From Pelagibacterales bacterium SAG-MED17 (GTDB taxonomy: Bacteria; Pseudomonadota; Alphaproteobacteria; Pelagibacterales; Pelagibacteraceae): a stretch of 64,000 nt of DNA. Where the stretch lies: assembly GCA_014654115.1 (NCBI GenBank), contig JACWDO010000001.1, positions 62,001-126,000 on the forward strand. Direction: 5' to 3'. Each line of letters starts with the position of its first letter. The first letter of the stretch is position 1. The notes beneath the pieces are model-generated. The model was given only the letters and a program-made list of their open reading frames with translations. It made no database searches and was not told where the DNA came from. Below, piece after piece: positions 1 to 64,000 of the stretch. The position numbers were made by a program, and so were the translations under genes.

Positions 1-820
1 CGCCTAATATTGCCATCAGAACCATAAACACTCCCATTTCTCTTCCATCAAAAGCAACATCAGTTGAGTCTATATACCCAACCAGACCTCCCATAATACC
101 GCCAGCAAGACCACAGAAAAATGCAGAGATCATCCAACCAATAATTTTATATTTCATTGTTTGAATTCCCATAGCTTCAGCCTTGTCTTCATTATCTCTA
201 ATTGCGTTGAGGACTAATTTAAATCTTGTTGTATAAATTGCTTTAATTGCAACAAAGGTAAGAACTAAAACAATAAAGCTGCAAAAATAGAAGAATTCAC
301 CTCTTGCTTCTAGGCTTCCAATATTGGGAAACGGAGGGGTTGTAAAACCTTGTCCTGCTCCAATAATTTCTATTCCACCAGAAATTTCACCAGCAGCAAC
401 TCCTAATCCTAATGTACAGATTGCAAAATAATGGCCTCTTAAACCTAAAATTGAATAACCTATAAGCCCTGCTACTATAGCGGGTACAATTGCTGCAACA
501 GCTAAACCTGCAGCCATTCCTTGAAAAAATTGTGTCGGTGTATGAACAAAAGTTTTCTCTCCTCCACCTTCAGTCCATTCTGCTAATGGAAAAAACATTC
601 CCACTTGGACCGATGCACAAAGATACATTCCCAGTCCATAAAAAAGAATGTTACCAAAAGTATTGTATCCCATTTCTCCACCCTGAACATTCCAAGTAAG
701 AGCTAGAATTATTAAAATGCAAAGAATTGATAACTGAACTTTAAAAGCTGGAAATATAAATGGTGCAGCTATCCCAAAAGTTAAAATAAATAAATATAAA
801 ATTAAATTATTCTTGTTCAT
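1..820 (-). CDS. livM: Branched-chain amino acid ABC transporter permease LivM, 3' portion truncated by window edge
   Basis: Manual minus-strand translation from ATG at 820: MNKNNLILYLFILTFGIAAPFIFPAFKVQLSILCILIILALTWNVQGGEMGYNTFGNILFYGLGMYL..., LivM-like; adjacent to livH and livK. Absent from ORF track because it runs off the window. Confidence 0.85.
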   Translation of the reverse strand, partial: MNKNNLILYLFILTFGIAAPFIFPAFKVQLSILCILIILALTWNVQGGEMGYNTFGNILFYGLGMYLCASVQVGMFFPLAEWTEGGGEKTFVHTPTQFFQGMAAGLAVAAIVPAIVAGLIGYSILGLRGHYFAICTLGLGVAAGEISGGIEIIGAGQGFTTPPFPNIGSLEARGEFFYFCSFIVLVLTFVAIKAIYTTRFKLVLNAIRDNEDKAEAMGIQTMKYKIIGWMISAFFCGLAGGIMGGLVGYIDSTDVAFDGREMGVFMVLMAILG

Positions 821-989
821 AAAGATTTTTAATTTTCTCTCTAAATAATTTATTAATTGTAAAATAATGTCCTTTTTCCTCATGAATACTTGAGCCATTT
901 GGGTGGTATTCATCTAGATGGTTTTTAAATTTTTTTACATCAACCTCAACATTATTTCCTTTATCATCAGTAATTTTAACCTTCCTCAT
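807..989 (-). CDS. Small 60-aa hypothetical protein between livH and livM
   Basis: ORF MRKVKITDDKGNNVEVDVKKFKNHLDEYHPNGSSIHEEKGHYFTINKLFREKIKNLYEQE; start overlaps livH stop by 4 bp and its end overlaps livM start. Confidence 0.6.
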   Translation of the reverse strand: MRKVKITDDKGNNVEVDVKKFKNHLDEYHPNGSSIHEEKGHYFTINKLFREKIKNLYEQE

Positions 990-1879
990 TTTAAATATTC
1001 TCTTTTTTTCGAAAGTTTAAATCTTCTGTAAACTAAAATTAAAACTAATAATAAAAATACAGAACCTATTCTAAATTCCGTTCCTAGAATATAATCTGCA
1101 AATTCTTCGAACATACCAAGGCCCATTCCAGACATTGCGACACCTGGTAGGTTTCCTAATCCTGCTACAATTACAATCATGAAAGATCTGATTGTATAAG
1201 GTAATCCCATATATGGGTGAATTGTAAAGGTGATTGAGATTAATGCTCCGGCTACACCACATAAAGCTGCATTAATTCCAAATGTAGCTGCATAAACTTT
1301 TTCTGTATCTACACCTAATATCTTTGCTGCTCTTGCATTTTGAGCAGTAGCCCTAATAGCTCGACCTAATTTTGATTTTTTCATATAAATCACTAATCCA
1401 ATAGCAAATACAATACTTATAAATGCAGAGAAAATCTTAGAATTTGGCAATGTCACAGAATTATCAAACAACATAGTTGTTCCATAGCCTGAATTTGCAA
1501 GAACGACATCTGCTCCAAATGCAAAGTTCATTAATTGCATAAATAAAATACTTATTCCAAATGTTGCAAGAATTGAGATGAACAAATCTCTATCTACTAC
1601 CTTGTTAATTACTAATTTGTAGATAATTACTCCAACAAAGTACATGATGATTGGAGAAACAATCACTCCCCACGCTGGATGGATTCCATAAAGATACATA
1701 AAGTATGCAATGTATCCACCTAATATAACTAGATCGCCTTGAGCAATATTAATTATATTCATAACTCCCCATTGAAGAGCCATTCCATATGCAATTAATG
1801 CGAATAAGATACCAAGCAATACTCCATCTAGAGTAGCTTGGACCATCAGTATTGGAACTTGAAATATTAAAAAATCCAT
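986..1879 (-). CDS. livH: Branched-chain amino acid ABC transporter permease LivH
   Basis: 297 aa multi-TM, LivH signature (YGMALQWGVMNIINIAQGDLVILGGY). Confidence 0.92.
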   Translation of the reverse strand: MDFLIFQVPILMVQATLDGVLLGILFALIAYGMALQWGVMNIINIAQGDLVILGGYIAYFMYLYGIHPAWGVIVSPIIMYFVGVIIYKLVINKVVDRDLFISILATFGISILFMQLMNFAFGADVVLANSGYGTTMLFDNSVTLPNSKIFSAFISIVFAIGLVIYMKKSKLGRAIRATAQNARAAKILGVDTEKVYAATFGINAALCGVAGALISITFTIHPYMGLPYTIRSFMIVIVAGLGNLPGVAMSGMGLGMFEEFADYILGTEFRIGSVFLLLVLILVYRRFKLSKKREYLK

Positions 1880-1901
1880 AAATCTTTAAATGCTTATAAA
1901 A

Positions 1902-1929
1902 AAAAGCCCCCTATTACTAGGGGGCTTTT
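1902..1929 (-). terminator. Intrinsic terminator/attenuator between livK and livH
   Basis: 12-bp perfect inverted repeat AAAAGCCCCCTA-TTAC-TAGGGGGCTTTT; on the minus strand GGGGGC is followed by a run of eight T. Confidence 0.85.
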
Positions 1930-1939
1930 CACAACTATT

Positions 1940-3178
1940 TTATCTTGATGACCACTTAGGAATTGGGTGAATTAATTCTGCTGAAGCCCATTTTAATGGA
2001 GCTACAACTTTATTTTCACATTTTCCAGCATCATCACACATAACTTGAAATAATACCATTGGCTTATCAACGTTTTGACCACCTTCAGCAAATTTTATGT
2101 TTCCATAAAAAGTTTGCATGTTCGTAGCAGCAAGAGCATCTCTAACTTTCTTTTGATCGAAAGATCCAGCTCTTTCAAAAGCGTCTTTAAAAACTAACAA
2201 AGCTGCAGATGATTCTGCTGCTTGATATGGTGGTGCATAACCAAACTCTTTTGTAAAGTCTGCATCATAAGTCATACCATCAGTAAAAAAATCATCTTTA
2301 TATGTTAATGTTTTGTGCCATTGAGAAGCACACAAAGCGTATTGTGAATTTGCACCATGTTGCTTGGATAGTTTAGCAGCATCACAGTGTGTCATTGCTA
2401 ACATTGGAACATCAACTTTCATTTCAGCAATTTGTCTTATAGCTGTTAACGCACCTTTTGTGTGACCTGAAACAACAAGAACATCAGGCTTAGTAGCTTT
2501 AACTTTAGCTAAAGTTGCAGCCATATCATTTAGCTCTTTTGGTAGCTTATCGTCGATTATGATTTTAGATCCTGTTTCTTTTGCAGCATCTAAGATACCC
2601 AGTCTAACGTCTTGCGAAAATGCATCTTGCTCAAAAGCTTGTGCAATTCTTACACCTTTTCCACCATTAAGTTCAACAGCTGTTCTAATTGCTACGTCTA
2701 AATATAAGTTTGCTGGCGCAAGCACTGCAAATAAGTATTTATAACCTTTTGTAAACAAAGATCTTGATGCACCATTGGCTTCTACCATTGGAACGCCATA
2801 CTTCTCTGTTACAGGTGCAATTGCTTTAGTTAATCCTGAACTGTAAGGTCCAAGCATAAACTCAACACCATCTTGTGAAATTAGTCTTTCTGCAAGTTGA
2901 GCTGCTCTTTTTGGATTTGATTCATCATCATAATAGATAATCTCAAATTTATAAGTTTTTCCACCAACTTTGACACCACCCATGCTGTTTATTCTGTCAA
3001 CGGCCATATTATATCCGTTTTGAGTATGAACACCATTAGATGAATACTTTCCTGTAAGTGAAATAGCAGATCCTAAGATAATTTTATCACCAACTACTTT
3101 TGCTAAAGATACAACTGAAGTTGAAAATAAAATTGCTAATGCAGAAACAAATGTAATTATAATGTTTTTAATTTTCAT
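1940..3178 (-). CDS. livK: ABC transporter substrate-binding protein, branched-chain amino acid type
   Basis: 412 aa, signal peptide, GDKIILGSAISLTGKYSSNGVHTQNGYNMAVDRINSMGG (Peripla_BP_6 type); next to livHM. Confidence 0.9.
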   Translation of the reverse strand: MKIKNIIITFVSALAILFSTSVVSLAKVVGDKIILGSAISLTGKYSSNGVHTQNGYNMAVDRINSMGGVKVGGKTYKFEIIYYDDESNPKRAAQLAERLISQDGVEFMLGPYSSGLTKAIAPVTEKYGVPMVEANGASRSLFTKGYKYLFAVLAPANLYLDVAIRTAVELNGGKGVRIAQAFEQDAFSQDVRLGILDAAKETGSKIIIDDKLPKELNDMAATLAKVKATKPDVLVVSGHTKGALTAIRQIAEMKVDVPMLAMTHCDAAKLSKQHGANSQYALCASQWHKTLTYKDDFFTDGMTYDADFTKEFGYAPPYQAAESSAALLVFKDAFERAGSFDQKKVRDALAATNMQTFYGNIKFAEGGQNVDKPMVLFQVMCDDAGKCENKVVAPLKWASAELIHPIPKWSSR

Positions 3179-3276
3179 TTCTCTCCTCTTTTATTTATTA
3201 TTAATTAATTAATTTAATTCCCTATTTAACTAAGAAATTAATTTTTTTGCAAGTAACAGTAGTATCGCATTAATAA

Positions 3277-3891
3277 CTAATATTGTTGCATAAATGCAAT
3301 TATAGCTGCTATTACAATTAAAACGCACGCAGAAATTGTGTTTATGACCTTTGCGTTTGCTTTGACCCATGTAATCATTTTATTTGCAAGGATTGCATAA
3401 CCGACTAAAGATAAAAAATCTAAAATTACGTATGTTGTTATGAGAATAATAAATTGAGCAACATAATTTGAATTAAAGTCAATAAATTGTGGAAAAATAA
3501 ATGGAAAAAACATCCAGGCCTTAGGGCTTGTTCCCGCAACTAAAAAGCCATCTTTATAAAAAGATAAAAAACTTTTTTCAGATTTTTCATCAGAGTTTAT
3601 ACTTTTTGGTCTTGATTTATAAATATCATAAGCAAGATATAGAATATAAATTATTCCCACCCACTTGAATGTATTGAGCAACTTAGGATTATCTGAAATA
3701 AATGAGCCAATAACAAATATAACAAGAGTTGCTTGAATAATATTTGCAGTAACATCTCCTAAAGCTGTCCATACGCATTTCTTAACTCCATAATTCATTG
3801 AATAAGAAATGATTACTATCCTAGGTGTTCCAGGAGTAATAAACATAAAGAGAATAATTTGCAGAAAAAGGAAGTAGTTTAATGGAAGCAT
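3277..3891 (-). CDS. LysE/RhtB family amino acid exporter
   Basis: 204 aa multi-TM; N-terminal ITPGTPRIVIISYSMNYGVKKCVWTALGD pattern of LysE family. Confidence 0.8.
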   Translation of the reverse strand: MLPLNYFLFLQIILFMFITPGTPRIVIISYSMNYGVKKCVWTALGDVTANIIQATLVIFVIGSFISDNPKLLNTFKWVGIIYILYLAYDIYKSRPKSINSDEKSEKSFLSFYKDGFLVAGTSPKAWMFFPFIFPQFIDFNSNYVAQFIILITTYVILDFLSLVGYAILANKMITWVKANAKVINTISACVLIVIAAIIAFMQQY

Positions 3892-3892
3892 C

Positions 3893-3945
3893 TTAGGATA
3901 GTCCTAAAAAACCGGGAGCTAAAGATGGCTAGATAGGACTATCTA
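3893..3945 (-). promoter_or_regulatory. Nested palindromes in the leader of the LysE-family gene (candidate operator or RNA switch)
   Basis: TTAGGA-TAG-TCCTAA (3893-3907), TAGATAG-GA-CTATCTA (3930-3945) and a long-range 10-bp pair GATAGTCCTA (897-906 of the 3 kb block) / TAGGACTATC (3934-3943). Confidence 0.4.
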
Positions 3946-4011
3946 AAAGTGATAATATCATAGACACTAAAATTTGCATTATAATTTATTTAAAGTTTTG
4001 CTAGAAAATCT

Positions 4012-4311
4012 ATGAAAAAAAGTCACAGGCCTACAACCAAAGTTAAAAATCCTGAGCCAAAACCAGGAAGTCCAGACTGGGTTATCTGGGCAGCTTGGGC
4101 TGACAGAATAACATTTGAGGAGATAGAAAAAAAAACAGGCAAAACTGAAGGTGATGTTATTAAAATAATGAGAAGAAATCTTAAACCCTCTTCTTTTAGA
4201 TTATGGAGGAAAAGAGTAAATTCTCAAAGTATTAAGCATAGAAAAAAATTTGAATATTCAAGAAAACAAATAAGAGTAAAAATAAAGAAAAATGAAATTC
4301 TTAACTGGTAA
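4012..4311 (+). CDS. TIGR03643-like small basic protein of unknown function
   Basis: 99 aa; SPDWVIWAAWADRITFEEIEKKTGKTEGDVIKIMRRNLKPSSFRLWRKRV resembles TIGR03643 family. Confidence 0.65.
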   Translation: MKKSHRPTTKVKNPEPKPGSPDWVIWAAWADRITFEEIEKKTGKTEGDVIKIMRRNLKPSSFRLWRKRVNSQSIKHRKKFEYSRKQIRVKIKKNEILNW

Positions 4312-4339
4312 ATTTAAAAAATATAATTATATCTAAACT

Positions 4340-4594
4340 ATGAAAAATATTACTATGTATTCAGGGCCAATGTGTGCTTTTTGTGATGCAGCAAAAAGGT
4401 TGCTGAATAGAAATAATCTTGAATACAAAGTGATTGATGTATCGACTGGCCCAGATTTAAGAGATGAAATGATTAAAAAAGCAAATGGAAAACGCACAAT
4501 TCCTCAAATTTTTTTTAATGATGAACATATTGGCGGCTATCAAGAACTTAGAGATCTAGAAAAAAATGGTACTTTAGAAACTTCACTAAAGTAA
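4340..4594 (+). CDS. grxC: Glutaredoxin 3
   Basis: 84 aa, CAFC active site, TIPQIFFNDEHIGGYQEL. Confidence 0.9.
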   Translation: MKNITMYSGPMCAFCDAAKRLLNRNNLEYKVIDVSTGPDLRDEMIKKANGKRTIPQIFFNDEHIGGYQELRDLEKNGTLETSLK

Positions 4595-4596
4595 AT

Positions 4597-5832
4597 TTAA
4601 TTCCAATCTATCAAACCTAATTGTTTTTTTGCTAGTTCACTTAAATCATTAATTTTAGTTCTTCCTTTATAATTAACTTCGTAGTCCTCAGCAGCAAAAT
4701 CTGGTGGACTTTTGCCTTCAATAAATTTTTTTGATTGTTTTTTTATGTAATCAATATTTTTTTTACAATATGGAGTTGCTCCTACATACACAACATTTGA
4801 AAAAGTTTTGCCCATATGTTTTTCCTCAACAGCGTGTACAACGTCAGGATGCCACCAAATTGTATCTCCAGGATACATTTTTGGAATTGAAATTAAACCT
4901 TCTAATAATAAGCTATGATATTTTTCATTTATCGATAAAGCTTTTCCTGCTTTTGACCCACACAACTCATTTTCAGGTACATCATCAAGTAAGGCTCTAG
5001 TTAAAACATATGCCATGCCTTTAACAATAGGAACTAATTGTAAAGTTCCATCATTTGGACCTTGTTCTGTTAAAGCTGTCCATCCTTGGAATGTTCTAAA
5101 TACATGCGCTACCGCTGGCGACTCAAATTCAATTGTTTCATCTCTATATCTGGCATTAAACGGATTATAATTTTCGAAATTATCTGAAAAAATATCATCA
5201 TAAATTTTTTGATATGCTTTATCAGTCCATCTTTCAATCGATCCAGCATCACAATGTGGCGATAACCCCAATGTATCATCTCCTGGCTCTCTTCTTCTTA
5301 TTCGATCTGCATATACAAGTTCTTTATTTGGATCAAAAACACTTTTATCCTTATAATCATAGTTCCAAAGATTATTTAGCCATTTTTTAACCTGTTCCAT
5401 TTCTTGAGAGTGTCTAATCTCTGATTGTGCTTTAGACCAATACAATCCAAAAATTTGAGGTTTTCCTGATTTTAGTTCACTGAAATATTTGTCTATACCT
5501 ATCTTTTTTTTCTGTTCTTCAAAATAATTATTTTCCAAAACATATTGATCTAGATTTTCATTCAGATCTTTCATTTTTTTTTCATCAAAAACATTTCTAA
5601 TTATTACACAACCACGTTTCAGTACATTCTCATTAATAGTCCTTTTGTTTTCAATTAAAATATTTTTAAATTCTATTTCTGGGATAATCGAATCCTCAAA
5701 ACGTTTAATTATCTCTACTTCTTTTTTAATGTATTTCTCTATATTTTTAAAATTACCTAAATAGTTTTTCGACTTATTTTTTAACTTAATTTTTTCAGAG
5801 ATAATCTTGTTTTGTATTTCAATTATATTCAT
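4597..5832 (-). CDS. DUF1479 family putative Fe(II)/2-oxoglutarate-type oxygenase
   Basis: 411 aa; RGCVIIRNVFDEKKM, SPHCDAG, PGDTIWWHPDVVHAVE match DUF1479 features. Confidence 0.75.
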   Translation of the reverse strand: MNIIEIQNKIISEKIKLKNKSKNYLGNFKNIEKYIKKEVEIIKRFEDSIIPEIEFKNILIENKRTINENVLKRGCVIIRNVFDEKKMKDLNENLDQYVLENNYFEEQKKKIGIDKYFSELKSGKPQIFGLYWSKAQSEIRHSQEMEQVKKWLNNLWNYDYKDKSVFDPNKELVYADRIRRREPGDDTLGLSPHCDAGSIERWTDKAYQKIYDDIFSDNFENYNPFNARYRDETIEFESPAVAHVFRTFQGWTALTEQGPNDGTLQLVPIVKGMAYVLTRALLDDVPENELCGSKAGKALSINEKYHSLLLEGLISIPKMYPGDTIWWHPDVVHAVEEKHMGKTFSNVVYVGATPYCKKNIDYIKKQSKKFIEGKSPPDFAAEDYEVNYKGRTKINDLSELAKKQLGLIDWN

Positions 5833-5845
5833 AATTTGAAATCGA

Positions 5846-6214
5846 TTACTTAGGTTTAAAAACTAGGCAAACTCCATTATTACAATATCTTTTTCCTGTT
5901 GGTTGTGGGCCATCATCAAATATATGGCCATGATGTCCTCCACAATTCTTGCAATGGTACTCGGTTCTGGCATAACCGACATGATAGTCTGTTGTAGTTT
6001 CAAAAGCATCAGGTATAGACTCGTAAAATGATGGCCAACCAGAGCCACTTTCATACTTAGTATTAGAGTCAAATAATTTCACTCCACAGTTTGCACAATG
6101 ATAACTACCCTCTCTCTTTTCAAAATTAAGTTCGCTTGAACCTGGAGGCTCTGTTGATTCTTCAAATAATACTTTATTTTGTTGATGAGTTAAATTTGGA
6201 TTATTTTTTGTCAT
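5846..6214 (-). CDS. msrB: Peptide-methionine (R)-S-oxide reductase
   Basis: 122 aa; CANCGVKLF, GSGWPSF, CKNCGGHHGHIFDDGP, RYCNNGVCL. Confidence 0.93.
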   Translation of the reverse strand: MTKNNPNLTHQQNKVLFEESTEPPGSSELNFEKREGSYHCANCGVKLFDSNTKYESGSGWPSFYESIPDAFETTTDYHVGYARTEYHCKNCGGHHGHIFDDGPQPTGKRYCNNGVCLVFKPK

Positions 6215-7106
6215 TTAAATATTTAGCACAATTTTTATGTAAACTTGCGTGTAATTCAATAAGTTTTTTAAAGTCTTTGTTGTAACCACCACCTAAAACT
6301 CCACAAATAGGAACTCTTCTTTTAAAAAAGTTTCTAATAACCATCTCGTCTCTTTTATCAATTCCTATGTCAGTAATACACAACTTACCTAATCTATCAT
6401 CTAAATGAATGTCAACACCTGCGATATAAAAAACAAAATCAAAATTAAAATCGTTTAGAAAAATTAAATTTTTTTTTAAAATATCTAAATACTCATCATC
6501 TTCCATGTTTTGTTCAAGTTCAACGTCCAAATCACTTTTTGATTTAATTGGTGGATAATTCACTTTTGTGTGCATACTAAATGTAAAAACGTTATTTTCA
6601 TTTTTAAATATTTCTGAATTTCCATTACCCTGGTGAACATCTAAATCAACTATGAGGATTTTGTTAGCCAACCCTCTATTCAAAAGATATTTTGCAGCAA
6701 CAGCCACATCGTTAAAAACACAAAAACCAGCTCCCTCATCATAGATAGCATGGTGACTTCCACCAGCTGTATTACAAGCTATTCCATAATTAATTGCTAG
6801 TTTAGAGGCCAATACAGTTCCGCCTGTTGCAACTAAAGATCTTCTGACCACACTATCAACTAAAGGGAACCCTATTTTTTTAACCAATGTTTGCTCTAAT
6901 GTTTTATTTTTAATTTTTAAAATATACTCCTCAGAGTGAGCCCCTTTTAGTGTATTAATTGAGCATGGCTCAGGTTTATAAAACTTCTTAACTACTTTTT
7001 CTTTTTTAAGAAAACTTGCTAATTCACCAAACTTTTTAATTGGAAATTTATTATCATCACCAATTTTTGCCTCATAATCAGGGTGATTTACAACTGGTAA
7101 TTCCAC
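6201..7106 (-). CDS. Histone deacetylase superfamily protein
   Basis: 301 aa; AGGSHHA, DLDVHQGNGN, GVDIHLDDRLG, GGGYN metal-binding motifs. Confidence 0.88.
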   Translation of the reverse strand: MELPVVNHPDYEAKIGDDNKFPIKKFGELASFLKKEKVVKKFYKPEPCSINTLKGAHSEEYILKIKNKTLEQTLVKKIGFPLVDSVVRRSLVATGGTVLASKLAINYGIACNTAGGSHHAIYDEGAGFCVFNDVAVAAKYLLNRGLANKILIVDLDVHQGNGNSEIFKNENNVFTFSMHTKVNYPPIKSKSDLDVELEQNMEDDEYLDILKKNLIFLNDFNFDFVFYIAGVDIHLDDRLGKLCITDIGIDKRDEMVIRNFFKRRVPICGVLGGGYNKDFKKLIELHASLHKNCAKYLNDKK

Positions 7107-7107
7107 T

Positions 7108-8058
7108 TTACTTTATTTCTCGAATAGGCTTACCAGCAACACAAGCTTCTAAATTTTCAATCATTTGTGTATAAAAAATAGAATAATTTTCAGCTGTAAC
7201 ATAGCCTACGTGTGGAAGCAAAAGTGCGTTAGGAACAAATCTTAATTTGTGACCACTGGGTAGGGGTTCTTTATCATAAACATCGATACCAGCACCAGCA
7301 ATTACGTTAGTTGATAGAGCTATAATTAAATCATCCTCGTTTACAATTGGACCTCTTGAAGTATTAATTAGATAAGAGGTTTTTTTCATTTTATCAAACT
7401 CAGCAAGCTTTATACAATCCTTGTATCTTTCTCCTCCTTGGACATGAATTGATATAAAGTCAGAGTTTTGTATAAGATCCTCTTTACTAGATGGCAAAAC
7501 ATCAAGTTCTTTACACTTATCTAGACTTAAGTTTTCACTCCATGCCATAACTTGCATGCCAAAAGCTTTTCCTATTTTTGCGACTTGGGATCCAACTTTT
7601 CCTAAACCAACAAGTCCTAAAATTTTACCTTTTAATTCAATACCTACCGTTGTCTGCCAATAACCTTGATACATATTATCAACTTCTACTTTAACATTTC
7701 TTGCAAGACCTAAGATTAAAGCCCATGTTAACTCGCAAGTTGGATTTGAATTTATTTCTGTTCCTGTAACAATAATTTTAGCTTTCTTTGCTGCCTCTAG
7801 ATCTATTGCTTTATTTCTCATTCCACTTGTTGAGATATATTTCAGTTTTTTCAAATTTTTAATTAGATTTGAACTAATTGTAGTTCTCTCCCTCATGACA
7901 AGTAGGGCTTCGAATTCTTTTAATTTTTCAATAGCATCATCTTCATTTTCAAAAGGTTCACTAAAAATTTCAATAGCGAATTTTGATGAAAGATTTTTCA
8001 AATCTATGAATTCTTGAGCAACGTTTTGATAATCGTCTAAAATAGCTACCTTAAGCAT
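7108..8058 (-). CDS. D-2-hydroxyacid dehydrogenase family protein
   Basis: ORF listed to 8094; start MLKVAILDDYQN at 8058 preferred. GLVGLGKVGSQVAKIGKAFGM Rossmann motif and INTSRGPIVNEDDL. Confidence 0.85.
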   Translation of the reverse strand: MLKVAILDDYQNVAQEFIDLKNLSSKFAIEIFSEPFENEDDAIEKLKEFEALLVMRERTTISSNLIKNLKKLKYISTSGMRNKAIDLEAAKKAKIIVTGTEINSNPTCELTWALILGLARNVKVEVDNMYQGYWQTTVGIELKGKILGLVGLGKVGSQVAKIGKAFGMQVMAWSENLSLDKCKELDVLPSSKEDLIQNSDFISIHVQGGERYKDCIKLAEFDKMKKTSYLINTSRGPIVNEDDLIIALSTNVIAGAGIDVYDKEPLPSGHKLRFVPNALLLPHVGYVTAENYSIFYTQMIENLEACVAGKPIREIK

Positions 8059-8956
8059 TTTGATTTTTTTTATTCGAGACTGTAATACCAGCAATTATAA
8101 AAATTGCACCTAAGAAATGATAAAATAAAATTTTTTCATTGAAAATTATCATAGCCATTATTGCACCTAGAATTGGCATCAAATGAAGAAAAACTCCAGA
8201 TCTATTTGCACCTATAAGCTTAACACCTTTTATCCAAAACAGAAATGAGATTAGACCAGGAAAAAAAACGACATAGAATAAAACTAAATAAAAAGAGGAT
8301 TGTAATTTGATTACATTACCCAAACTATAATCAATAAAATACAAAGGAATTAGAAAAATAACACCAAAAGTAATAACGACCTGTAATAGAGAAATTGGAG
8401 AAAGATTGAATTCCTTTTTTTTCAAAAGAGCTGAATAAAGAGACCATGCAAACATTGCAATTAATGCAAAAATATCTCCTTTGTTAAATGACAAATTTAA
8501 TAAATTGTTTAAATTTGCTTTAGTTATTATAAAAAAAACACCTGTAAGTGAGAGAAACACCCCTATTATTTGAAATAAATTTGTTTTCTCAATTCTAAGT
8601 AAAGATGAAAATAATATAATCATAACCGGTACTGTTGAAATCATAAGCACTCCGGTAATAACTTGGGTATGTCTCAGTGAGTAAAAAAGAGCTGAATTAA
8701 ACACTGTCACAGCTAAAATTCCTAAGAGTGAAAACAAAAAAATATTATCAAATATAATTTTTCTGTTATTTGACAATTCTTTATAAGTGAATGGTATTAA
8801 AACTAACCAAGCCAAAAACCATCTATAAAAATTTAAAGATATAGGAGGTATGTCAATAATACTCGCAGCTTTTCCTACTATAAAGTTACCTGCCCAAAAT
8901 AAACAAGCTAAAACTAAATAAAGAGAAGCTAAATATAAAGGGCTAAGTGTTTTCAT
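8051..8956 (-). CDS. EamA/DMT-superfamily transporter
   Basis: 301 aa, ten predicted TM segments, ACLFWAGNFIVGKAA...INFYRW-like pattern. Confidence 0.85.
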   Translation of the reverse strand: MKTLSPLYLASLYLVLACLFWAGNFIVGKAASIIDIPPISLNFYRWFLAWLVLIPFTYKELSNNRKIIFDNIFLFSLLGILAVTVFNSALFYSLRHTQVITGVLMISTVPVMIILFSSLLRIEKTNLFQIIGVFLSLTGVFFIITKANLNNLLNLSFNKGDIFALIAMFAWSLYSALLKKKEFNLSPISLLQVVITFGVIFLIPLYFIDYSLGNVIKLQSSFYLVLFYVVFFPGLISFLFWIKGVKLIGANRSGVFLHLMPILGAIMAMIIFNEKILFYHFLGAIFIIAGITVSNKKNQNA

Positions 8957-11900
8957 GAAAAGAATTTAGTAAATCTGATCTATAGTTTATAGCTTCTTTT
9001 ATATTCTTTTCCTTAACATGTCCAAAACCTCTGATTTGATCAGGTATTGATGCTATTTTAACTGCCGTTTCATAGTTTGATTTATTTATTTTTGTTCCTA
9101 TGTCAGTAATTATTTGCTCATAATCTCTTATTAATTCTCTCTCTTTTTTTCTTTCGTTTAAATATCCAAATGGATCAAGCTTTGTACCTCTTAAAAATTT
9201 AAATTTTGAAAGTATTTTGAATACATTAAATAGCCATCCACCAAATTTTATTTTTAGTAATTTGCCATCTACTTTACTTTTTTTACTGAAGATTGGTGGT
9301 GCTAAATAAAAGTTATAATCAAAATCACCTTCAAAGTTTTTATTTATATCATCTACAAATTTTTTATTTGTCATTAATCTCGATACTTCATACTCATCTT
9401 TGTATGCCATTAATTTGAAATAGTTTTTTAAGACAGCTATCGAAAATTGGCTTCCATTTCCGATATTTTTATCTATCTTTCTTGCATAGCTTACAAGATG
9501 TTCAAATTTTTCAGCATATTTTATATTTTGATAACCTTCTAAAAATTTAAATCTATTCTGATATTTTTCCTCAAAACCTTGTAATATTTCTGTCTCATCT
9601 TTGATTATATCTACAACCTCATCTTTTAAGTTTTCATAATGTCTACCAAACCTAAATGCATCTATATTATCTTTTACACTTGCACCATTTAATTCAATTG
9701 CTTTTTCAATTGCTAAAGCTGAAATTGGTATCAGGCCTGCTTGATATGCAACTCCAACATTAAACATATTTGATAATATTGAATTTCCTAAAATCTTAGA
9801 TGTAATTTTATTTGAAGATATAAACTTTATATTTTCTTGACCTGCTATATTAATTAAATTATCTCTCATTTCATCAAAAGGTAAATAAAAATTTTTATCC
9901 CTTGTAAAATCTCCAGGCATAACCTCATCTGTATTAATTATTAACTTTGAAATTTTTTTATCTAAGGTTTTTATTATTTCTAAATCGTTAGATACAAGTA
10001 AATCAAATCCCAGAAGTAAGTTTGTATCACCATAAGATAACCTTATTGCTCCAACATCTTTTGGTTTATCAAAAATTCTTAAGAAACTTTTAACAGCTCC
10101 ACCTTTTTGAGCTAGTCCAGTCATATCTAAAACCCCTGATCCTTTTCCATCTATTTGAGCAGCGGTTGCAAGCACAGCTCCAATAGTAACAACTCCTGTA
10201 CCACCAATACCAGCAATCATTATCCCAAAAGACTTATTAATTGATGGTAATATTGGATCGTCTATCTTTGAATTTATTTTATTAATTAAATTATCATCAT
10301 AATTTTTCTTAAGTCTTATATCTCCCTCTAAACTTACGAAACTTGGACAAAAACCATCTACACATGTGTAATCTTTGTTACAAGAAGATTGGTCAATTTG
10401 TCTTTTTCTTCCATATTCAGTTTCAACAGGTGCAATAGAAACACAATTTGATTGTATTCCACAATCTCCACAACCTTCACATAAGTCTTTATTTATAAAA
10501 ATTTTTTTCTTAGGCTCTTCCAAGATACCTTTTTTTCTTCTCCTTCTTTTCTCAGCTGCACAGGTTTGATCATAAATTATTACAGTTGTTCCATTAATTT
10601 TGCTTAATTCAACCTGAACATCTATAATATTTTTTCTATCATAAACTTTAGAATTTCGCGCAAAGCCTCCTGTATCTCTATATTTTTCAATTTCATCTGT
10701 AACTATCGCAATTTCTTCGACTCCTTCTGCTTCAAGTTGTTTAGACATTTGAGCAACTGTTGGTAATCCATCTAATGCTTGACCTCCTGTCAAAGCAACG
10801 GCATCATTATACAAAATCTTAAATGTCATTTTAGTTTTTGCTGCAACGGCATGTCTTATGGAGAGAATACCGGAGTGAATATAAGTCCCATCTCCCATAT
10901 TTTGAAAAACGTGGTCTGTATTACTAAATACAGATTCACCAACCCAAGTCGCTCCTTCTGATCCCATTTGCGAGAACCCTTCATTATCTCTCTCCATATG
11001 TTCAACTAGATAAGCACAACTGATGCCTGTAATTGCCCTACTGCCCTCTGGTATTCTAGTTGATGTATTATGAGGGCACCCAGAGCAAAAATGAGGAACT
11101 CTTTTCAAAGAGATATTTGAATTAGTTTCTTCTTTTAAAGACTTTAATTTTTTTGAAAGATTATTTACTTCATCTGGTAAATTGAGATAATTTATTATTT
11201 CAGAGATTTTTAAGCCAATTTCTCCTGGATCTAAAGCTCCAGATGAAACAAATAAATCGTTATTATTTTCATCATTTTTTCCCACAACTTTTACATTTAA
11301 ATTTTTATTAAATAAAATTTCTTTGACTTGTGTTTCAATGATTGATCTCTTTTCTTCTACAACAATGATTTTTTCTAAATTTTCCGCAAAATTTTTAATT
11401 ATCGTTTCCTCTAATGGCCAAGGCATAGCAATTTTAAGAAATTTAATTCCTACTTGATTAGCAACATATTTGTTTATTCCAATTTTTTCTAAACCTAATT
11501 TTGTATCTAAAAATGATTTTCCTGTACTAATTATTCCAACTTTTGGATTTTCTGAGTCAAAAATTATTTTATTTAAATTATTTTTTTTACAAAATTCTTT
11601 TACATATTTTATTTTATGATGATGTAACCGATATTCTTTTTCTTGCGCGGTATCCTTGAGTCTTATATTTAAACCTTCAGATGGATAGTTTTCATTTGAA
11701 ATATCTACAATTTTTAACCTATTTTCATCTAAATCAACTGTTGCTCCTGAACTTACATTATCATGAACACATTTTATTCCAACCCAACATCCACTTTTTC
11801 TAGATAATTCAATTCCAATTATTCCATAATCTAATATTTCTTGAACACCACTTGGATTAAAAAAAGGTATCATCGCATCAATCATTGCAAATTCACTTTG

Positions 11901-12362
11901 ATGAGAAGTTGTTGAAGACTCACATATATGATCATCTCCCATTAAAGCAATGACACCACCAAATTTTGAACTACCAGCTAAGTTTACATGTTTTAAAGCA
12001 TCTCCCGCTCTATCTACGCCTGGCCCTTTACCATACCATATACCAAAAACACCGTCATATTTATCTTTTTTTCTTAGATTAACTTGCTGTGTGCCCCATA
12101 AAGAAGTTGCCGCAAGTTCTTCATTTATTCCTGGTTGAAAAAAAATATTGTTTTCATTCAAATATTTTTTGTTTTTTAATATCTGCTGGTCATAACCTCC
12201 TAGAGGAGATCCTCTATATCCAGATATATAACACGCAGTATTTAAGTTTTTTTGTTTATCTCTTCTTGCTTGAACAATTGGGACTCGAACAAGTGCTTGG
12301 GCACCAGTTAAAAATCTAGTGCCTTTACTTAATTTATATTTGTCTTCAAGTTTAATTTCCAC
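8943..12362 (-). CDS. Fused indolepyruvate ferredoxin oxidoreductase (alpha/beta, IorA-IorB type)
   Basis: 1139 aa; N-terminal GYRGSPLGGYDQ, TPP domain HFCSGCPHNTSTR, 4Fe-4S CEGCGDCGIQSNC, C-terminal GIGGTGVVTIGAVLATAA. Confidence 0.9.
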   Translation of the reverse strand: MEIKLEDKYKLSKGTRFLTGAQALVRVPIVQARRDKQKNLNTACYISGYRGSPLGGYDQQILKNKKYLNENNIFFQPGINEELAATSLWGTQQVNLRKKDKYDGVFGIWYGKGPGVDRAGDALKHVNLAGSSKFGGVIALMGDDHICESSTTSHQSEFAMIDAMIPFFNPSGVQEILDYGIIGIELSRKSGCWVGIKCVHDNVSSGATVDLDENRLKIVDISNENYPSEGLNIRLKDTAQEKEYRLHHHKIKYVKEFCKKNNLNKIIFDSENPKVGIISTGKSFLDTKLGLEKIGINKYVANQVGIKFLKIAMPWPLEETIIKNFAENLEKIIVVEEKRSIIETQVKEILFNKNLNVKVVGKNDENNNDLFVSSGALDPGEIGLKISEIINYLNLPDEVNNLSKKLKSLKEETNSNISLKRVPHFCSGCPHNTSTRIPEGSRAITGISCAYLVEHMERDNEGFSQMGSEGATWVGESVFSNTDHVFQNMGDGTYIHSGILSIRHAVAAKTKMTFKILYNDAVALTGGQALDGLPTVAQMSKQLEAEGVEEIAIVTDEIEKYRDTGGFARNSKVYDRKNIIDVQVELSKINGTTVIIYDQTCAAEKRRRRKKGILEEPKKKIFINKDLCEGCGDCGIQSNCVSIAPVETEYGRKRQIDQSSCNKDYTCVDGFCPSFVSLEGDIRLKKNYDDNLINKINSKIDDPILPSINKSFGIMIAGIGGTGVVTIGAVLATAAQIDGKGSGVLDMTGLAQKGGAVKSFLRIFDKPKDVGAIRLSYGDTNLLLGFDLLVSNDLEIIKTLDKKISKLIINTDEVMPGDFTRDKNFYLPFDEMRDNLINIAGQENIKFISSNKITSKILGNSILSNMFNVGVAYQAGLIPISALAIEKAIELNGASVKDNIDAFRFGRHYENLKDEVVDIIKDETEILQGFEEKYQNRFKFLEGYQNIKYAEKFEHLVSYARKIDKNIGNGSQFSIAVLKNYFKLMAYKDEYEVSRLMTNKKFVDDINKNFEGDFDYNFYLAPPIFSKKSKVDGKLLKIKFGGWLFNVFKILSKFKFLRGTKLDPFGYLNERKKERELIRDYEQIITDIGTKINKSNYETAVKIASIPDQIRGFGHVKEKNIKEAINYRSDLLNSFHENT

Positions 12363-12376
12363 ACTAACTAACTTTA

Positions 12377-13618
12377 TTAGGCAAATCTAACTGAACTATA
12401 AGGTTTTAAATCCATATTAGTATTTTCATTTGCAATCATACCAGAGACTATTTTTCCAGAAATTGCACCTAAAGTCCATCCTAAATGATGATGACCAAAA
12501 GAGTAAAATACATTTTTGTAGTTTTTTGATGGTCCAATTATTGGTAAAAAGTCTGGTAGCGTTGGTCTGAATCCCAACCACTCATCTTTATGTTCGGGTA
12601 AACCATCTAACATATCTTTTGCATTTAAAATTAAATTTTTGATCCTAGATTTTGATAAAGCATTTTGTAGACCACCAAATTCGACAGTACCAACTACTCT
12701 TAACCCCTGATCCATCGGTGACATTCCAAACCCTCTATTTGAATAAACTACAGGTCTAGATATTAAATGATCAAAATCTTTAAAGTGAACATGGTACCCT
12801 CTTTCAGTATCTAGTGGAATATTTTCATGAAGTTTATCAGTAAGTTTTTTTGAAAACGCGCCACATGCAATTACCAATTTATCAAAAACAAATCTCTGAG
12901 TTTCTGATCTTAAAACTGGTTTTTCTTCATCAAAATTCAAATCTTGAATATTTAGTTTTAAAAATTTTCCACCTTTATTTACAAAATTTTGAAATAATTT
13001 TAATAGTATTTTTTTCGGATTTCTTGCATGTCTTGCATAATCATAAAAAACACCTCCGTGATAAAATGGTTTTAAATTTGGTTCTAAATCATGTATTTCT
13101 TTTTTATTTACTATTTGTTGTTTAACACCTAGATCATTCCTAATTTTTATTTCTAACTCTCTACTCTTTAAATTTTTTTCATTCCAAACATATAAAATTC
13201 CATTATTTTCAACTAAACCTTCTAAATCTATCTCTTCGAATAGTTCATCATACGCGAGTAAAGATTGATCTAAAATTTGATGCATATTTTTTGCTGTATG
13301 CATCATTTTATTGTTAGTGCAATTCGTCAAAAACTTTGTAAACCAAGGAATCATTTTTGGAATATAGTTCCATTTAAGCGCTAACGGTCCTCTTGAGCTT
13401 AAAAGCATTGAAGGAACATCACTGACAATATCTGGTCTGTTTAGAGGAACTGATGCATATGGAGAAAAGTGGCCTGCATTTCCATAAGAAGCAGCGTTTC
13501 CAGGTTCATCTCTATCGAATAAAATTACTTGATAACCTTTTTTCTGTAAGAAAAGTGCATTGCATACACCTTGAATACCTGCTCCAATTATACCAACTTT
13601 TAACATTTTTTCTGACAT
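12377..13618 (-). CDS. FAD-dependent D-amino acid dehydrogenase/oxidase (DadA-like)
   Basis: 413 aa; VGIIGAGIQGVCNALFLQKKGYQVILFDRDEPGNAASYGNAG; C-terminal GHHHLGWTLGAISGKIVS. Confidence 0.85.
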   Translation of the reverse strand: MSEKMLKVGIIGAGIQGVCNALFLQKKGYQVILFDRDEPGNAASYGNAGHFSPYASVPLNRPDIVSDVPSMLLSSRGPLALKWNYIPKMIPWFTKFLTNCTNNKMMHTAKNMHQILDQSLLAYDELFEEIDLEGLVENNGILYVWNEKNLKSRELEIKIRNDLGVKQQIVNKKEIHDLEPNLKPFYHGGVFYDYARHARNPKKILLKLFQNFVNKGGKFLKLNIQDLNFDEEKPVLRSETQRFVFDKLVIACGAFSKKLTDKLHENIPLDTERGYHVHFKDFDHLISRPVVYSNRGFGMSPMDQGLRVVGTVEFGGLQNALSKSRIKNLILNAKDMLDGLPEHKDEWLGFRPTLPDFLPIIGPSKNYKNVFYSFGHHHLGWTLGAISGKIVSGMIANENTNMDLKPYSSVRFA

Positions 13619-13691
13619 TAAAAAAATATAGTTTGTAAGATAAATTATAATAGATGCTATTTGATCGCGGGAGCTAACCGTTTACTATATC

Positions 13692-14822
13692 TTAGCTGCC
13701 AATTGGATCTCGGCTGTAAATCTTACAACTCATCACAATGCTTAAACCTAGCATTATTGATAGCATTGAGGATCCACCATATGACATTATAGGAAGTGGC
13801 GCACCAACAATTGGTAATAGTCCAAGAACCATCGCTATATTTACAAAAATATATAAAAATAAAGCTGATGCAAAACCAAAACAGTATAGTTTTGCAAAAA
13901 ATGATCTACTTAAAAAACCAATCCTTATTATTCTGTAAATTAAAAGAGCGTAAAGAAAAATTAATATGATTGAGCCTACAAATCCAAATTCTTCTGAAAA
14001 AAGAGTGAAAATAAAGTCAGTGTGTTTTTCAGGTAAGAATTCGAGATAACTTTGTGTACCTTGTAAGAAACCTTTGCCCAAAAATCCACCTGAGCCAATC
14101 GCTATTTTAGATTGAATTATTTGATAGCCTGCACCTAAAGGATCTCTTTCTGGATTAAAAAAAGTTAATATCCTTGATTTTTGGTATGGTTTTAAAATTG
14201 AAATTACAAATGGTAGCGAAACCAGTAATATTAAACCTGAATATACAAAATATTTTAAATTAAGTCCCGCTAACCATATAATTACCAAGCCACTCCCTGC
14301 TATCAAGATTGCAGTTCCTAGATCGGGTTGAGTTATAACTAAATAACAAGGAATTAATAAAAGTATAATTGGTTGTAACAGATATTTATAACTCTGAATA
14401 TCTGAGCTTTGTATGCGATGATAATATCTTGCAAAACAGACTATTACAGCAATTTTCATTAATTCTGAAGGTTGAAGGTTCATTATAAAAAGATTTATCC
14501 ATCGCTTGGATCCAGAGGCAGAGATTCCAAAAAACATTACAAATAAGAGTAGTAATATTCCAAGAATATAAAAAATATATGCCTGTCTATACCAAGCTGA
14601 AACTCTTATAAATGATAAAATTAAAAACATAGAAAAAAACACCATAAATCTAATTAGATGATTTTTGGTGTAAAAAGAAAAGTTCCCACTCTCAGTAGAA
14701 TATATTGAAAACACACTTAATGAACCTATTATGGCAACGATTATTATTAAAAAATAGTCCACTGCCTTGAGTTTATCAATAAATGAATAACTGGTAGAAT
14801 TTAGAGACGTTGAAAGTATCAT
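13692..14822 (-). CDS. rodA: Rod shape-determining protein RodA (SEDS glycosyltransferase)
   Basis: 376 aa, SEDS motifs (LPEKHTDFIFTLFSEEFGFVGS, PLPIMSYGGSSM). Confidence 0.93.
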   Translation of the reverse strand: MILSTSLNSTSYSFIDKLKAVDYFLIIIVAIIGSLSVFSIYSTESGNFSFYTKNHLIRFMVFFSMFLILSFIRVSAWYRQAYIFYILGILLLLFVMFFGISASGSKRWINLFIMNLQPSELMKIAVIVCFARYYHRIQSSDIQSYKYLLQPIILLLIPCYLVITQPDLGTAILIAGSGLVIIWLAGLNLKYFVYSGLILLVSLPFVISILKPYQKSRILTFFNPERDPLGAGYQIIQSKIAIGSGGFLGKGFLQGTQSYLEFLPEKHTDFIFTLFSEEFGFVGSIILIFLYALLIYRIIRIGFLSRSFFAKLYCFGFASALFLYIFVNIAMVLGLLPIVGAPLPIMSYGGSSMLSIMLGLSIVMSCKIYSRDPIGS

Positions 14823-16765
14823 GCAATATTTTTTAAATCTTTTCTAATTTTTTCTCTTAATTCATGCCTATCTATAATTTTTTTTATTAGTTTATTTGCT
14901 AGTGGTGCAGCTGCTTTGCTGCCAGAACCTCCATGCTCTATCAAAACACTAAGGGAATATCTTGGTTTATCAAAAGGTGCAAATGCAATATATAAAGCAT
15001 GATCTCTACTTTTATATTCTATCTCTTCAAGGTCTAAATCAAGCTCTCTATCTTGATCGGTAATTCTTTTAACTTGAGAAGTTCCAGTTTTTCCAGCAAA
15101 TTTATATTTATCCTCTTTGTGCCTAGATCTGAATGAGGTTCCAAATTGTTCGTTAGTTGACCCATACATTGCATCCAGAACTAACTTTAAATTATTTGGA
15201 TTTCTGTAAAGTCTTTCATAGTGTTTAAATTGATGATCTTTCAAAATATTTTGACTTACAGATTTGTTTTTTTCACTTTCAATTTTAGATTTAATCATTT
15301 CTAAATCTATTTCTTTATCATAAATTAAATTTGGCTTAATCTTGTAACCCCCATTAGCTAATTGGGCTGTCATCAAACATAATTGAAGTGGAGTAGTCTG
15401 AATATAACCTTGTCCTATTCCAGTAATTACAGTTTCGCCAAGATACCAAGACTGTTCTAAAACTTGTTTTTTCCATTTTGTTGAGGGAACAATTCCTTTT
15501 TTTTCTTCTAAAAAAAAATCTTCTAAAACTTTTGAACCTAGGCCATATCTTTTTGCAATTAATGAAAGCTTATCAACACCTAAAAGCCTTGCGACCTCAT
15601 AAAAATAAATGTCACATGACTGTTTAATGGCATTTCTCATACTCATTAATCCATGACCATTTTTTTTCCAACAATGATATCTTTCTCCATACAATTCATA
15701 TGGATGATCATGGCCTTTACAGTTTACTTTAAACTTTGTATCAATTATTCCATATTCTAGTGCGGCAAGTGCAACTAAAGGTTTTATAGTCGATCCTGGA
15801 GAATATAATCCAGCTAATGATTTGTTAATCAAAGGCCTTAACTTATTATTTTTAATTTCATTCCAATCTTTAGTGCTTATTCCATGTGTAAACTTATTTG
15901 GATCGTAGGTTGGGGACGATGCCATGGCAATTACTTCACCTGTGTATATGTCCATAACACATATTGAGCCTGCTTGGTTTTTTAATAACTCTTGAGCCAA
16001 TTGCTGAATTTCTAAGTCTATGGTCGTTCTTAAATTTTCACCTTGAGTTTCTTTGTTATAACTAATTTCACTTATTTTTTTTCCTGATGCATTTACCTCA
16101 TATCTTTTGGTTCCATGATTTCCTATTAAGTCAGAATCTTTTGAATTTTCAATTCCAATTTTTCCAACTTTTAAACCTGGCACAAAGTTTTCTTCTATTT
16201 TTTTTTTATTTTGAATATCTTTGGTTGTTGCATCACCCACATAACCAACAACATGTACTAAATCATTAGAATAAGGATAATGTCTTGAAGTAGATAAAAC
16301 TGGCTTTGCACCTTCCAATTCATGCAGGTACAAATTTAATTTAGAAAATTCTTTCCACGATAAATTTTCAGAAATTATTAGAGTATCCCATGGCTTAGAC
16401 TTTTCTCTCTTTTCATATATTTTTTTTATTTCATCCTCTTTAAGGCTTATAATATTTTTAAGTTTAAAAATTGAATTATTAAAATTAGAAACCTCCTCAA
16501 GAGATAAATGAACTTGATAAACTCTTTGATTGTCTGCGATAACATTATTAAAATAATCAGTTATTATTCCTCTTTGAGGTGGAGTTTTCCATTCTCTTAT
16601 TCTATTTTTATCAGATAAAACTTCATATTTTTGCTTTTCAGAAATTTGAAGATTATATAATCTTGAAGTAACAATTCCAAGTAATCCAATCTTTGCTGCA
16701 ACTAAAACAAAAAGTCTTCTACTTATAATTTTATTTTTATTTAAACTACCTATTTTTTTTATCAT
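14819..16765 (-). CDS. mrdA: Penicillin-binding protein 2
   Basis: 648 aa; SPGSTIKP and KTGTSQV transpeptidase motifs; next to rodA. Confidence 0.93.
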   Translation of the reverse strand: MIKKIGSLNKNKIISRRLFVLVAAKIGLLGIVTSRLYNLQISEKQKYEVLSDKNRIREWKTPPQRGIITDYFNNVIADNQRVYQVHLSLEEVSNFNNSIFKLKNIISLKEDEIKKIYEKREKSKPWDTLIISENLSWKEFSKLNLYLHELEGAKPVLSTSRHYPYSNDLVHVVGYVGDATTKDIQNKKKIEENFVPGLKVGKIGIENSKDSDLIGNHGTKRYEVNASGKKISEISYNKETQGENLRTTIDLEIQQLAQELLKNQAGSICVMDIYTGEVIAMASSPTYDPNKFTHGISTKDWNEIKNNKLRPLINKSLAGLYSPGSTIKPLVALAALEYGIIDTKFKVNCKGHDHPYELYGERYHCWKKNGHGLMSMRNAIKQSCDIYFYEVARLLGVDKLSLIAKRYGLGSKVLEDFFLEEKKGIVPSTKWKKQVLEQSWYLGETVITGIGQGYIQTTPLQLCLMTAQLANGGYKIKPNLIYDKEIDLEMIKSKIESEKNKSVSQNILKDHQFKHYERLYRNPNNLKLVLDAMYGSTNEQFGTSFRSRHKEDKYKFAGKTGTSQVKRITDQDRELDLDLEEIEYKSRDHALYIAFAPFDKPRYSLSVLIEHGGSGSKAAAPLANKLIKKIIDRHELREKIRKDLKNIA

Positions 16766-17276
16766 TCTCTGTAACTAGCATCATATTATCTATCCAAATA
16801 AATATTTTGAAAAATATAGGGTAAATTAAAAATGTAACGAATAAACCCAGTATTAAACTTTCATAGACTATTGGAATTCTAAATATTGTTACTAATATAA
16901 TGTAATTTACTGATCCTACAATTAAAATTGCTATCAAAAATGATACCCAATCATAAATTAAATTGTACATGACAATTCTATTTCGTATAAAGGCTCCAAT
17001 CACCGATAATGATAAATAGTCTAGAGAAGAAATTCCAATTGGAAAACTTTGAACTACATCATTTATAATACCTGCAAAGAAAATTAATCCATAACCTAGA
17101 TGTTCCGGTTTTTTTAAACTCCAGAAGAATACAATTATGTAGCTAAAGTTTATTATAAAATCATAATTTTTATAAATAATATTAATATTTAAATCTAAAA
17201 TTAAGACAAGGAATAGAATTAAAGTAGGTAGACTTGTAATTGTCTTAGAATAAATTCTGTTAGCAAACAAACTCAC
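16746..17276 (-). CDS. mreD: Rod shape-determining protein MreD
   Basis: 176 aa membrane protein in mreBCD order. Confidence 0.85.
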   Translation of the reverse strand: MSLFANRIYSKTITSLPTLILFLVLILDLNINIIYKNYDFIINFSYIIVFFWSLKKPEHLGYGLIFFAGIINDVVQSFPIGISSLDYLSLSVIGAFIRNRIVMYNLIYDWVSFLIAILIVGSVNYIILVTIFRIPIVYESLILGLFVTFLIYPIFFKIFIWIDNMMLVTENDKKNR

Positions 17277-18115
17277 TTTTTAAAATAAACCTTAACATAT
17301 TTAATTTGATCAAAATCAGTGAAAAATCTCACAGATTTTTGACTATTTTTAATAATTATTTTACCTACAGGTATTCCAGAGGAGATAATTCCATCGGTTC
17401 CCGAAGTATAAACTATATGGCCCTCTTCAACTTGATTTTTTTCAGGTAAGTATTCTATATCACCAAATATTTTACTTCCATTGCCAGAAACCATTGCGCT
17501 TGTCCCATCTGGTTCAATTATTACTGGTATCTTACTATTAAGGTCATTGATTAATAAAACTCTGGAAGTTAGGTAATTAACGCCAACAACTTTACCTACA
17601 AAATACGAACCGCTCCTCACAGCTGACCCTAATTTAATATCGTGTTTAAAACCTTTATTAATCACAATTGATCTAAGATATGGGCTCTCCTGATCTAGTA
17701 AAATTTTGGTTACATGATAATTATCAGAAAAAAGACTCTTTTCTTCAATCAACTCATTTAGCCTTATATTTTCTTCTTTTAAAAATTGATTTTCAAATTT
17801 TAACTCTTGAATATTTAATTTTGTATTTTTAAGTTTTTTATTTTCTTCATATATTTTTAAATAATCATTAAAACCATGATAAGTATTTTTTACTGACGAA
17901 AATGGTAATGCTATAAAATATGAAGTTTTAAAAATAACATCTTTTGCAAATATTCTAAATTGATTTACAGGTCCTGTTTTAAAATATTCTAATGATAAAA
18001 TAATTATGGATACTATGATTAAAGTTAAAAGTGAAAATTTTTGTCTGTTACCTTTATTTAAAAAAATTGATCGTGCAGATATGACAAAATCGTCTCTGCC
18101 CATTTCCTTAGACAT
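17273..18115 (-). CDS. mreC: Rod shape-determining protein MreC
   Basis: 280 aa; NEL-type coiled coil then VINKGFKHDIKLGSAV...GKVVGVNYLTSRVLLINDLNSKIPV. Confidence 0.92.
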   Translation of the reverse strand: MSKEMGRDDFVISARSIFLNKGNRQKFSLLTLIIVSIIILSLEYFKTGPVNQFRIFAKDVIFKTSYFIALPFSSVKNTYHGFNDYLKIYEENKKLKNTKLNIQELKFENQFLKEENIRLNELIEEKSLFSDNYHVTKILLDQESPYLRSIVINKGFKHDIKLGSAVRSGSYFVGKVVGVNYLTSRVLLINDLNSKIPVIIEPDGTSAMVSGNGSKIFGDIEYLPEKNQVEEGHIVYTSGTDGIISSGIPVGKIIIKNSQKSVRFFTDFDQIKYVKVYFKK

Positions 18116-18120
18116 TTTAA

Positions 18121-20744
<2,624 letters not shown>

Positions 20745-20834
20745 TTTATTAATTTAAGCAAAAACATCATACATGCTCACGCTCAGATTGCAAAATAAAA
20801 TGGCTAATTTAGGCCAAATAAAACAATATTTAAT

Positions 20835-21869
<1,035 letters not shown>

Positions 21870-21881
21870 TTAATTTTTAAT

Positions 21882-22430
21882 TTATTTAAATATTTCTGAT
21901 CCTCTTGTCATAGCAACTGCGCCTGTTCTTGATACACTTACTAAACCAAATTTTTTTAAGTTTTTTGTCATATTGTCTATTTCTCTTCTTAATGCTGTAA
22001 TTTGAATAACGTTTGATTTGCTTGTTTTGTCCAATAGAACTGGATTAAAATTTTTACAGGCATCTAAAGCTTTACTTAATTTAATATTATTTGCTACGAA
22101 CTTAAATAATGCCATTTCTTTAAAAATTACGTTTTTATCATCTCTTTTAAAGTCTGCAACTTTATGAACTGGTACTAGTTTTTTTAATTGAAGTTTAATT
22201 TGATCAACTACTTGAGGTGTACCAGTTGTTACAATTGTTATTCTTGAAATATTTTGTTTTTGGTCAACTTCAGCCACAGCCAATGACTCAATATTATATC
22301 CTCTTCCAGAAAATAATCCCACAACTCTTGCTAAAACTCCTGTCTCATTATCTACCCATACTACTATTATGTGAGTATTAAATTTTTGTTTTTTTCCAGC
22401 AACACTATATGCTGATTTTGAATTCGCCAT
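21882..22430 (-). CDS. ilvH: Acetolactate synthase small subunit
   Basis: 182 aa ACT domain; VWVDNETGVLARVVGLFSGRGYNIESLAV. Confidence 0.95.
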   Translation of the reverse strand: MANSKSAYSVAGKKQKFNTHIIVVWVDNETGVLARVVGLFSGRGYNIESLAVAEVDQKQNISRITIVTTGTPQVVDQIKLQLKKLVPVHKVADFKRDDKNVIFKEMALFKFVANNIKLSKALDACKNFNPVLLDKTSKSNVIQITALRREIDNMTKNLKKFGLVSVSRTGAVAMTRGSEIFK

Positions 22431-24196
22431 TAAACTAAAGTTCTACCCTTTCCAGTAATTTTTTTTTCTTTTTGGTCCTTAGGTCCTAACAACATTTGAT
22501 TATGAGGTTTTCCTGATGGTATCATTGGATAACAGTTTTCTTGTTTATCAACTAGACAATCAAATATCACTGGACGATCAGTGTTTAACATTTCAATAAT
22601 TTTATCATCTAATTCCTCAGGTGTTTTTGCTCTAATACCAACACATCCATATGCTTCAGCCATTTTAACGAAATCTGGCAATGCAGCTGTGTAGCTTTCC
22701 GAATAGTTTTTGCCATGCAGTAGTTCCTGCCATTGTCTTACCATTCCCATATACTCATTGTTTAGTATAAAAATTTTTATAGGCAAGCTGTACTGAACAG
22801 CTGTAGACATTTCTTGCATTGTCATAAGAATTGAAGCTTCACCTGCAATATCAATTACTAATTTCTTTGGATGTGCTACTTGCACCCCAACAGCTGCCGG
22901 CAATCCATATCCCATTGTGCCAAGTCCTCCAGAAGTCATCCATCTATTAGGCTTATTAAATTTATAGTGTTGAGCCGCCCACATCTGATGCTGTCCAACT
23001 TCTGTTGTAATATAAGTATCCTTATCTTTAGTTAATTCATACAATCTTTCAATTGCGTATTGAGGTTTAATTGTCTCCTCACTGCCAATATAATCTAACG
23101 ATCTTTTAGTTCTCCACTTTTGAATTTTTTCCCACCAATTTGATGTTTGATGTTTATTTGATTTAGAAAAATTTTTTTTTGATTTATTTAAAGTTTTTAA
23201 AGTTGATGTTAAGACAGATTTTATATCTCCAATAATAGGAAGATCTACTTTTACATTTTTATTTATAGATGATGGGTCAATATCAATATGAACTTTTTTA
23301 GAATTTGGTGAAAACTCATCAATTTTACCGGTAATCCTATCATCAAATCTTGCCCCAACGTTTATCATTAAGTCACAACTATACATTGCATTGTTGGCCT
23401 CATAAGTACCGTGCATTCCTAACATTCCTAAAAATTGATTATCATCTGCAGGAAAGCAACCAAGCCCCTGTAAAGTTGAAGTTATTGGAAAACCAGTTGT
23501 ATACACAAGCTCTCTTAAGAGTTCACTTGCTTTTGGTCCTGAATTAATTACCCCACCACCAGTGTAAAAAATTGGCTTTTTTGCTTTGCTTATTAATTTT
23601 ATTAAATCATCAATATTTTTTTGTGAAAAATTATTGTGTGACTTTCCATTTGATTTTTTCTCTTTGGTATAACTTTTATATTTCGTTTTTTGAAATTGAA
23701 TATCTTTTGGGATATCAACCAATACAGGTCCAGGTCTTCCTGTGGTTGCTACTTCAAATGCTTTATGCATCACATCTGCTAAATCATTTATATCTTTTAC
23801 TAGCCAGTTATGTTTTGTACAAGGTCTAGTAATACCTGTTGTATCACATTCTTGAAATGCATCAGTTCCAATTAAATGGGTTGGAACTTGTCCAGAAATA
23901 CAAACAAGTGGAACAGAGTCCATATAAGCATCTGTTAAAGCGGTAACAGCATTTGTGGCACCAGGACCTGAAGTTACTAACAATACTCCTGGCTTACCAG
24001 TTGATCTTGCATACCCTTCTGCAGCGTGTCCTGCTCCTTGTTCATGTCTTACTAAAATATGTTTTATAGAATTAAAATTTTTCAATTCATCATAAATAGG
24101 AAGTACTGCTCCTCCAGGATAGCCAAATATATGGTTTACATTTTGATCCTTTAGACATTTAAAAACTATCTCTGCTCCTGAATATAATTTTGGCAT
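22430..24196 (-). CDS. ilvB: Acetolactate synthase large subunit
   Basis: 588 aa TPP enzyme; GYPGGAVLPIYDEL, RHEQGAGHAAEGYAR. Confidence 0.96.
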   Translation of the reverse strand: MPKLYSGAEIVFKCLKDQNVNHIFGYPGGAVLPIYDELKNFNSIKHILVRHEQGAGHAAEGYARSTGKPGVLLVTSGPGATNAVTALTDAYMDSVPLVCISGQVPTHLIGTDAFQECDTTGITRPCTKHNWLVKDINDLADVMHKAFEVATTGRPGPVLVDIPKDIQFQKTKYKSYTKEKKSNGKSHNNFSQKNIDDLIKLISKAKKPIFYTGGGVINSGPKASELLRELVYTTGFPITSTLQGLGCFPADDNQFLGMLGMHGTYEANNAMYSCDLMINVGARFDDRITGKIDEFSPNSKKVHIDIDPSSINKNVKVDLPIIGDIKSVLTSTLKTLNKSKKNFSKSNKHQTSNWWEKIQKWRTKRSLDYIGSEETIKPQYAIERLYELTKDKDTYITTEVGQHQMWAAQHYKFNKPNRWMTSGGLGTMGYGLPAAVGVQVAHPKKLVIDIAGEASILMTMQEMSTAVQYSLPIKIFILNNEYMGMVRQWQELLHGKNYSESYTAALPDFVKMAEAYGCVGIRAKTPEELDDKIIEMLNTDRPVIFDCLVDKQENCYPMIPSGKPHNQMLLGPKDQKEKKITGKGRTLV

Positions 24197-24228
24197 TCAG
24201 CCAATCTAGCTGAAGTTGTGCTCATTGG
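24196..24228 (-). promoter_or_regulatory. Candidate hairpin/pseudoknot over the ilvB start codon
   Basis: TTCAGC (24196-24201) pairs GCTGAA (24209-24214); CCAAT (24201-24205) in the loop region can pair ATTGG (24224-24228). Confidence 0.35.
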
Positions 24229-24249
24229 TCAAGTTATTGTGAAGATAAA

Positions 24250-25158
24250 TTATAATTTTTTTGTAAATTTTGAGAGAGCGTTTGAATCAAGTTTCTGCCA
24301 ATCGACCATTTGACCTCTTGACCAAGTTCTTTGTCTTTTAGCGTATTGTCTGGTTTTTATTACAATATTTAGTTTTAAATCCTGCAAAGAAGTTTTTTTA
24401 TCAATAAAGTCTTTAATCTCCCTTATACCTATGACTTTGAAGATATTGTTATCACTCTTCAAATTTAGCTTTAAAAAATTTTTTACCTCTTTAACAGCTC
24501 CATCCTTTATCATTTTATCAACTCTTTTAGAAATTTTTTTCAGCAATTTATCTTTAGGATAATCAATATAAATTTTTACAAATTGATCTTCTTTAAATGA
24601 TGATTTTGTCTTTTTGTACCAATCAAAAATTGATTTCTTGGTTACAGTTATAACTTCATAGGCTCTAACTGATCTTTGAACATCGGTAGGATCTATCTTA
24701 TTTTGCACTAATGGATCCTTTGCTAAAAGTTTTGAATAAAATTTTTTCTGACTTAATTGATTTTGCAATAATCTAATTTTATTTCTTGTGGTAATTGGTA
24801 TTTTTGGAATTCTAACTAACCCATCTGTCAAAGCCTTAAAATAAAGACCAGTACCTCCAACTAAAATCGGGATTTTGTTTTTATTTTTTATAATGTTAAT
24901 ATTTTTCTTAGCTAGTTTTAGCCACTCGCCAGATGAGAATTCATTTTTGACACTTCTAAAACCGTATAAATGATGTTTAATTTTATTTGTATCTGTTTTT
25001 CCTGGTCTAGCAGTTAATATTTTTAATTCTTTATATACCTGCATACTATCTGCATTAATAATTTCTCCGTTTAATTTTTTAGCAATTTTTAATGCAACTT
25101 TAGATTTACCTGATGCTGTGGGACCTGAGATTAAGATTATTTTGGACTTAAGGTCCAT
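24250..25158 (-). CDS. miaA: tRNA dimethylallyltransferase
   Basis: 302 aa; ISGPTASGKS, NADSMQVYKEL, GGTGLYFKAL. Confidence 0.95.
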   Translation of the reverse strand: MDLKSKIILISGPTASGKSKVALKIAKKLNGEIINADSMQVYKELKILTARPGKTDTNKIKHHLYGFRSVKNEFSSGEWLKLAKKNINIIKNKNKIPILVGGTGLYFKALTDGLVRIPKIPITTRNKIRLLQNQLSQKKFYSKLLAKDPLVQNKIDPTDVQRSVRAYEVITVTKKSIFDWYKKTKSSFKEDQFVKIYIDYPKDKLLKKISKRVDKMIKDGAVKEVKNFLKLNLKSDNNIFKVIGIREIKDFIDKKTSLQDLKLNIVIKTRQYAKRQRTWSRGQMVDWQKLDSNALSKFTKKL

Positions 25159-25161
25159 TTG

Positions 25162-26559
25162 TTATTTTAATTTAACACCAATATATGTTCTTTGATTTTG
25201 GTTATTATAGATCGCAATTAGTAAGTTATTTTCATCACTTCTTAATTTCAATTTTACCATATTATCAAGATCACCTATTGTATTAATTTTTTTTCTGTTA
25301 GCTTCAACAATAACGTTATTTACTTGTAAATAATTTATGGGGCTATCTTTGTCGATTTTAGTAATAACTGTACCAGTTGTTCCTTTGGGTAAATTTCTAA
25401 CTTCAATATCTTTTTTATTTAACAATCGAACTTCTATTTTTAGACCTTCAATTCTTTTTACTTTTGGTTTTTCAATTACTGGTTTTTCAGCTTTGAAATC
25501 TTCAGATGTTTCTAATCTTCCTAAAATTATTTCTTTTGTGATTTCTCTTTTATTTCTCCAAACTTTAACAGTAACTTTTTTTCCAACATTTGTTTCAGCG
25601 ACAATTTTTGGTAATTCTTTCATTTCATTTATTGGCTTTCCATCAAACTCTAAAATTATATCACCAGGCTTAATTCCCCCTTTGTCTGATGGGCTGTTAT
25701 CTGCAACACTAGCAACTAAAGCGCCTCTTGGTTTATCAAGCTTTTCTGCATCTGCTATTCCTTGATCTACCACTTGAATTCTTACACCTAACCATCCTCT
25801 TTTTGTTTCTCCAAATTCAATCAATTGATTAATAACTTTTTGAGCACTATTAGATGGGATCGCAAAACCTATTCCGATTGATCCAGATTGGCCAAGTATA
25901 GCTGTATTAATTCCAATAACATCTCCGTTCATATTGAATAGTGGGCCTCCTGAATTTCCTTGGTTAATTGAAGCATCAGTTTGAATATAATCTTCGTATC
26001 TTGACAATCCTATACTTCTGTTTCTAGCTGAAATTATTCCTGCTGTTACTGTACCTCCAAGACCGAATGGATTTCCTATTGCAATAACCCAATCTCCAAT
26101 TCTAGATTTATCAGAATTTCCAAATTTTACTGGCTGAAATTTTTCTTCAGCTTCTATTTTTAATACCGCAATATCCATACCTGCATCAGCGCCAATTACT
26201 TCAGCTTTGTAATCTTTATCTCCATTAACTCTAACAAATATATCTTGCGCACCCTGAATTACATGGTTGTTGGTTATTACAATTCCTTCTTCACCAATTA
26301 TAAAGCCTGACCCTAAAGCACTAGTTTGTCTTTGTTGAGGAGAACCAAACATATCTTCAAATGGTGAGCCAGGAGGAAATTCGAATGGCAAAGGGTTTGA
26401 TTTTGTTGTTACAGTTGTTGTCGTTGAAATATTTACTACTGATGGCATTAGTCCTTCTGCCAAATCTGCAAATGATGATGGAATTTCCTGAGCTTTAGAA
26501 ATTGTAAAATAATTTATAGAAATTATTATTATTGAAAAAATTTTAATTAAGTTTTTCAT
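25162..26559 (-). CDS. Do/DegP family periplasmic serine protease with PDZ domains
   Basis: ORF listed to 26574; signal peptide favours start MKNLIKIFSIIIISINYF at 26559. INQGNSGGPLFN catalytic motif. Confidence 0.92.
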   Translation of the reverse strand: MKNLIKIFSIIIISINYFTISKAQEIPSSFADLAEGLMPSVVNISTTTTVTTKSNPLPFEFPPGSPFEDMFGSPQQRQTSALGSGFIIGEEGIVITNNHVIQGAQDIFVRVNGDKDYKAEVIGADAGMDIAVLKIEAEEKFQPVKFGNSDKSRIGDWVIAIGNPFGLGGTVTAGIISARNRSIGLSRYEDYIQTDASINQGNSGGPLFNMNGDVIGINTAILGQSGSIGIGFAIPSNSAQKVINQLIEFGETKRGWLGVRIQVVDQGIADAEKLDKPRGALVASVADNSPSDKGGIKPGDIILEFDGKPINEMKELPKIVAETNVGKKVTVKVWRNKREITKEIILGRLETSEDFKAEKPVIEKPKVKRIEGLKIEVRLLNKKDIEVRNLPKGTTGTVITKIDKDSPINYLQVNNVIVEANRKKINTIGDLDNMVKLKLRSDENNLLIAIYNNQNQRTYIGVKLK

Positions 26560-26741
26560 ATTTTTAAATACCAAATAATTGCAAAACCAATAAGTGCAAA
26601 TATTAACCCACCTGTTCTTAGCTGTTTGTTAGCAATTGCATCCAGTTTTTTTAACATATTTTTCATTTTTGATGGAAATAAGGCATACAATACACCTTCA
26701 ATAAATAAGAAAAGACCAAGTGCTATGATCAATTCTCTCAT
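26556..26741 (-). CDS. DUF2065 family small membrane protein
   Basis: 61 aa; LIIALGLFLFIEGVLYALFPSKMKNML; known neighbour of hflKC. Confidence 0.8.
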   Translation of the reverse strand: MRELIIALGLFLFIEGVLYALFPSKMKNMLKKLDAIANKQLRTGGLIFALIGFAIIWYLKI

Positions 26742-26758
26742 ATTAATTAAAAAATCGT

Positions 26759-27619
26759 TTATTTTTGTTTATTTCCAAAAAATTTAAAAAATTCACTATC
26801 TGGAGATAATATCATTGAAGTTTCACCACCAATTAAAGCTTTTTGGTAAGCTTGCATTGCTCTATAAAATCCAAAAAATTCAGCATCTTGCCCATATGCT
26901 TCAGCAAAAATTTTATTTTTAAGTCCATCACCCTCACCTTTCATGATCTCAGATTTTTTTTCTGCCTCAGCTAATATAACAGTAACTTCTTTATCTGCTG
27001 TGGATGTTATAGTGACTGCCATTTCTGCACCTTTCGCTCTAAATTCTTTAGCTTCTCTTTCCCTCTCAGTTTGCATTCTCCTAAAAATTGCGTCACTGTT
27101 TGCTTGAGGCAAATCAGCTCTTTTTATTCTGACATCAACTATCTTTATCCCAAAGTTTTCAGCTTCATTGTTCACACCCTGCTGAATTAATGCCATTTGT
27201 TTTGATCTATCCTCTGATAGCAATGTTTGTAGTTTCTGTTGACCTAATACATTTCTTATTCTGGAGTTAATAATTGTTGCCAACCTCGATCTTGCCACTC
27301 TTTCGTTTCCAACTGAAATATAAAATTTTAATGGATCAATAATTTGAAACCTTGCGAAAGCATCAACTATCAGACGTTTTTGATCAGATGCAATAACTTC
27401 TTCAGGCGGAGTATCTAAATTTAAAACCCTTTTGTCTAAAAATACTACATTCTGAATAAATGGGATTTTGAAATTTAATCCAGGTTTTAAAATAATTCTT
27501 TTTGGATCACCAAACTGAAGAACAATAGCTTGGTTTACCTCTTTAACTACAAATATAGAAAAGAATAGAGTTGCCCCTATCAAGATAATTATTGGTAATA
27601 TAAATTTTCCAGCTTTCAT
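26759..27619 (-). CDS. hflC: HflC, modulator of FtsH
   Basis: 286 aa SPFH/band-7 protein; VKEVNQAIVLQFGDPKRIILKPGLNFKIPFIQNVVFLDKR. Confidence 0.93.
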   Translation of the reverse strand: MKAGKFILPIIILIGATLFFSIFVVKEVNQAIVLQFGDPKRIILKPGLNFKIPFIQNVVFLDKRVLNLDTPPEEVIASDQKRLIVDAFARFQIIDPLKFYISVGNERVARSRLATIINSRIRNVLGQQKLQTLLSEDRSKQMALIQQGVNNEAENFGIKIVDVRIKRADLPQANSDAIFRRMQTEREREAKEFRAKGAEMAVTITSTADKEVTVILAEAEKKSEIMKGEGDGLKNKIFAEAYGQDAEFFGFYRAMQAYQKALIGGETSMILSPDSEFFKFFGNKQK

Positions 27620-28716
27620 TAATTTGCTCCTGATTTTAATTCTTGTAAAGGTAGGTAAGGCACAACGCCAGATCCTGAGTCTTTGTCTATTATAATTTTA
27701 TTTATATCAGCAAGAACTTGTTCCATTGTCTCTAGATACATTCTCTCCTGAGTTACTTCTTTTGCTTTAGCGTATTCAGTATAAATTGATAAAAATCTGC
27801 TTGCTTCACCTTCTGCTTTTGCAACAACTTCTTTTTTATAAGCTTCTGCTGCTTGTAAAATTTTTGCAGCTTCTCCTCTTGCTCTTGGTATTACATCATT
27901 AGCGTAGGCCTCTGCCTCATTTTTTGATCTTTCCATATCGGCTCTTGCAGCTTGTACATCTCTAAAAGCATCAATTACCTGGTCTGGTGGATCAGCTTTT
28001 TGAGTTTGAACTTGTGTAATCAGTACACCACTTTCGTATTCATCTAATATTTTTTGTATAATATCCTGAGTATCTCTTTCTATAACGGCTCTTCCTTCTG
28101 TAAGAATTGGCTGAATATCTGATCTTGCTATAACCTCTCTCATTGCAGTTTCTGCTGCAGCTTTTACTGTGCCTTCTGGATCTTGAATTTTAAATAGAAA
28201 ATTACCTGCGTCTTTAATTACCCAAAATACTGAAAAATCTATATTAACTATGTTTTCGTCACCTGTTAACATTAAGCTTTCTTCTGGAACGTCTGCGACT
28301 CCACCTCCTTGACCAAAACCACTGTCTCTTTCGGATCTAAAACCGATATCCATTCTATTTACTTTTGTAACTTTCGGAGTTAGCACACTTTCAATCGGGA
28401 ATGGTAGATGATAATTTAATCCTGGTTGAGTAGTATTTACAAATTTACCAAATCTTAAGACAACGCCCTGTTCATCAGGCAAAACTCTGTATAAGCCACT
28501 TAATGCCCAAATTACCACTAATATAATTAATCCATATATAATTGGTTTTGTACCGCCTGTACCACCTCCAGTAAATTTATTTATAGTATCTTGTAATTTT
28601 TTAATTGTTTCATCCAAGTTAGGAGGTGTAGGACCTCTTCTAAAACCTCCGCCGTTTCCACTTCCACCACTACCTGGAGGAGTACCCCATGGACTTTGAT
28701 TTTTGTAAATCGTCAT
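27619..28716 (-). CDS. hflK: HflK, modulator of FtsH
   Basis: 365 aa; Gly-rich N-terminus, VLPDEQGVVLRFGKFVNTTQPGLNYHLPFPIE. Confidence 0.94.
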   Translation of the reverse strand: MTIYKNQSPWGTPPGSGGSGNGGGFRRGPTPPNLDETIKKLQDTINKFTGGGTGGTKPIIYGLIILVVIWALSGLYRVLPDEQGVVLRFGKFVNTTQPGLNYHLPFPIESVLTPKVTKVNRMDIGFRSERDSGFGQGGGVADVPEESLMLTGDENIVNIDFSVFWVIKDAGNFLFKIQDPEGTVKAAAETAMREVIARSDIQPILTEGRAVIERDTQDIIQKILDEYESGVLITQVQTQKADPPDQVIDAFRDVQAARADMERSKNEAEAYANDVIPRARGEAAKILQAAEAYKKEVVAKAEGEASRFLSIYTEYAKAKEVTQERMYLETMEQVLADINKIIIDKDSGSGVVPYLPLQELKSGAN

Positions 28717-28769
28717 TATGACATTCTATATAGTGTCTTTATAATCAAAAACAAGGTAAGTGTAATTTT

Positions 28770-29594
28770 ATGAATGATAAAAAAGTAGGTCTTAGTGACA
28801 CAATGAAAGCAAAAACTGAGCCAAAAACCTACAAAAGAAACCCAATTCCAGGCACTAAATTTACAATTGCTGTTTCAAGTGCAAAAGGAGGTGTTGGGAA
28901 ATCTACTTTTGCCACAAATTTAGCTTTAGCCTTAAAAAAAGTTGGATGCAAAGTAGGAATTTTAGATGCTGATATTTACGGACCCTCTTTACCAAAATTA
29001 TTTTCAATAAATGAAAAGCCCGAGAGCGATGGTCAAACGTTGAAACCAATTATGAAGTACGATATCCAATGTATGTCCATTGGGTTCCTAACAGAAGAAC
29101 AAACTCCGATGATATGGAGAGGGCCAATGGTAACAAGTGCTATTAAAACTTTTACTCAAAAAGTTGGCTGGAAAGACTTAGACTTTATTATTGTTGATAT
29201 GCCTCCGGGTACAGGGGATACACAACTAACTTTTGCACAAGAAATTAAGGTAGATGGAGCAATAATTGTTTCAACTCCTCAAGAAATAGCTCTTCAAGAT
29301 GTAAAAAGAGGAATTAGAATGTTTGAAAAATTAAAAGTAAATATAATAGGATTAATAGACAATATGAGTCATTTTATCGGGGACGATGGAAAAAAATATG
29401 CAATTTTTGGAGAGGACGGTGTTGAAAGAACTGCAAAAGAATTTGAGAAGAAATTTTTAGGACAAATACCAATAAATTCTGATGTTGGAAAGTATGGAGA
29501 TATGGGAATGCCTATTGTTGAGAAAGACCCAAAACATGAAATTACAAAAATTTATTTAAGATTTGCTGAGGAAATTAAACAATTTTATCTTTAA
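28770..29594 (+). CDS. Mrp/ApbC-type iron-sulfur carrier P-loop ATPase
   Basis: 274 aa; [44 protein letters not shown]. Confidence 0.92.
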
Positions 29595-30522
29595 TTTCGA
29601 AAGATTCCATAAGTTCATTCCACTCTCTTTTTGAAAGTCCAGATTGCTCTAAATTTATTTCATCACCATTTAATAGTTTTTGAATAATAACTTTTCCTTT
29701 AGCAGAAACTTCTGTGCCACCTACTCTATAATCCATAAATGCATCGTATGTAATAGGAACCCATCTCTTTAAGGTATCTAACATTATATCTGCATAAACT
29801 CTAATTTCATATTGAGCATGATGATCAGCACGTAATCTTAAAAAATTCATTAAGTTTAAAAGATCAGTTTTCCAATACCACTGAGTATAGGTATTTAAAG
29901 TTAGGTTCATTCTAGCTAACTCCCTAGCTAATCCTTTTTTATTTTCATCAATTGTAGATCCATCAAATTTTTGATTAAGCATAGTTTCATAATTGTCGTA
30001 TGTTCTTTCAGCATCATTTTTTAAAAGTTCTAAAACTTTTTTCGCATCTTCTCCCCTAATCACATCACCACGACCTTGTCTATTTGCAATAGATTGGGCT
30101 GCTAAATTTTGTGGATCAGGTAAATAAAATTCTTTATCTAAGATTGAATATCTTGCTGAGTATTCATTGACATTTGCTGTACGATGTCTAATCCATTGTC
30201 TAGCAATAAAAATTGGTAACTTTACATGGTATTTAATTTCACACATTTCGAATGGGGTGCTATGCCAATGGCGCATTAAATACTTGATAAGTCCACTATC
30301 TGTTGAAACTTGTTTAGTTCCCTTTCCATATGATACTCTTGCAGACTGCACGATTGAACTATCATCTCCCATATAATCAATAACTCTAACAAATCCATGG
30401 TCTAGCGCAGGTACAGCTTCATATAATATTTTTTCAAGTTCTGGGGCTGTGACTCTTTTCGTAGGATTTTTTTGTGATTTAAGTTCGTTTATTTCTGCTA
30501 TTTGTTCTATTGTTAATTTCAT
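29575..30522 (-). CDS. thyX: FAD-dependent thymidylate synthase
   Basis: 315 aa; [19 protein letters not shown] ThyX motif. Confidence 0.96.
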
Positions 30523-30534
30523 TGAAGTATTTTA

Positions 30535-30591
30535 TGAATTAATACATTATATTAATTCATTATCAAATTAAGTAACAAAAAAATTGATAAT
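30535..30591. repeat. Two adjacent inverted repeats in the thyX / FAD-oxidoreductase divergent spacer
   Basis: TGAATTAAT-acattat-ATTAATTCA (30535-30559) and ATTATCAA-N17-TTGATAAT (30559-30591). Confidence 0.5.
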
Positions 30592-30617
30592 GTTATTTCA
30601 ACTTATAAGAGTAAATT

Positions 30618-32108
30618 ATGGATGAACAGATGAAAGTAGACAATCTGATAATAGGAGGTGGGCCAGCTGGATTGACTGCCGCTTATCTTTTATTAAAAGA
30701 AAAATCACTTGGAGGGGTAGAAATAATTGAAAGTAATGAAGAATATCTTGGGGGAATCTCGAGAACAGAAAAAAAAAATGAATTTAGATTTGATATAGGT
30801 GGGCATAGATTCTTTAGTAAATCATCCAAAATAAATGACCTTTGGGACGAAATTCTCCCTAATGGATTTATTGAGAGAAAAAGAAAATCAAGAATACTGT
30901 TTAAACAAAAATTCTTTAATTATCCCATATCTGCCTCTGAGGCATTAATTAAATTAGGTTTTATTGAAAGTGTTTTGTGTGGACTATCATTTATTAAAGC
31001 AAAGATATTTCCAGTGAAGAAACCTAAATCTTTTCACGATTGGGTTGCAAATAACTTTGGAGAACGTCTATATTTAAATTTTTTTAAAACTTATACAGAA
31101 AAAGTTTGGGGTATGAGCTGTGATGAAATATCTGCAGATTGGGCGGCCCAAAGAATTAAAGGATTAGATTTACTTAAATTAGTTTTAGATTCGTTCAATT
31201 TTAAAAAAATGAACAAAACTGAAATAAAAACTTTGATCAAAACATTCAAGTATCCAAAATTTGGCCCAGGTATGATGTGGGAGTCGGCAGGTGAAAAAAT
31301 TAAAAGTATGAATGGTAAAATAAGTATGGGAATAAATGCCACTAGTTTTTATTACAATTCAGAGAAGAAAACTTGGGAAGTAAATTGCTTAAATAAAAAA
31401 AATAATCATCAATTAAAGTATACAGCAAAAAGAATTATCTGTTCAGCAGCTATGAGAGATGTGGTAGAAAATATTTATCCTCCACTCAAGACTAAAAATG
31501 AAGCAAAAAAACTTAGCTATAGAGATTTTATTACTGTTGCAGTTATGATGAAAAAAGAACCTGATTTTGATGATAATTGGATTTATATTCATGACAAAAA
31601 AATAAATGCTGGCAGAATGCAAAATTATACATCTTGGTCAAATTATATGGCTCCAGAAAAATGTGGCTGCATAGGTTTAGAATATTTCTGTAACAAAAAT
31701 GATCAATTTTGGAGACATTCCAATGAAGAATTAAAAAAAATTGCATTTGAGGACATAAAAAAACTTGGGATTTTTGATAATGATGACATTTTGGACGCCT
31801 TTGTAATAAGACAAGAAAAAGCTTACCCAGTATATGACAAAGATTATAAGGATGTTATATCTAAGTTGTCAAATGAAATTGAGGAAAGTTATAAAAACTT
31901 ATTTCTTGTAGGAAGGAATGGGATGCACAAATATAATAACCAAGATCATGCAATGATGTCATCTATCTTAACAGTCGAAAATATAAAATATAATACAAAG
32001 AAAAATAATATATGGAATATAAATGTTGATGCAGAATATTTAGAAGGTGAAACAAGTGACAAAAATAAAGCTATGGGCAGTGTAAGAGACACACCAAATC
32101 AATTATAA
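30618..32108 (+). CDS. FAD-dependent oxidoreductase, UDP-galactopyranose mutase/amine-oxidase-like
   Basis: 496 aa; LIIGGGPAGLTAAYLLL, GGISRTE, FDIGGHRFFSKS, YTEKVWGM. Confidence 0.75.
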   Translation: MDEQMKVDNLIIGGGPAGLTAAYLLLKEKSLGGVEIIESNEEYLGGISRTEKKNEFRFDIGGHRFFSKSSKINDLWDEILPNGFIERKRKSRILFKQKFFNYPISASEALIKLGFIESVLCGLSFIKAKIFPVKKPKSFHDWVANNFGERLYLNFFKTYTEKVWGMSCDEISADWAAQRIKGLDLLKLVLDSFNFKKMNKTEIKTLIKTFKYPKFGPGMMWESAGEKIKSMNGKISMGINATSFYYNSEKKTWEVNCLNKKNNHQLKYTAKRIICSAAMRDVVENIYPPLKTKNEAKKLSYRDFITVAVMMKKEPDFDDNWIYIHDKKINAGRMQNYTSWSNYMAPEKCGCIGLEYFCNKNDQFWRHSNEELKKIAFEDIKKLGIFDNDDILDAFVIRQEKAYPVYDKDYKDVISKLSNEIEESYKNLFLVGRNGMHKYNNQDHAMMSSILTVENIKYNTKKNNIWNINVDAEYLEGETSDKNKAMGSVRDTPNQL

Positions 32109-32109
32109 T

Positions 32110-33471
32110 CTAATTTTTTAATATTTTTTTTAAAATAATAATCATAAACAAAATATTGATTACAAATCCTGTATAAAGGTATCTTTCCTGTTCTGTTCCA
32201 GCCCCTAGTGTGCAAATAGTCAAGAGATAAAAATAAGTCAAACCAATAACAAATAACGCTTTTCTTAATGAATTATTTTTTTTTGTAAAAAGCACAAATT
32301 TTAGTAAAATAAAATAAATAAACATACATATGATAAATATTATCAGTTGTTTTGTAAGTTTAATTTCTGAAATCTTATAACTTTGTTTAAAAGTACCATA
32401 ATATTTATTCCAATTTTTAGGTTCAGCTGACATAAAATCAAAACCAAATTTACCGTGGGATGCTAAAAATGTTTTAAATCTATCTGACACATAATAACTT
32501 GGATTATCGAAAATTTTAGATATGGCATGCGCTTGGCACTTTTTTCCAAGAATAAAATAAGCAACGTTGTTATGTTTTGAAGAATTACCAACAATAAGCT
32601 CATTAGAAATTTGTTTAATCTCATTTAAATAGATTTTTTCGTAATAAGGAAAATATTTCTCGATGTTGTTATAAGTAATAAACTCTTGATCATTATTAAT
32701 TTCTGAAGAAACGCAGTTATCTAACCAATCAGGAAAAATTGTTGAAAAATCCACTCCACTTTTTGAAGCGCTCGTAAAAACATCAAACACAACTTTATTT
32801 TTAATTGAAGGAATTAATGAAAAGGAGATAATAATAAATATTACAAAAATATTTTTAAAATATTCACGATCAAAAAATCTAAAAAGTACAAAGATTAATA
32901 AAATAAATGCTGGTTGAAAAAGTGCCCAAAAATAACTTAAAAGTAATAAATTCACATATGTGAATATTTCAAACTTTTTTTCATTTGATTTAAAAAATTT
33001 TATTATGAAATAGGACATTTGCGTAAACAAAAAAGTTATTACTTGATTATAATCGAACAAGTTTTCATAAAAAATAATTGTAGGATTGAGTAATAAAAAA
33101 GAGATTATTATTATTTCACCTTTTATGTTTAGATCAAATTCACGACAAATCAAAATTGTGTAATAAATCATAAAAAAAGTGAGTAGACTAAATAAGATAT
33201 TAAAAGTTAAATAAATAATTGTTAAGTTTCCTGAAAATATTTTAAATGATATTGCGTTTAATAAATTCCAACCTGGAGTTTGTGAATGTAAATAAATTAT
33301 TGAATTTAAAAAACTATTTTCTAAATTTGGATAATCTAATAATTTATATCCATAGTTAAGATCATTCATGTCAATACCCAAAATGAAGGACAAGAACAAT
33401 CTTGAAATCACAAAAATAAATATAATATAAATAAAATAACTACTAAAAATTAAATTTTTATTAATTATCAT
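32110..33471 (-). CDS. Polytopic membrane protein, GT-C (ArnT/PMT)-like
   Basis: 453 aa, many TM; LHSQTPGWNLLNAISFKIFSGN resembles GT39-like loop; next to galE. Confidence 0.5.
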   Translation of the reverse strand: MIINKNLIFSSYFIYIIFIFVISRLFLSFILGIDMNDLNYGYKLLDYPNLENSFLNSIIYLHSQTPGWNLLNAISFKIFSGNLTIIYLTFNILFSLLTFFMIYYTILICREFDLNIKGEIIIISFLLLNPTIIFYENLFDYNQVITFLFTQMSYFIIKFFKSNEKKFEIFTYVNLLLLSYFWALFQPAFILLIFVLFRFFDREYFKNIFVIFIIISFSLIPSIKNKVVFDVFTSASKSGVDFSTIFPDWLDNCVSSEINNDQEFITYNNIEKYFPYYEKIYLNEIKQISNELIVGNSSKHNNVAYFILGKKCQAHAISKIFDNPSYYVSDRFKTFLASHGKFGFDFMSAEPKNWNKYYGTFKQSYKISEIKLTKQLIIFIICMFIYFILLKFVLFTKKNNSLRKALFVIGLTYFYLLTICTLGAGTEQERYLYTGFVINILFMIIILKKILKN

Positions 33472-34433
33472 AAACCATTTATTTTTTTATAATAATTTAT
33501 TGCTGTATCAAGTATTGAGTGAATATTGTTAGTTGGTTTAAATCTTAAAATTTTTTTTATTTTTGAAATATTTGAAACTAAGTAGTCGTTATCTCCTTTT
33601 CTTTTTTTTGTGATTTTATATCTTATATTTAATTTTTTTTTTAAAAGTTTGACTATTTCTAAGACAGAATAACCTTTGCCAAATCCTACATTAAATATTT
33701 GTGAAGAATTTTTTTTAATTAGATATTTTAATGACAAATAATGAGAATTTGCTAAATCTGAAACATGTATATAATCTCTTACCGCAGAGCCATCTTTAGT
33801 TTTATAATTGATCCCAAATACTTTAAGCGTTTTACCTTTGTAAGCCGCATCAATTGCAAGAGGTATTAAATGCGTTTCCTCTTTGTGTCTTTCTCCAATG
33901 TCTAGCATACTATCAGCACCAGCTGCATTAAAAAACCTTAAGAATATATATTTTAATTTTTTATTTTTTGAATAATCATTAATTAAACTCTCTACTGTTA
34001 ATTTTGTAAATCCATAAGGTGAGCTCGGCTTTAAAGCATCTTTTTCATAATTTTTTTTATTTTTACTTTGATAAACTGCAGCACTACTTGAGAATATAAT
34101 TTTATTCACATTATTTTTTTCCATTACTTTTAATAAAGTAATTGTATCTGAGATATTATTTTCATAAAAATTTATTGGGTTTTGAACTGATTTTTCAGAT
34201 TCTATTTTTGCCGCTAAGTGAATTACTGCTATTGGTTTATATTTTTTGAAAATTCTATTAAGTTTATTGTAATTTTTTAAATTTGTTTTTTCTAATGGTC
34301 CCCACTTCACAAAGGATTTGTAACCGTTAGTAAGATTATCGATAGTTACAGGATTTATATTTCTTTTTTTTAATATCTTGCAAACATGGGACCCAATATA
34401 CCCCGCCCCACCAGTAACTATGACATTAGTCAT
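33468..34433 (-). CDS. galE: UDP-glucose 4-epimerase family protein
   Basis: 321 aa; VTGGAGYIGSHVCKILKKRN, SSAAVY, SPYGFTK, RFFNAAGAD. Confidence 0.88.
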   Translation of the reverse strand: MTNVIVTGGAGYIGSHVCKILKKRNINPVTIDNLTNGYKSFVKWGPLEKTNLKNYNKLNRIFKKYKPIAVIHLAAKIESEKSVQNPINFYENNISDTITLLKVMEKNNVNKIIFSSSAAVYQSKNKKNYEKDALKPSSPYGFTKLTVESLINDYSKNKKLKYIFLRFFNAAGADSMLDIGERHKEETHLIPLAIDAAYKGKTLKVFGINYKTKDGSAVRDYIHVSDLANSHYLSLKYLIKKNSSQIFNVGFGKGYSVLEIVKLLKKKLNIRYKITKKRKGDNDYLVSNISKIKKILRFKPTNNIHSILDTAINYYKKINGL

Positions 34434-34471
34434 TTTTTTTACCTTTATTAAATGAATTTAATTAATATATT

Positions 34472-34735
34472 AACGTAGTTGGTTTTCCAACTATGACGAT
34501 AAACGAATTTCGTAATAACCATTACGGACGTGGGGGCAGTACCCACCACCTCCACCATTTTCAACTTATGGGGGTGAATTAGGATCGACGGGTGTCTAAA
34601 AGTTGTTCTTTCGTTCGGTATTGTTCCGCCGTGATGGGCTAATTTATAAATGCTAACGAAAGTTACGCACTTGCAGCTTAATTAGTTTACTAATTAAGTT
34701 ACGGGGTTTGGGGCACCTGGCAACAGAACGCCCCT
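34472..34735 (+). ncRNA. ssrA: Circularly permuted two-piece tmRNA; ends approximate
   Basis: Acceptor piece first: T-arm GTGGG-GGCAGTA-CCCAC then CACCTCC-ACCA (ends 34557); short spacer; coding piece GGGGGTGAATTAGGATCGACGGG (34570 on) pairs with CACCTCC to form the acceptor stem. Tag frame GCT AAC GAA AGT TAC GCA CTT GCA GCT TAA (34652-34681) = ANESYALAA*. Confidence 0.93.
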
Positions 34736-34761
34736 TTTTATTTATAAATAATATTACTTAA

Positions 34762-34847
34762 TGGTGCGGCCAGAGAGAATCGAACTCTCATGAGCTAAGC
34801 TCACACGGCCCTCAACCGTGCCTGTCTACCAATTTCAGCATGGCCGC
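34762..34847 (-). tRNA. tRNA-Leu(GAG), CCA encoded
   Basis: Reverse complement GCGGCCATGCTGAAATTGGTAGACAGGCACGGTTGAGGGCCGTG...GTTCGATTCTCTCTGGCCGCACCA; anticodon loop TTGAGGG; acceptor stem 7/7; long variable arm. Confidence 0.94.
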
Positions 34848-34905
34848 AAATCATGCGTCAGATTAAATGAATGACAATTCTATTTCAAGTTGATAAGTTT
34901 TTTTT

Positions 34906-35895
34906 ATGAATTTTACAGCAGAAGTAAAAAAAGCAACAGATCCTATCTATCAAAAAATTTCCAAAGTAATGCCTGAGATAGAATGGTCCATTCATGCACC
35001 TTACATTCATAGAATTAACCAATTAAAAAAAGAAAAGAATGCAATAGTTCTTGCTCATAATTACCAAACTCCTGAAATTTATCATGGCGTATCAGATGTT
35101 GCTGCCGACTCATTAGCTCTTGCAATAGAAGCAGCAAAAACTAAAGCAGATATAATTGTGATGGCTGGAGTTCATTTCATGGCTGAAACTTCGAAACTTA
35201 TGAGTCCAGAAAAAAAAGTTTTACTTCCAGATATGGATGCAGGTTGTTCATTATCGTCATCCGTAACTGGTAAAGACGTAAGACTGTTAAAAGAAAAGTA
35301 TCCAGGAGTGCCTGTAGTTTCATACGTAAATACTTCTGCAGATGTAAAAGCAGAGACAGATATTTGTTGTACATCAGCAAACGCAGTAAAAATTGTAGAG
35401 TCACTTGGAGTTAAAAAAGTTATTTTTTTACCAGATGATTACTTGGCAAAATATGTTGCTTCTCAAACTCATGTCGAAATTATTGCCTGGAAAGGAATTT
35501 GTATGGTTCATGACCAGTTTAATGAAAAAGAAATAAATGATATAAGAGAAAAAAACCCAGGAATAAAAATTATAGCTCATCCAGAATGTCCACCTGAGGT
35601 TATTAAGGCGAGTGATTTTGCTGGTTCTACTGGAGGTATGATCAATTATGTAAAAAATAATCAACCACAAAAAGTTATGATGGTCACAGAATGTTCAATG
35701 AGTGATAATATTCAGGTTGAAAACCCTAATGTTGAATTTATTAGACCCTGTAATCTTTGTCCTCATATGAAAAAAATTACATTACCTAAAATTTTGGATT
35801 GCTTAGAAAATGAAACTGGTGAAATAATAATGGACAAAAAAACTATAGAAAAAGCTAGAATTCCTGTCGAAAGAATGGCTGCTATAGGTAGATAA
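34906..35895 (+). CDS. nadA: Quinolinate synthase
   Basis: 329 aa; LAHNYQTPEIYHGVSDVAADSLALA, cysteine motif CNLCPHMKK. Confidence 0.95.
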   Translation: MNFTAEVKKATDPIYQKISKVMPEIEWSIHAPYIHRINQLKKEKNAIVLAHNYQTPEIYHGVSDVAADSLALAIEAAKTKADIIVMAGVHFMAETSKLMSPEKKVLLPDMDAGCSLSSSVTGKDVRLLKEKYPGVPVVSYVNTSADVKAETDICCTSANAVKIVESLGVKKVIFLPDDYLAKYVASQTHVEIIAWKGICMVHDQFNEKEINDIREKNPGIKIIAHPECPPEVIKASDFAGSTGGMINYVKNNQPQKVMMVTECSMSDNIQVENPNVEFIRPCNLCPHMKKITLPKILDCLENETGEIIMDKKTIEKARIPVERMAAIGR

Positions 35896-35902
35896 AATCC
35901 TA

Positions 35903-36739
35903 GTGTCAAAAATTCAATTAAGCAAAAACTTTATCAGATCAACTTGTAAACTTGCTCTTAATGAGGACCTGTTTCCTTCAGGAGATATTACAACTAATTT
36001 ATTAAACAATAATTCAATTTCGAAAGTAAAACTAATGAGCAATCAAAAGGGAATTGTGGGAGGATTAGAATTTGCAAAGCAAACTTATAATTTACTAGAT
36101 AAAAAAATAAAATTTCATATTAAAAAAAAAGAGGGCTCAAAAATAGAAAAAGGTTCAGTAATTGCTGTAATAGAGGGTAAAATTAAAAATATTTTAATTG
36201 GGGAAAGAGTTGCTCTTAATTTTCTCTCCCATATCTCAGGTATTGCAACCAAAACCAATAAATTTGTGAGAAAAGCAGGCAAGAAAACAAAAATTTGTTG
36301 CACGAGAAAAACAATTCCTAACTTAAGAGTTATTCAAAAATATGCAGTAAAATTAGGAGGTGGGACTAACCACAGATTTAATCTAAGTGATGAATTTTTA
36401 ATAAAGGATAATCATCTAGCCTCAACAAAGAAATTTGAAGAGATAGTGATAAAAGCAATTAAGGTTAAAAAAGGAAGAAAAATTACTGTCGAAGTAGATA
36501 CATTAAAACAATTTAAGAGAATTAATGGACTAAACTTTAATACAGTTTTATTTGATAATATGAGTTCAAAAAATCTAAGAGTGGCTATTAAACAAGCAAA
36601 AGGAAAATACGAGACTGAAGCATCTGGAGGAGTAACCTTAAAAACCATAAAAAATTTAGCTGAGACAAAAGTTGATAGAATATCAGTAGGTGAGTTGACA
36701 CATAGTGTTGAAGCTTTGGATTTAAAATTAGAGATTTAA
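35903..36739 (+). CDS. nadC: Nicotinate-nucleotide pyrophosphorylase
   Basis: 278 aa (GTG start); GDITTNLL, CTRKTIPNLRVIQKYAVKLGGGTNHRFNLSDEFLIKDNHL. Confidence 0.95.
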   Translation: MSKIQLSKNFIRSTCKLALNEDLFPSGDITTNLLNNNSISKVKLMSNQKGIVGGLEFAKQTYNLLDKKIKFHIKKKEGSKIEKGSVIAVIEGKIKNILIGERVALNFLSHISGIATKTNKFVRKAGKKTKICCTRKTIPNLRVIQKYAVKLGGGTNHRFNLSDEFLIKDNHLASTKKFEEIVIKAIKVKKGRKITVEVDTLKQFKRINGLNFNTVLFDNMSSKNLRVAIKQAKGKYETEASGGVTLKTIKNLAETKVDRISVGELTHSVEALDLKLEI

Positions 36740-39396
36740 TTTTTTTTTAGTTGAGCTTGAGCCGCTGCTAACCTTGCAACTGGTACTCTATAGGGTGAAC
36801 AAGAAACATAATCTAGTCCAGTATTTGCACAAAATTCTATACTCTTAGGATCTCCACCATGTTCTCCACAAATCCCAAGTTTAATTTTTTTATTTTGTTT
36901 TCTTCCTTTATCAGTTGCCATTTTTATTAAGTCTCCAACTCCATCATCAATTGATACAAAAGGATCAATATCAAAAATTTTGTTCTCAATATAATCGTTA
37001 AGAAATTTACCACTATCATCCCTACTAATTCCAAATGTCGTTTGAGTTAAATCATTAGTGCCAAAACTAAAAAATTCAGCATGTTTAGCAATATCTTTTG
37101 CCTTTAATGCTGCTCTTGGCAATTCAATCATTGTTCCAACTAAAAAATAAATTTTGATTTTGTTCTCATCTTGAACTTTTTTTGCAATTCTGATGACTAA
37201 ATCTTTTATGATTTTTATTTCTGCTTCTGTTGAAACTAAAGGAATCATAATTTCAGGCATTGTTGATTGTATTTTTTGTTTTTTACATTCCACTAAAGCT
37301 TCAAAAATTGCCTTACACTGCATCTCATAAATTTCGGGGAATGAAATTGCTAATCTACAACCTCTATGGCCTAGCATAGGATTTTGTTCATGAAGTTCTG
37401 AAATTCTTACTTCAAGTTCTTTTACAGGAATATTTAGTGAAACTGCAACATCGTTAATTTCATTATCGCTTTTTGGCAAAAATTCATGTAGAGGCGGGTC
37501 AAGCAACCTTACTGTTACTGGTAAACCTTTCATTATTTTAAATATTTCAATAAAATCCTTTCTTTGATGTGGCAATAGCTCTTTAAGTGCATTAGAACGA
37601 TCTTCTATTGTTTTTGATAATATCATTTTTCTTACTGATAAAATTCTTTCTTCGTCAAAAAACATATGTTCAGTTCTACACAAACCAATTCCCTCTGCAC
37701 CAAATTCTCTAGCCGTTTTACTATCCAAGGGTGTCTCCGAATTAGTTCTAATTTTTAATTTTCTAAAATGATCAGACCAACTCATAATTTTTGAGAAATC
37801 GCCTGATATTTCTGGTTTAACTGTTTTTACCTCTCCAATAATTATTCTACCTGTTGAGCCATCAATTGTAATTATTTCTCCCTCTTTAATTATTATATTG
37901 TTTGTTTTGAATAATTTATTTTCATAATCAATTTTTATTTCACTAGATCCAGAAACACATGGTCGCCCCATCCCTCTAGCAACAACTGCAGCATGACTTG
38001 TCATACCTCCTCTTGCAGTAAGTATTCCTTTTGCTGCATGCATACCATGTATATCCTCTGGTGATGTTTCTACACGAACTAATATTGTACTTTGCATCAT
38101 ACTATTTAGTCTTTCAGCCTCCTCGGAAGTGAAAACAACCTTTCCACTTGCAGCACCTGGTGATGCGGGTAAGCCTGACCCAATTATTTCTAAGTTTGCT
38201 TTCTCATCTAAAGTCGGATGTAATAAAGTGTCTAATGAACTTGGTTCTATTCGCAATATTGCATCTTTTTTAGTAATCAATTTTTCTTTGACCATATCTA
38301 CAGCTATTTTCACAGCGGACTTGGCTGTTCTTTTTCCAGAACGTGTTTGAAGCATCCAAAGTTTTTTATTTTCAACAGTAAACTCAACATCCTGCATATC
38401 TTTGTAATGTTTTTCTAATTTAGTTAAAATATTTTTTAATTGCTTGTATGTAGCTGGCATAACCTCTTCCATCGACTTAAGAGTTTCTTTTGACTCAACT
38501 CTTGCTTTTTTTGTAATATGTTGTGGTGTTCTAGTTCCAGCAACAACATCCTCTCCTTGTGCATTCAGCAAATATTCTCCATAAATATTTTTTGATCCAT
38601 CAGATGGATTTCTAGTAAACACTACGCCAGTCGCACAATCATTTCCCATATTTCCAAAAACCATTGATTGCACATTAACTGCTGTGCCCCAATTAGACGG
38701 TATTTGATTTAATCTTCTATAGACTTTTGCTCTGTAACTTTCCCAGGATAAAAAAACAGCGCTTATAGCGCCCACCAGTTGTTCTTTAACATTTTGAGGG
38801 AATTCTTTTTTTGTTTTTTCTTTTACAATGTTTTTAAAATCTTTTATTAAAGCTTCCCAGTCACTCTCATCTAATTCTGTATCTAGCAAAACTCCTTTTG
38901 TTAACTTATAGTTCTCAATAATATCTTCGAAGTGATAACCTTCGATACCCAATACAACATTAGAATACATTTGAATGAAACGCCTATAACTATCATTTGC
39001 AAATCTTGAATTTGAAGTTTTTTTCGCAAGTGCTGTTACTGTATTATCATTTAGGCCTAAATTTAAAATTGTATCCATCATGCCTGGCATAGAAACTCTA
39101 GCCCCAGATCTTACAGAAACTAGTAGAGGGTTTTTTAAATCTCCAAATTTTTTTCCTGAGTCTTTTTCAATAAATTTTAATTCTTTATTTATTTCATTAA
39201 GTATTTTTTTATTTAATTTTTTTTTATTCTTATAGAATAAATCACATACTTCTGTTGATATTGTAAAACCTGGAGGTACAGGAAGACCCATTCTTCCCAT
39301 CTCGGAGAGGTTTGCACCTTTACCTCCAAGAATATTTTTTGGGAGCTTAATTTTTTTTGTTTTATTTGATTTAAAATTAAATATGAATTTTTTCAT
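36736..39396 (-). CDS. ppdK: Pyruvate, phosphate dikinase
   Basis: 886 aa; GGKGANLSEMGRMGLPVPPGF, GGMTSHAAVVARGMGRPCVSG. Confidence 0.97.
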   Translation of the reverse strand: MKKFIFNFKSNKTKKIKLPKNILGGKGANLSEMGRMGLPVPPGFTISTEVCDLFYKNKKKLNKKILNEINKELKFIEKDSGKKFGDLKNPLLVSVRSGARVSMPGMMDTILNLGLNDNTVTALAKKTSNSRFANDSYRRFIQMYSNVVLGIEGYHFEDIIENYKLTKGVLLDTELDESDWEALIKDFKNIVKEKTKKEFPQNVKEQLVGAISAVFLSWESYRAKVYRRLNQIPSNWGTAVNVQSMVFGNMGNDCATGVVFTRNPSDGSKNIYGEYLLNAQGEDVVAGTRTPQHITKKARVESKETLKSMEEVMPATYKQLKNILTKLEKHYKDMQDVEFTVENKKLWMLQTRSGKRTAKSAVKIAVDMVKEKLITKKDAILRIEPSSLDTLLHPTLDEKANLEIIGSGLPASPGAASGKVVFTSEEAERLNSMMQSTILVRVETSPEDIHGMHAAKGILTARGGMTSHAAVVARGMGRPCVSGSSEIKIDYENKLFKTNNIIIKEGEIITIDGSTGRIIIGEVKTVKPEISGDFSKIMSWSDHFRKLKIRTNSETPLDSKTAREFGAEGIGLCRTEHMFFDEERILSVRKMILSKTIEDRSNALKELLPHQRKDFIEIFKIMKGLPVTVRLLDPPLHEFLPKSDNEINDVAVSLNIPVKELEVRISELHEQNPMLGHRGCRLAISFPEIYEMQCKAIFEALVECKKQKIQSTMPEIMIPLVSTEAEIKIIKDLVIRIAKKVQDENKIKIYFLVGTMIELPRAALKAKDIAKHAEFFSFGTNDLTQTTFGISRDDSGKFLNDYIENKIFDIDPFVSIDDGVGDLIKMATDKGRKQNKKIKLGICGEHGGDPKSIEFCANTGLDYVSCSPYRVPVARLAAAQAQLKKN

Positions 39397-39397
39397 A

Positions 39398-41461
39398 CTA
39401 GGATTCTATTCTTGAAAAGTTGAAATAGTTATCAAAAGTTTTACACAACATATTTAATAGTTCTAATCTATTTTTTTTAATTATTATATCTTCATCATTA
39501 ACAATAACATTATCGAAAAAATTGTTTACTTCATTCTTAATGCTGGATAAGACTTTTAGACTTTCTTCATAATTTTCGTCTTTTCCAATACTCAAAAAAT
39601 ATTTTCTTATATCATTTATTTTTTTATATAATTTTTTCTCATAATCATTTTTAAATAAACCTGGATCTGCAAACCCAAGGGTTTCTAATGATATTTTTTC
39701 TTCACTATTCAATATATTCGAACATCTTTTGTATACTGCAATAGTTTGAGAGCCAATTTCTTTTTTAACATTTTTATTTAAACATAAAGATTTTTTATAA
39801 GCTTTTAATAAATCATCTAATCCAAGCAAAAATGTTGAACTTTCAATTATATCTTGTCTTATTTTTTTTTCCTTTAAATAATTTCTTAATCTTTCAATTA
39901 TAAATTCACTTAATTCTTTTTGTATTTTTTTTATATCAAATTCATAGCCTTGGTCTCTATATGTGGAGCAGGTATAAACAATTAAATCTTTTAGTTTGAT
40001 TTTTATTTCGTTTTCAACAATTAGTCTGACAAGACTTATAGCCATTCTTCTTATGGCATATGGATCTTTTGAGCTAGTAGGTTTTAGATTAATTCCAAAA
40101 AAACCCACTAGTGAATCTATTTTATCACTTAAAGATAAAGCAATACTGTACATTTTTTTTGGTAATTTACTTTCCATCCCATTGGGCAAATATTGTTCAG
40201 ACACTGCAAGACAAACTTCTTTATCAAAACCTTGAAACTTAGCAAAATGACCTCCAACAATACCTTGGAGCTCTGGAAACTCTCCAACAAGATCTGACAT
40301 CAAATCAACTTTACAAATTGATGAGGCTATTTCAATTTTATCTTTACTAATTAAAAAATCATCAGAAATTAATGAAGATAATTTTCTCATACGTTGGATT
40401 TTATCAAAATAGGATCCTAAACCCTTAAAGTAATTTATATTTTTTAACCTATCTACTTGTTTAACTAAATTTTGGGTTTTGTTTTTTTCCCAAAAAAACT
40501 CCGCATCGCTTAATCTTGCTTCTATCACTCTCTCATTTCCTAATTTAACTAACCCTCTGGTATCTTTTATATCTGAAACTACAAAAAAATTATTTGTAAG
40601 ATTATTTTTTTTATCAAAAGTTGGTAAATATTTTTGATGACTTTGCATAGTCGTTATCAATATTTCACTTGGTATATTCAAAAATTTATTATCAAAATTG
40701 CAAATAATTACTGTAGGCTTTTCGACTATATTTACTATTTCATCGATAAGCTTATTATTCTGTTCGATTTTTAAATTTTGTTTATTAATTATTTCATTAA
40801 TTTTATTTTGTATAAATTTTTTTCTTAAATCTTGTTCAATTAAAATACCTTTTTGTTTAAAAAATTTTAAATACGAATTAAAATCGTTAAAAATTTTCAT
40901 ACCTTCTTCTAGCGATTTATCTGTAAAAGTTTTGTTTGAGCTATTTATGTGATTAAAATTAAAATTTAAAAGTTTTTTATTGAATGTTGCTAAAATAGAT
41001 TTAAGAGGTCTACCCCAATATAGATCGTAATTAGACCACTTCATTGATTTATTCCAAGATATCTTTGTTAAAATTTCACTTAAATTTTTTTCTAATAAAT
41101 CTGAAACTTTTACTTTTTGTGACTCTTTTTTAAAAAAATAGAATTCACCTTTCTCAGTATCTTTTTTAAAGATTTTTTCAGATGTTGTGTTATTTGATCT
41201 GATAAATCCCTCCAATGCTTTTTCAGGAGCATTAACATTTGGGCCTCGTATTTCCTCTGAGTTTAGCTTGATTTCATTTGGGATTTTATCAATATATAAA
41301 ACTAGTCTATTCGGTGTTGAATAAACATTGAAATTTTCGTTAAATTTTATTTGGTTATCAATAAAAAAATTTTTAATATTTCTTTTTAATTCATTCCTTG
41401 CATTTATCTGAAGCTTTGCAGGAATTTCCTCACTAAATAATTCTACAAATAATTCTGACAT
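39398..41461 (-). CDS. glyS: Glycyl-tRNA synthetase beta subunit
   Basis: 687 aa; [33 protein letters not shown]. Confidence 0.95.
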   Translation of the reverse strand: MSELFVELFSEEIPAKLQINARNELKRNIKNFFIDNQIKFNENFNVYSTPNRLVLYIDKIPNEIKLNSEEIRGPNVNAPEKALEGFIRSNNTTSEKIFKKDTEKGEFYFFKKESQKVKVSDLLEKNLSEILTKISWNKSMKWSNYDLYWGRPLKSILATFNKKLLNFNFNHINSSNKTFTDKSLEEGMKIFNDFNSYLKFFKQKGILIEQDLRKKFIQNKINEIINKQNLKIEQNNKLIDEIVNIVEKPTVIICNFDNKFLNIPSEILITTMQSHQKYLPTFDKKNNLTNNFFVVSDIKDTRGLVKLGNERVIEARLSDAEFFWEKNKTQNLVKQVDRLKNINYFKGLGSYFDKIQRMRKLSSLISDDFLISKDKIEIASSICKVDLMSDLVGEFPELQGIVGGHFAKFQGFDKEVCLAVSEQYLPNGMESKLPKKMYSIALSLSDKIDSLVGFFGINLKPTSSKDPYAIRRMAISLVRLIVENEIKIKLKDLIVYTCSTYRDQGYEFDIKKIQKELSEFIIERLRNYLKEKKIRQDIIESSTFLLGLDDLLKAYKKSLCLNKNVKKEIGSQTIAVYKRCSNILNSEEKISLETLGFADPGLFKNDYEKKLYKKINDIRKYFLSIGKDENYEESLKVLSSIKNEVNNFFDNVIVNDEDIIIKKNRLELLNMLCKTFDNYFNFSRIES

Positions 41462-42333
41462 TAACTTTGGCTTTCAATCCAAACTTTCCCAATTGATTTA
41501 GTTAATTCTCTTATTCTTGCAATATATTCAGCCCTTTGTGCAACACTAATCACACCTCTTGCATCTAAAATATTAAAGACATGACTACATTTTAAACATT
41601 GATCATAAGCTGGAAAAGAAATCTTTTTTTCAACTAATAATTTTGTTTCTTCTTCAAGCATTTCAAATATTTTAAATAAGTTATCAGTATTAGCATATTC
41701 GAAATTGTAAGCTGAAAATTCTTTCTCTGATTGATGAAAAACATCTTTGTATGTAATCCCTTCATCATTCCAAATTAAATCGAAAACACTTTTTTTGTTT
41801 TGAATAAACATGCACAATCTCTCTAATCCATAAGTAATTTCAACTGAAACAGGTTTGCATTCAACACCAGCCATTTGTTGGAAATAGGTAAATTGTGTTA
41901 CTTCCATACCATCACACCAAACTTCCCATCCAAGACCTGCTGCTCCTAATGTAGGACTTTCCCAATCATCTTCAACAAATCTTATGTCATGTTCTTCGTG
42001 ATTAATACCTATTGATGACAAACTATTTAAATATATCTTTTTAATTTCTTTTGGTGAAGGTTTTATTAAAACTTGGAATTGATAGTAATGTTGTAATCTA
42101 TTGGGGTTATCGCCATATCTTCCATCAGTCGGTCTACGTGATGGTTGAACATATGCAGTTTTCCATGGTTTTGGACCAAGCGATCTAAGCGTGGTTGCGG
42201 GATGGAATGTTCCTGCTCCTACTTCTAGATCATAAGGTTGTAATATTACACAACCTTTTTTTGACCAGTACTTTTGTAAGTTAAAGATTGTATCTTGAAA
42301 AGATAAAGTTTTTTTTTTTATTTTAGAGACCAT
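41461..42333 (-). CDS. glyQ: Glycyl-tRNA synthetase alpha subunit
   Basis: 290 aa; [37 protein letters not shown]. Confidence 0.96.
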
Positions 42334-43132
42334 ACCTTTGCCAGATTGATCTTTCTTCTAATAAACTAATAATTTTATCCACATAATTTTCAGAGGATGA
42401 TAGCTTTTTTGTCAACCACCCTTTACTTTTTCCAAATTTTTTAATTTCTAAATCATCTCCATACTTCTCTCTTAATATTTGCTCTGCATTTCCTAATCCA
42501 TCGATTAGTCCTAATTCTTTTGCTTTTTTTCCAGCCCAAAATTCCCCAGAGAAAAGCTCAATACCAGAGTTTTTGTTAAGTTTCTTGTTTCTGCTCTCCT
42601 CAACAACATCTATAAAATCTTGATGTATTTCTAATTGGATATTTTTTAAACGATTAATGTCTTCTTCTTTTTCGTCTAAAAAAGGGTCTAGAGTACTTTT
42701 ATTTTTTCCAGCGGTGTAAACTCTCCTTTCAATCCCAATTTTTTCTATTAAATTTTTAAAACCAAATGATGACGAAATAACTCCAATAGACCCTATGATT
42801 GAACTTGAGTTAGCATAAATTTCATCGCCAGCGCACGAAATAAGATATCCTCCAGATGCCGCCACATCTTCAGCAAAAACAATCACTTTTTTTTTGGTTT
42901 TTTTAGATTGCTCTTTTATAAGTTTGTAGATCAAATGTGATTGTACCGGAGATCCGCCTGGTGAATTAATTGTGATTGCAACGGCTAAAGCTTTTTTTAC
43001 TGAGAAAGCTTTTTTTATTATTTCTTCCTCACTTGAAAATTCTATTCCTTGTCTGAATCTTCCAACATTTCCTATAACACCTGATAATCTTAGGTGACTT
43101 ATTATTTTTTTTTTTTTTAAAAATGAGAACAT
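42323..43132 (-). CDS. S49 family signal peptide peptidase
   Basis: 269 aa; [38 protein letters not shown]. Confidence 0.9.
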
Positions 43133-43239
43133 TAGAATTGTTATAAGTTTTTTTATTATATTATAAACCCTAGTTATAATTAAAGAATAAGGTGCGTCAA
43201 TTGATAAGTATATTAATAAATTGGATATAATAGTTTTGA

Positions 43240-44256
43240 ATGATGGGAACTGTAATACAGCTAAAAAAACAAATTAACAATTCTTATGCAGATTTAAAAA
43301 ATTCAGTAGAGGATAAACTGATTCTAGTAGAAGAAAAAATTAATTCTAGACTATCAAGTAAAGTTGACCTGGTACAAAAGATGACCAAGTATCACCTAAA
43401 AACTGGCGGGAAAAGGCTAAGAGCGCTCTTGACCCTACAATGTGCTAAAATTTGTGAATATAAAAAAGGGTTAAGAGATGTAAATCTTGCTGCTTGTGTA
43501 GAACTAATACATGCGGCTACATTAATGCATGACGATGTAATAGATAGTGCAGACATAAGAAGAGGAAAAAAAACACTAAATACAATCTGGGGAAATCATT
43601 CCTCAATTTTGGTTGGCGACTATTTGCTAAGCAAATGTTTTGAGATGATGGTAGAAGATGGAAATTTAGAATTATTAAAACTTTTAGCAACTACATCATC
43701 TGAAATTGCACAAGGTGAGGTACTCCAATTACAGCACAATAAAGAAATAGATATCTTGGAGGAAACATATCTTAATATTATATCATCAAAAACTGCGTCT
43801 TTATTTGCAGCAGCAACTAAAGTTGGCGCGATTGTTGCTGAAAAAGATTTAAAATATAAAAATGCTTTAGAATTTTATGGAAAAAACCTAGGTCTTACAT
43901 TTCAGATAGCTGATGACACATTAGACTATAATTCTGAATTAAAATTATTTGGAAAACATATTGGCAATGATTTTTACGAAGGAAAAGTAACTTTACCTAT
44001 AATTTTGCTTTATCAAAAAGTTGATAAGTTAGAAAAAGAAAAATTAAAATCTTATTTTGAAAAAGACATTCGTGAAAAGCAAGATTTAGAACATGTCTTA
44101 GATTTAATAAAAAAAAATAATATTATTAATGAGTGTTATAAAAAAGCAGAACATTATATTAATTTAGCTTCTAATTCTTTGAGTGTATTTGACGAGTCTG
44201 ATGAAAAAAATATATTAAAAAGCTTAACTTCTTTTAGTATTGAAAGAAATTTTTAA
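43240..44256 (+). CDS. Long-chain polyprenyl diphosphate synthase (octaprenyl/decaprenyl type)
   Basis: 338 aa; ATLMHDDVIDSADIRRGKKT and QIADDTLDY. Confidence 0.88.
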   Translation: MMGTVIQLKKQINNSYADLKNSVEDKLILVEEKINSRLSSKVDLVQKMTKYHLKTGGKRLRALLTLQCAKICEYKKGLRDVNLAACVELIHAATLMHDDVIDSADIRRGKKTLNTIWGNHSSILVGDYLLSKCFEMMVEDGNLELLKLLATTSSEIAQGEVLQLQHNKEIDILEETYLNIISSKTASLFAAATKVGAIVAEKDLKYKNALEFYGKNLGLTFQIADDTLDYNSELKLFGKHIGNDFYEGKVTLPIILLYQKVDKLEKEKLKSYFEKDIREKQDLEHVLDLIKKNNIINECYKKAEHYINLASNSLSVFDESDEKNILKSLTSFSIERNF

Positions 44257-44876
44257 GGACTTAACAATACTTTTTTCCAATTTTTATTTTTTATAGTATA
44301 TTTTAATCTTTCATGAATTCGATTCTGTCCATCTAACCAAAATTCAATTTCTTTAGGTTTAATTCTCCAACCAGACCAATGTTCAGGACGAGGTATTTTA
44401 TTTTTGTTTGGAAATTTTTGTTTAAATTCTTCAATGGACTTATATAAATCTTTTCTTTCTTTTAAAACAGAGCTCTGCTTTGAGGCCCAAGCGCCAATTC
44501 TACTTCCGTAGGCTCTTGAATTATAATAAGCATCGGCCTCTTTTTTTGATACTTTTGAGGCAATACCAATTATTCTAATTTGCCTTTGCAGACTTTTCCA
44601 ATGGAAGCACATAGAAATTTTTGAGGTATTTTTGATAGCTTTACTTTTATCACTATTTAAGTTTGTATAGAAAACAAACCCATTTTTATCAAAATCTTTA
44701 AGAAGCACCATTCTAACTGTTGGAAATCCATTTTTATTTACAGTCCCAACCGCAAACGCGTTTGGATCATTAATTTCGGTTTTTTTTGCTTTATTGAACC
44801 ATTCCTCAAAAAGTTTTATTGGATTATTATGATCTTTAAAGCAAAGATTTAGTCCAAGTGAGTTTTTTTCGTTCAT
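44253..44876 (-). CDS. pdxH: Pyridoxamine 5'-phosphate oxidase
   Basis: 207 aa; FPTVRMVLLKDFDKNGFVFYTNLNSDKSKAI, RPEHWSGWRIKPKEIEFWLDGQNRIHERLKY. Confidence 0.95.
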   Translation of the reverse strand: MNEKNSLGLNLCFKDHNNPIKLFEEWFNKAKKTEINDPNAFAVGTVNKNGFPTVRMVLLKDFDKNGFVFYTNLNSDKSKAIKNTSKISMCFHWKSLQRQIRIIGIASKVSKKEADAYYNSRAYGSRIGAWASKQSSVLKERKDLYKSIEEFKQKFPNKNKIPRPEHWSGWRIKPKEIEFWLDGQNRIHERLKYTIKNKNWKKVLLSP

Positions 44877-44908
44877 AAATTTAAAAAAATAATTTATACA
44901 TTAAAATA

Positions 44909-45994
44909 ATGTCATTTAATACTTTTGGAAAGTTATTTAGATTTACTACTTGGGGAGAATCACATGGTCCAGCCATAGGTTGCGTTGTTGATGGCTGCCC
45001 TCCAAATATTCCTATAAAAGAGAGTGATATACAAAAAGAACTTAATAAAAGAAAACCAGGACAATCTAAGTTCACAACCCAAAGAAAAGAAGACGATAAA
45101 ATTAATATTTTATCTGGTGTTTTTGAGGGCAGAACGACTGGAACTCCAATTTCTCTTATAATCAATAATAAAGATATGAGATCTAGAGATTATGAGACAA
45201 TAAAGAACAAATTTAGACCAGGGCATGCAGATTATACTTATTTTAAAAAATACGGAATCCGAGATTACAGAGGTGGTGGAAGACAATCTGCTCGTGAGAC
45301 TGCAGCAAGAGTTGCAGCAGGAGCTATTGCAAAAGTTGTTTTAAAAAATAAAATTGGTAAAAAATACCAAGCTGTTGGTGCTGTAACGCAATTAGGAATA
45401 TTAGGATGTGATTTAAAGAAATGGAAAGACAAAACAATTTCTAGTAATCCTTTTTTTTGTCCTGACAAAACTGTTCTTAAGCTTTGGGAAAAATATTTAC
45501 TTGGGATTAGAAAAGCTGGATCATCTTGTGGAGCAATTATTGAGGTTAGAGCAAGAGGAGTCCCTTTGGGGCTTGGAGCACCAATATATTCAAAATTAGA
45601 TATGGATCTTGCAGCAGCAATGATGAGCATTAATGCTGTGAAAGGAGTAAATATTGGATCAGGAATGAACTCAGCAATGTCAACTGGTGAAGAAAACTCT
45701 GATGAAATATTGAGAAGAAAAGGTAAGACTAGTTTCAAATCAAATAATGCTGGAGGAATTCTGGGAGGAATATCTACTGGACAAGAGATAAATGTTTCAT
45801 TTGCAGTAAAACCAACATCCTCCATTTTGGCATCTAGGAAAACAATTGATAGGTTTGGGAAGAATACCCTAATATCCGTTAAAGGAAGGCATGACCCTTG
45901 TGTTGGAATTAGAGCAGTTCCAATAGGAGAGGCTATGATGCACTGTGTAATTCTTGATCACTATTTAATGAATACGGCTCAGAATAAAATCTAA
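44909..45994 (+). CDS. aroC: Chorismate synthase
   Basis: 361 aa; [64 protein letters not shown]. Confidence 0.97.
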
Positions 45995-47904
45995 TTAGAT
46001 TTTTTAATTAAAACTTTTGAATTTAACGTATCTAAAATTTTATTTTCTATACCGATTGAGTCAAGATTTGCAAACTTATACATTAACTCTGGTTTATCAT
46101 GATCAATAAACCTATCAGGTAATATCATTGATCTAAATTTAAGATTGCTATCTAATAAATTTTTTTCACTTAAATACTGACTTACATGAGATCCGAATCC
46201 TCCAATTGAACCCTCTTCTATTGTGATCAAAACCTCATGTTCTGTAGCAATTTGCCATATTAAATTTTCATCTAAAGGTTTTGCAAATCTTGCATCAATA
46301 ATAGAAATATCAATTCCTTTTTTTATCAAATTCTCAGAAGCCAAAATACACTCATGTAATCTTCCTCCAAAATTTAAGATTGCAACTTTTTTTCCTTCTT
46401 TAATTATTTTTGCTTTACCCAATTCAATTTTCTCAGTTATTTCAGGTAATTGGACTCCCACACCATTTCCCCTTGGATATCTAAAAGCTGATGGTCTATC
46501 GTTTATATCCATTGATGTATTGATCATTCTTACTAGCTCGGCTTCATCGCTTGCTGCCATTACCACAAAATTTGGTAATGTTGAAAGGTATGTTATATCA
46601 AAAGATCCAGCATGAGTTGGGCCATCAGCTCCAACTAACCCTGCTCTATCTATAGCAAATCTAACGGGCAAAGATTGTATAGCAACATCGTGAACGACCT
46701 GATCGTAAGCTCTTTGAAGAAAAGTTGAATATATTGCAGCATAAGGTTTATACCCTTCAGTAGCCATGCCTGCAGCAAAAGTAACCGCATGTTGCTCTGC
46801 TATTCCAACATCAAACATTCTATCTGGAAATTTTTTTCCAAACAGATCCAATCCTGTTCCTGATGGCATCGCAGCAGTTATACCAACGACTTTACTATCT
46901 TTTTCTGCATGTTTGATTAATGAATTGGCAAAAACTTTTGTATACGAAGGGGTATTAGATTTAGATTTTACTTGTTCTCCTGTCTTTATATTGAATTTTG
47001 ATACTCCATGAAACTTATCTTCTGATTTTTCAGCAAACGAATAACCTTTTCCTTTTTTAGTTTTAACATGTATTAAAATTGGTCCATCATAATTAATATC
47101 TTTTGCATTATTAAATACTGAAACCATTGAGTCAATATCGTGTCCATCTATTGGTCCAATATAGTAAAACCCCATAGAATTAAATAATGTTCCACCAGTA
47201 ACTGCGGATCTTAAAAAATCTTCGGCTTTTCCGGCTTTATTTTTAAATCTTTTTGAAAAAGCGGATATGATTAATTTTAAGGTCTCTCTAAGACTAAAGT
47301 AAATTTTACCAGATAAAATTTTTGCAAGATATTTTCTCATTGCACCAACAGGTTTGGCTATAGACATATCGTTGTCATTTAAAACAACAATCATCTTTGT
47401 TTTACTTTCACCTGCGTTATTCATCGCCTCATAAGCCATACCAGCGCTTATCGCTCCATCGCCTATAACTGCAATTACATTACCTGATTTATTTGATAAT
47501 TTATTAGCTACTGCTATTCCTAATGATGAAGAAATAGAAGTTGAACTATGAGCAGCACCAAATGGATCATACTCACTTTCTGATCTTTTTGTAAAACCTG
47601 ACAATCCCTCCCCTTTTCTAAGAGTTCTTATTTGATTTTTTCTACCAGTTAATATTTTATGTGGATAAGTTTGGTGCCCCACATCCCAAATTAATTTGTC
47701 ATGAGGAGTATTAAAAATATAATGCAAAACAACAGTCAATTCAACAACTCCTAGACCTGCACCTAAATGTCCTCCTGTTTCAGAAACAACATCAATTAAT
47801 TCTTTTCGAACCTCGTCTGCCAAAATTTTAATCTCCGATTGAGATAATTTTCTAACATCATCTGGGAAATTAATATTATTTAGAAATTTATAATTATTGC
47901 TCAC
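45991..47904 (-). CDS. dxs: 1-deoxy-D-xylulose-5-phosphate synthase
   Basis: 637 aa; [37 protein letters not shown]. Confidence 0.97.
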
Positions 47905-48770
47905 TTTGTTCTATTTAAAATATAATTTATTGTTTCTCTAAAATCGTCACCTTTTTTTCCAAAAATTTTTAAACTTTTGAATATTTTTAATTTTAAGTTA
48001 TCTGCGTATTTAACAGTATTATTAGTACCTAGTAAACTTATTAAAGTAGCTTTTCCCTTTTTCAAATCTTTTTTGGTTTTTTTTCCTACACTAGATGTTT
48101 TGCCTCTTAGGTCTATCAAGTCATCAGCAATTTGAAATAATAAGCCAATTTCATTACCTATTTTGTTGAACTTATTTAGATATTTTGTTTTACCAGAAAT
48201 GATAACAGGAGCAACACAGCAAAAACTGAAAAGCTTTCCCGTCTTTTTAATTTGCATTTCTATAATTTGTTTTTTATTTTTTTTTATTTTTTCATAACTC
48301 AAGTCTAAAAACTGACCTCCAGCAATTCCCGTATGTCCCGAACTTTCAGAGAGAAGGTTTATTAATTTAATTTTTTTTTGTTCATTTAAATTTAATCCTG
48401 TCTGGCTAAGAATTTGAAAGGCAATAGTTAGAAGGGAATTTCCAGCAAGAATTGCTGTCGACTCACTAAATTTCTTATGTGTTGTTAATTTTCCTCTCCT
48501 TAAGTTATCATTGTCCATACATGGTAAATCATCATGAATAAGCGAGTAAGCATGTATACATTCAACTGCTGCCGCAACATGCAAAATTTTTTTTTCATCT
48601 ATTTTGAATATAGATCCGATATCAAAGAGTATTTTTGATCTTACTTTTTTTCCTCCAGGAAGAAGTCCATAAAGCATTGGTTTTACGAGCTCAGTTTTTT
48701 TTTGTTTAGAAAAATATTTATAAAGATAGTCGTTAGTTCTATTAACTATTTTATTTAATTTTTTTTGCAT
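47901..48770 (-). CDS. ispA: Short-chain polyprenyl (farnesyl) diphosphate synthase
   Basis: 289 aa; [29 protein letters not shown]; between dxs and xseB. Confidence 0.9.
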
Positions 48771-49005
48771 TTTTATTTGATTTTATATCTTTAATTTTGA
48801 AATTTGTTTTATCTGATATTTCTTTTAAATTTTTTTGGAATTTTTTTTCTATTAATTTATTAATTTTTAATAAATTTGCATAATCTTCAGATGTATTTTC
48901 TATGTTATTTTCATTTTCTAAATTTCTAATAATTTTGTCAGCTAAATCAGTAAGCTCGTTTAAAGATTTTAATGCAATATCATCTGGCAAATTTTTTTCA
49001 TTCAT
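48751..49005 (-). CDS. xseB: Exodeoxyribonuclease VII small subunit-like protein
   Basis: 84 aa; size, charge and position next to ispA/dxs; sequence similarity only weak by eye. Confidence 0.6.
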   Translation of the reverse strand: MNEKNLPDDIALKSLNELTDLADKIIRNLENENNIENTSEDYANLLKINKLIEKKFQKNLKEISDKTNFKIKDIKSNKNAKKIK

Positions 49006-49025
49006 ATATTAGTTGGTAATATTAT

Positions 49026-49958
49026 ATGAAAAAGAATGATTCAAATATTAAAAAAGCTATAAAATACTTAAATAATAATGATTGTATAGCAATCCCTACT
49101 GAGACAGTCTATGGATTAGCCGGAAATGCATACTCAGATAAAGCGGTTTCTAGAATTTATAAATTAAAAAAAAGGCCAAAGAATAATCCTTTGATTGTTC
49201 ACTATTATAGTCTAAATGACTTAAAAAAAGATTGCAAAATTGAGAATACTTTCGATAAACTTTTTAAAAAATTTTGTCCAGGACCTATATCATTTGTTTT
49301 AAGATTAAAAAAGACGAGTAAAATTTCAAAAATTATTACAAATAATTCAAATTCAATAGCTGTAAGATTCCCAAGTCACCCTTTAACTAGAAAACTATTA
49401 AATAAAATTAATTATCCACTTGCGGCGCCTAGTGCTAATATTTCAACAAGTATAAGTCCAGTTTCAAAACAGGATGTGGTTGATGAATTTGGTCCTAAAT
49501 TAAAATTTATCTTAGATGGCGGTTCCTCAAAAGTAGGTATAGAATCAACTATAATAAACCTTATTGGAAAACCTCATATTTTAAGATTAGGGGGAATAAA
49601 CAGTAAATTGATCTATAAATTAATTAATTCATTAGAAAATAAGAGTAAAAAAATAATTAAAATAAAAGTTCCTGGAACTAGTAAATTACATTATTCACCT
49701 GGAATACCTGTGAGACTAAATGCCAAAAAAAATTTTTTAAATGAAGCATTTATTTTGATAAAAAAAAGGAGAAATTTAAATAAAAATTATTTTTATTTGA
49801 GTAAGACAAATAATTTAAAAGAAGCTGCAAAAAATTTGTACAAAATATTCAGAGTGATAAAAAAAAAAGGATACAAAAAAATTGCTATTGAAAAAATACC
49901 AAATATTAATATTGGTGAAGCAATAAACGATAGAATTTTGAGAGCATCAAAAAAATGA
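49026..49958 (+). CDS. Threonylcarbamoyl-AMP synthase (Sua5/YrdC/YwlC)
   Basis: 310 aa; IAIPTETVYGLAGNAYSDKAVSRIYKLKKRPKNNPLIVH. Confidence 0.93.
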   Translation: MKKNDSNIKKAIKYLNNNDCIAIPTETVYGLAGNAYSDKAVSRIYKLKKRPKNNPLIVHYYSLNDLKKDCKIENTFDKLFKKFCPGPISFVLRLKKTSKISKIITNNSNSIAVRFPSHPLTRKLLNKINYPLAAPSANISTSISPVSKQDVVDEFGPKLKFILDGGSSKVGIESTIINLIGKPHILRLGGINSKLIYKLINSLENKSKKIIKIKVPGTSKLHYSPGIPVRLNAKKNFLNEAFILIKKRRNLNKNYFYLSKTNNLKEAAKNLYKIFRVIKKKGYKKIAIEKIPNINIGEAINDRILRASKK

Positions 49959-50692
49959 ATAATTTGATTGAAGTTAAGCATATAAAAAAAAACTATGGAA
50001 AAAAAGAAGCTGTGAAAGGTATATCATTTAGTGTCGAAGAAAATGAGATTTTAGGTTTGCTTGGACCCAATGGATCGGGAAAAACAACAACAATCGGAAT
50101 GTTACTAGGTTTACTCAAACCTACAAGTGGAAAAATATTTATCAATAATCTTAAACTTGAAGAAAATAGAATTGAAATTCTTGAAATGATTAATTTTATA
50201 TCACCTTATATTGAATTACCAAAAAAACTTACAGTGAGGCAAAACTTATGTGTTTATGCTAAGCTATATAAAGTTAAAGACATTAAAGATCGAATAGAAT
50301 ACTTGTCAGAAAAATTAAGAATTGGTGAATTGCTAGACAGTGTTACTGGGGAACTTTCATCTGGCCAGAAAAATAGGGTAAGTCTGGCAAAAGCATTAAT
50401 TAATGAACCGAGGGTGCTTCTGCTTGATGAGCCAACAGCATCTTTAGACCCAGAAGTTGGTGATTTTGTTAGAACTTTTTTAGAAGAATATAAGAAAGAA
50501 AAAAAAATTTCGATCCTTTTAGCTTCTCATAATATGAATGAAGTCACACGTTTATGTAAATCTGTACTAATGATGAAAGATGGAGAAATTATTGACCAAG
50601 GAAAACCTGAAGATTTAATTACAAAGCATGGAAGAGCAAATTTAGAAGAAGTTTTTTTAAAATTATCTAGAGGTAAAAGTGAGTTTAACTAG
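49955..50692 (+). CDS. ABC transporter ATP-binding protein
   Basis: 245 aa; Walker A GPNGSGKTT, LSSGQKNRVSLAKALINEPRVLLLDEPTASLDP. Confidence 0.95.
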   Translation: MNNLIEVKHIKKNYGKKEAVKGISFSVEENEILGLLGPNGSGKTTTIGMLLGLLKPTSGKIFINNLKLEENRIEILEMINFISPYIELPKKLTVRQNLCVYAKLYKVKDIKDRIEYLSEKLRIGELLDSVTGELSSGQKNRVSLAKALINEPRVLLLDEPTASLDPEVGDFVRTFLEEYKKEKKISILLASHNMNEVTRLCKSVLMMKDGEIIDQGKPEDLITKHGRANLEEVFLKLSRGKSEFN

Positions 50693-51470
50693 AATTTATG
50701 GTTTATTTTTAAGGCATTTTTATCTAATCACTAGATCATTTCCTAGGATATTAGATTTAGTGTATTGGCCAACCATTCAAATTACACTATGGGGATTTAT
50801 CTCTAATTTTTTTGCTACACATACAACTTATTACAATAATGCTGTTGGTGTAATTCTTACTTGTGCAATACTTTATGATTTTTTGTTTAGAACAAGTATT
50901 GGTTTCAATATGCTTTTTTTAGAAGAAATTTGGAGTAGAAATTTCACTAATCTTTTCATAGCTCCAATAAGAATTGGTGAGATTTTAACTTCGCTTGTTA
51001 TAACTGCATTAATTAGATCTCTTATAGGTCTAGTACCAGCAATTTTACTTACTTCACCGTTGTTTGGAATTTCAATTTTAGATTTAGGAATATTTTTGTT
51101 TTTTCTTTTTTTAAGCCTTTATATTTTTGGAATTACACTTGGTATTTTGGTTTCTGCAGGTTTGCTTAGATTTGGTCCGTCATTTGAAAATATAGCATGG
51201 TCAACAATGTTTTTACTCGCACCCTTTGGATGTATTTATTATCCAATAGAAACTCTTCCAGAAATATTTCAAAAAATAGCTTATGTTCTACCATTAGTAT
51301 ATATATTCGAAGAGGCTAGAAATATTTTGATTAATCAAACAGTCAGTATTGAAAATGTTTACTATGCTTTTATATGGAACGCTTTATATTTCTCTATTTC
51401 AATAATTTTATTTTATTATTCCTTCAATGCTGCAAAAAATAAAGGGACTTTGATTAATATGGGCGAATAA
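50679..51470 (+). CDS. ABC-2 type transporter permease
   Basis: 263 aa, six TM; partner of preceding ATPase. Confidence 0.88.
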   Translation: MSLTRIYGLFLRHFYLITRSFPRILDLVYWPTIQITLWGFISNFFATHTTYYNNAVGVILTCAILYDFLFRTSIGFNMLFLEEIWSRNFTNLFIAPIRIGEILTSLVITALIRSLIGLVPAILLTSPLFGISILDLGIFLFFLFLSLYIFGITLGILVSAGLLRFGPSFENIAWSTMFLLAPFGCIYYPIETLPEIFQKIAYVLPLVYIFEEARNILINQTVSIENVYYAFIWNALYFSISIILFYYSFNAAKNKGTLINMGE

Positions 51471-51547
51471 TGGTGCGCCCGCAAGGAGTCGAACCCTGAA
51501 CCTCCAGAGCCGAAATCTGGCGCTCTATCCAGTTGAGCTACGGACGC
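51471..51547 (-). tRNA. tRNA-Arg(UCG), CCA encoded
   Basis: Reverse complement GCGTCCGTAGCTCAACTGGATAGAGCGCCAGATTTCGGCTCTGGAGGTTCAGGGTTCGACTCCTTGCGGGCGCACCA; anticodon loop TTTCGGC. Confidence 0.95.
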
Positions 51548-51612
51548 AATTAAGATTCTAAAATCTAATTTGATTTTAAAACTTAAACAGTTAAATATAA
51601 TTATAACTCAAT

Positions 51613-53049
51613 ATGTTAAAAAAAAATATAAATATTAAAAATCATAAATTAGCTTGGTTCTTAATTTTTTTTTTTATTACCATTTTATGTTTTTTTTTAA
51701 GATTTTTTTTGCTTGAAGATAAAAACTCTTGGCACGATGAATGGCATTCTATTTATGTTTCAGATCCTAATATTGATAATTCTGAGACTTTAAAAAGATT
51801 TTGGGGAGATAAAGGAGATCATTTTTTGACTGAATTTTATCCACCATTATATTTATTTTTGCTGAAATTTTTTTTTAAAATTTTTGGATATGTAGACGAC
51901 TATGGTAGATTTTTTTCACTTATTTTTGGAGTTTTAGTAGTTCCATGTTCTATGTATTTAGCTAAATTCTTTACAAATAGTAAAAAAAATATTTTTTTAA
52001 TCGGCATTTTTTTGTCAACAAATTTGTTTCTTATATGGCAGTCTCTAGAAATAAGAGCTCATCTACTTGTGGTATTTATAAACCTTATTAATATTATTTT
52101 ATTTTTAGAAATGATAAAATCAAAAACTCTTATCAAATCTTCTGTATATTTTTTAGTTTCTCTATTTAATATCAGTCTTTGGCCAATATCAGGTCTAATT
52201 TTTGTTGGGAAAAGTTTTTATTTACTTAAAGAGGTGCTTGAAAAGAAACAAAATTACTCAATTTTTGTTCTATTTTTTTTGATACTTGTTGCATATATTT
52301 TTTTAAACTTTGATTATCTGAAATTTAACTTAGCAAGAGACTTTCATTATACTTCTTTTAGTAAAACTTTTTTTTATAATTTTCATTTTAGAAGTTTTTT
52401 TGGTTCAATTTTTGTTGGTGGTATTTTTTTATTATCTTTTGCGTATCTGGTAATTAAGAACTATAAAATAATAATTTTTCAAAACCTAAAGGAAGATATT
52501 TTATTTTATATAATTAGTTCAACATATTTATTAACTATAATTTACTCATTAATTAGAGCTCCAATAATGTCACCAAAATATGTTATATTTGTTATACCTT
52601 TAATTCTTATATGGACTGTTTTAAAAGTTTCAAAATTAAAAAATTCAAATTTTTTTTTGATAATTCTTTTTTCAGTTTCATGCTTAAACTTATACAACAT
52701 AAATGATTTTCCAATAAAGAGACCTGAAACAAAAGTTGCTCTAAAAAAAATTGTTGATTCAAATGATAGCAAATATATTTTTACAAAAGAAAATGATGTT
52801 TTCAAAAATTATCTTAAAACAAAAAAAATTTATCAGCAAAATAATTTAGAATTAATTAAATATGAGGAATTGAGTATGATAAAAACTTTCTGGTACTTTT
52901 GTTTAAATAATCCAAGATTTGCATATGGCGATGCAAAACTTAAAACACACCAAAAATGCAAATTATTTGATAATAAAAGTAATTTTTTATTATTATCTGA
53001 ATTTAAGTTTCCAGATATCATAATTAAAAAATATATATTTACTGACTAA
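51613..53049 (+). CDS. GT-C fold (GT39/ArnT-like) membrane glycosyltransferase, putative
   Basis: 478 aa polytopic; N-terminal DKNSWHDEWHSIYVS and EFYPPLYLFLLKFFFKIFG typical of polyprenyl-P-sugar-dependent GT-C. Confidence 0.65.
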   Translation: MLKKNINIKNHKLAWFLIFFFITILCFFLRFFLLEDKNSWHDEWHSIYVSDPNIDNSETLKRFWGDKGDHFLTEFYPPLYLFLLKFFFKIFGYVDDYGRFFSLIFGVLVVPCSMYLAKFFTNSKKNIFLIGIFLSTNLFLIWQSLEIRAHLLVVFINLINIILFLEMIKSKTLIKSSVYFLVSLFNISLWPISGLIFVGKSFYLLKEVLEKKQNYSIFVLFFLILVAYIFLNFDYLKFNLARDFHYTSFSKTFFYNFHFRSFFGSIFVGGIFLLSFAYLVIKNYKIIIFQNLKEDILFYIISSTYLLTIIYSLIRAPIMSPKYVIFVIPLILIWTVLKVSKLKNSNFFLIILFSVSCLNLYNINDFPIKRPETKVALKKIVDSNDSKYIFTKENDVFKNYLKTKKIYQQNNLELIKYEELSMIKTFWYFCLNNPRFAYGDAKLKTHQKCKLFDNKSNFLLLSEFKFPDIIIKKYIFTD

Positions 53050-53740
53050 TAGTTTTTTTTAAGAGAGATAATAATAGTTTAAATAAAATTGGTAATTTCA
53101 TTTTACTTTGATTCTGTTTTCTTTTTTTAAAAAGAATTTCATACTCTAAAACTTTAAAATTTTCTTTTTTTTGATAGAGAATATCGAATAAAAATTTAAA
53201 ACCTTTTCCATACATTTTTTTTTTGAATTTAAAATAAATTTTTTTTTTAAATATAAAAAACCCACTCATTGGATCTGAAACTTTTTTAATTAAAATTAAG
53301 TTTATTATAAATATCAATATTATTGAGCTTAAAAATCTGAAAAACGATAAACCACTTCGTTTATTAAAATTTCTTACGCAAACAAGAAAATCAGGTGCCT
53401 TCTCTTCATATAAATTCATAATTATTGGTAAATATTTTGGGTCATGTTGAAGGTCTCCATCCATAACTATAATATTTTCAAATTTTGATTTTGTAATCCC
53501 TAATGAGATCGAAGAACTTAGATCTTTAAATTTTTCTTTTCTAATATAATACCTATAGTTTTTGTATTTATTTTGTAATCTCTTTAGTAGCTGATCACTA
53601 CTATCAGATGAATTATCATCAATAAATATTATTTCAAATTTTTTCCTGTTACAAAAAAAAAATATTTTTTCAGATAATATCTGAATATTTTTTTTCTCAT
53701 TAAGCACAGGTATAATTATCGAAAATGATTTATTATTCAT
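53039..53740 (-). CDS. GT2 family, polyprenyl-phosphate sugar synthase-like (DPM1-like)
   Basis: 233 aa; FSIIIPVLNEKKNI, IFIDDNSSDSSDQ, VMDGDLQHDPKYLP, DPMSGFFIFKK. Confidence 0.88.
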   Translation of the reverse strand: MNNKSFSIIIPVLNEKKNIQILSEKIFFFCNRKKFEIIFIDDNSSDSSDQLLKRLQNKYKNYRYYIRKEKFKDLSSSISLGITKSKFENIIVMDGDLQHDPKYLPIIMNLYEEKAPDFLVCVRNFNKRSGLSFFRFLSSIILIFIINLILIKKVSDPMSGFFIFKKKIYFKFKKKMYGKGFKFLFDILYQKKENFKVLEYEILFKKRKQNQSKMKLPILFKLLLSLLKKTISQ

Positions 53741-53790
53741 TTTACTTTATTCATGTTATAAGTTGACTTAAAGTATTAAACAAATATTTC

Positions 53791-55083
53791 ATGAAAAAAA
53801 TTTACTTATTTTTTTTTTTAATTTCACTGTATTTCGCTAGCTTAGTTATATTTGGATCATTAGTAAGGCATGCTGCTTTTAAAGGGCCTTTTTCTGACAA
53901 TATTATTATTAAATTATCAGACAGTATGTCTAAAATTCCATCAAATCTAAAAACATATATATTTGGAGGAGATTTGGCTATTCAAAAAAAAGATAGACTA
54001 AATATTTCTTTAAAAAAAAAAGGTTTAAAAATATTTATAAATGAGAATTTAGAAGAATATATTCTAGTTTCAAAATATTTTCTTGATGAAAATTCTTTTA
54101 AACTTCAATTAATAGATGTTTTAAATAATTCTATTATATATACATGGCCGCAAAAAAGATTCACAAGTACACTTTCAGAATCTAGTGGTCCTGGCCGATA
54201 TACATTCGAACATTCTATGCTATTAGATGGAGGTGACATACTCACAACAACAGGTGGGGAACCCATTATGAAAATTGATATTTGTGGAAATAAAATTTGG
54301 GAAAATGATATGAATACACACCATAGTATTGAGATAGATAAAGATAAAAATATTTGGGCACCTATATATTTAAACGAAAAAAAAAAATTACACGGACAAA
54401 CTTTACAGTATCATGACGGAATTGGAAAAATTGATATAAACACTGGTACAACTCTATTTCAAAAATCATTATATGATATACTAATAGAAAATAATTTATT
54501 TGATTTAATGGGAAATTCATATATGGGTGAAGATCCTTTGCACCTTAACGATATAGAGCCCGTACTGGAAGATGGAAATTTTTGGAAAGAAGATGATCTG
54601 TTTCTTTCTTTAAGAAATATTTCACTTGTACTACTTTATAGACCATCAACAAATAAGATAATTTGGTACAAATTTGGACCATGGAGACATCAACATGATG
54701 TTGACATTATTGATAAAAATAAAATAGCAATTTTTAATAATAATACTCAGCTGGGTATAAAATCTGTTAATCGAAACTCTGAAATCTTAGTGTATGATTT
54801 CGATAATTCAAGAGTGGGAAATATTTTTGATAAACTTTTTGTTAAACATAAAATAAAAACTTATTACGAGGGTCTATTTGAAAAAATTGATGATAAATCT
54901 ATATATGTTGAAGAACAAGAAAATGGAAGGATAATTAAGGGCAATATGGACGGCAATATAATATGGGAATATATATGGGATGCTCAAATAAAATGGTCTA
55001 GATTTTATAACAACAACAATTTTAAAAAAGTCGGTAATTTATCAGAAACAGTAAAAAATATAAAAAACAATAAATGCAGTTAA
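53791..55083 (+). CDS. Arylsulfotransferase (ASST)-like protein with N-terminal membrane anchor
   Basis: 430 aa; MLLDGGDILTTTGGEPIMKIDICGNKIWENDMNTHHSIEIDKDKNIWAP, HLNDIEPV, WRHQHDVDIIDKNKIAIFNNN. Confidence 0.75.
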   Translation: MKKIYLFFFLISLYFASLVIFGSLVRHAAFKGPFSDNIIIKLSDSMSKIPSNLKTYIFGGDLAIQKKDRLNISLKKKGLKIFINENLEEYILVSKYFLDENSFKLQLIDVLNNSIIYTWPQKRFTSTLSESSGPGRYTFEHSMLLDGGDILTTTGGEPIMKIDICGNKIWENDMNTHHSIEIDKDKNIWAPIYLNEKKKLHGQTLQYHDGIGKIDINTGTTLFQKSLYDILIENNLFDLMGNSYMGEDPLHLNDIEPVLEDGNFWKEDDLFLSLRNISLVLLYRPSTNKIIWYKFGPWRHQHDVDIIDKNKIAIFNNNTQLGIKSVNRNSEILVYDFDNSRVGNIFDKLFVKHKIKTYYEGLFEKIDDKSIYVEEQENGRIIKGNMDGNIIWEYIWDAQIKWSRFYNNNNFKKVGNLSETVKNIKNNKCS

Positions 55084-55292
55084 ATTTTTTTCTATTTTTA
55101 ATCGAGATAATTGTTTTATTTATTCCATTAAATATTGCTAATGCCTATGTTGGACCAGCTTTAGGATTAGGAGCCTTGGCAATAACAGTCCTATTTATTC
55201 TTGCACTATTAGTAATTATATTTTCAATAGTTTACTATCCAATTAAATTTATAAAAAGAAAATTAAAAAAAAAAAAAATTGATGAAAAGTAG
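55074..55292 (+). CDS. Small signal-peptide/one-TM protein with YVGPALGLGAL motif
   Basis: 72 aa; overlaps ASST-like stop; signal-like N-terminus ending NANAYVG, one TM helix, Lys-rich C-terminus. Confidence 0.7.
   Translation: MQLNFFLFLIEIIVLFIPLNIANAYVGPALGLGALAITVLFILALLVIIFSIVYYPIKFIKRKLKKKKIDEK
55265..55278 (+). repeat. A14 homopolymer at the 72-aa ORF / sulfotransferase junction
   Basis: Read directly: aattAAAAAAAAAAAAAAttgatg. Confidence 0.95.
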
Positions 55293-56295
55293 TTTTTCTA
55301 AATTAGAAAAAATCTTTTTAGGGATAGTATTTAAAATAGGTTTTTTAAATAGAGTGCTTTTTGATATAGAGAAAGTTTTTATAAAAAAAAAGTTATTAAT
55401 TAATAAATCTATTTTTATTTGTGGTTTACCTAGATCCGGAACAAGCATTCTTCTAAATACTCTATATTCAAGTGATAAATTTGCGTGTAGCACCTATAGA
55501 AATATGCCTTTTATTTTATCACCTAATATATGGTCTTTTTTTTCTAAATTTATAAAAAAATCAAATTATTTCGAAAGAGCTCATAAAGATGGTTTAAAAA
55601 TTAATATTGATAGTCCAGAAGCATTTGAGGAAGTTTTTTGGAAAATAATGATGAAAGATGAATACATAAAAGAAGACAAATTAAATGAGCATAATTTAAA
55701 TGATGATATAATTGAGGAATTTGATGCTTTTAAAGAATTGCTATGTCAAAGTAAAAGAAAAAATAATTATATCTCAAAGAATAATAGTAATATTTTGAGA
55801 ATTGGTGACTTAAGCAAACATTATCAGGATGCTAAGTTTATTATCATGTATAGAGATCCTTTAAATCAAAGTAATTCACTGAGGAAGCAATATATAAATT
55901 TCAAAAAAATTCATAAAGAAGATAGTTTCTTTATAGAATACATGTCCTTTCTAGGACATTTTGAATTTGGTATGAATTATAAGAAATATAGTTTTGAGAG
56001 TGAAAAAAAGTTTCACATAGAAGATCTAGGGTTTTGGTTAGAGAAATGGTGCCAAGTTTATGAATATTTATTTAGTAAAAATGAAAAAAACATAACTTTT
56101 TTAAGTTATGAAAATTTTTGTAAAAATCCAAGAAACTCTCTAGAAAAAATTATAAAAGATAGAAATATCATATCAAATATTGATTTTAAAAATATACAGA
56201 ACAATAATTTAAACATTAAATTTGAAGGAAGAATAAAAGATAAAGCATATCTTATATACGAAAAACTAAACAAATTAGAAAAATCTAGTGCCTGA
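55279..56295 (+). CDS. Sulfotransferase family protein (PAPS-dependent, putative)
   Basis: 338 aa (TTG start, or ATG at 55282); FICGLPRSGTSILLNTL 5'-PSB-type motif; FIIMYRDPLNQSNSLRKQY 3'-PB-like motif. Confidence 0.8.
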   Translation: MMKSSFSKLEKIFLGIVFKIGFLNRVLFDIEKVFIKKKLLINKSIFICGLPRSGTSILLNTLYSSDKFACSTYRNMPFILSPNIWSFFSKFIKKSNYFERAHKDGLKINIDSPEAFEEVFWKIMMKDEYIKEDKLNEHNLNDDIIEEFDAFKELLCQSKRKNNYISKNNSNILRIGDLSKHYQDAKFIIMYRDPLNQSNSLRKQYINFKKIHKEDSFFIEYMSFLGHFEFGMNYKKYSFESEKKFHIEDLGFWLEKWCQVYEYLFSKNEKNITFLSYENFCKNPRNSLEKIIKDRNIISNIDFKNIQNNNLNIKFEGRIKDKAYLIYEKLNKLEKSSA

Positions 56296-57274
56296 CCTAA
56301 ACTCAAATATATTTATAGTTGATAAGAACAGTGATGGATTAAGAATAGATAAATTTATAAATAAAAAGAATAAAGACCTTAGCAGAACGAGAATAAAAAA
56401 TTTGATTCTTAAGAAAAAAATGAAATTAAATAATAAAATAATAATTGAACCATCAAAAAAGGTTTTTTACGGGGATTCTATTTTGTTTCAGATACCAGAG
56501 CCTGAAAAAACTCTATTAGAACCCTATGATTATAAACTCAATATAGTTTTTGAAGATGAAGATTTATTAATCATTGATAAATCTGCTGGTATTTCTATTC
56601 ACCCAGGAGCTGGAAATTATACAAAAACAATTGTTAATGCACTTATTAATTTTAATAAAAGTAATTTATCAGATTTGGGAGATGAAATGAGACCGGGAAT
56701 TGTTCATCGTATTGATAAAGATACTTCAGGACTAATAGTCGTTGCAAAAAATAATAAAGCTCATGAAAAATTGTCGAACCAATTTTCAGATCATACCATA
56801 TCAAGAGTTTATAAAGCCCTGGTATGGGGAAAATTACGACCTTCTAAGGGTAAAATAGAAACTTTAATAACTAGAAGCTCGCGAAATAGACAAATGATGG
56901 AGGCAAGTTTTGTTAAAGGAAAAAAATCAATTACAAATTATAAAACAATTGAGATATTTGAAAATGATAAAATACCAACATTCAGCCTAGTAGAATGTAG
57001 ACTCGAAACTGGAAGAACTCACCAAATTAGAGTACATTTAAGTCACAAAGGTAATAATATTCTTGGTGATAAAAAATATAAAAAGAAATTTAAAAAAATT
57101 AATAAAATTGATCCTATTTTAGAAGACGCTATTTTGAAATTAGATAGACAATTCTTACATGCAGAGTCTCTTGGCTTTACACATCCTAGAACCTCAAAAA
57201 AAATTGAGTTTTTCTCTAAATTGCCTAAAGAATTAAATAATATCTTAAAAAAGCTAAGAATTACTCACAAATAA
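56288..57274 (+). CDS. RluA-family 23S rRNA pseudouridine synthase (RluC/RluD-like)
   Basis: 328 aa; S4 domain, MRPGIVHRIDKDTSGLIVVAKN, GRTHQIRVHLSHKG. Confidence 0.93.
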   Translation: MPDLNSNIFIVDKNSDGLRIDKFINKKNKDLSRTRIKNLILKKKMKLNNKIIIEPSKKVFYGDSILFQIPEPEKTLLEPYDYKLNIVFEDEDLLIIDKSAGISIHPGAGNYTKTIVNALINFNKSNLSDLGDEMRPGIVHRIDKDTSGLIVVAKNNKAHEKLSNQFSDHTISRVYKALVWGKLRPSKGKIETLITRSSRNRQMMEASFVKGKKSITNYKTIEIFENDKIPTFSLVECRLETGRTHQIRVHLSHKGNNILGDKKYKKKFKKINKIDPILEDAILKLDRQFLHAESLGFTHPRTSKKIEFFSKLPKELNNILKKLRITHK

Positions 57275-57317
57275 ACATATTGTAAAAAATTATTTCTTTA
57301 TTAAATAAATAGCTCTT

Positions 57318-58208
57318 ATGAATAATTCAAAATATAATTTGTCGACATTGGCAAATGAAGGTGGTCTTACAGCTTATCTTGCTCAAATAAAAAAATTTCC
57401 AATGCTAGCGGCAGAAGAAGAGTATATGTTAGCAAAAAATTGGCAATCAACTGGTAACGTTAAATCTGCAGAAAAACTAGTTACTAGCCACTTAAGATTA
57501 GTTGCAAAAATTGCTATGGGCTACAAAGGTTATGGTCTACCTTTAAATGAGATGATTTCTGAAGGTAACGTAGGATTGATGCAAGCTGTAAAAAAATTTG
57601 AGCCTGAAAAAGGCTTTAGACTTGCTACTTATGCAATGTGGTGGATCAAAGCATCTATCCAAGAATATATATTAAGATCATGGAGTTTAGTTAAAATAGG
57701 AACAACCACAGCACAAAAAAAACTTTTTTTTAATTTAAAAAAAATTAAAAATCAAATAGCCCCAAGATCAGAGGGAGACTTGAGAAAAGAACATGTTGAA
57801 GATATTGCAAAGAGACTCTCTGTAAGTGAAAATGAAGTGGTTTCAATGAATAGAAGACTTTCAGGTAAAGAACAATCTCTAAATGCTCCCATAGGTGAAG
57901 ATGGAGATGAGTGGCAAGATTGGGTTGTAGATAAAGAAATGGATCATGAATTAAAAATTGCCCAAAACGATGAGATGGAGCATAGAAAAGATTTACTTCA
58001 AGATTCTATAAAAGTATTAAATGATAGAGAGAAAAAAATTTTATATTCTAGAAGACTTACTGACAATCCAATAACCTTAGATGAACTAAGTAAAAAATAT
58101 AAAATAAGTAGAGAAAGAGTAAGACAAATTGAAAATAAAGCCTTCGAAAAACTTCAAAAACATATGCTTAATTCTGCTAAATCAAGAAACTTGCTTCCTG
58201 CTAGTTAA
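57318..58208 (+). CDS. rpoH: RNA polymerase sigma-32 factor
   Basis: 296 aa; [107 protein letters not shown]. Confidence 0.97.
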
Positions 58209-59497
58209 AGATTGAAAGGATCTTTAATTAAAATTGTATCATTTCTCTCAGGACTTGTTGAAATACTCGAGATTTGAGTCTCAATAAATTTTTCTAATTC
58301 TCTTACATAATTTTTTGCATTTTGAGGCAATTCGTCAAAATTTTTTATACCTACAGTTGAAGATTTCCACCCTTTAAAGGATTTGTAAATTGGTTTAACC
58401 ATGAATTGGTCATTAACTGAAGCAGGCAGATAATCAAATTTTTTACCATCAATTTCATATGCAACACACATTTTAATTTCATCAAGTGCGTCAAGTACAT
58501 CTAGTTTTGTTAGTGCAATTCCATCAATACCAGAAATTTTTAAAGTTTGTCTAACCAATACTCCATCAAACCAACCACACCTTCTTTTTCTACTAGTTAC
58601 AGTTCCAAATTCTTTTCCTCTAGATCCAATTATCTCTCCTATTTCATCAGTTAATTCTGTTGGAAAAGGTCCCTCTCCAACTCTTGTTGTATATGCTTTT
58701 GTTATTCCCAATACATAACTAATAGTATTCATGCCACAACCCGAGCCAGTCGCTGCTGATGAAGCAACTGTATTAGAAGAAGTAACAAAGGGATAGGTTC
58801 CATGATCAACATCTAAAAGAACTCCTTGCGCACCTTCAAATAATATTTTTTTATTTTGATTTTTAAATTCGTCAATTTTTTTCCATACTGGTTGTGAAAA
58901 TATAAGTATTTTTTTTGCAATTTTTAATAAATCCTTTTTTAATTGATCTTTTTTAAATTCAGGTTTTCCAAGACCTTTTCTAATAGCATTATGATGCTGT
59001 AATACAGAATTAAGTCTATTATCTAAAATATTTTCAGAAGCAAGATCCATTACTCTTATCGATCTTCTGCCAATCTTATCTTCATAAGCTGGGCCTATTC
59101 CTCGTCTAGTTGTTCCTATTTTTGATTTTCCTGCAGCATCCTCTCTTAACTCATCCATTTCTTTATGAAATGGCAGAATAAGAGTTGCAGCTTCGGATAA
59201 AATTAAATTATTTGAATTAACTTCTACACCTTTGGACCTAATTTCTTCAATCTCTTCTAGCAGGGCCCAGGGATCTACTACTACTCCATTTCCAATAATG
59301 GATATTTTATTTTTTCTGACTATTCCTGATGGTAATAATCTTAGTTTATAAATTACTCCATCAATCACAAGAGTATGGCCAGCATTATGACCACCTTGAA
59401 ATCTTATTATTACATCAGCCTCACTAGAAAGCCAATCAACTATCTTTCCTTTACCTTCATCTCCCCATTGTGAGCCTACTACAACTACATTTTTCAT
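58205..59497 (-). CDS. purA: Adenylosuccinate synthetase
   Basis: 430 aa; [28 protein letters not shown]. Confidence 0.97.
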
Positions 59498-60306
59498 CTA
59501 AACATTTTTCTTATTTTTATACTATTTAAATGGTTTACAGGACCGTGGCCTTTCCCCAGATTTGGTTGAGTTCTTAATGAATGATTTACATATTTAATTG
59601 CCATTTCACAAGATTTCTTTAATGTTTTTCCACACGCAAAATAAGTGGCTATTGCACTTGAAAGTGTACAACCAGTGCCATGGCTATTTTTTGTTTTAAT
59701 TTTCTTATTATTGAATATTACCATTTCTTGATTGTTTATAAAAACATCTTGAATTTTTTTTGATTTTAAGTGACCACCTTTAATTAGAATATTCTTGGCA
59801 CCTAATTGTAATAAATTATTTCCTGCAGAAATTACATCCTCGATAGTTATTATTTTTGAATTAGTTAAAATTTCTGCTTCAGGTATATTTGGAGTAATTA
59901 GATCTACCTTAGATAAAAATTTATTTTTTAAAATTTTAATTGCAGAGTCACTAATCAATTTTTTTCCACCTTTTGCGACCATTACGGGATCTAAAATTAT
60001 TTTTTTTACTTTTATTATTTTTAGTGATTTTATTACAGAATTTATTACATCTTTTGAATGAAGCATTCCTATTTTAACAGCATCAGGTTTTATATCTTTT
60101 GCTGTAAACTCAATTTGCTTGGAAATTTCTCTGCTGTTCACTGGAACAATTGACTTAACACCTGTTGTATTTTGAGATGTAATAGCAGTTATAGCAGTCA
60201 TAGCATATGAACCAAGTGACGTGACAGTTTTAATGTCTGCTTGTATTCCTGCTCCACCAGAAGAGTCTGAGCCAGCAATAATTAAAATTTTAGATTTTAT
60301 TTTCAA
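59494..60306 (-). CDS. thiD: Hydroxymethylpyrimidine/phosphomethylpyrimidine kinase
   Basis: 270 aa; [38 protein letters not shown]. Confidence 0.95.
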
Positions 60307-60307
60307 G

Positions 60308-61639
60308 TTAAATAATTGAATTTTTTACAAGATTGATACATTTTGAAATTACAGCTTGATTTTCACTTTCACACATTATTCTTATTACAGGTTCTGTTCC
60401 AGACTTTCTTACCAACATTCTACCTTTTCCCTCTATTAAACTATTTGCTCTTTTAATTGCATTTTTACACTTTGGACTATTAATTATTGATTTGTCTTTT
60501 ACCTCAATATTTTCTAACAATTGTGGTGTTGGTATAAAACTTTTAAATATTTCGCTAGCTTTTTTACCTTTTCTCATAGAAAACAAAATTTCTAAAGCAA
60601 CTAATAAACCATCCCCAGTAGTTGCAAATTTACCAAGAATTATATGACCAGATTGCTCTCCACCTAAGTTAAATTTACTTTTCTGCATTTCTTCTTTTAC
60701 ATATCTGTCACCAACTTTAGATCTTAAGAACTTAATTTTTTTTTTTGCAAAAAATTTTTGTAATCCATAATTTGACATCAAGGTACCCACAACACCACCT
60801 TTTAAAATTTTTTTTCTTTTCCATCTTTCTGCAAGCATAGCTATTATTTTATCCCCATCTATAATTTTACCCAGTTCGTCACAAACTATTATTCGGTCCG
60901 CATCTCCATCTAAAGAAATGCCAATATGAGATTTATTTTTTTTTGTATGATATTTTATTTTGTTAGGAAATGTAGATCCACATTTATAATTTATATTAAA
61001 TCCATTAGGAGAAGTCCCTATTTCATGAACTGTAGCACCCAATGATCTAAATAATTGTGGTCCTACTTTATATGCAGCACCATTAGCACAATCAACTGTA
61101 ATTCTTAAGCCTCTCAAATTAAATTTTTCAGGAAAATTTTTTTTTATTATTTCTATGTATTTTTCTGAACCACTTTCCAATCTTTTGACTCTACCTAATA
61201 TTTTAGGATTTGATAATTTTTTTGATATATTAGAGTCGATTAGTTTTTCTATTTTTTTTTCTATTCTATCAGACAATTTCAATCCATCTGGTCCAAATAA
61301 TTTTAAACCATTATCATCATATGGATTGTGAGATGCAGTAATCATGATTCCCATGTTTGATTTCATTTTTTTTGTAAGCATTGCTAGTCCATTTGTTGGT
61401 AATGGCCCAAAAGTTAATACATGCATTCCAGCTGATGTTAGACCTGATACTAATGCTGGTTCAAGTGCATATCCAGATAACCTTGTATCTTTTGCAATTA
61501 TCGCTACTTGTTTAGTTTTTTTTTGATTATTAAAATATGTACCTACTGCTAAACCAAACTTAAAAAACATGTCACCATTTATTTTGTCTCCATTTACCTT
61601 CCCCCTAATTCCATCTGTTCCAAAATATTTTTTTATCAT
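60308..61639 (-). CDS. glmM: Phosphoglucosamine mutase
   Basis: 443 aa; KYFGTDGIRGKVNG, MITASHNPYDDNGLKLFG. Confidence 0.96.
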   Translation of the reverse strand: MIKKYFGTDGIRGKVNGDKINGDMFFKFGLAVGTYFNNQKKTKQVAIIAKDTRLSGYALEPALVSGLTSAGMHVLTFGPLPTNGLAMLTKKMKSNMGIMITASHNPYDDNGLKLFGPDGLKLSDRIEKKIEKLIDSNISKKLSNPKILGRVKRLESGSEKYIEIIKKNFPEKFNLRGLRITVDCANGAAYKVGPQLFRSLGATVHEIGTSPNGFNINYKCGSTFPNKIKYHTKKNKSHIGISLDGDADRIIVCDELGKIIDGDKIIAMLAERWKRKKILKGGVVGTLMSNYGLQKFFAKKKIKFLRSKVGDRYVKEEMQKSKFNLGGEQSGHIILGKFATTGDGLLVALEILFSMRKGKKASEIFKSFIPTPQLLENIEVKDKSIINSPKCKNAIKRANSLIEGKGRMLVRKSGTEPVIRIMCESENQAVISKCINLVKNSII

Positions 61640-62691
61640 TAGCTAAAATTTAGTTTTTTAAAAACTTTAATTCCTTGGTTTACTTCATTAACATCATGGA
61701 TTCTTAATATTTGAATTCCTTGTAACATACCAAATATACTTGAGGACACAGTTCCACCTATCCTTTGCTCACTATCATTTTGACCAGATATATCCTTTAT
61801 AAATCTCTTTCTGGAAATTCCTAACATTACTGGCAATCCTAAGGAATGAAAAATAGAAATATTGTTAATCAGAGTAATATTATGTTTCATATTTTTACCA
61901 AATCCAATTCCAGGATCTAAAATAATATGATTATGTTTAATCCCATTTTTTTTTATTAATTTCAGCTTATCTTCAAAATAATCATATATATCTAGTAAAA
62001 CATTATTGTAATTTGGATTTTTTTGCATTGTTTCTGTGGTACCTTTCATATGATGTATAACAAATGGTAATTTGCTATTTTTTAAAAAATTAATTGCCTC
62101 GCTATCATGGCTTAGGCCAGATACATCATTAATTAGGTCTAATTTATATTTTGAGGCTTTTTTCATTACAAAACTTTTTCTAGTATCCAAAGAAACAAAA
62201 AGTTTTTTAGATTTTAAATAACTCATAACTTTATTTACTCTTAGCCACTCTTCGGTTTGAGGAATTTCTTTAGACCCTGGTCTTGTAGACTCACCCCCTA
62301 CATCAATTATCTTTGCTCCATCGGCTATTAATTTATCAATCTGTTTTTTTGCTGAAACTTTTTTATTAAATTTTCCACCATCAGAAAAGCTATCTGGCGT
62401 AATATTTAAAATACCCATAAGTATTGGTAAATTACCAAATTTTAATTTGGGAATTTTTTTAGCCCTGGATATATTATTTATATCAATTAAAATTTTTTTT
62501 TTAATTTTTGATGGAAGCTTATTAATACTTTTTATACTTATTTTTTTTTTATTAGTCCTTGTAATGATCTCAATTGTATCAAATGAAATTGATTTATTAC
62601 CACCAATTGGGAGTGAAATTTTTTTTTTAACGTTTTCTTTAGATGTTGTATTATAATAAAAATTACACGCTCTTGTGTAATATTTTTGCAT
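61639..62691 (-). CDS. folP: Dihydropteroate synthase
   Basis: 350 aa; LMGILNITPDSFSDGGKF, DVGGESTRPGS, LDPGIGFGK. Confidence 0.95.
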   Translation of the reverse strand: MQKYYTRACNFYYNTTSKENVKKKISLPIGGNKSISFDTIEIITRTNKKKISIKSINKLPSKIKKKILIDINNISRAKKIPKLKFGNLPILMGILNITPDSFSDGGKFNKKVSAKKQIDKLIADGAKIIDVGGESTRPGSKEIPQTEEWLRVNKVMSYLKSKKLFVSLDTRKSFVMKKASKYKLDLINDVSGLSHDSEAINFLKNSKLPFVIHHMKGTTETMQKNPNYNNVLLDIYDYFEDKLKLIKKNGIKHNHIILDPGIGFGKNMKHNITLINNISIFHSLGLPVMLGISRKRFIKDISGQNDSEQRIGGTVSSSIFGMLQGIQILRIHDVNEVNQGIKVFKKLNFS

Positions 62692-62697
62692 TAAATT

Positions 62698-64000
62698 TTA
62701 ATGAACAATCTTTGGTTTTAAGCCCATTGAGCCTAATGCAGAACTTTGTTCATCATCATCTACTTTTAAATCTTCTTTATTTTTAGGATATATATTTTTA
62801 TTTACTATGTCCTCAATCTCTTCACCTGACAATGTTTCATAAGTCAGTAATGCTTTAGCTATTTTATGTAAATCATCAATTTTATCAGTCAAAACTTTTT
62901 TTGCTCTATCATAACCTTGGTCAACAAATTTTCTTATCTCGGTATCTACCTTTCTTGCAGTTTCTTCAGACATATTTTGTTGTCTTGCTACAGATCTACC
63001 AAGGAAAACTTCTTCCTCATTCTCACCGTAAGCAACTGGACCAAGTTCTTTGCTTAATCCTGCTCTCATTACCATGGCTCTTGCTCTTTTTGTTGCTTGC
63101 TCTATGTCACTCGCTGCACCAGTAGTTACTTTATCATCTCCAAATATAATTTCTTCTGCAACCCTACCTCCCATTGCTATAGCCATTTGAGCATGTAATT
63201 GCTCTCTAGTTTGAGATACCTCGTCTCTTTCAGGAAGTTGCATTACCATTCCCAATGCTCTTCCTCTTGGAATAATTGTTGCTTTATGAATAGGATATGC
63301 TGCTTTTTCATTTATAGTAACAACAGCATGACCAGCTTCATGATAAGCAGTCAGTTTTTTCTCTTCCTCACTCATTACCATCGATCTTCTTTCAGAACCC
63401 ATCATTACTTTGTCTTTTGCTTCTTCGAATTCAATATAAGTAACTATTCTTTTATTTTTTCTTGCAGCTAGTAATGCAGCTTCATTCACTAAATTCGCTA
63501 GATCAGCACCAGAAAACCCTGGAGTTCCTCTTGCAATCGTTCTTAAATTTACATCCGGCGCCATTGATATTTTTTTTGCATGTACCTTTAATATCTTCTC
63601 TCTTCCAAGCAAGTCAGGATTAGAAACTACTACCTGTCTGTCAAATCTACCTGGTCTTAATAAAGCTGGATCAAGTACATCTGGTCTGTTAGTGGCTGCA
63701 ATTATTATTACACCTTCATTTGTTTCAAATCCATCCATCTCTACAAGTAATTGATTAAGAGTTTGCTCTCTCTCATCATTACCACCACCCAAGCCTGCTC
63801 CTCTGCTTCTTCCTACGGCATCAATCTCATCGATAAATATTATACACGGTGCGTGCTTTTTACCTTGCTCAAACATATCTCTAACTCTTGAAGCTCCAAC
63901 TCCAACAAACATTTCTACAAAGTCTGAACCAGATATTGTAAAAAATGGTACTCCTGCTTCACCTGCTATTGCTCTTGCTAGTAATGTTTTACCTGTTCCT
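62698..64000 (-). CDS. ftsH: ATP-dependent zinc metalloprotease FtsH, 5' part truncated by window edge
   Basis: AAA domain [42 protein letters not shown] zinc site; reading frame continues past 63912 to the window end. Confidence 0.97.

Follow-up and report, generated by a model that had tools for sequence, protein, structure and literature searches.

A conserved arylsulfotransferase–YxGPG–sulfotransferase cassette in an accessory islet of SAR11: a candidate two-step sulfate relay

The 64,000-nucleotide stretch of Pelagibacterales DNA analyzed here (the window) contains five consecutive open reading frames (ORFs) between a tRNA gene and rluD. The tRNA-Arg(tcg), located by ARAGORN on the minus strand (51471..51547), is the left boundary of the block. 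A 478-residue GT-C membrane glycosyltransferase (51613..53049, plus strand) comes next, followed by a 233-residue DPM1-like GT2 glycosyltransferase (53039..53740; PF00535, E=1e-23). All five ORFs were found where the preliminary description of this DNA had placed them, although it left unstated that the GT2 gene is encoded on the minus strand and converges on GT-C. The remaining three are on the plus strand: a 430-residue predicted periplasmic, PAPS-independent arylsulfotransferase (ASST; 53791..55083; PF14269, E=2e-40), a 72-residue protein (55074..55292), named YxGPG here after its conserved motif, and a 338-residue PAPS-type sulfotransferase (ST; 55279..56295; PF13469, 6e-16; PF00685, 6e-7), whose start codon is either TTG at 55279 or ATG at 55282. 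The right boundary is rluD (56288..57274, plus strand; PF00849). From ASST to rluD each gene overlaps the next, ASST and the 72-aa gene by 10 bp, the latter and ST by 14 bp, and ST and rluD by 8 bp, which suggests that the four are co-translated as one unit. The block is more AT-rich than its surroundings, with a GC content of 20–26% against 30% for the window.

The tRNA-Arg and rluD genes are separated by only ~40 bp in 12 relatives that lack the block, and in 11 of these 12 the tRNA is flanked on its far side by an ABC permease gene. Since the two boundary genes adjoin in these genomes, the gene order identifies the block as an accessory islet, resulting from either insertion or replacement at this site, in line with the compact, non-core block of accessory nature proposed earlier. 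A second Pelagibacteraceae genome (AG-910-O15, locus L114) carries GT2 and the three genes from ASST to ST in this position, before rluD and rpoH; the GT2 gene beside the cassette is split there into two frames (L114:1-512) and is either broken or misassembled. The rluD gene of the window is 90% identical to that of the islet-bearing locus (L114:3041-4027) and only 64–68% identical to those of the islet-free relatives, even where the ABC permease and rpoH are 96% and 93% identical. The rluD allele therefore seems to travel together with the islet and to have come in with it. A phage origin of the cassette was considered and rejected, as no relative of ASST or ST was found in viral contigs and no ST in phage records.

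The ASST matches the PF14269 (Arylsulfotran_2) profile with 139.6 bits, the cut-off being 27, and gave no match to PF05935 in Pfam. Residues H178, H251, N253, and H302 are invariant among 62 homologs, and R275 is found in at least 90% of them. The active site of the E. coli enzyme is composed of His252, His356, Asn358, Arg374, and His436 (PMC13426309), of which H178, H251, N253, R275, and H302 are the likely counterparts, respectively; the pairing follows from order and motif, and residue alignment with Cpz4, an enzyme of the caprazamycin pathway, backs R275 and H302 only. H302 is the predicted sulfo-histidine. The AlphaFold model (pLDDT 89.5) contains a β-propeller and an N-terminal transmembrane (TM) helix at residues 2–29, with a further helix between the two. 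Its top match in the PDB was Cpz4 (9kf6 and 9kf4, E 2.9e-13), and the E. coli ASST (3elq) was one of those ranking just below; similarity to Cpz4 in this fold match is low, with 14% identity and a TM-score of 0.57. The “LSxR” and “QHDV” motifs, the second of which holds the catalytic histidine, align with Cpz4 also by sequence. In profile searches of the PDB, eight ASST sequences reached no ASST, and the 62-sequence profile reached Cpz4. Two complete ASST copies, in tandem or near-tandem, occur at four other loci (L125, L136, L147, and L167), which suggests that the paralogs use different acceptors or donors.

The ST carries both the 5'-PSB loop and the 3'-PB Arg/Ser features of PAPS sulfotransferases: R52 and G54 of the PAPS loop, together with R192 and S200, are invariant among 34 homologs, and H102 and D104 are also conserved. 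All 34 match PF13469. The family matches of these neighboring ORFs thus agree with the earlier reading of a cytosolic-type sulfotransferase adjoining a periplasmic-type one. The 72-aa protein between them gave no informative match. Its signal-like N-terminus contains an AxA site and precedes a single TM helix and a tail rich in basic residues, and its Y-x-G-P-[GA] motif is kept in 67 of 68 copies; in 51 of the 68, the motif is found directly after the AxA-type signal-peptidase site and is followed by the TM helix and the basic tail. In many loci, a protein of ~120 residues with three hydrophobic stretches is encoded between the YxGPG gene and ST; in Rhodobacteraceae (L151 and L134) and Hyphomonas (L193) it forms the N-terminal part of a fusion with ST, and it is absent from the window. 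Plasmid records show the same gene order, with the small genes annotated as “hypothetical protein”.

Regarding the glycosyltransferases, the 478-aa ORF has no Pfam match of its own, and 7 of its 18 homologs match PMT_2. W40, D42, and E43 are invariant among the homologs, the first outer loop carrying the acidic motif of GT-C enzymes, and the model (pLDDT 85) has ArnT (5f15, E=8e-6) as its top PDB match, followed by oligosaccharyltransferases, Pmt4, and ALG9. All the families assigned in the preliminary description, GT-C, GT2, ASST, and ST, were therefore recovered. Its proposal that the five genes form one module did not hold for the two glycosyltransferases. GT-C is found in 21 of 197 SAR11-family genomes and shared with ASST only in that of the window, in G054 (AG-470-E16), where the two are adjacent, and in G003, where they lie at distant chromosomal sites; the other five ASST-bearing genomes lack it. 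GT-C and GT2 together adjoin the cassette only in the window and in G054 (locus L115), with GT2 also present in L114. Both genes are facultative neighbors, found with the cassette only within the ASST clade to which the window belongs. In G054, a methyltransferase gene (PF13578; L115:6785-7753), absent from the window, lies between GT2 and ASST.

The conserved core is thus composed of ASST, the 72-aa YxGPG gene, and ST, with the ~120-aa protein as an optional element before ST, and for these three genes co-occurrence in related genomes is strong. ASST was found in 8 and ST in 9 of the 197 SAR11-family genomes, and all eight with ASST also have ST (hypergeometric probability 2e-13, kinship ignored). 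The three SAR11 genes are adjacent wherever the contig allows, at different chromosomal sites, beside genes that we take from their sequences to be groEL, lepA, dnaJ, valS, and others. A scan for an ASST motif in genomes of 84,980 species, blind to the neighboring genes, gave loci in Pelagibacteraceae, SUP05, SAR86, SAR116, Prochlorococcus, Synechococcus, and Sphingomonas, as well as in Rhodobacterales, Halochromatium, Nitrospina, Mariprofundus, and Bacteroidota. Among the 64 loci with at least 2.5 kb on each side, the YxGPG gene lies within 400 bp of ASST in 53 and ST within 3.5 kb in 56, both conditions being found in 52. ST is encoded elsewhere in 8 of the 11 genomes without an ST adjoining ASST, two of the 11 being partial or contig-limited; it was not found in the 4-Mb genome G224 (L145), which has ASST. 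The complete genome G009 contains ST and the ~120-aa protein among polysaccharide-type genes, without ASST or the YxGPG gene (L053:9600-10911). The distance matrices of ASST and ST have a correlation of 0.93, with species relatedness not controlled for, which indicates that the two genes move together. The ASST tree has Pelagibacteraceae on at least three separate branches and places SAR86, along with other proteobacterial sequences, within the Prochlorococcus/Synechococcus group, a topology consistent with transfer between plankton, or possibly with contamination of single-cell assemblies. Beyond these genes, the cassette has no neighbor that is shared by many unrelated lineages, and we did not find a description of the cassette in the open-access literature, although one may exist elsewhere.

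The ST would depend on PAPS, and a source of its precursor APS was found in all nine genomes with ASST and/or ST, since each has either AprA or CysD/CysN-C. Full-length AprA, which forms APS from sulfite, is present in seven of them, including that of the window; the other two, the g9 genomes G009 and G054, have CysD and CysN-C instead, the two systems being mutually exclusive among the genomes examined. AprA occurs just as much in genomes that lack the cassette and so has no specific link to it. The ATP sulfurylase Sat is absent from all nine. An APS kinase over the cut-off was found only in G009 and G054; the AprA-bearing genomes have no more than weak APS-kinase-like genes, among them CysC-like ones in G116 and G003. 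At L141, CysD-, CysN-C-, and CysQ-like genes adjoin the cassette. In two SAR11 genomes (L049:15686-16105 and L123:6422-6853), a short APS-kinase-like P-loop kinase of 139–143 residues is encoded directly beside it and could supply the missing activity; many SAR11 genomes have short proteins of this kind. In L117, a CysC-like kinase is encoded three genes away from the cassette, but it sits among phosphonate- or polysaccharide-looking genes and was not counted as a PAPS source.

In the caprazamycin pathway, a triketide pyrone is sulfated by Cpz8, a PAPS enzyme, and Cpz4 takes the resulting phenolic sulfate as its donor to move the sulfate to the antibiotic (PMC4257720; PMC6731281). Because both types of enzyme recur in the cassette, we consider it probable, by analogy, that ASST, the 72-aa protein, and ST form a self-contained unit that relays sulfate across the inner membrane in two steps. 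In this relay, the cytosolic ST would be kept at the membrane, in other bacteria through the adjoining or fused ~120-aa protein, and would use PAPS to sulfate a phenolic carrier associated with the membrane. The sulfated carrier would then reach the outer face, perhaps aided by the YxGPG protein, where the TM-anchored periplasmic ASST would take the sulfo group onto H302 and pass it to a surface acceptor. That the product of ST is the donor of ASST we infer from their co-occurrence and from the caprazamycin precedent. Several results speak against the relay: the low similarity to Cpz4, the ASST-bearing genome G224 in which no ST was found, the lack of a type III polyketide synthase in nine SAR11 genomes, and the weak APS-kinase candidates of most SAR11 hosts. 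The two sulfotransfer chemistries side by side, described as unexpected in the preliminary description, could accordingly be recast as two steps of one pathway, as in Cpz8/Cpz4. In the genome of the window, the neighboring GT2/GT-C pair may supply a glycan as this acceptor. As a general rule, a surface-glycan context was rejected, the cassette neighbors being too varied, and the surface glycan or lipid acceptor proposed earlier stays a supposition: the immediate neighbors of ~30 cassettes are spread over 183 Pfam families, among which no class of glycan genes dominates. A more general form of the relay, in which a common phenol soluble in lipids, such as a quinol of respiration or photosynthesis, would be the carrier, and the YxGPG and ~120-aa proteins its membrane core, is unlikely; quinols are phenol-type lipids that these hosts have in common, but their choice is a speculation.

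Other readings of the cassette were weighed against the relay. The two enzymes could sulfate one product independently, ST acting with PAPS on a cytosolic glycan or lipid precursor and ASST adding further sulfate in the periplasm from environmental aryl sulfates, so that their linkage would reflect only the same surface molecule. ASSTs do accept many aryl sulfates in vitro, their natural donors being unknown (PMC13426309), and GT-C and GT2 adjoin the cassette in the window's clade. Nevertheless, the near-obligate pairing of ASST and ST across phyla, in varied gene contexts where the neighbors are not consistently glycan genes, and the fact that the closest solved relative of the ASST is the relay enzyme Cpz4, make independent sulfations a possible but rather unlikely explanation. 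It is quite improbable that the cassette has a role other than sulfation, with an ST homolog that transfers another group or an ASST-like propeller that is a non-catalytic scaffold. The low similarity of both proteins to characterized members would fit such a role, but the catalytic residues are invariant across the 62 ASST homologs, as are the PAPS-loop residues across the 34 ST homologs, every one a PF13469 member.

A reversed flow, in which ASST would strip external aryl sulfates in the periplasm and the other proteins would help a cell incapable of sulfate reduction to use the product as a sulfur source, appears very improbable. Most cassette-bearing SAR11 genomes are without CysD, which would fit such scavenging. 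PAPS sulfotransferases, however, run from PAPS to the acceptor, and the cassette is also found in Prochlorococcus and Synechococcus, which assimilate sulfate, and in G054 and L141, both with CysD and CysN-C. Its presence in only 8 of the 197 SAR11 genomes is, moreover, too rare for a core sulfur source.

According to a 2026 review (PMC13426309), little is yet understood of what bacterial arylsulfotransferases act on in nature and of their physiological roles. The conserved partner ST offers a testable sulfate source for these enzymes, an internal donor made from PAPS as opposed to chance environmental phenol sulfates. The relay would also give a context to two uncharacterized families of small membrane proteins, and, if a quinol were the carrier, cytosolic PAPS would pay for the sulfation of surface molecules. 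The hosts of the cassette include SAR11 and Prochlorococcus, both dominant in the ocean, as well as culturable Sphingomonas, Ruegeria, and Novosphingobium; the question is therefore open to genetic testing.

Three known systems can be compared with the cassette. The GT-C enzymes of the ArnT/PMT type, with their DPM1-like GT2 partners, resemble the glycosyltransferase pair of the window in the ArnT match of the GT-C model and in the PF00535 family of the GT2; they differ in that this pair only facultatively neighbors the cassette. E. coli AssT (3ELQ) shares with the cassette ASST the propeller fold and the likely counterparts of five active-site residues, but it belongs to PF05935 instead of PF14269, is longer (566 residues versus 430), and has an N-terminal β-sandwich where the cassette enzyme has a TM anchor. 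A further parallel, in family membership and linkage, is the caprazamycin pair of Streptomyces, Cpz8 and Cpz4, in which a PAPS-type ST and an ASST are also encoded together, Cpz4 being the top structural match of the cassette ASST with both of its motifs aligned. No type III polyketide synthase (PF00195), the maker of the caprazamycin carrier, was found in the nine SAR11 genomes with ASST and/or ST (that of the window 61% complete, four others at least 94%), which suggests that the cassette uses a different carrier. In contrast to the caprazamycin system, the cassette has one or two additional small membrane proteins and no antibiotic cluster, is spread over at least four phyla, and has its two steps predicted on opposite sides of the membrane.
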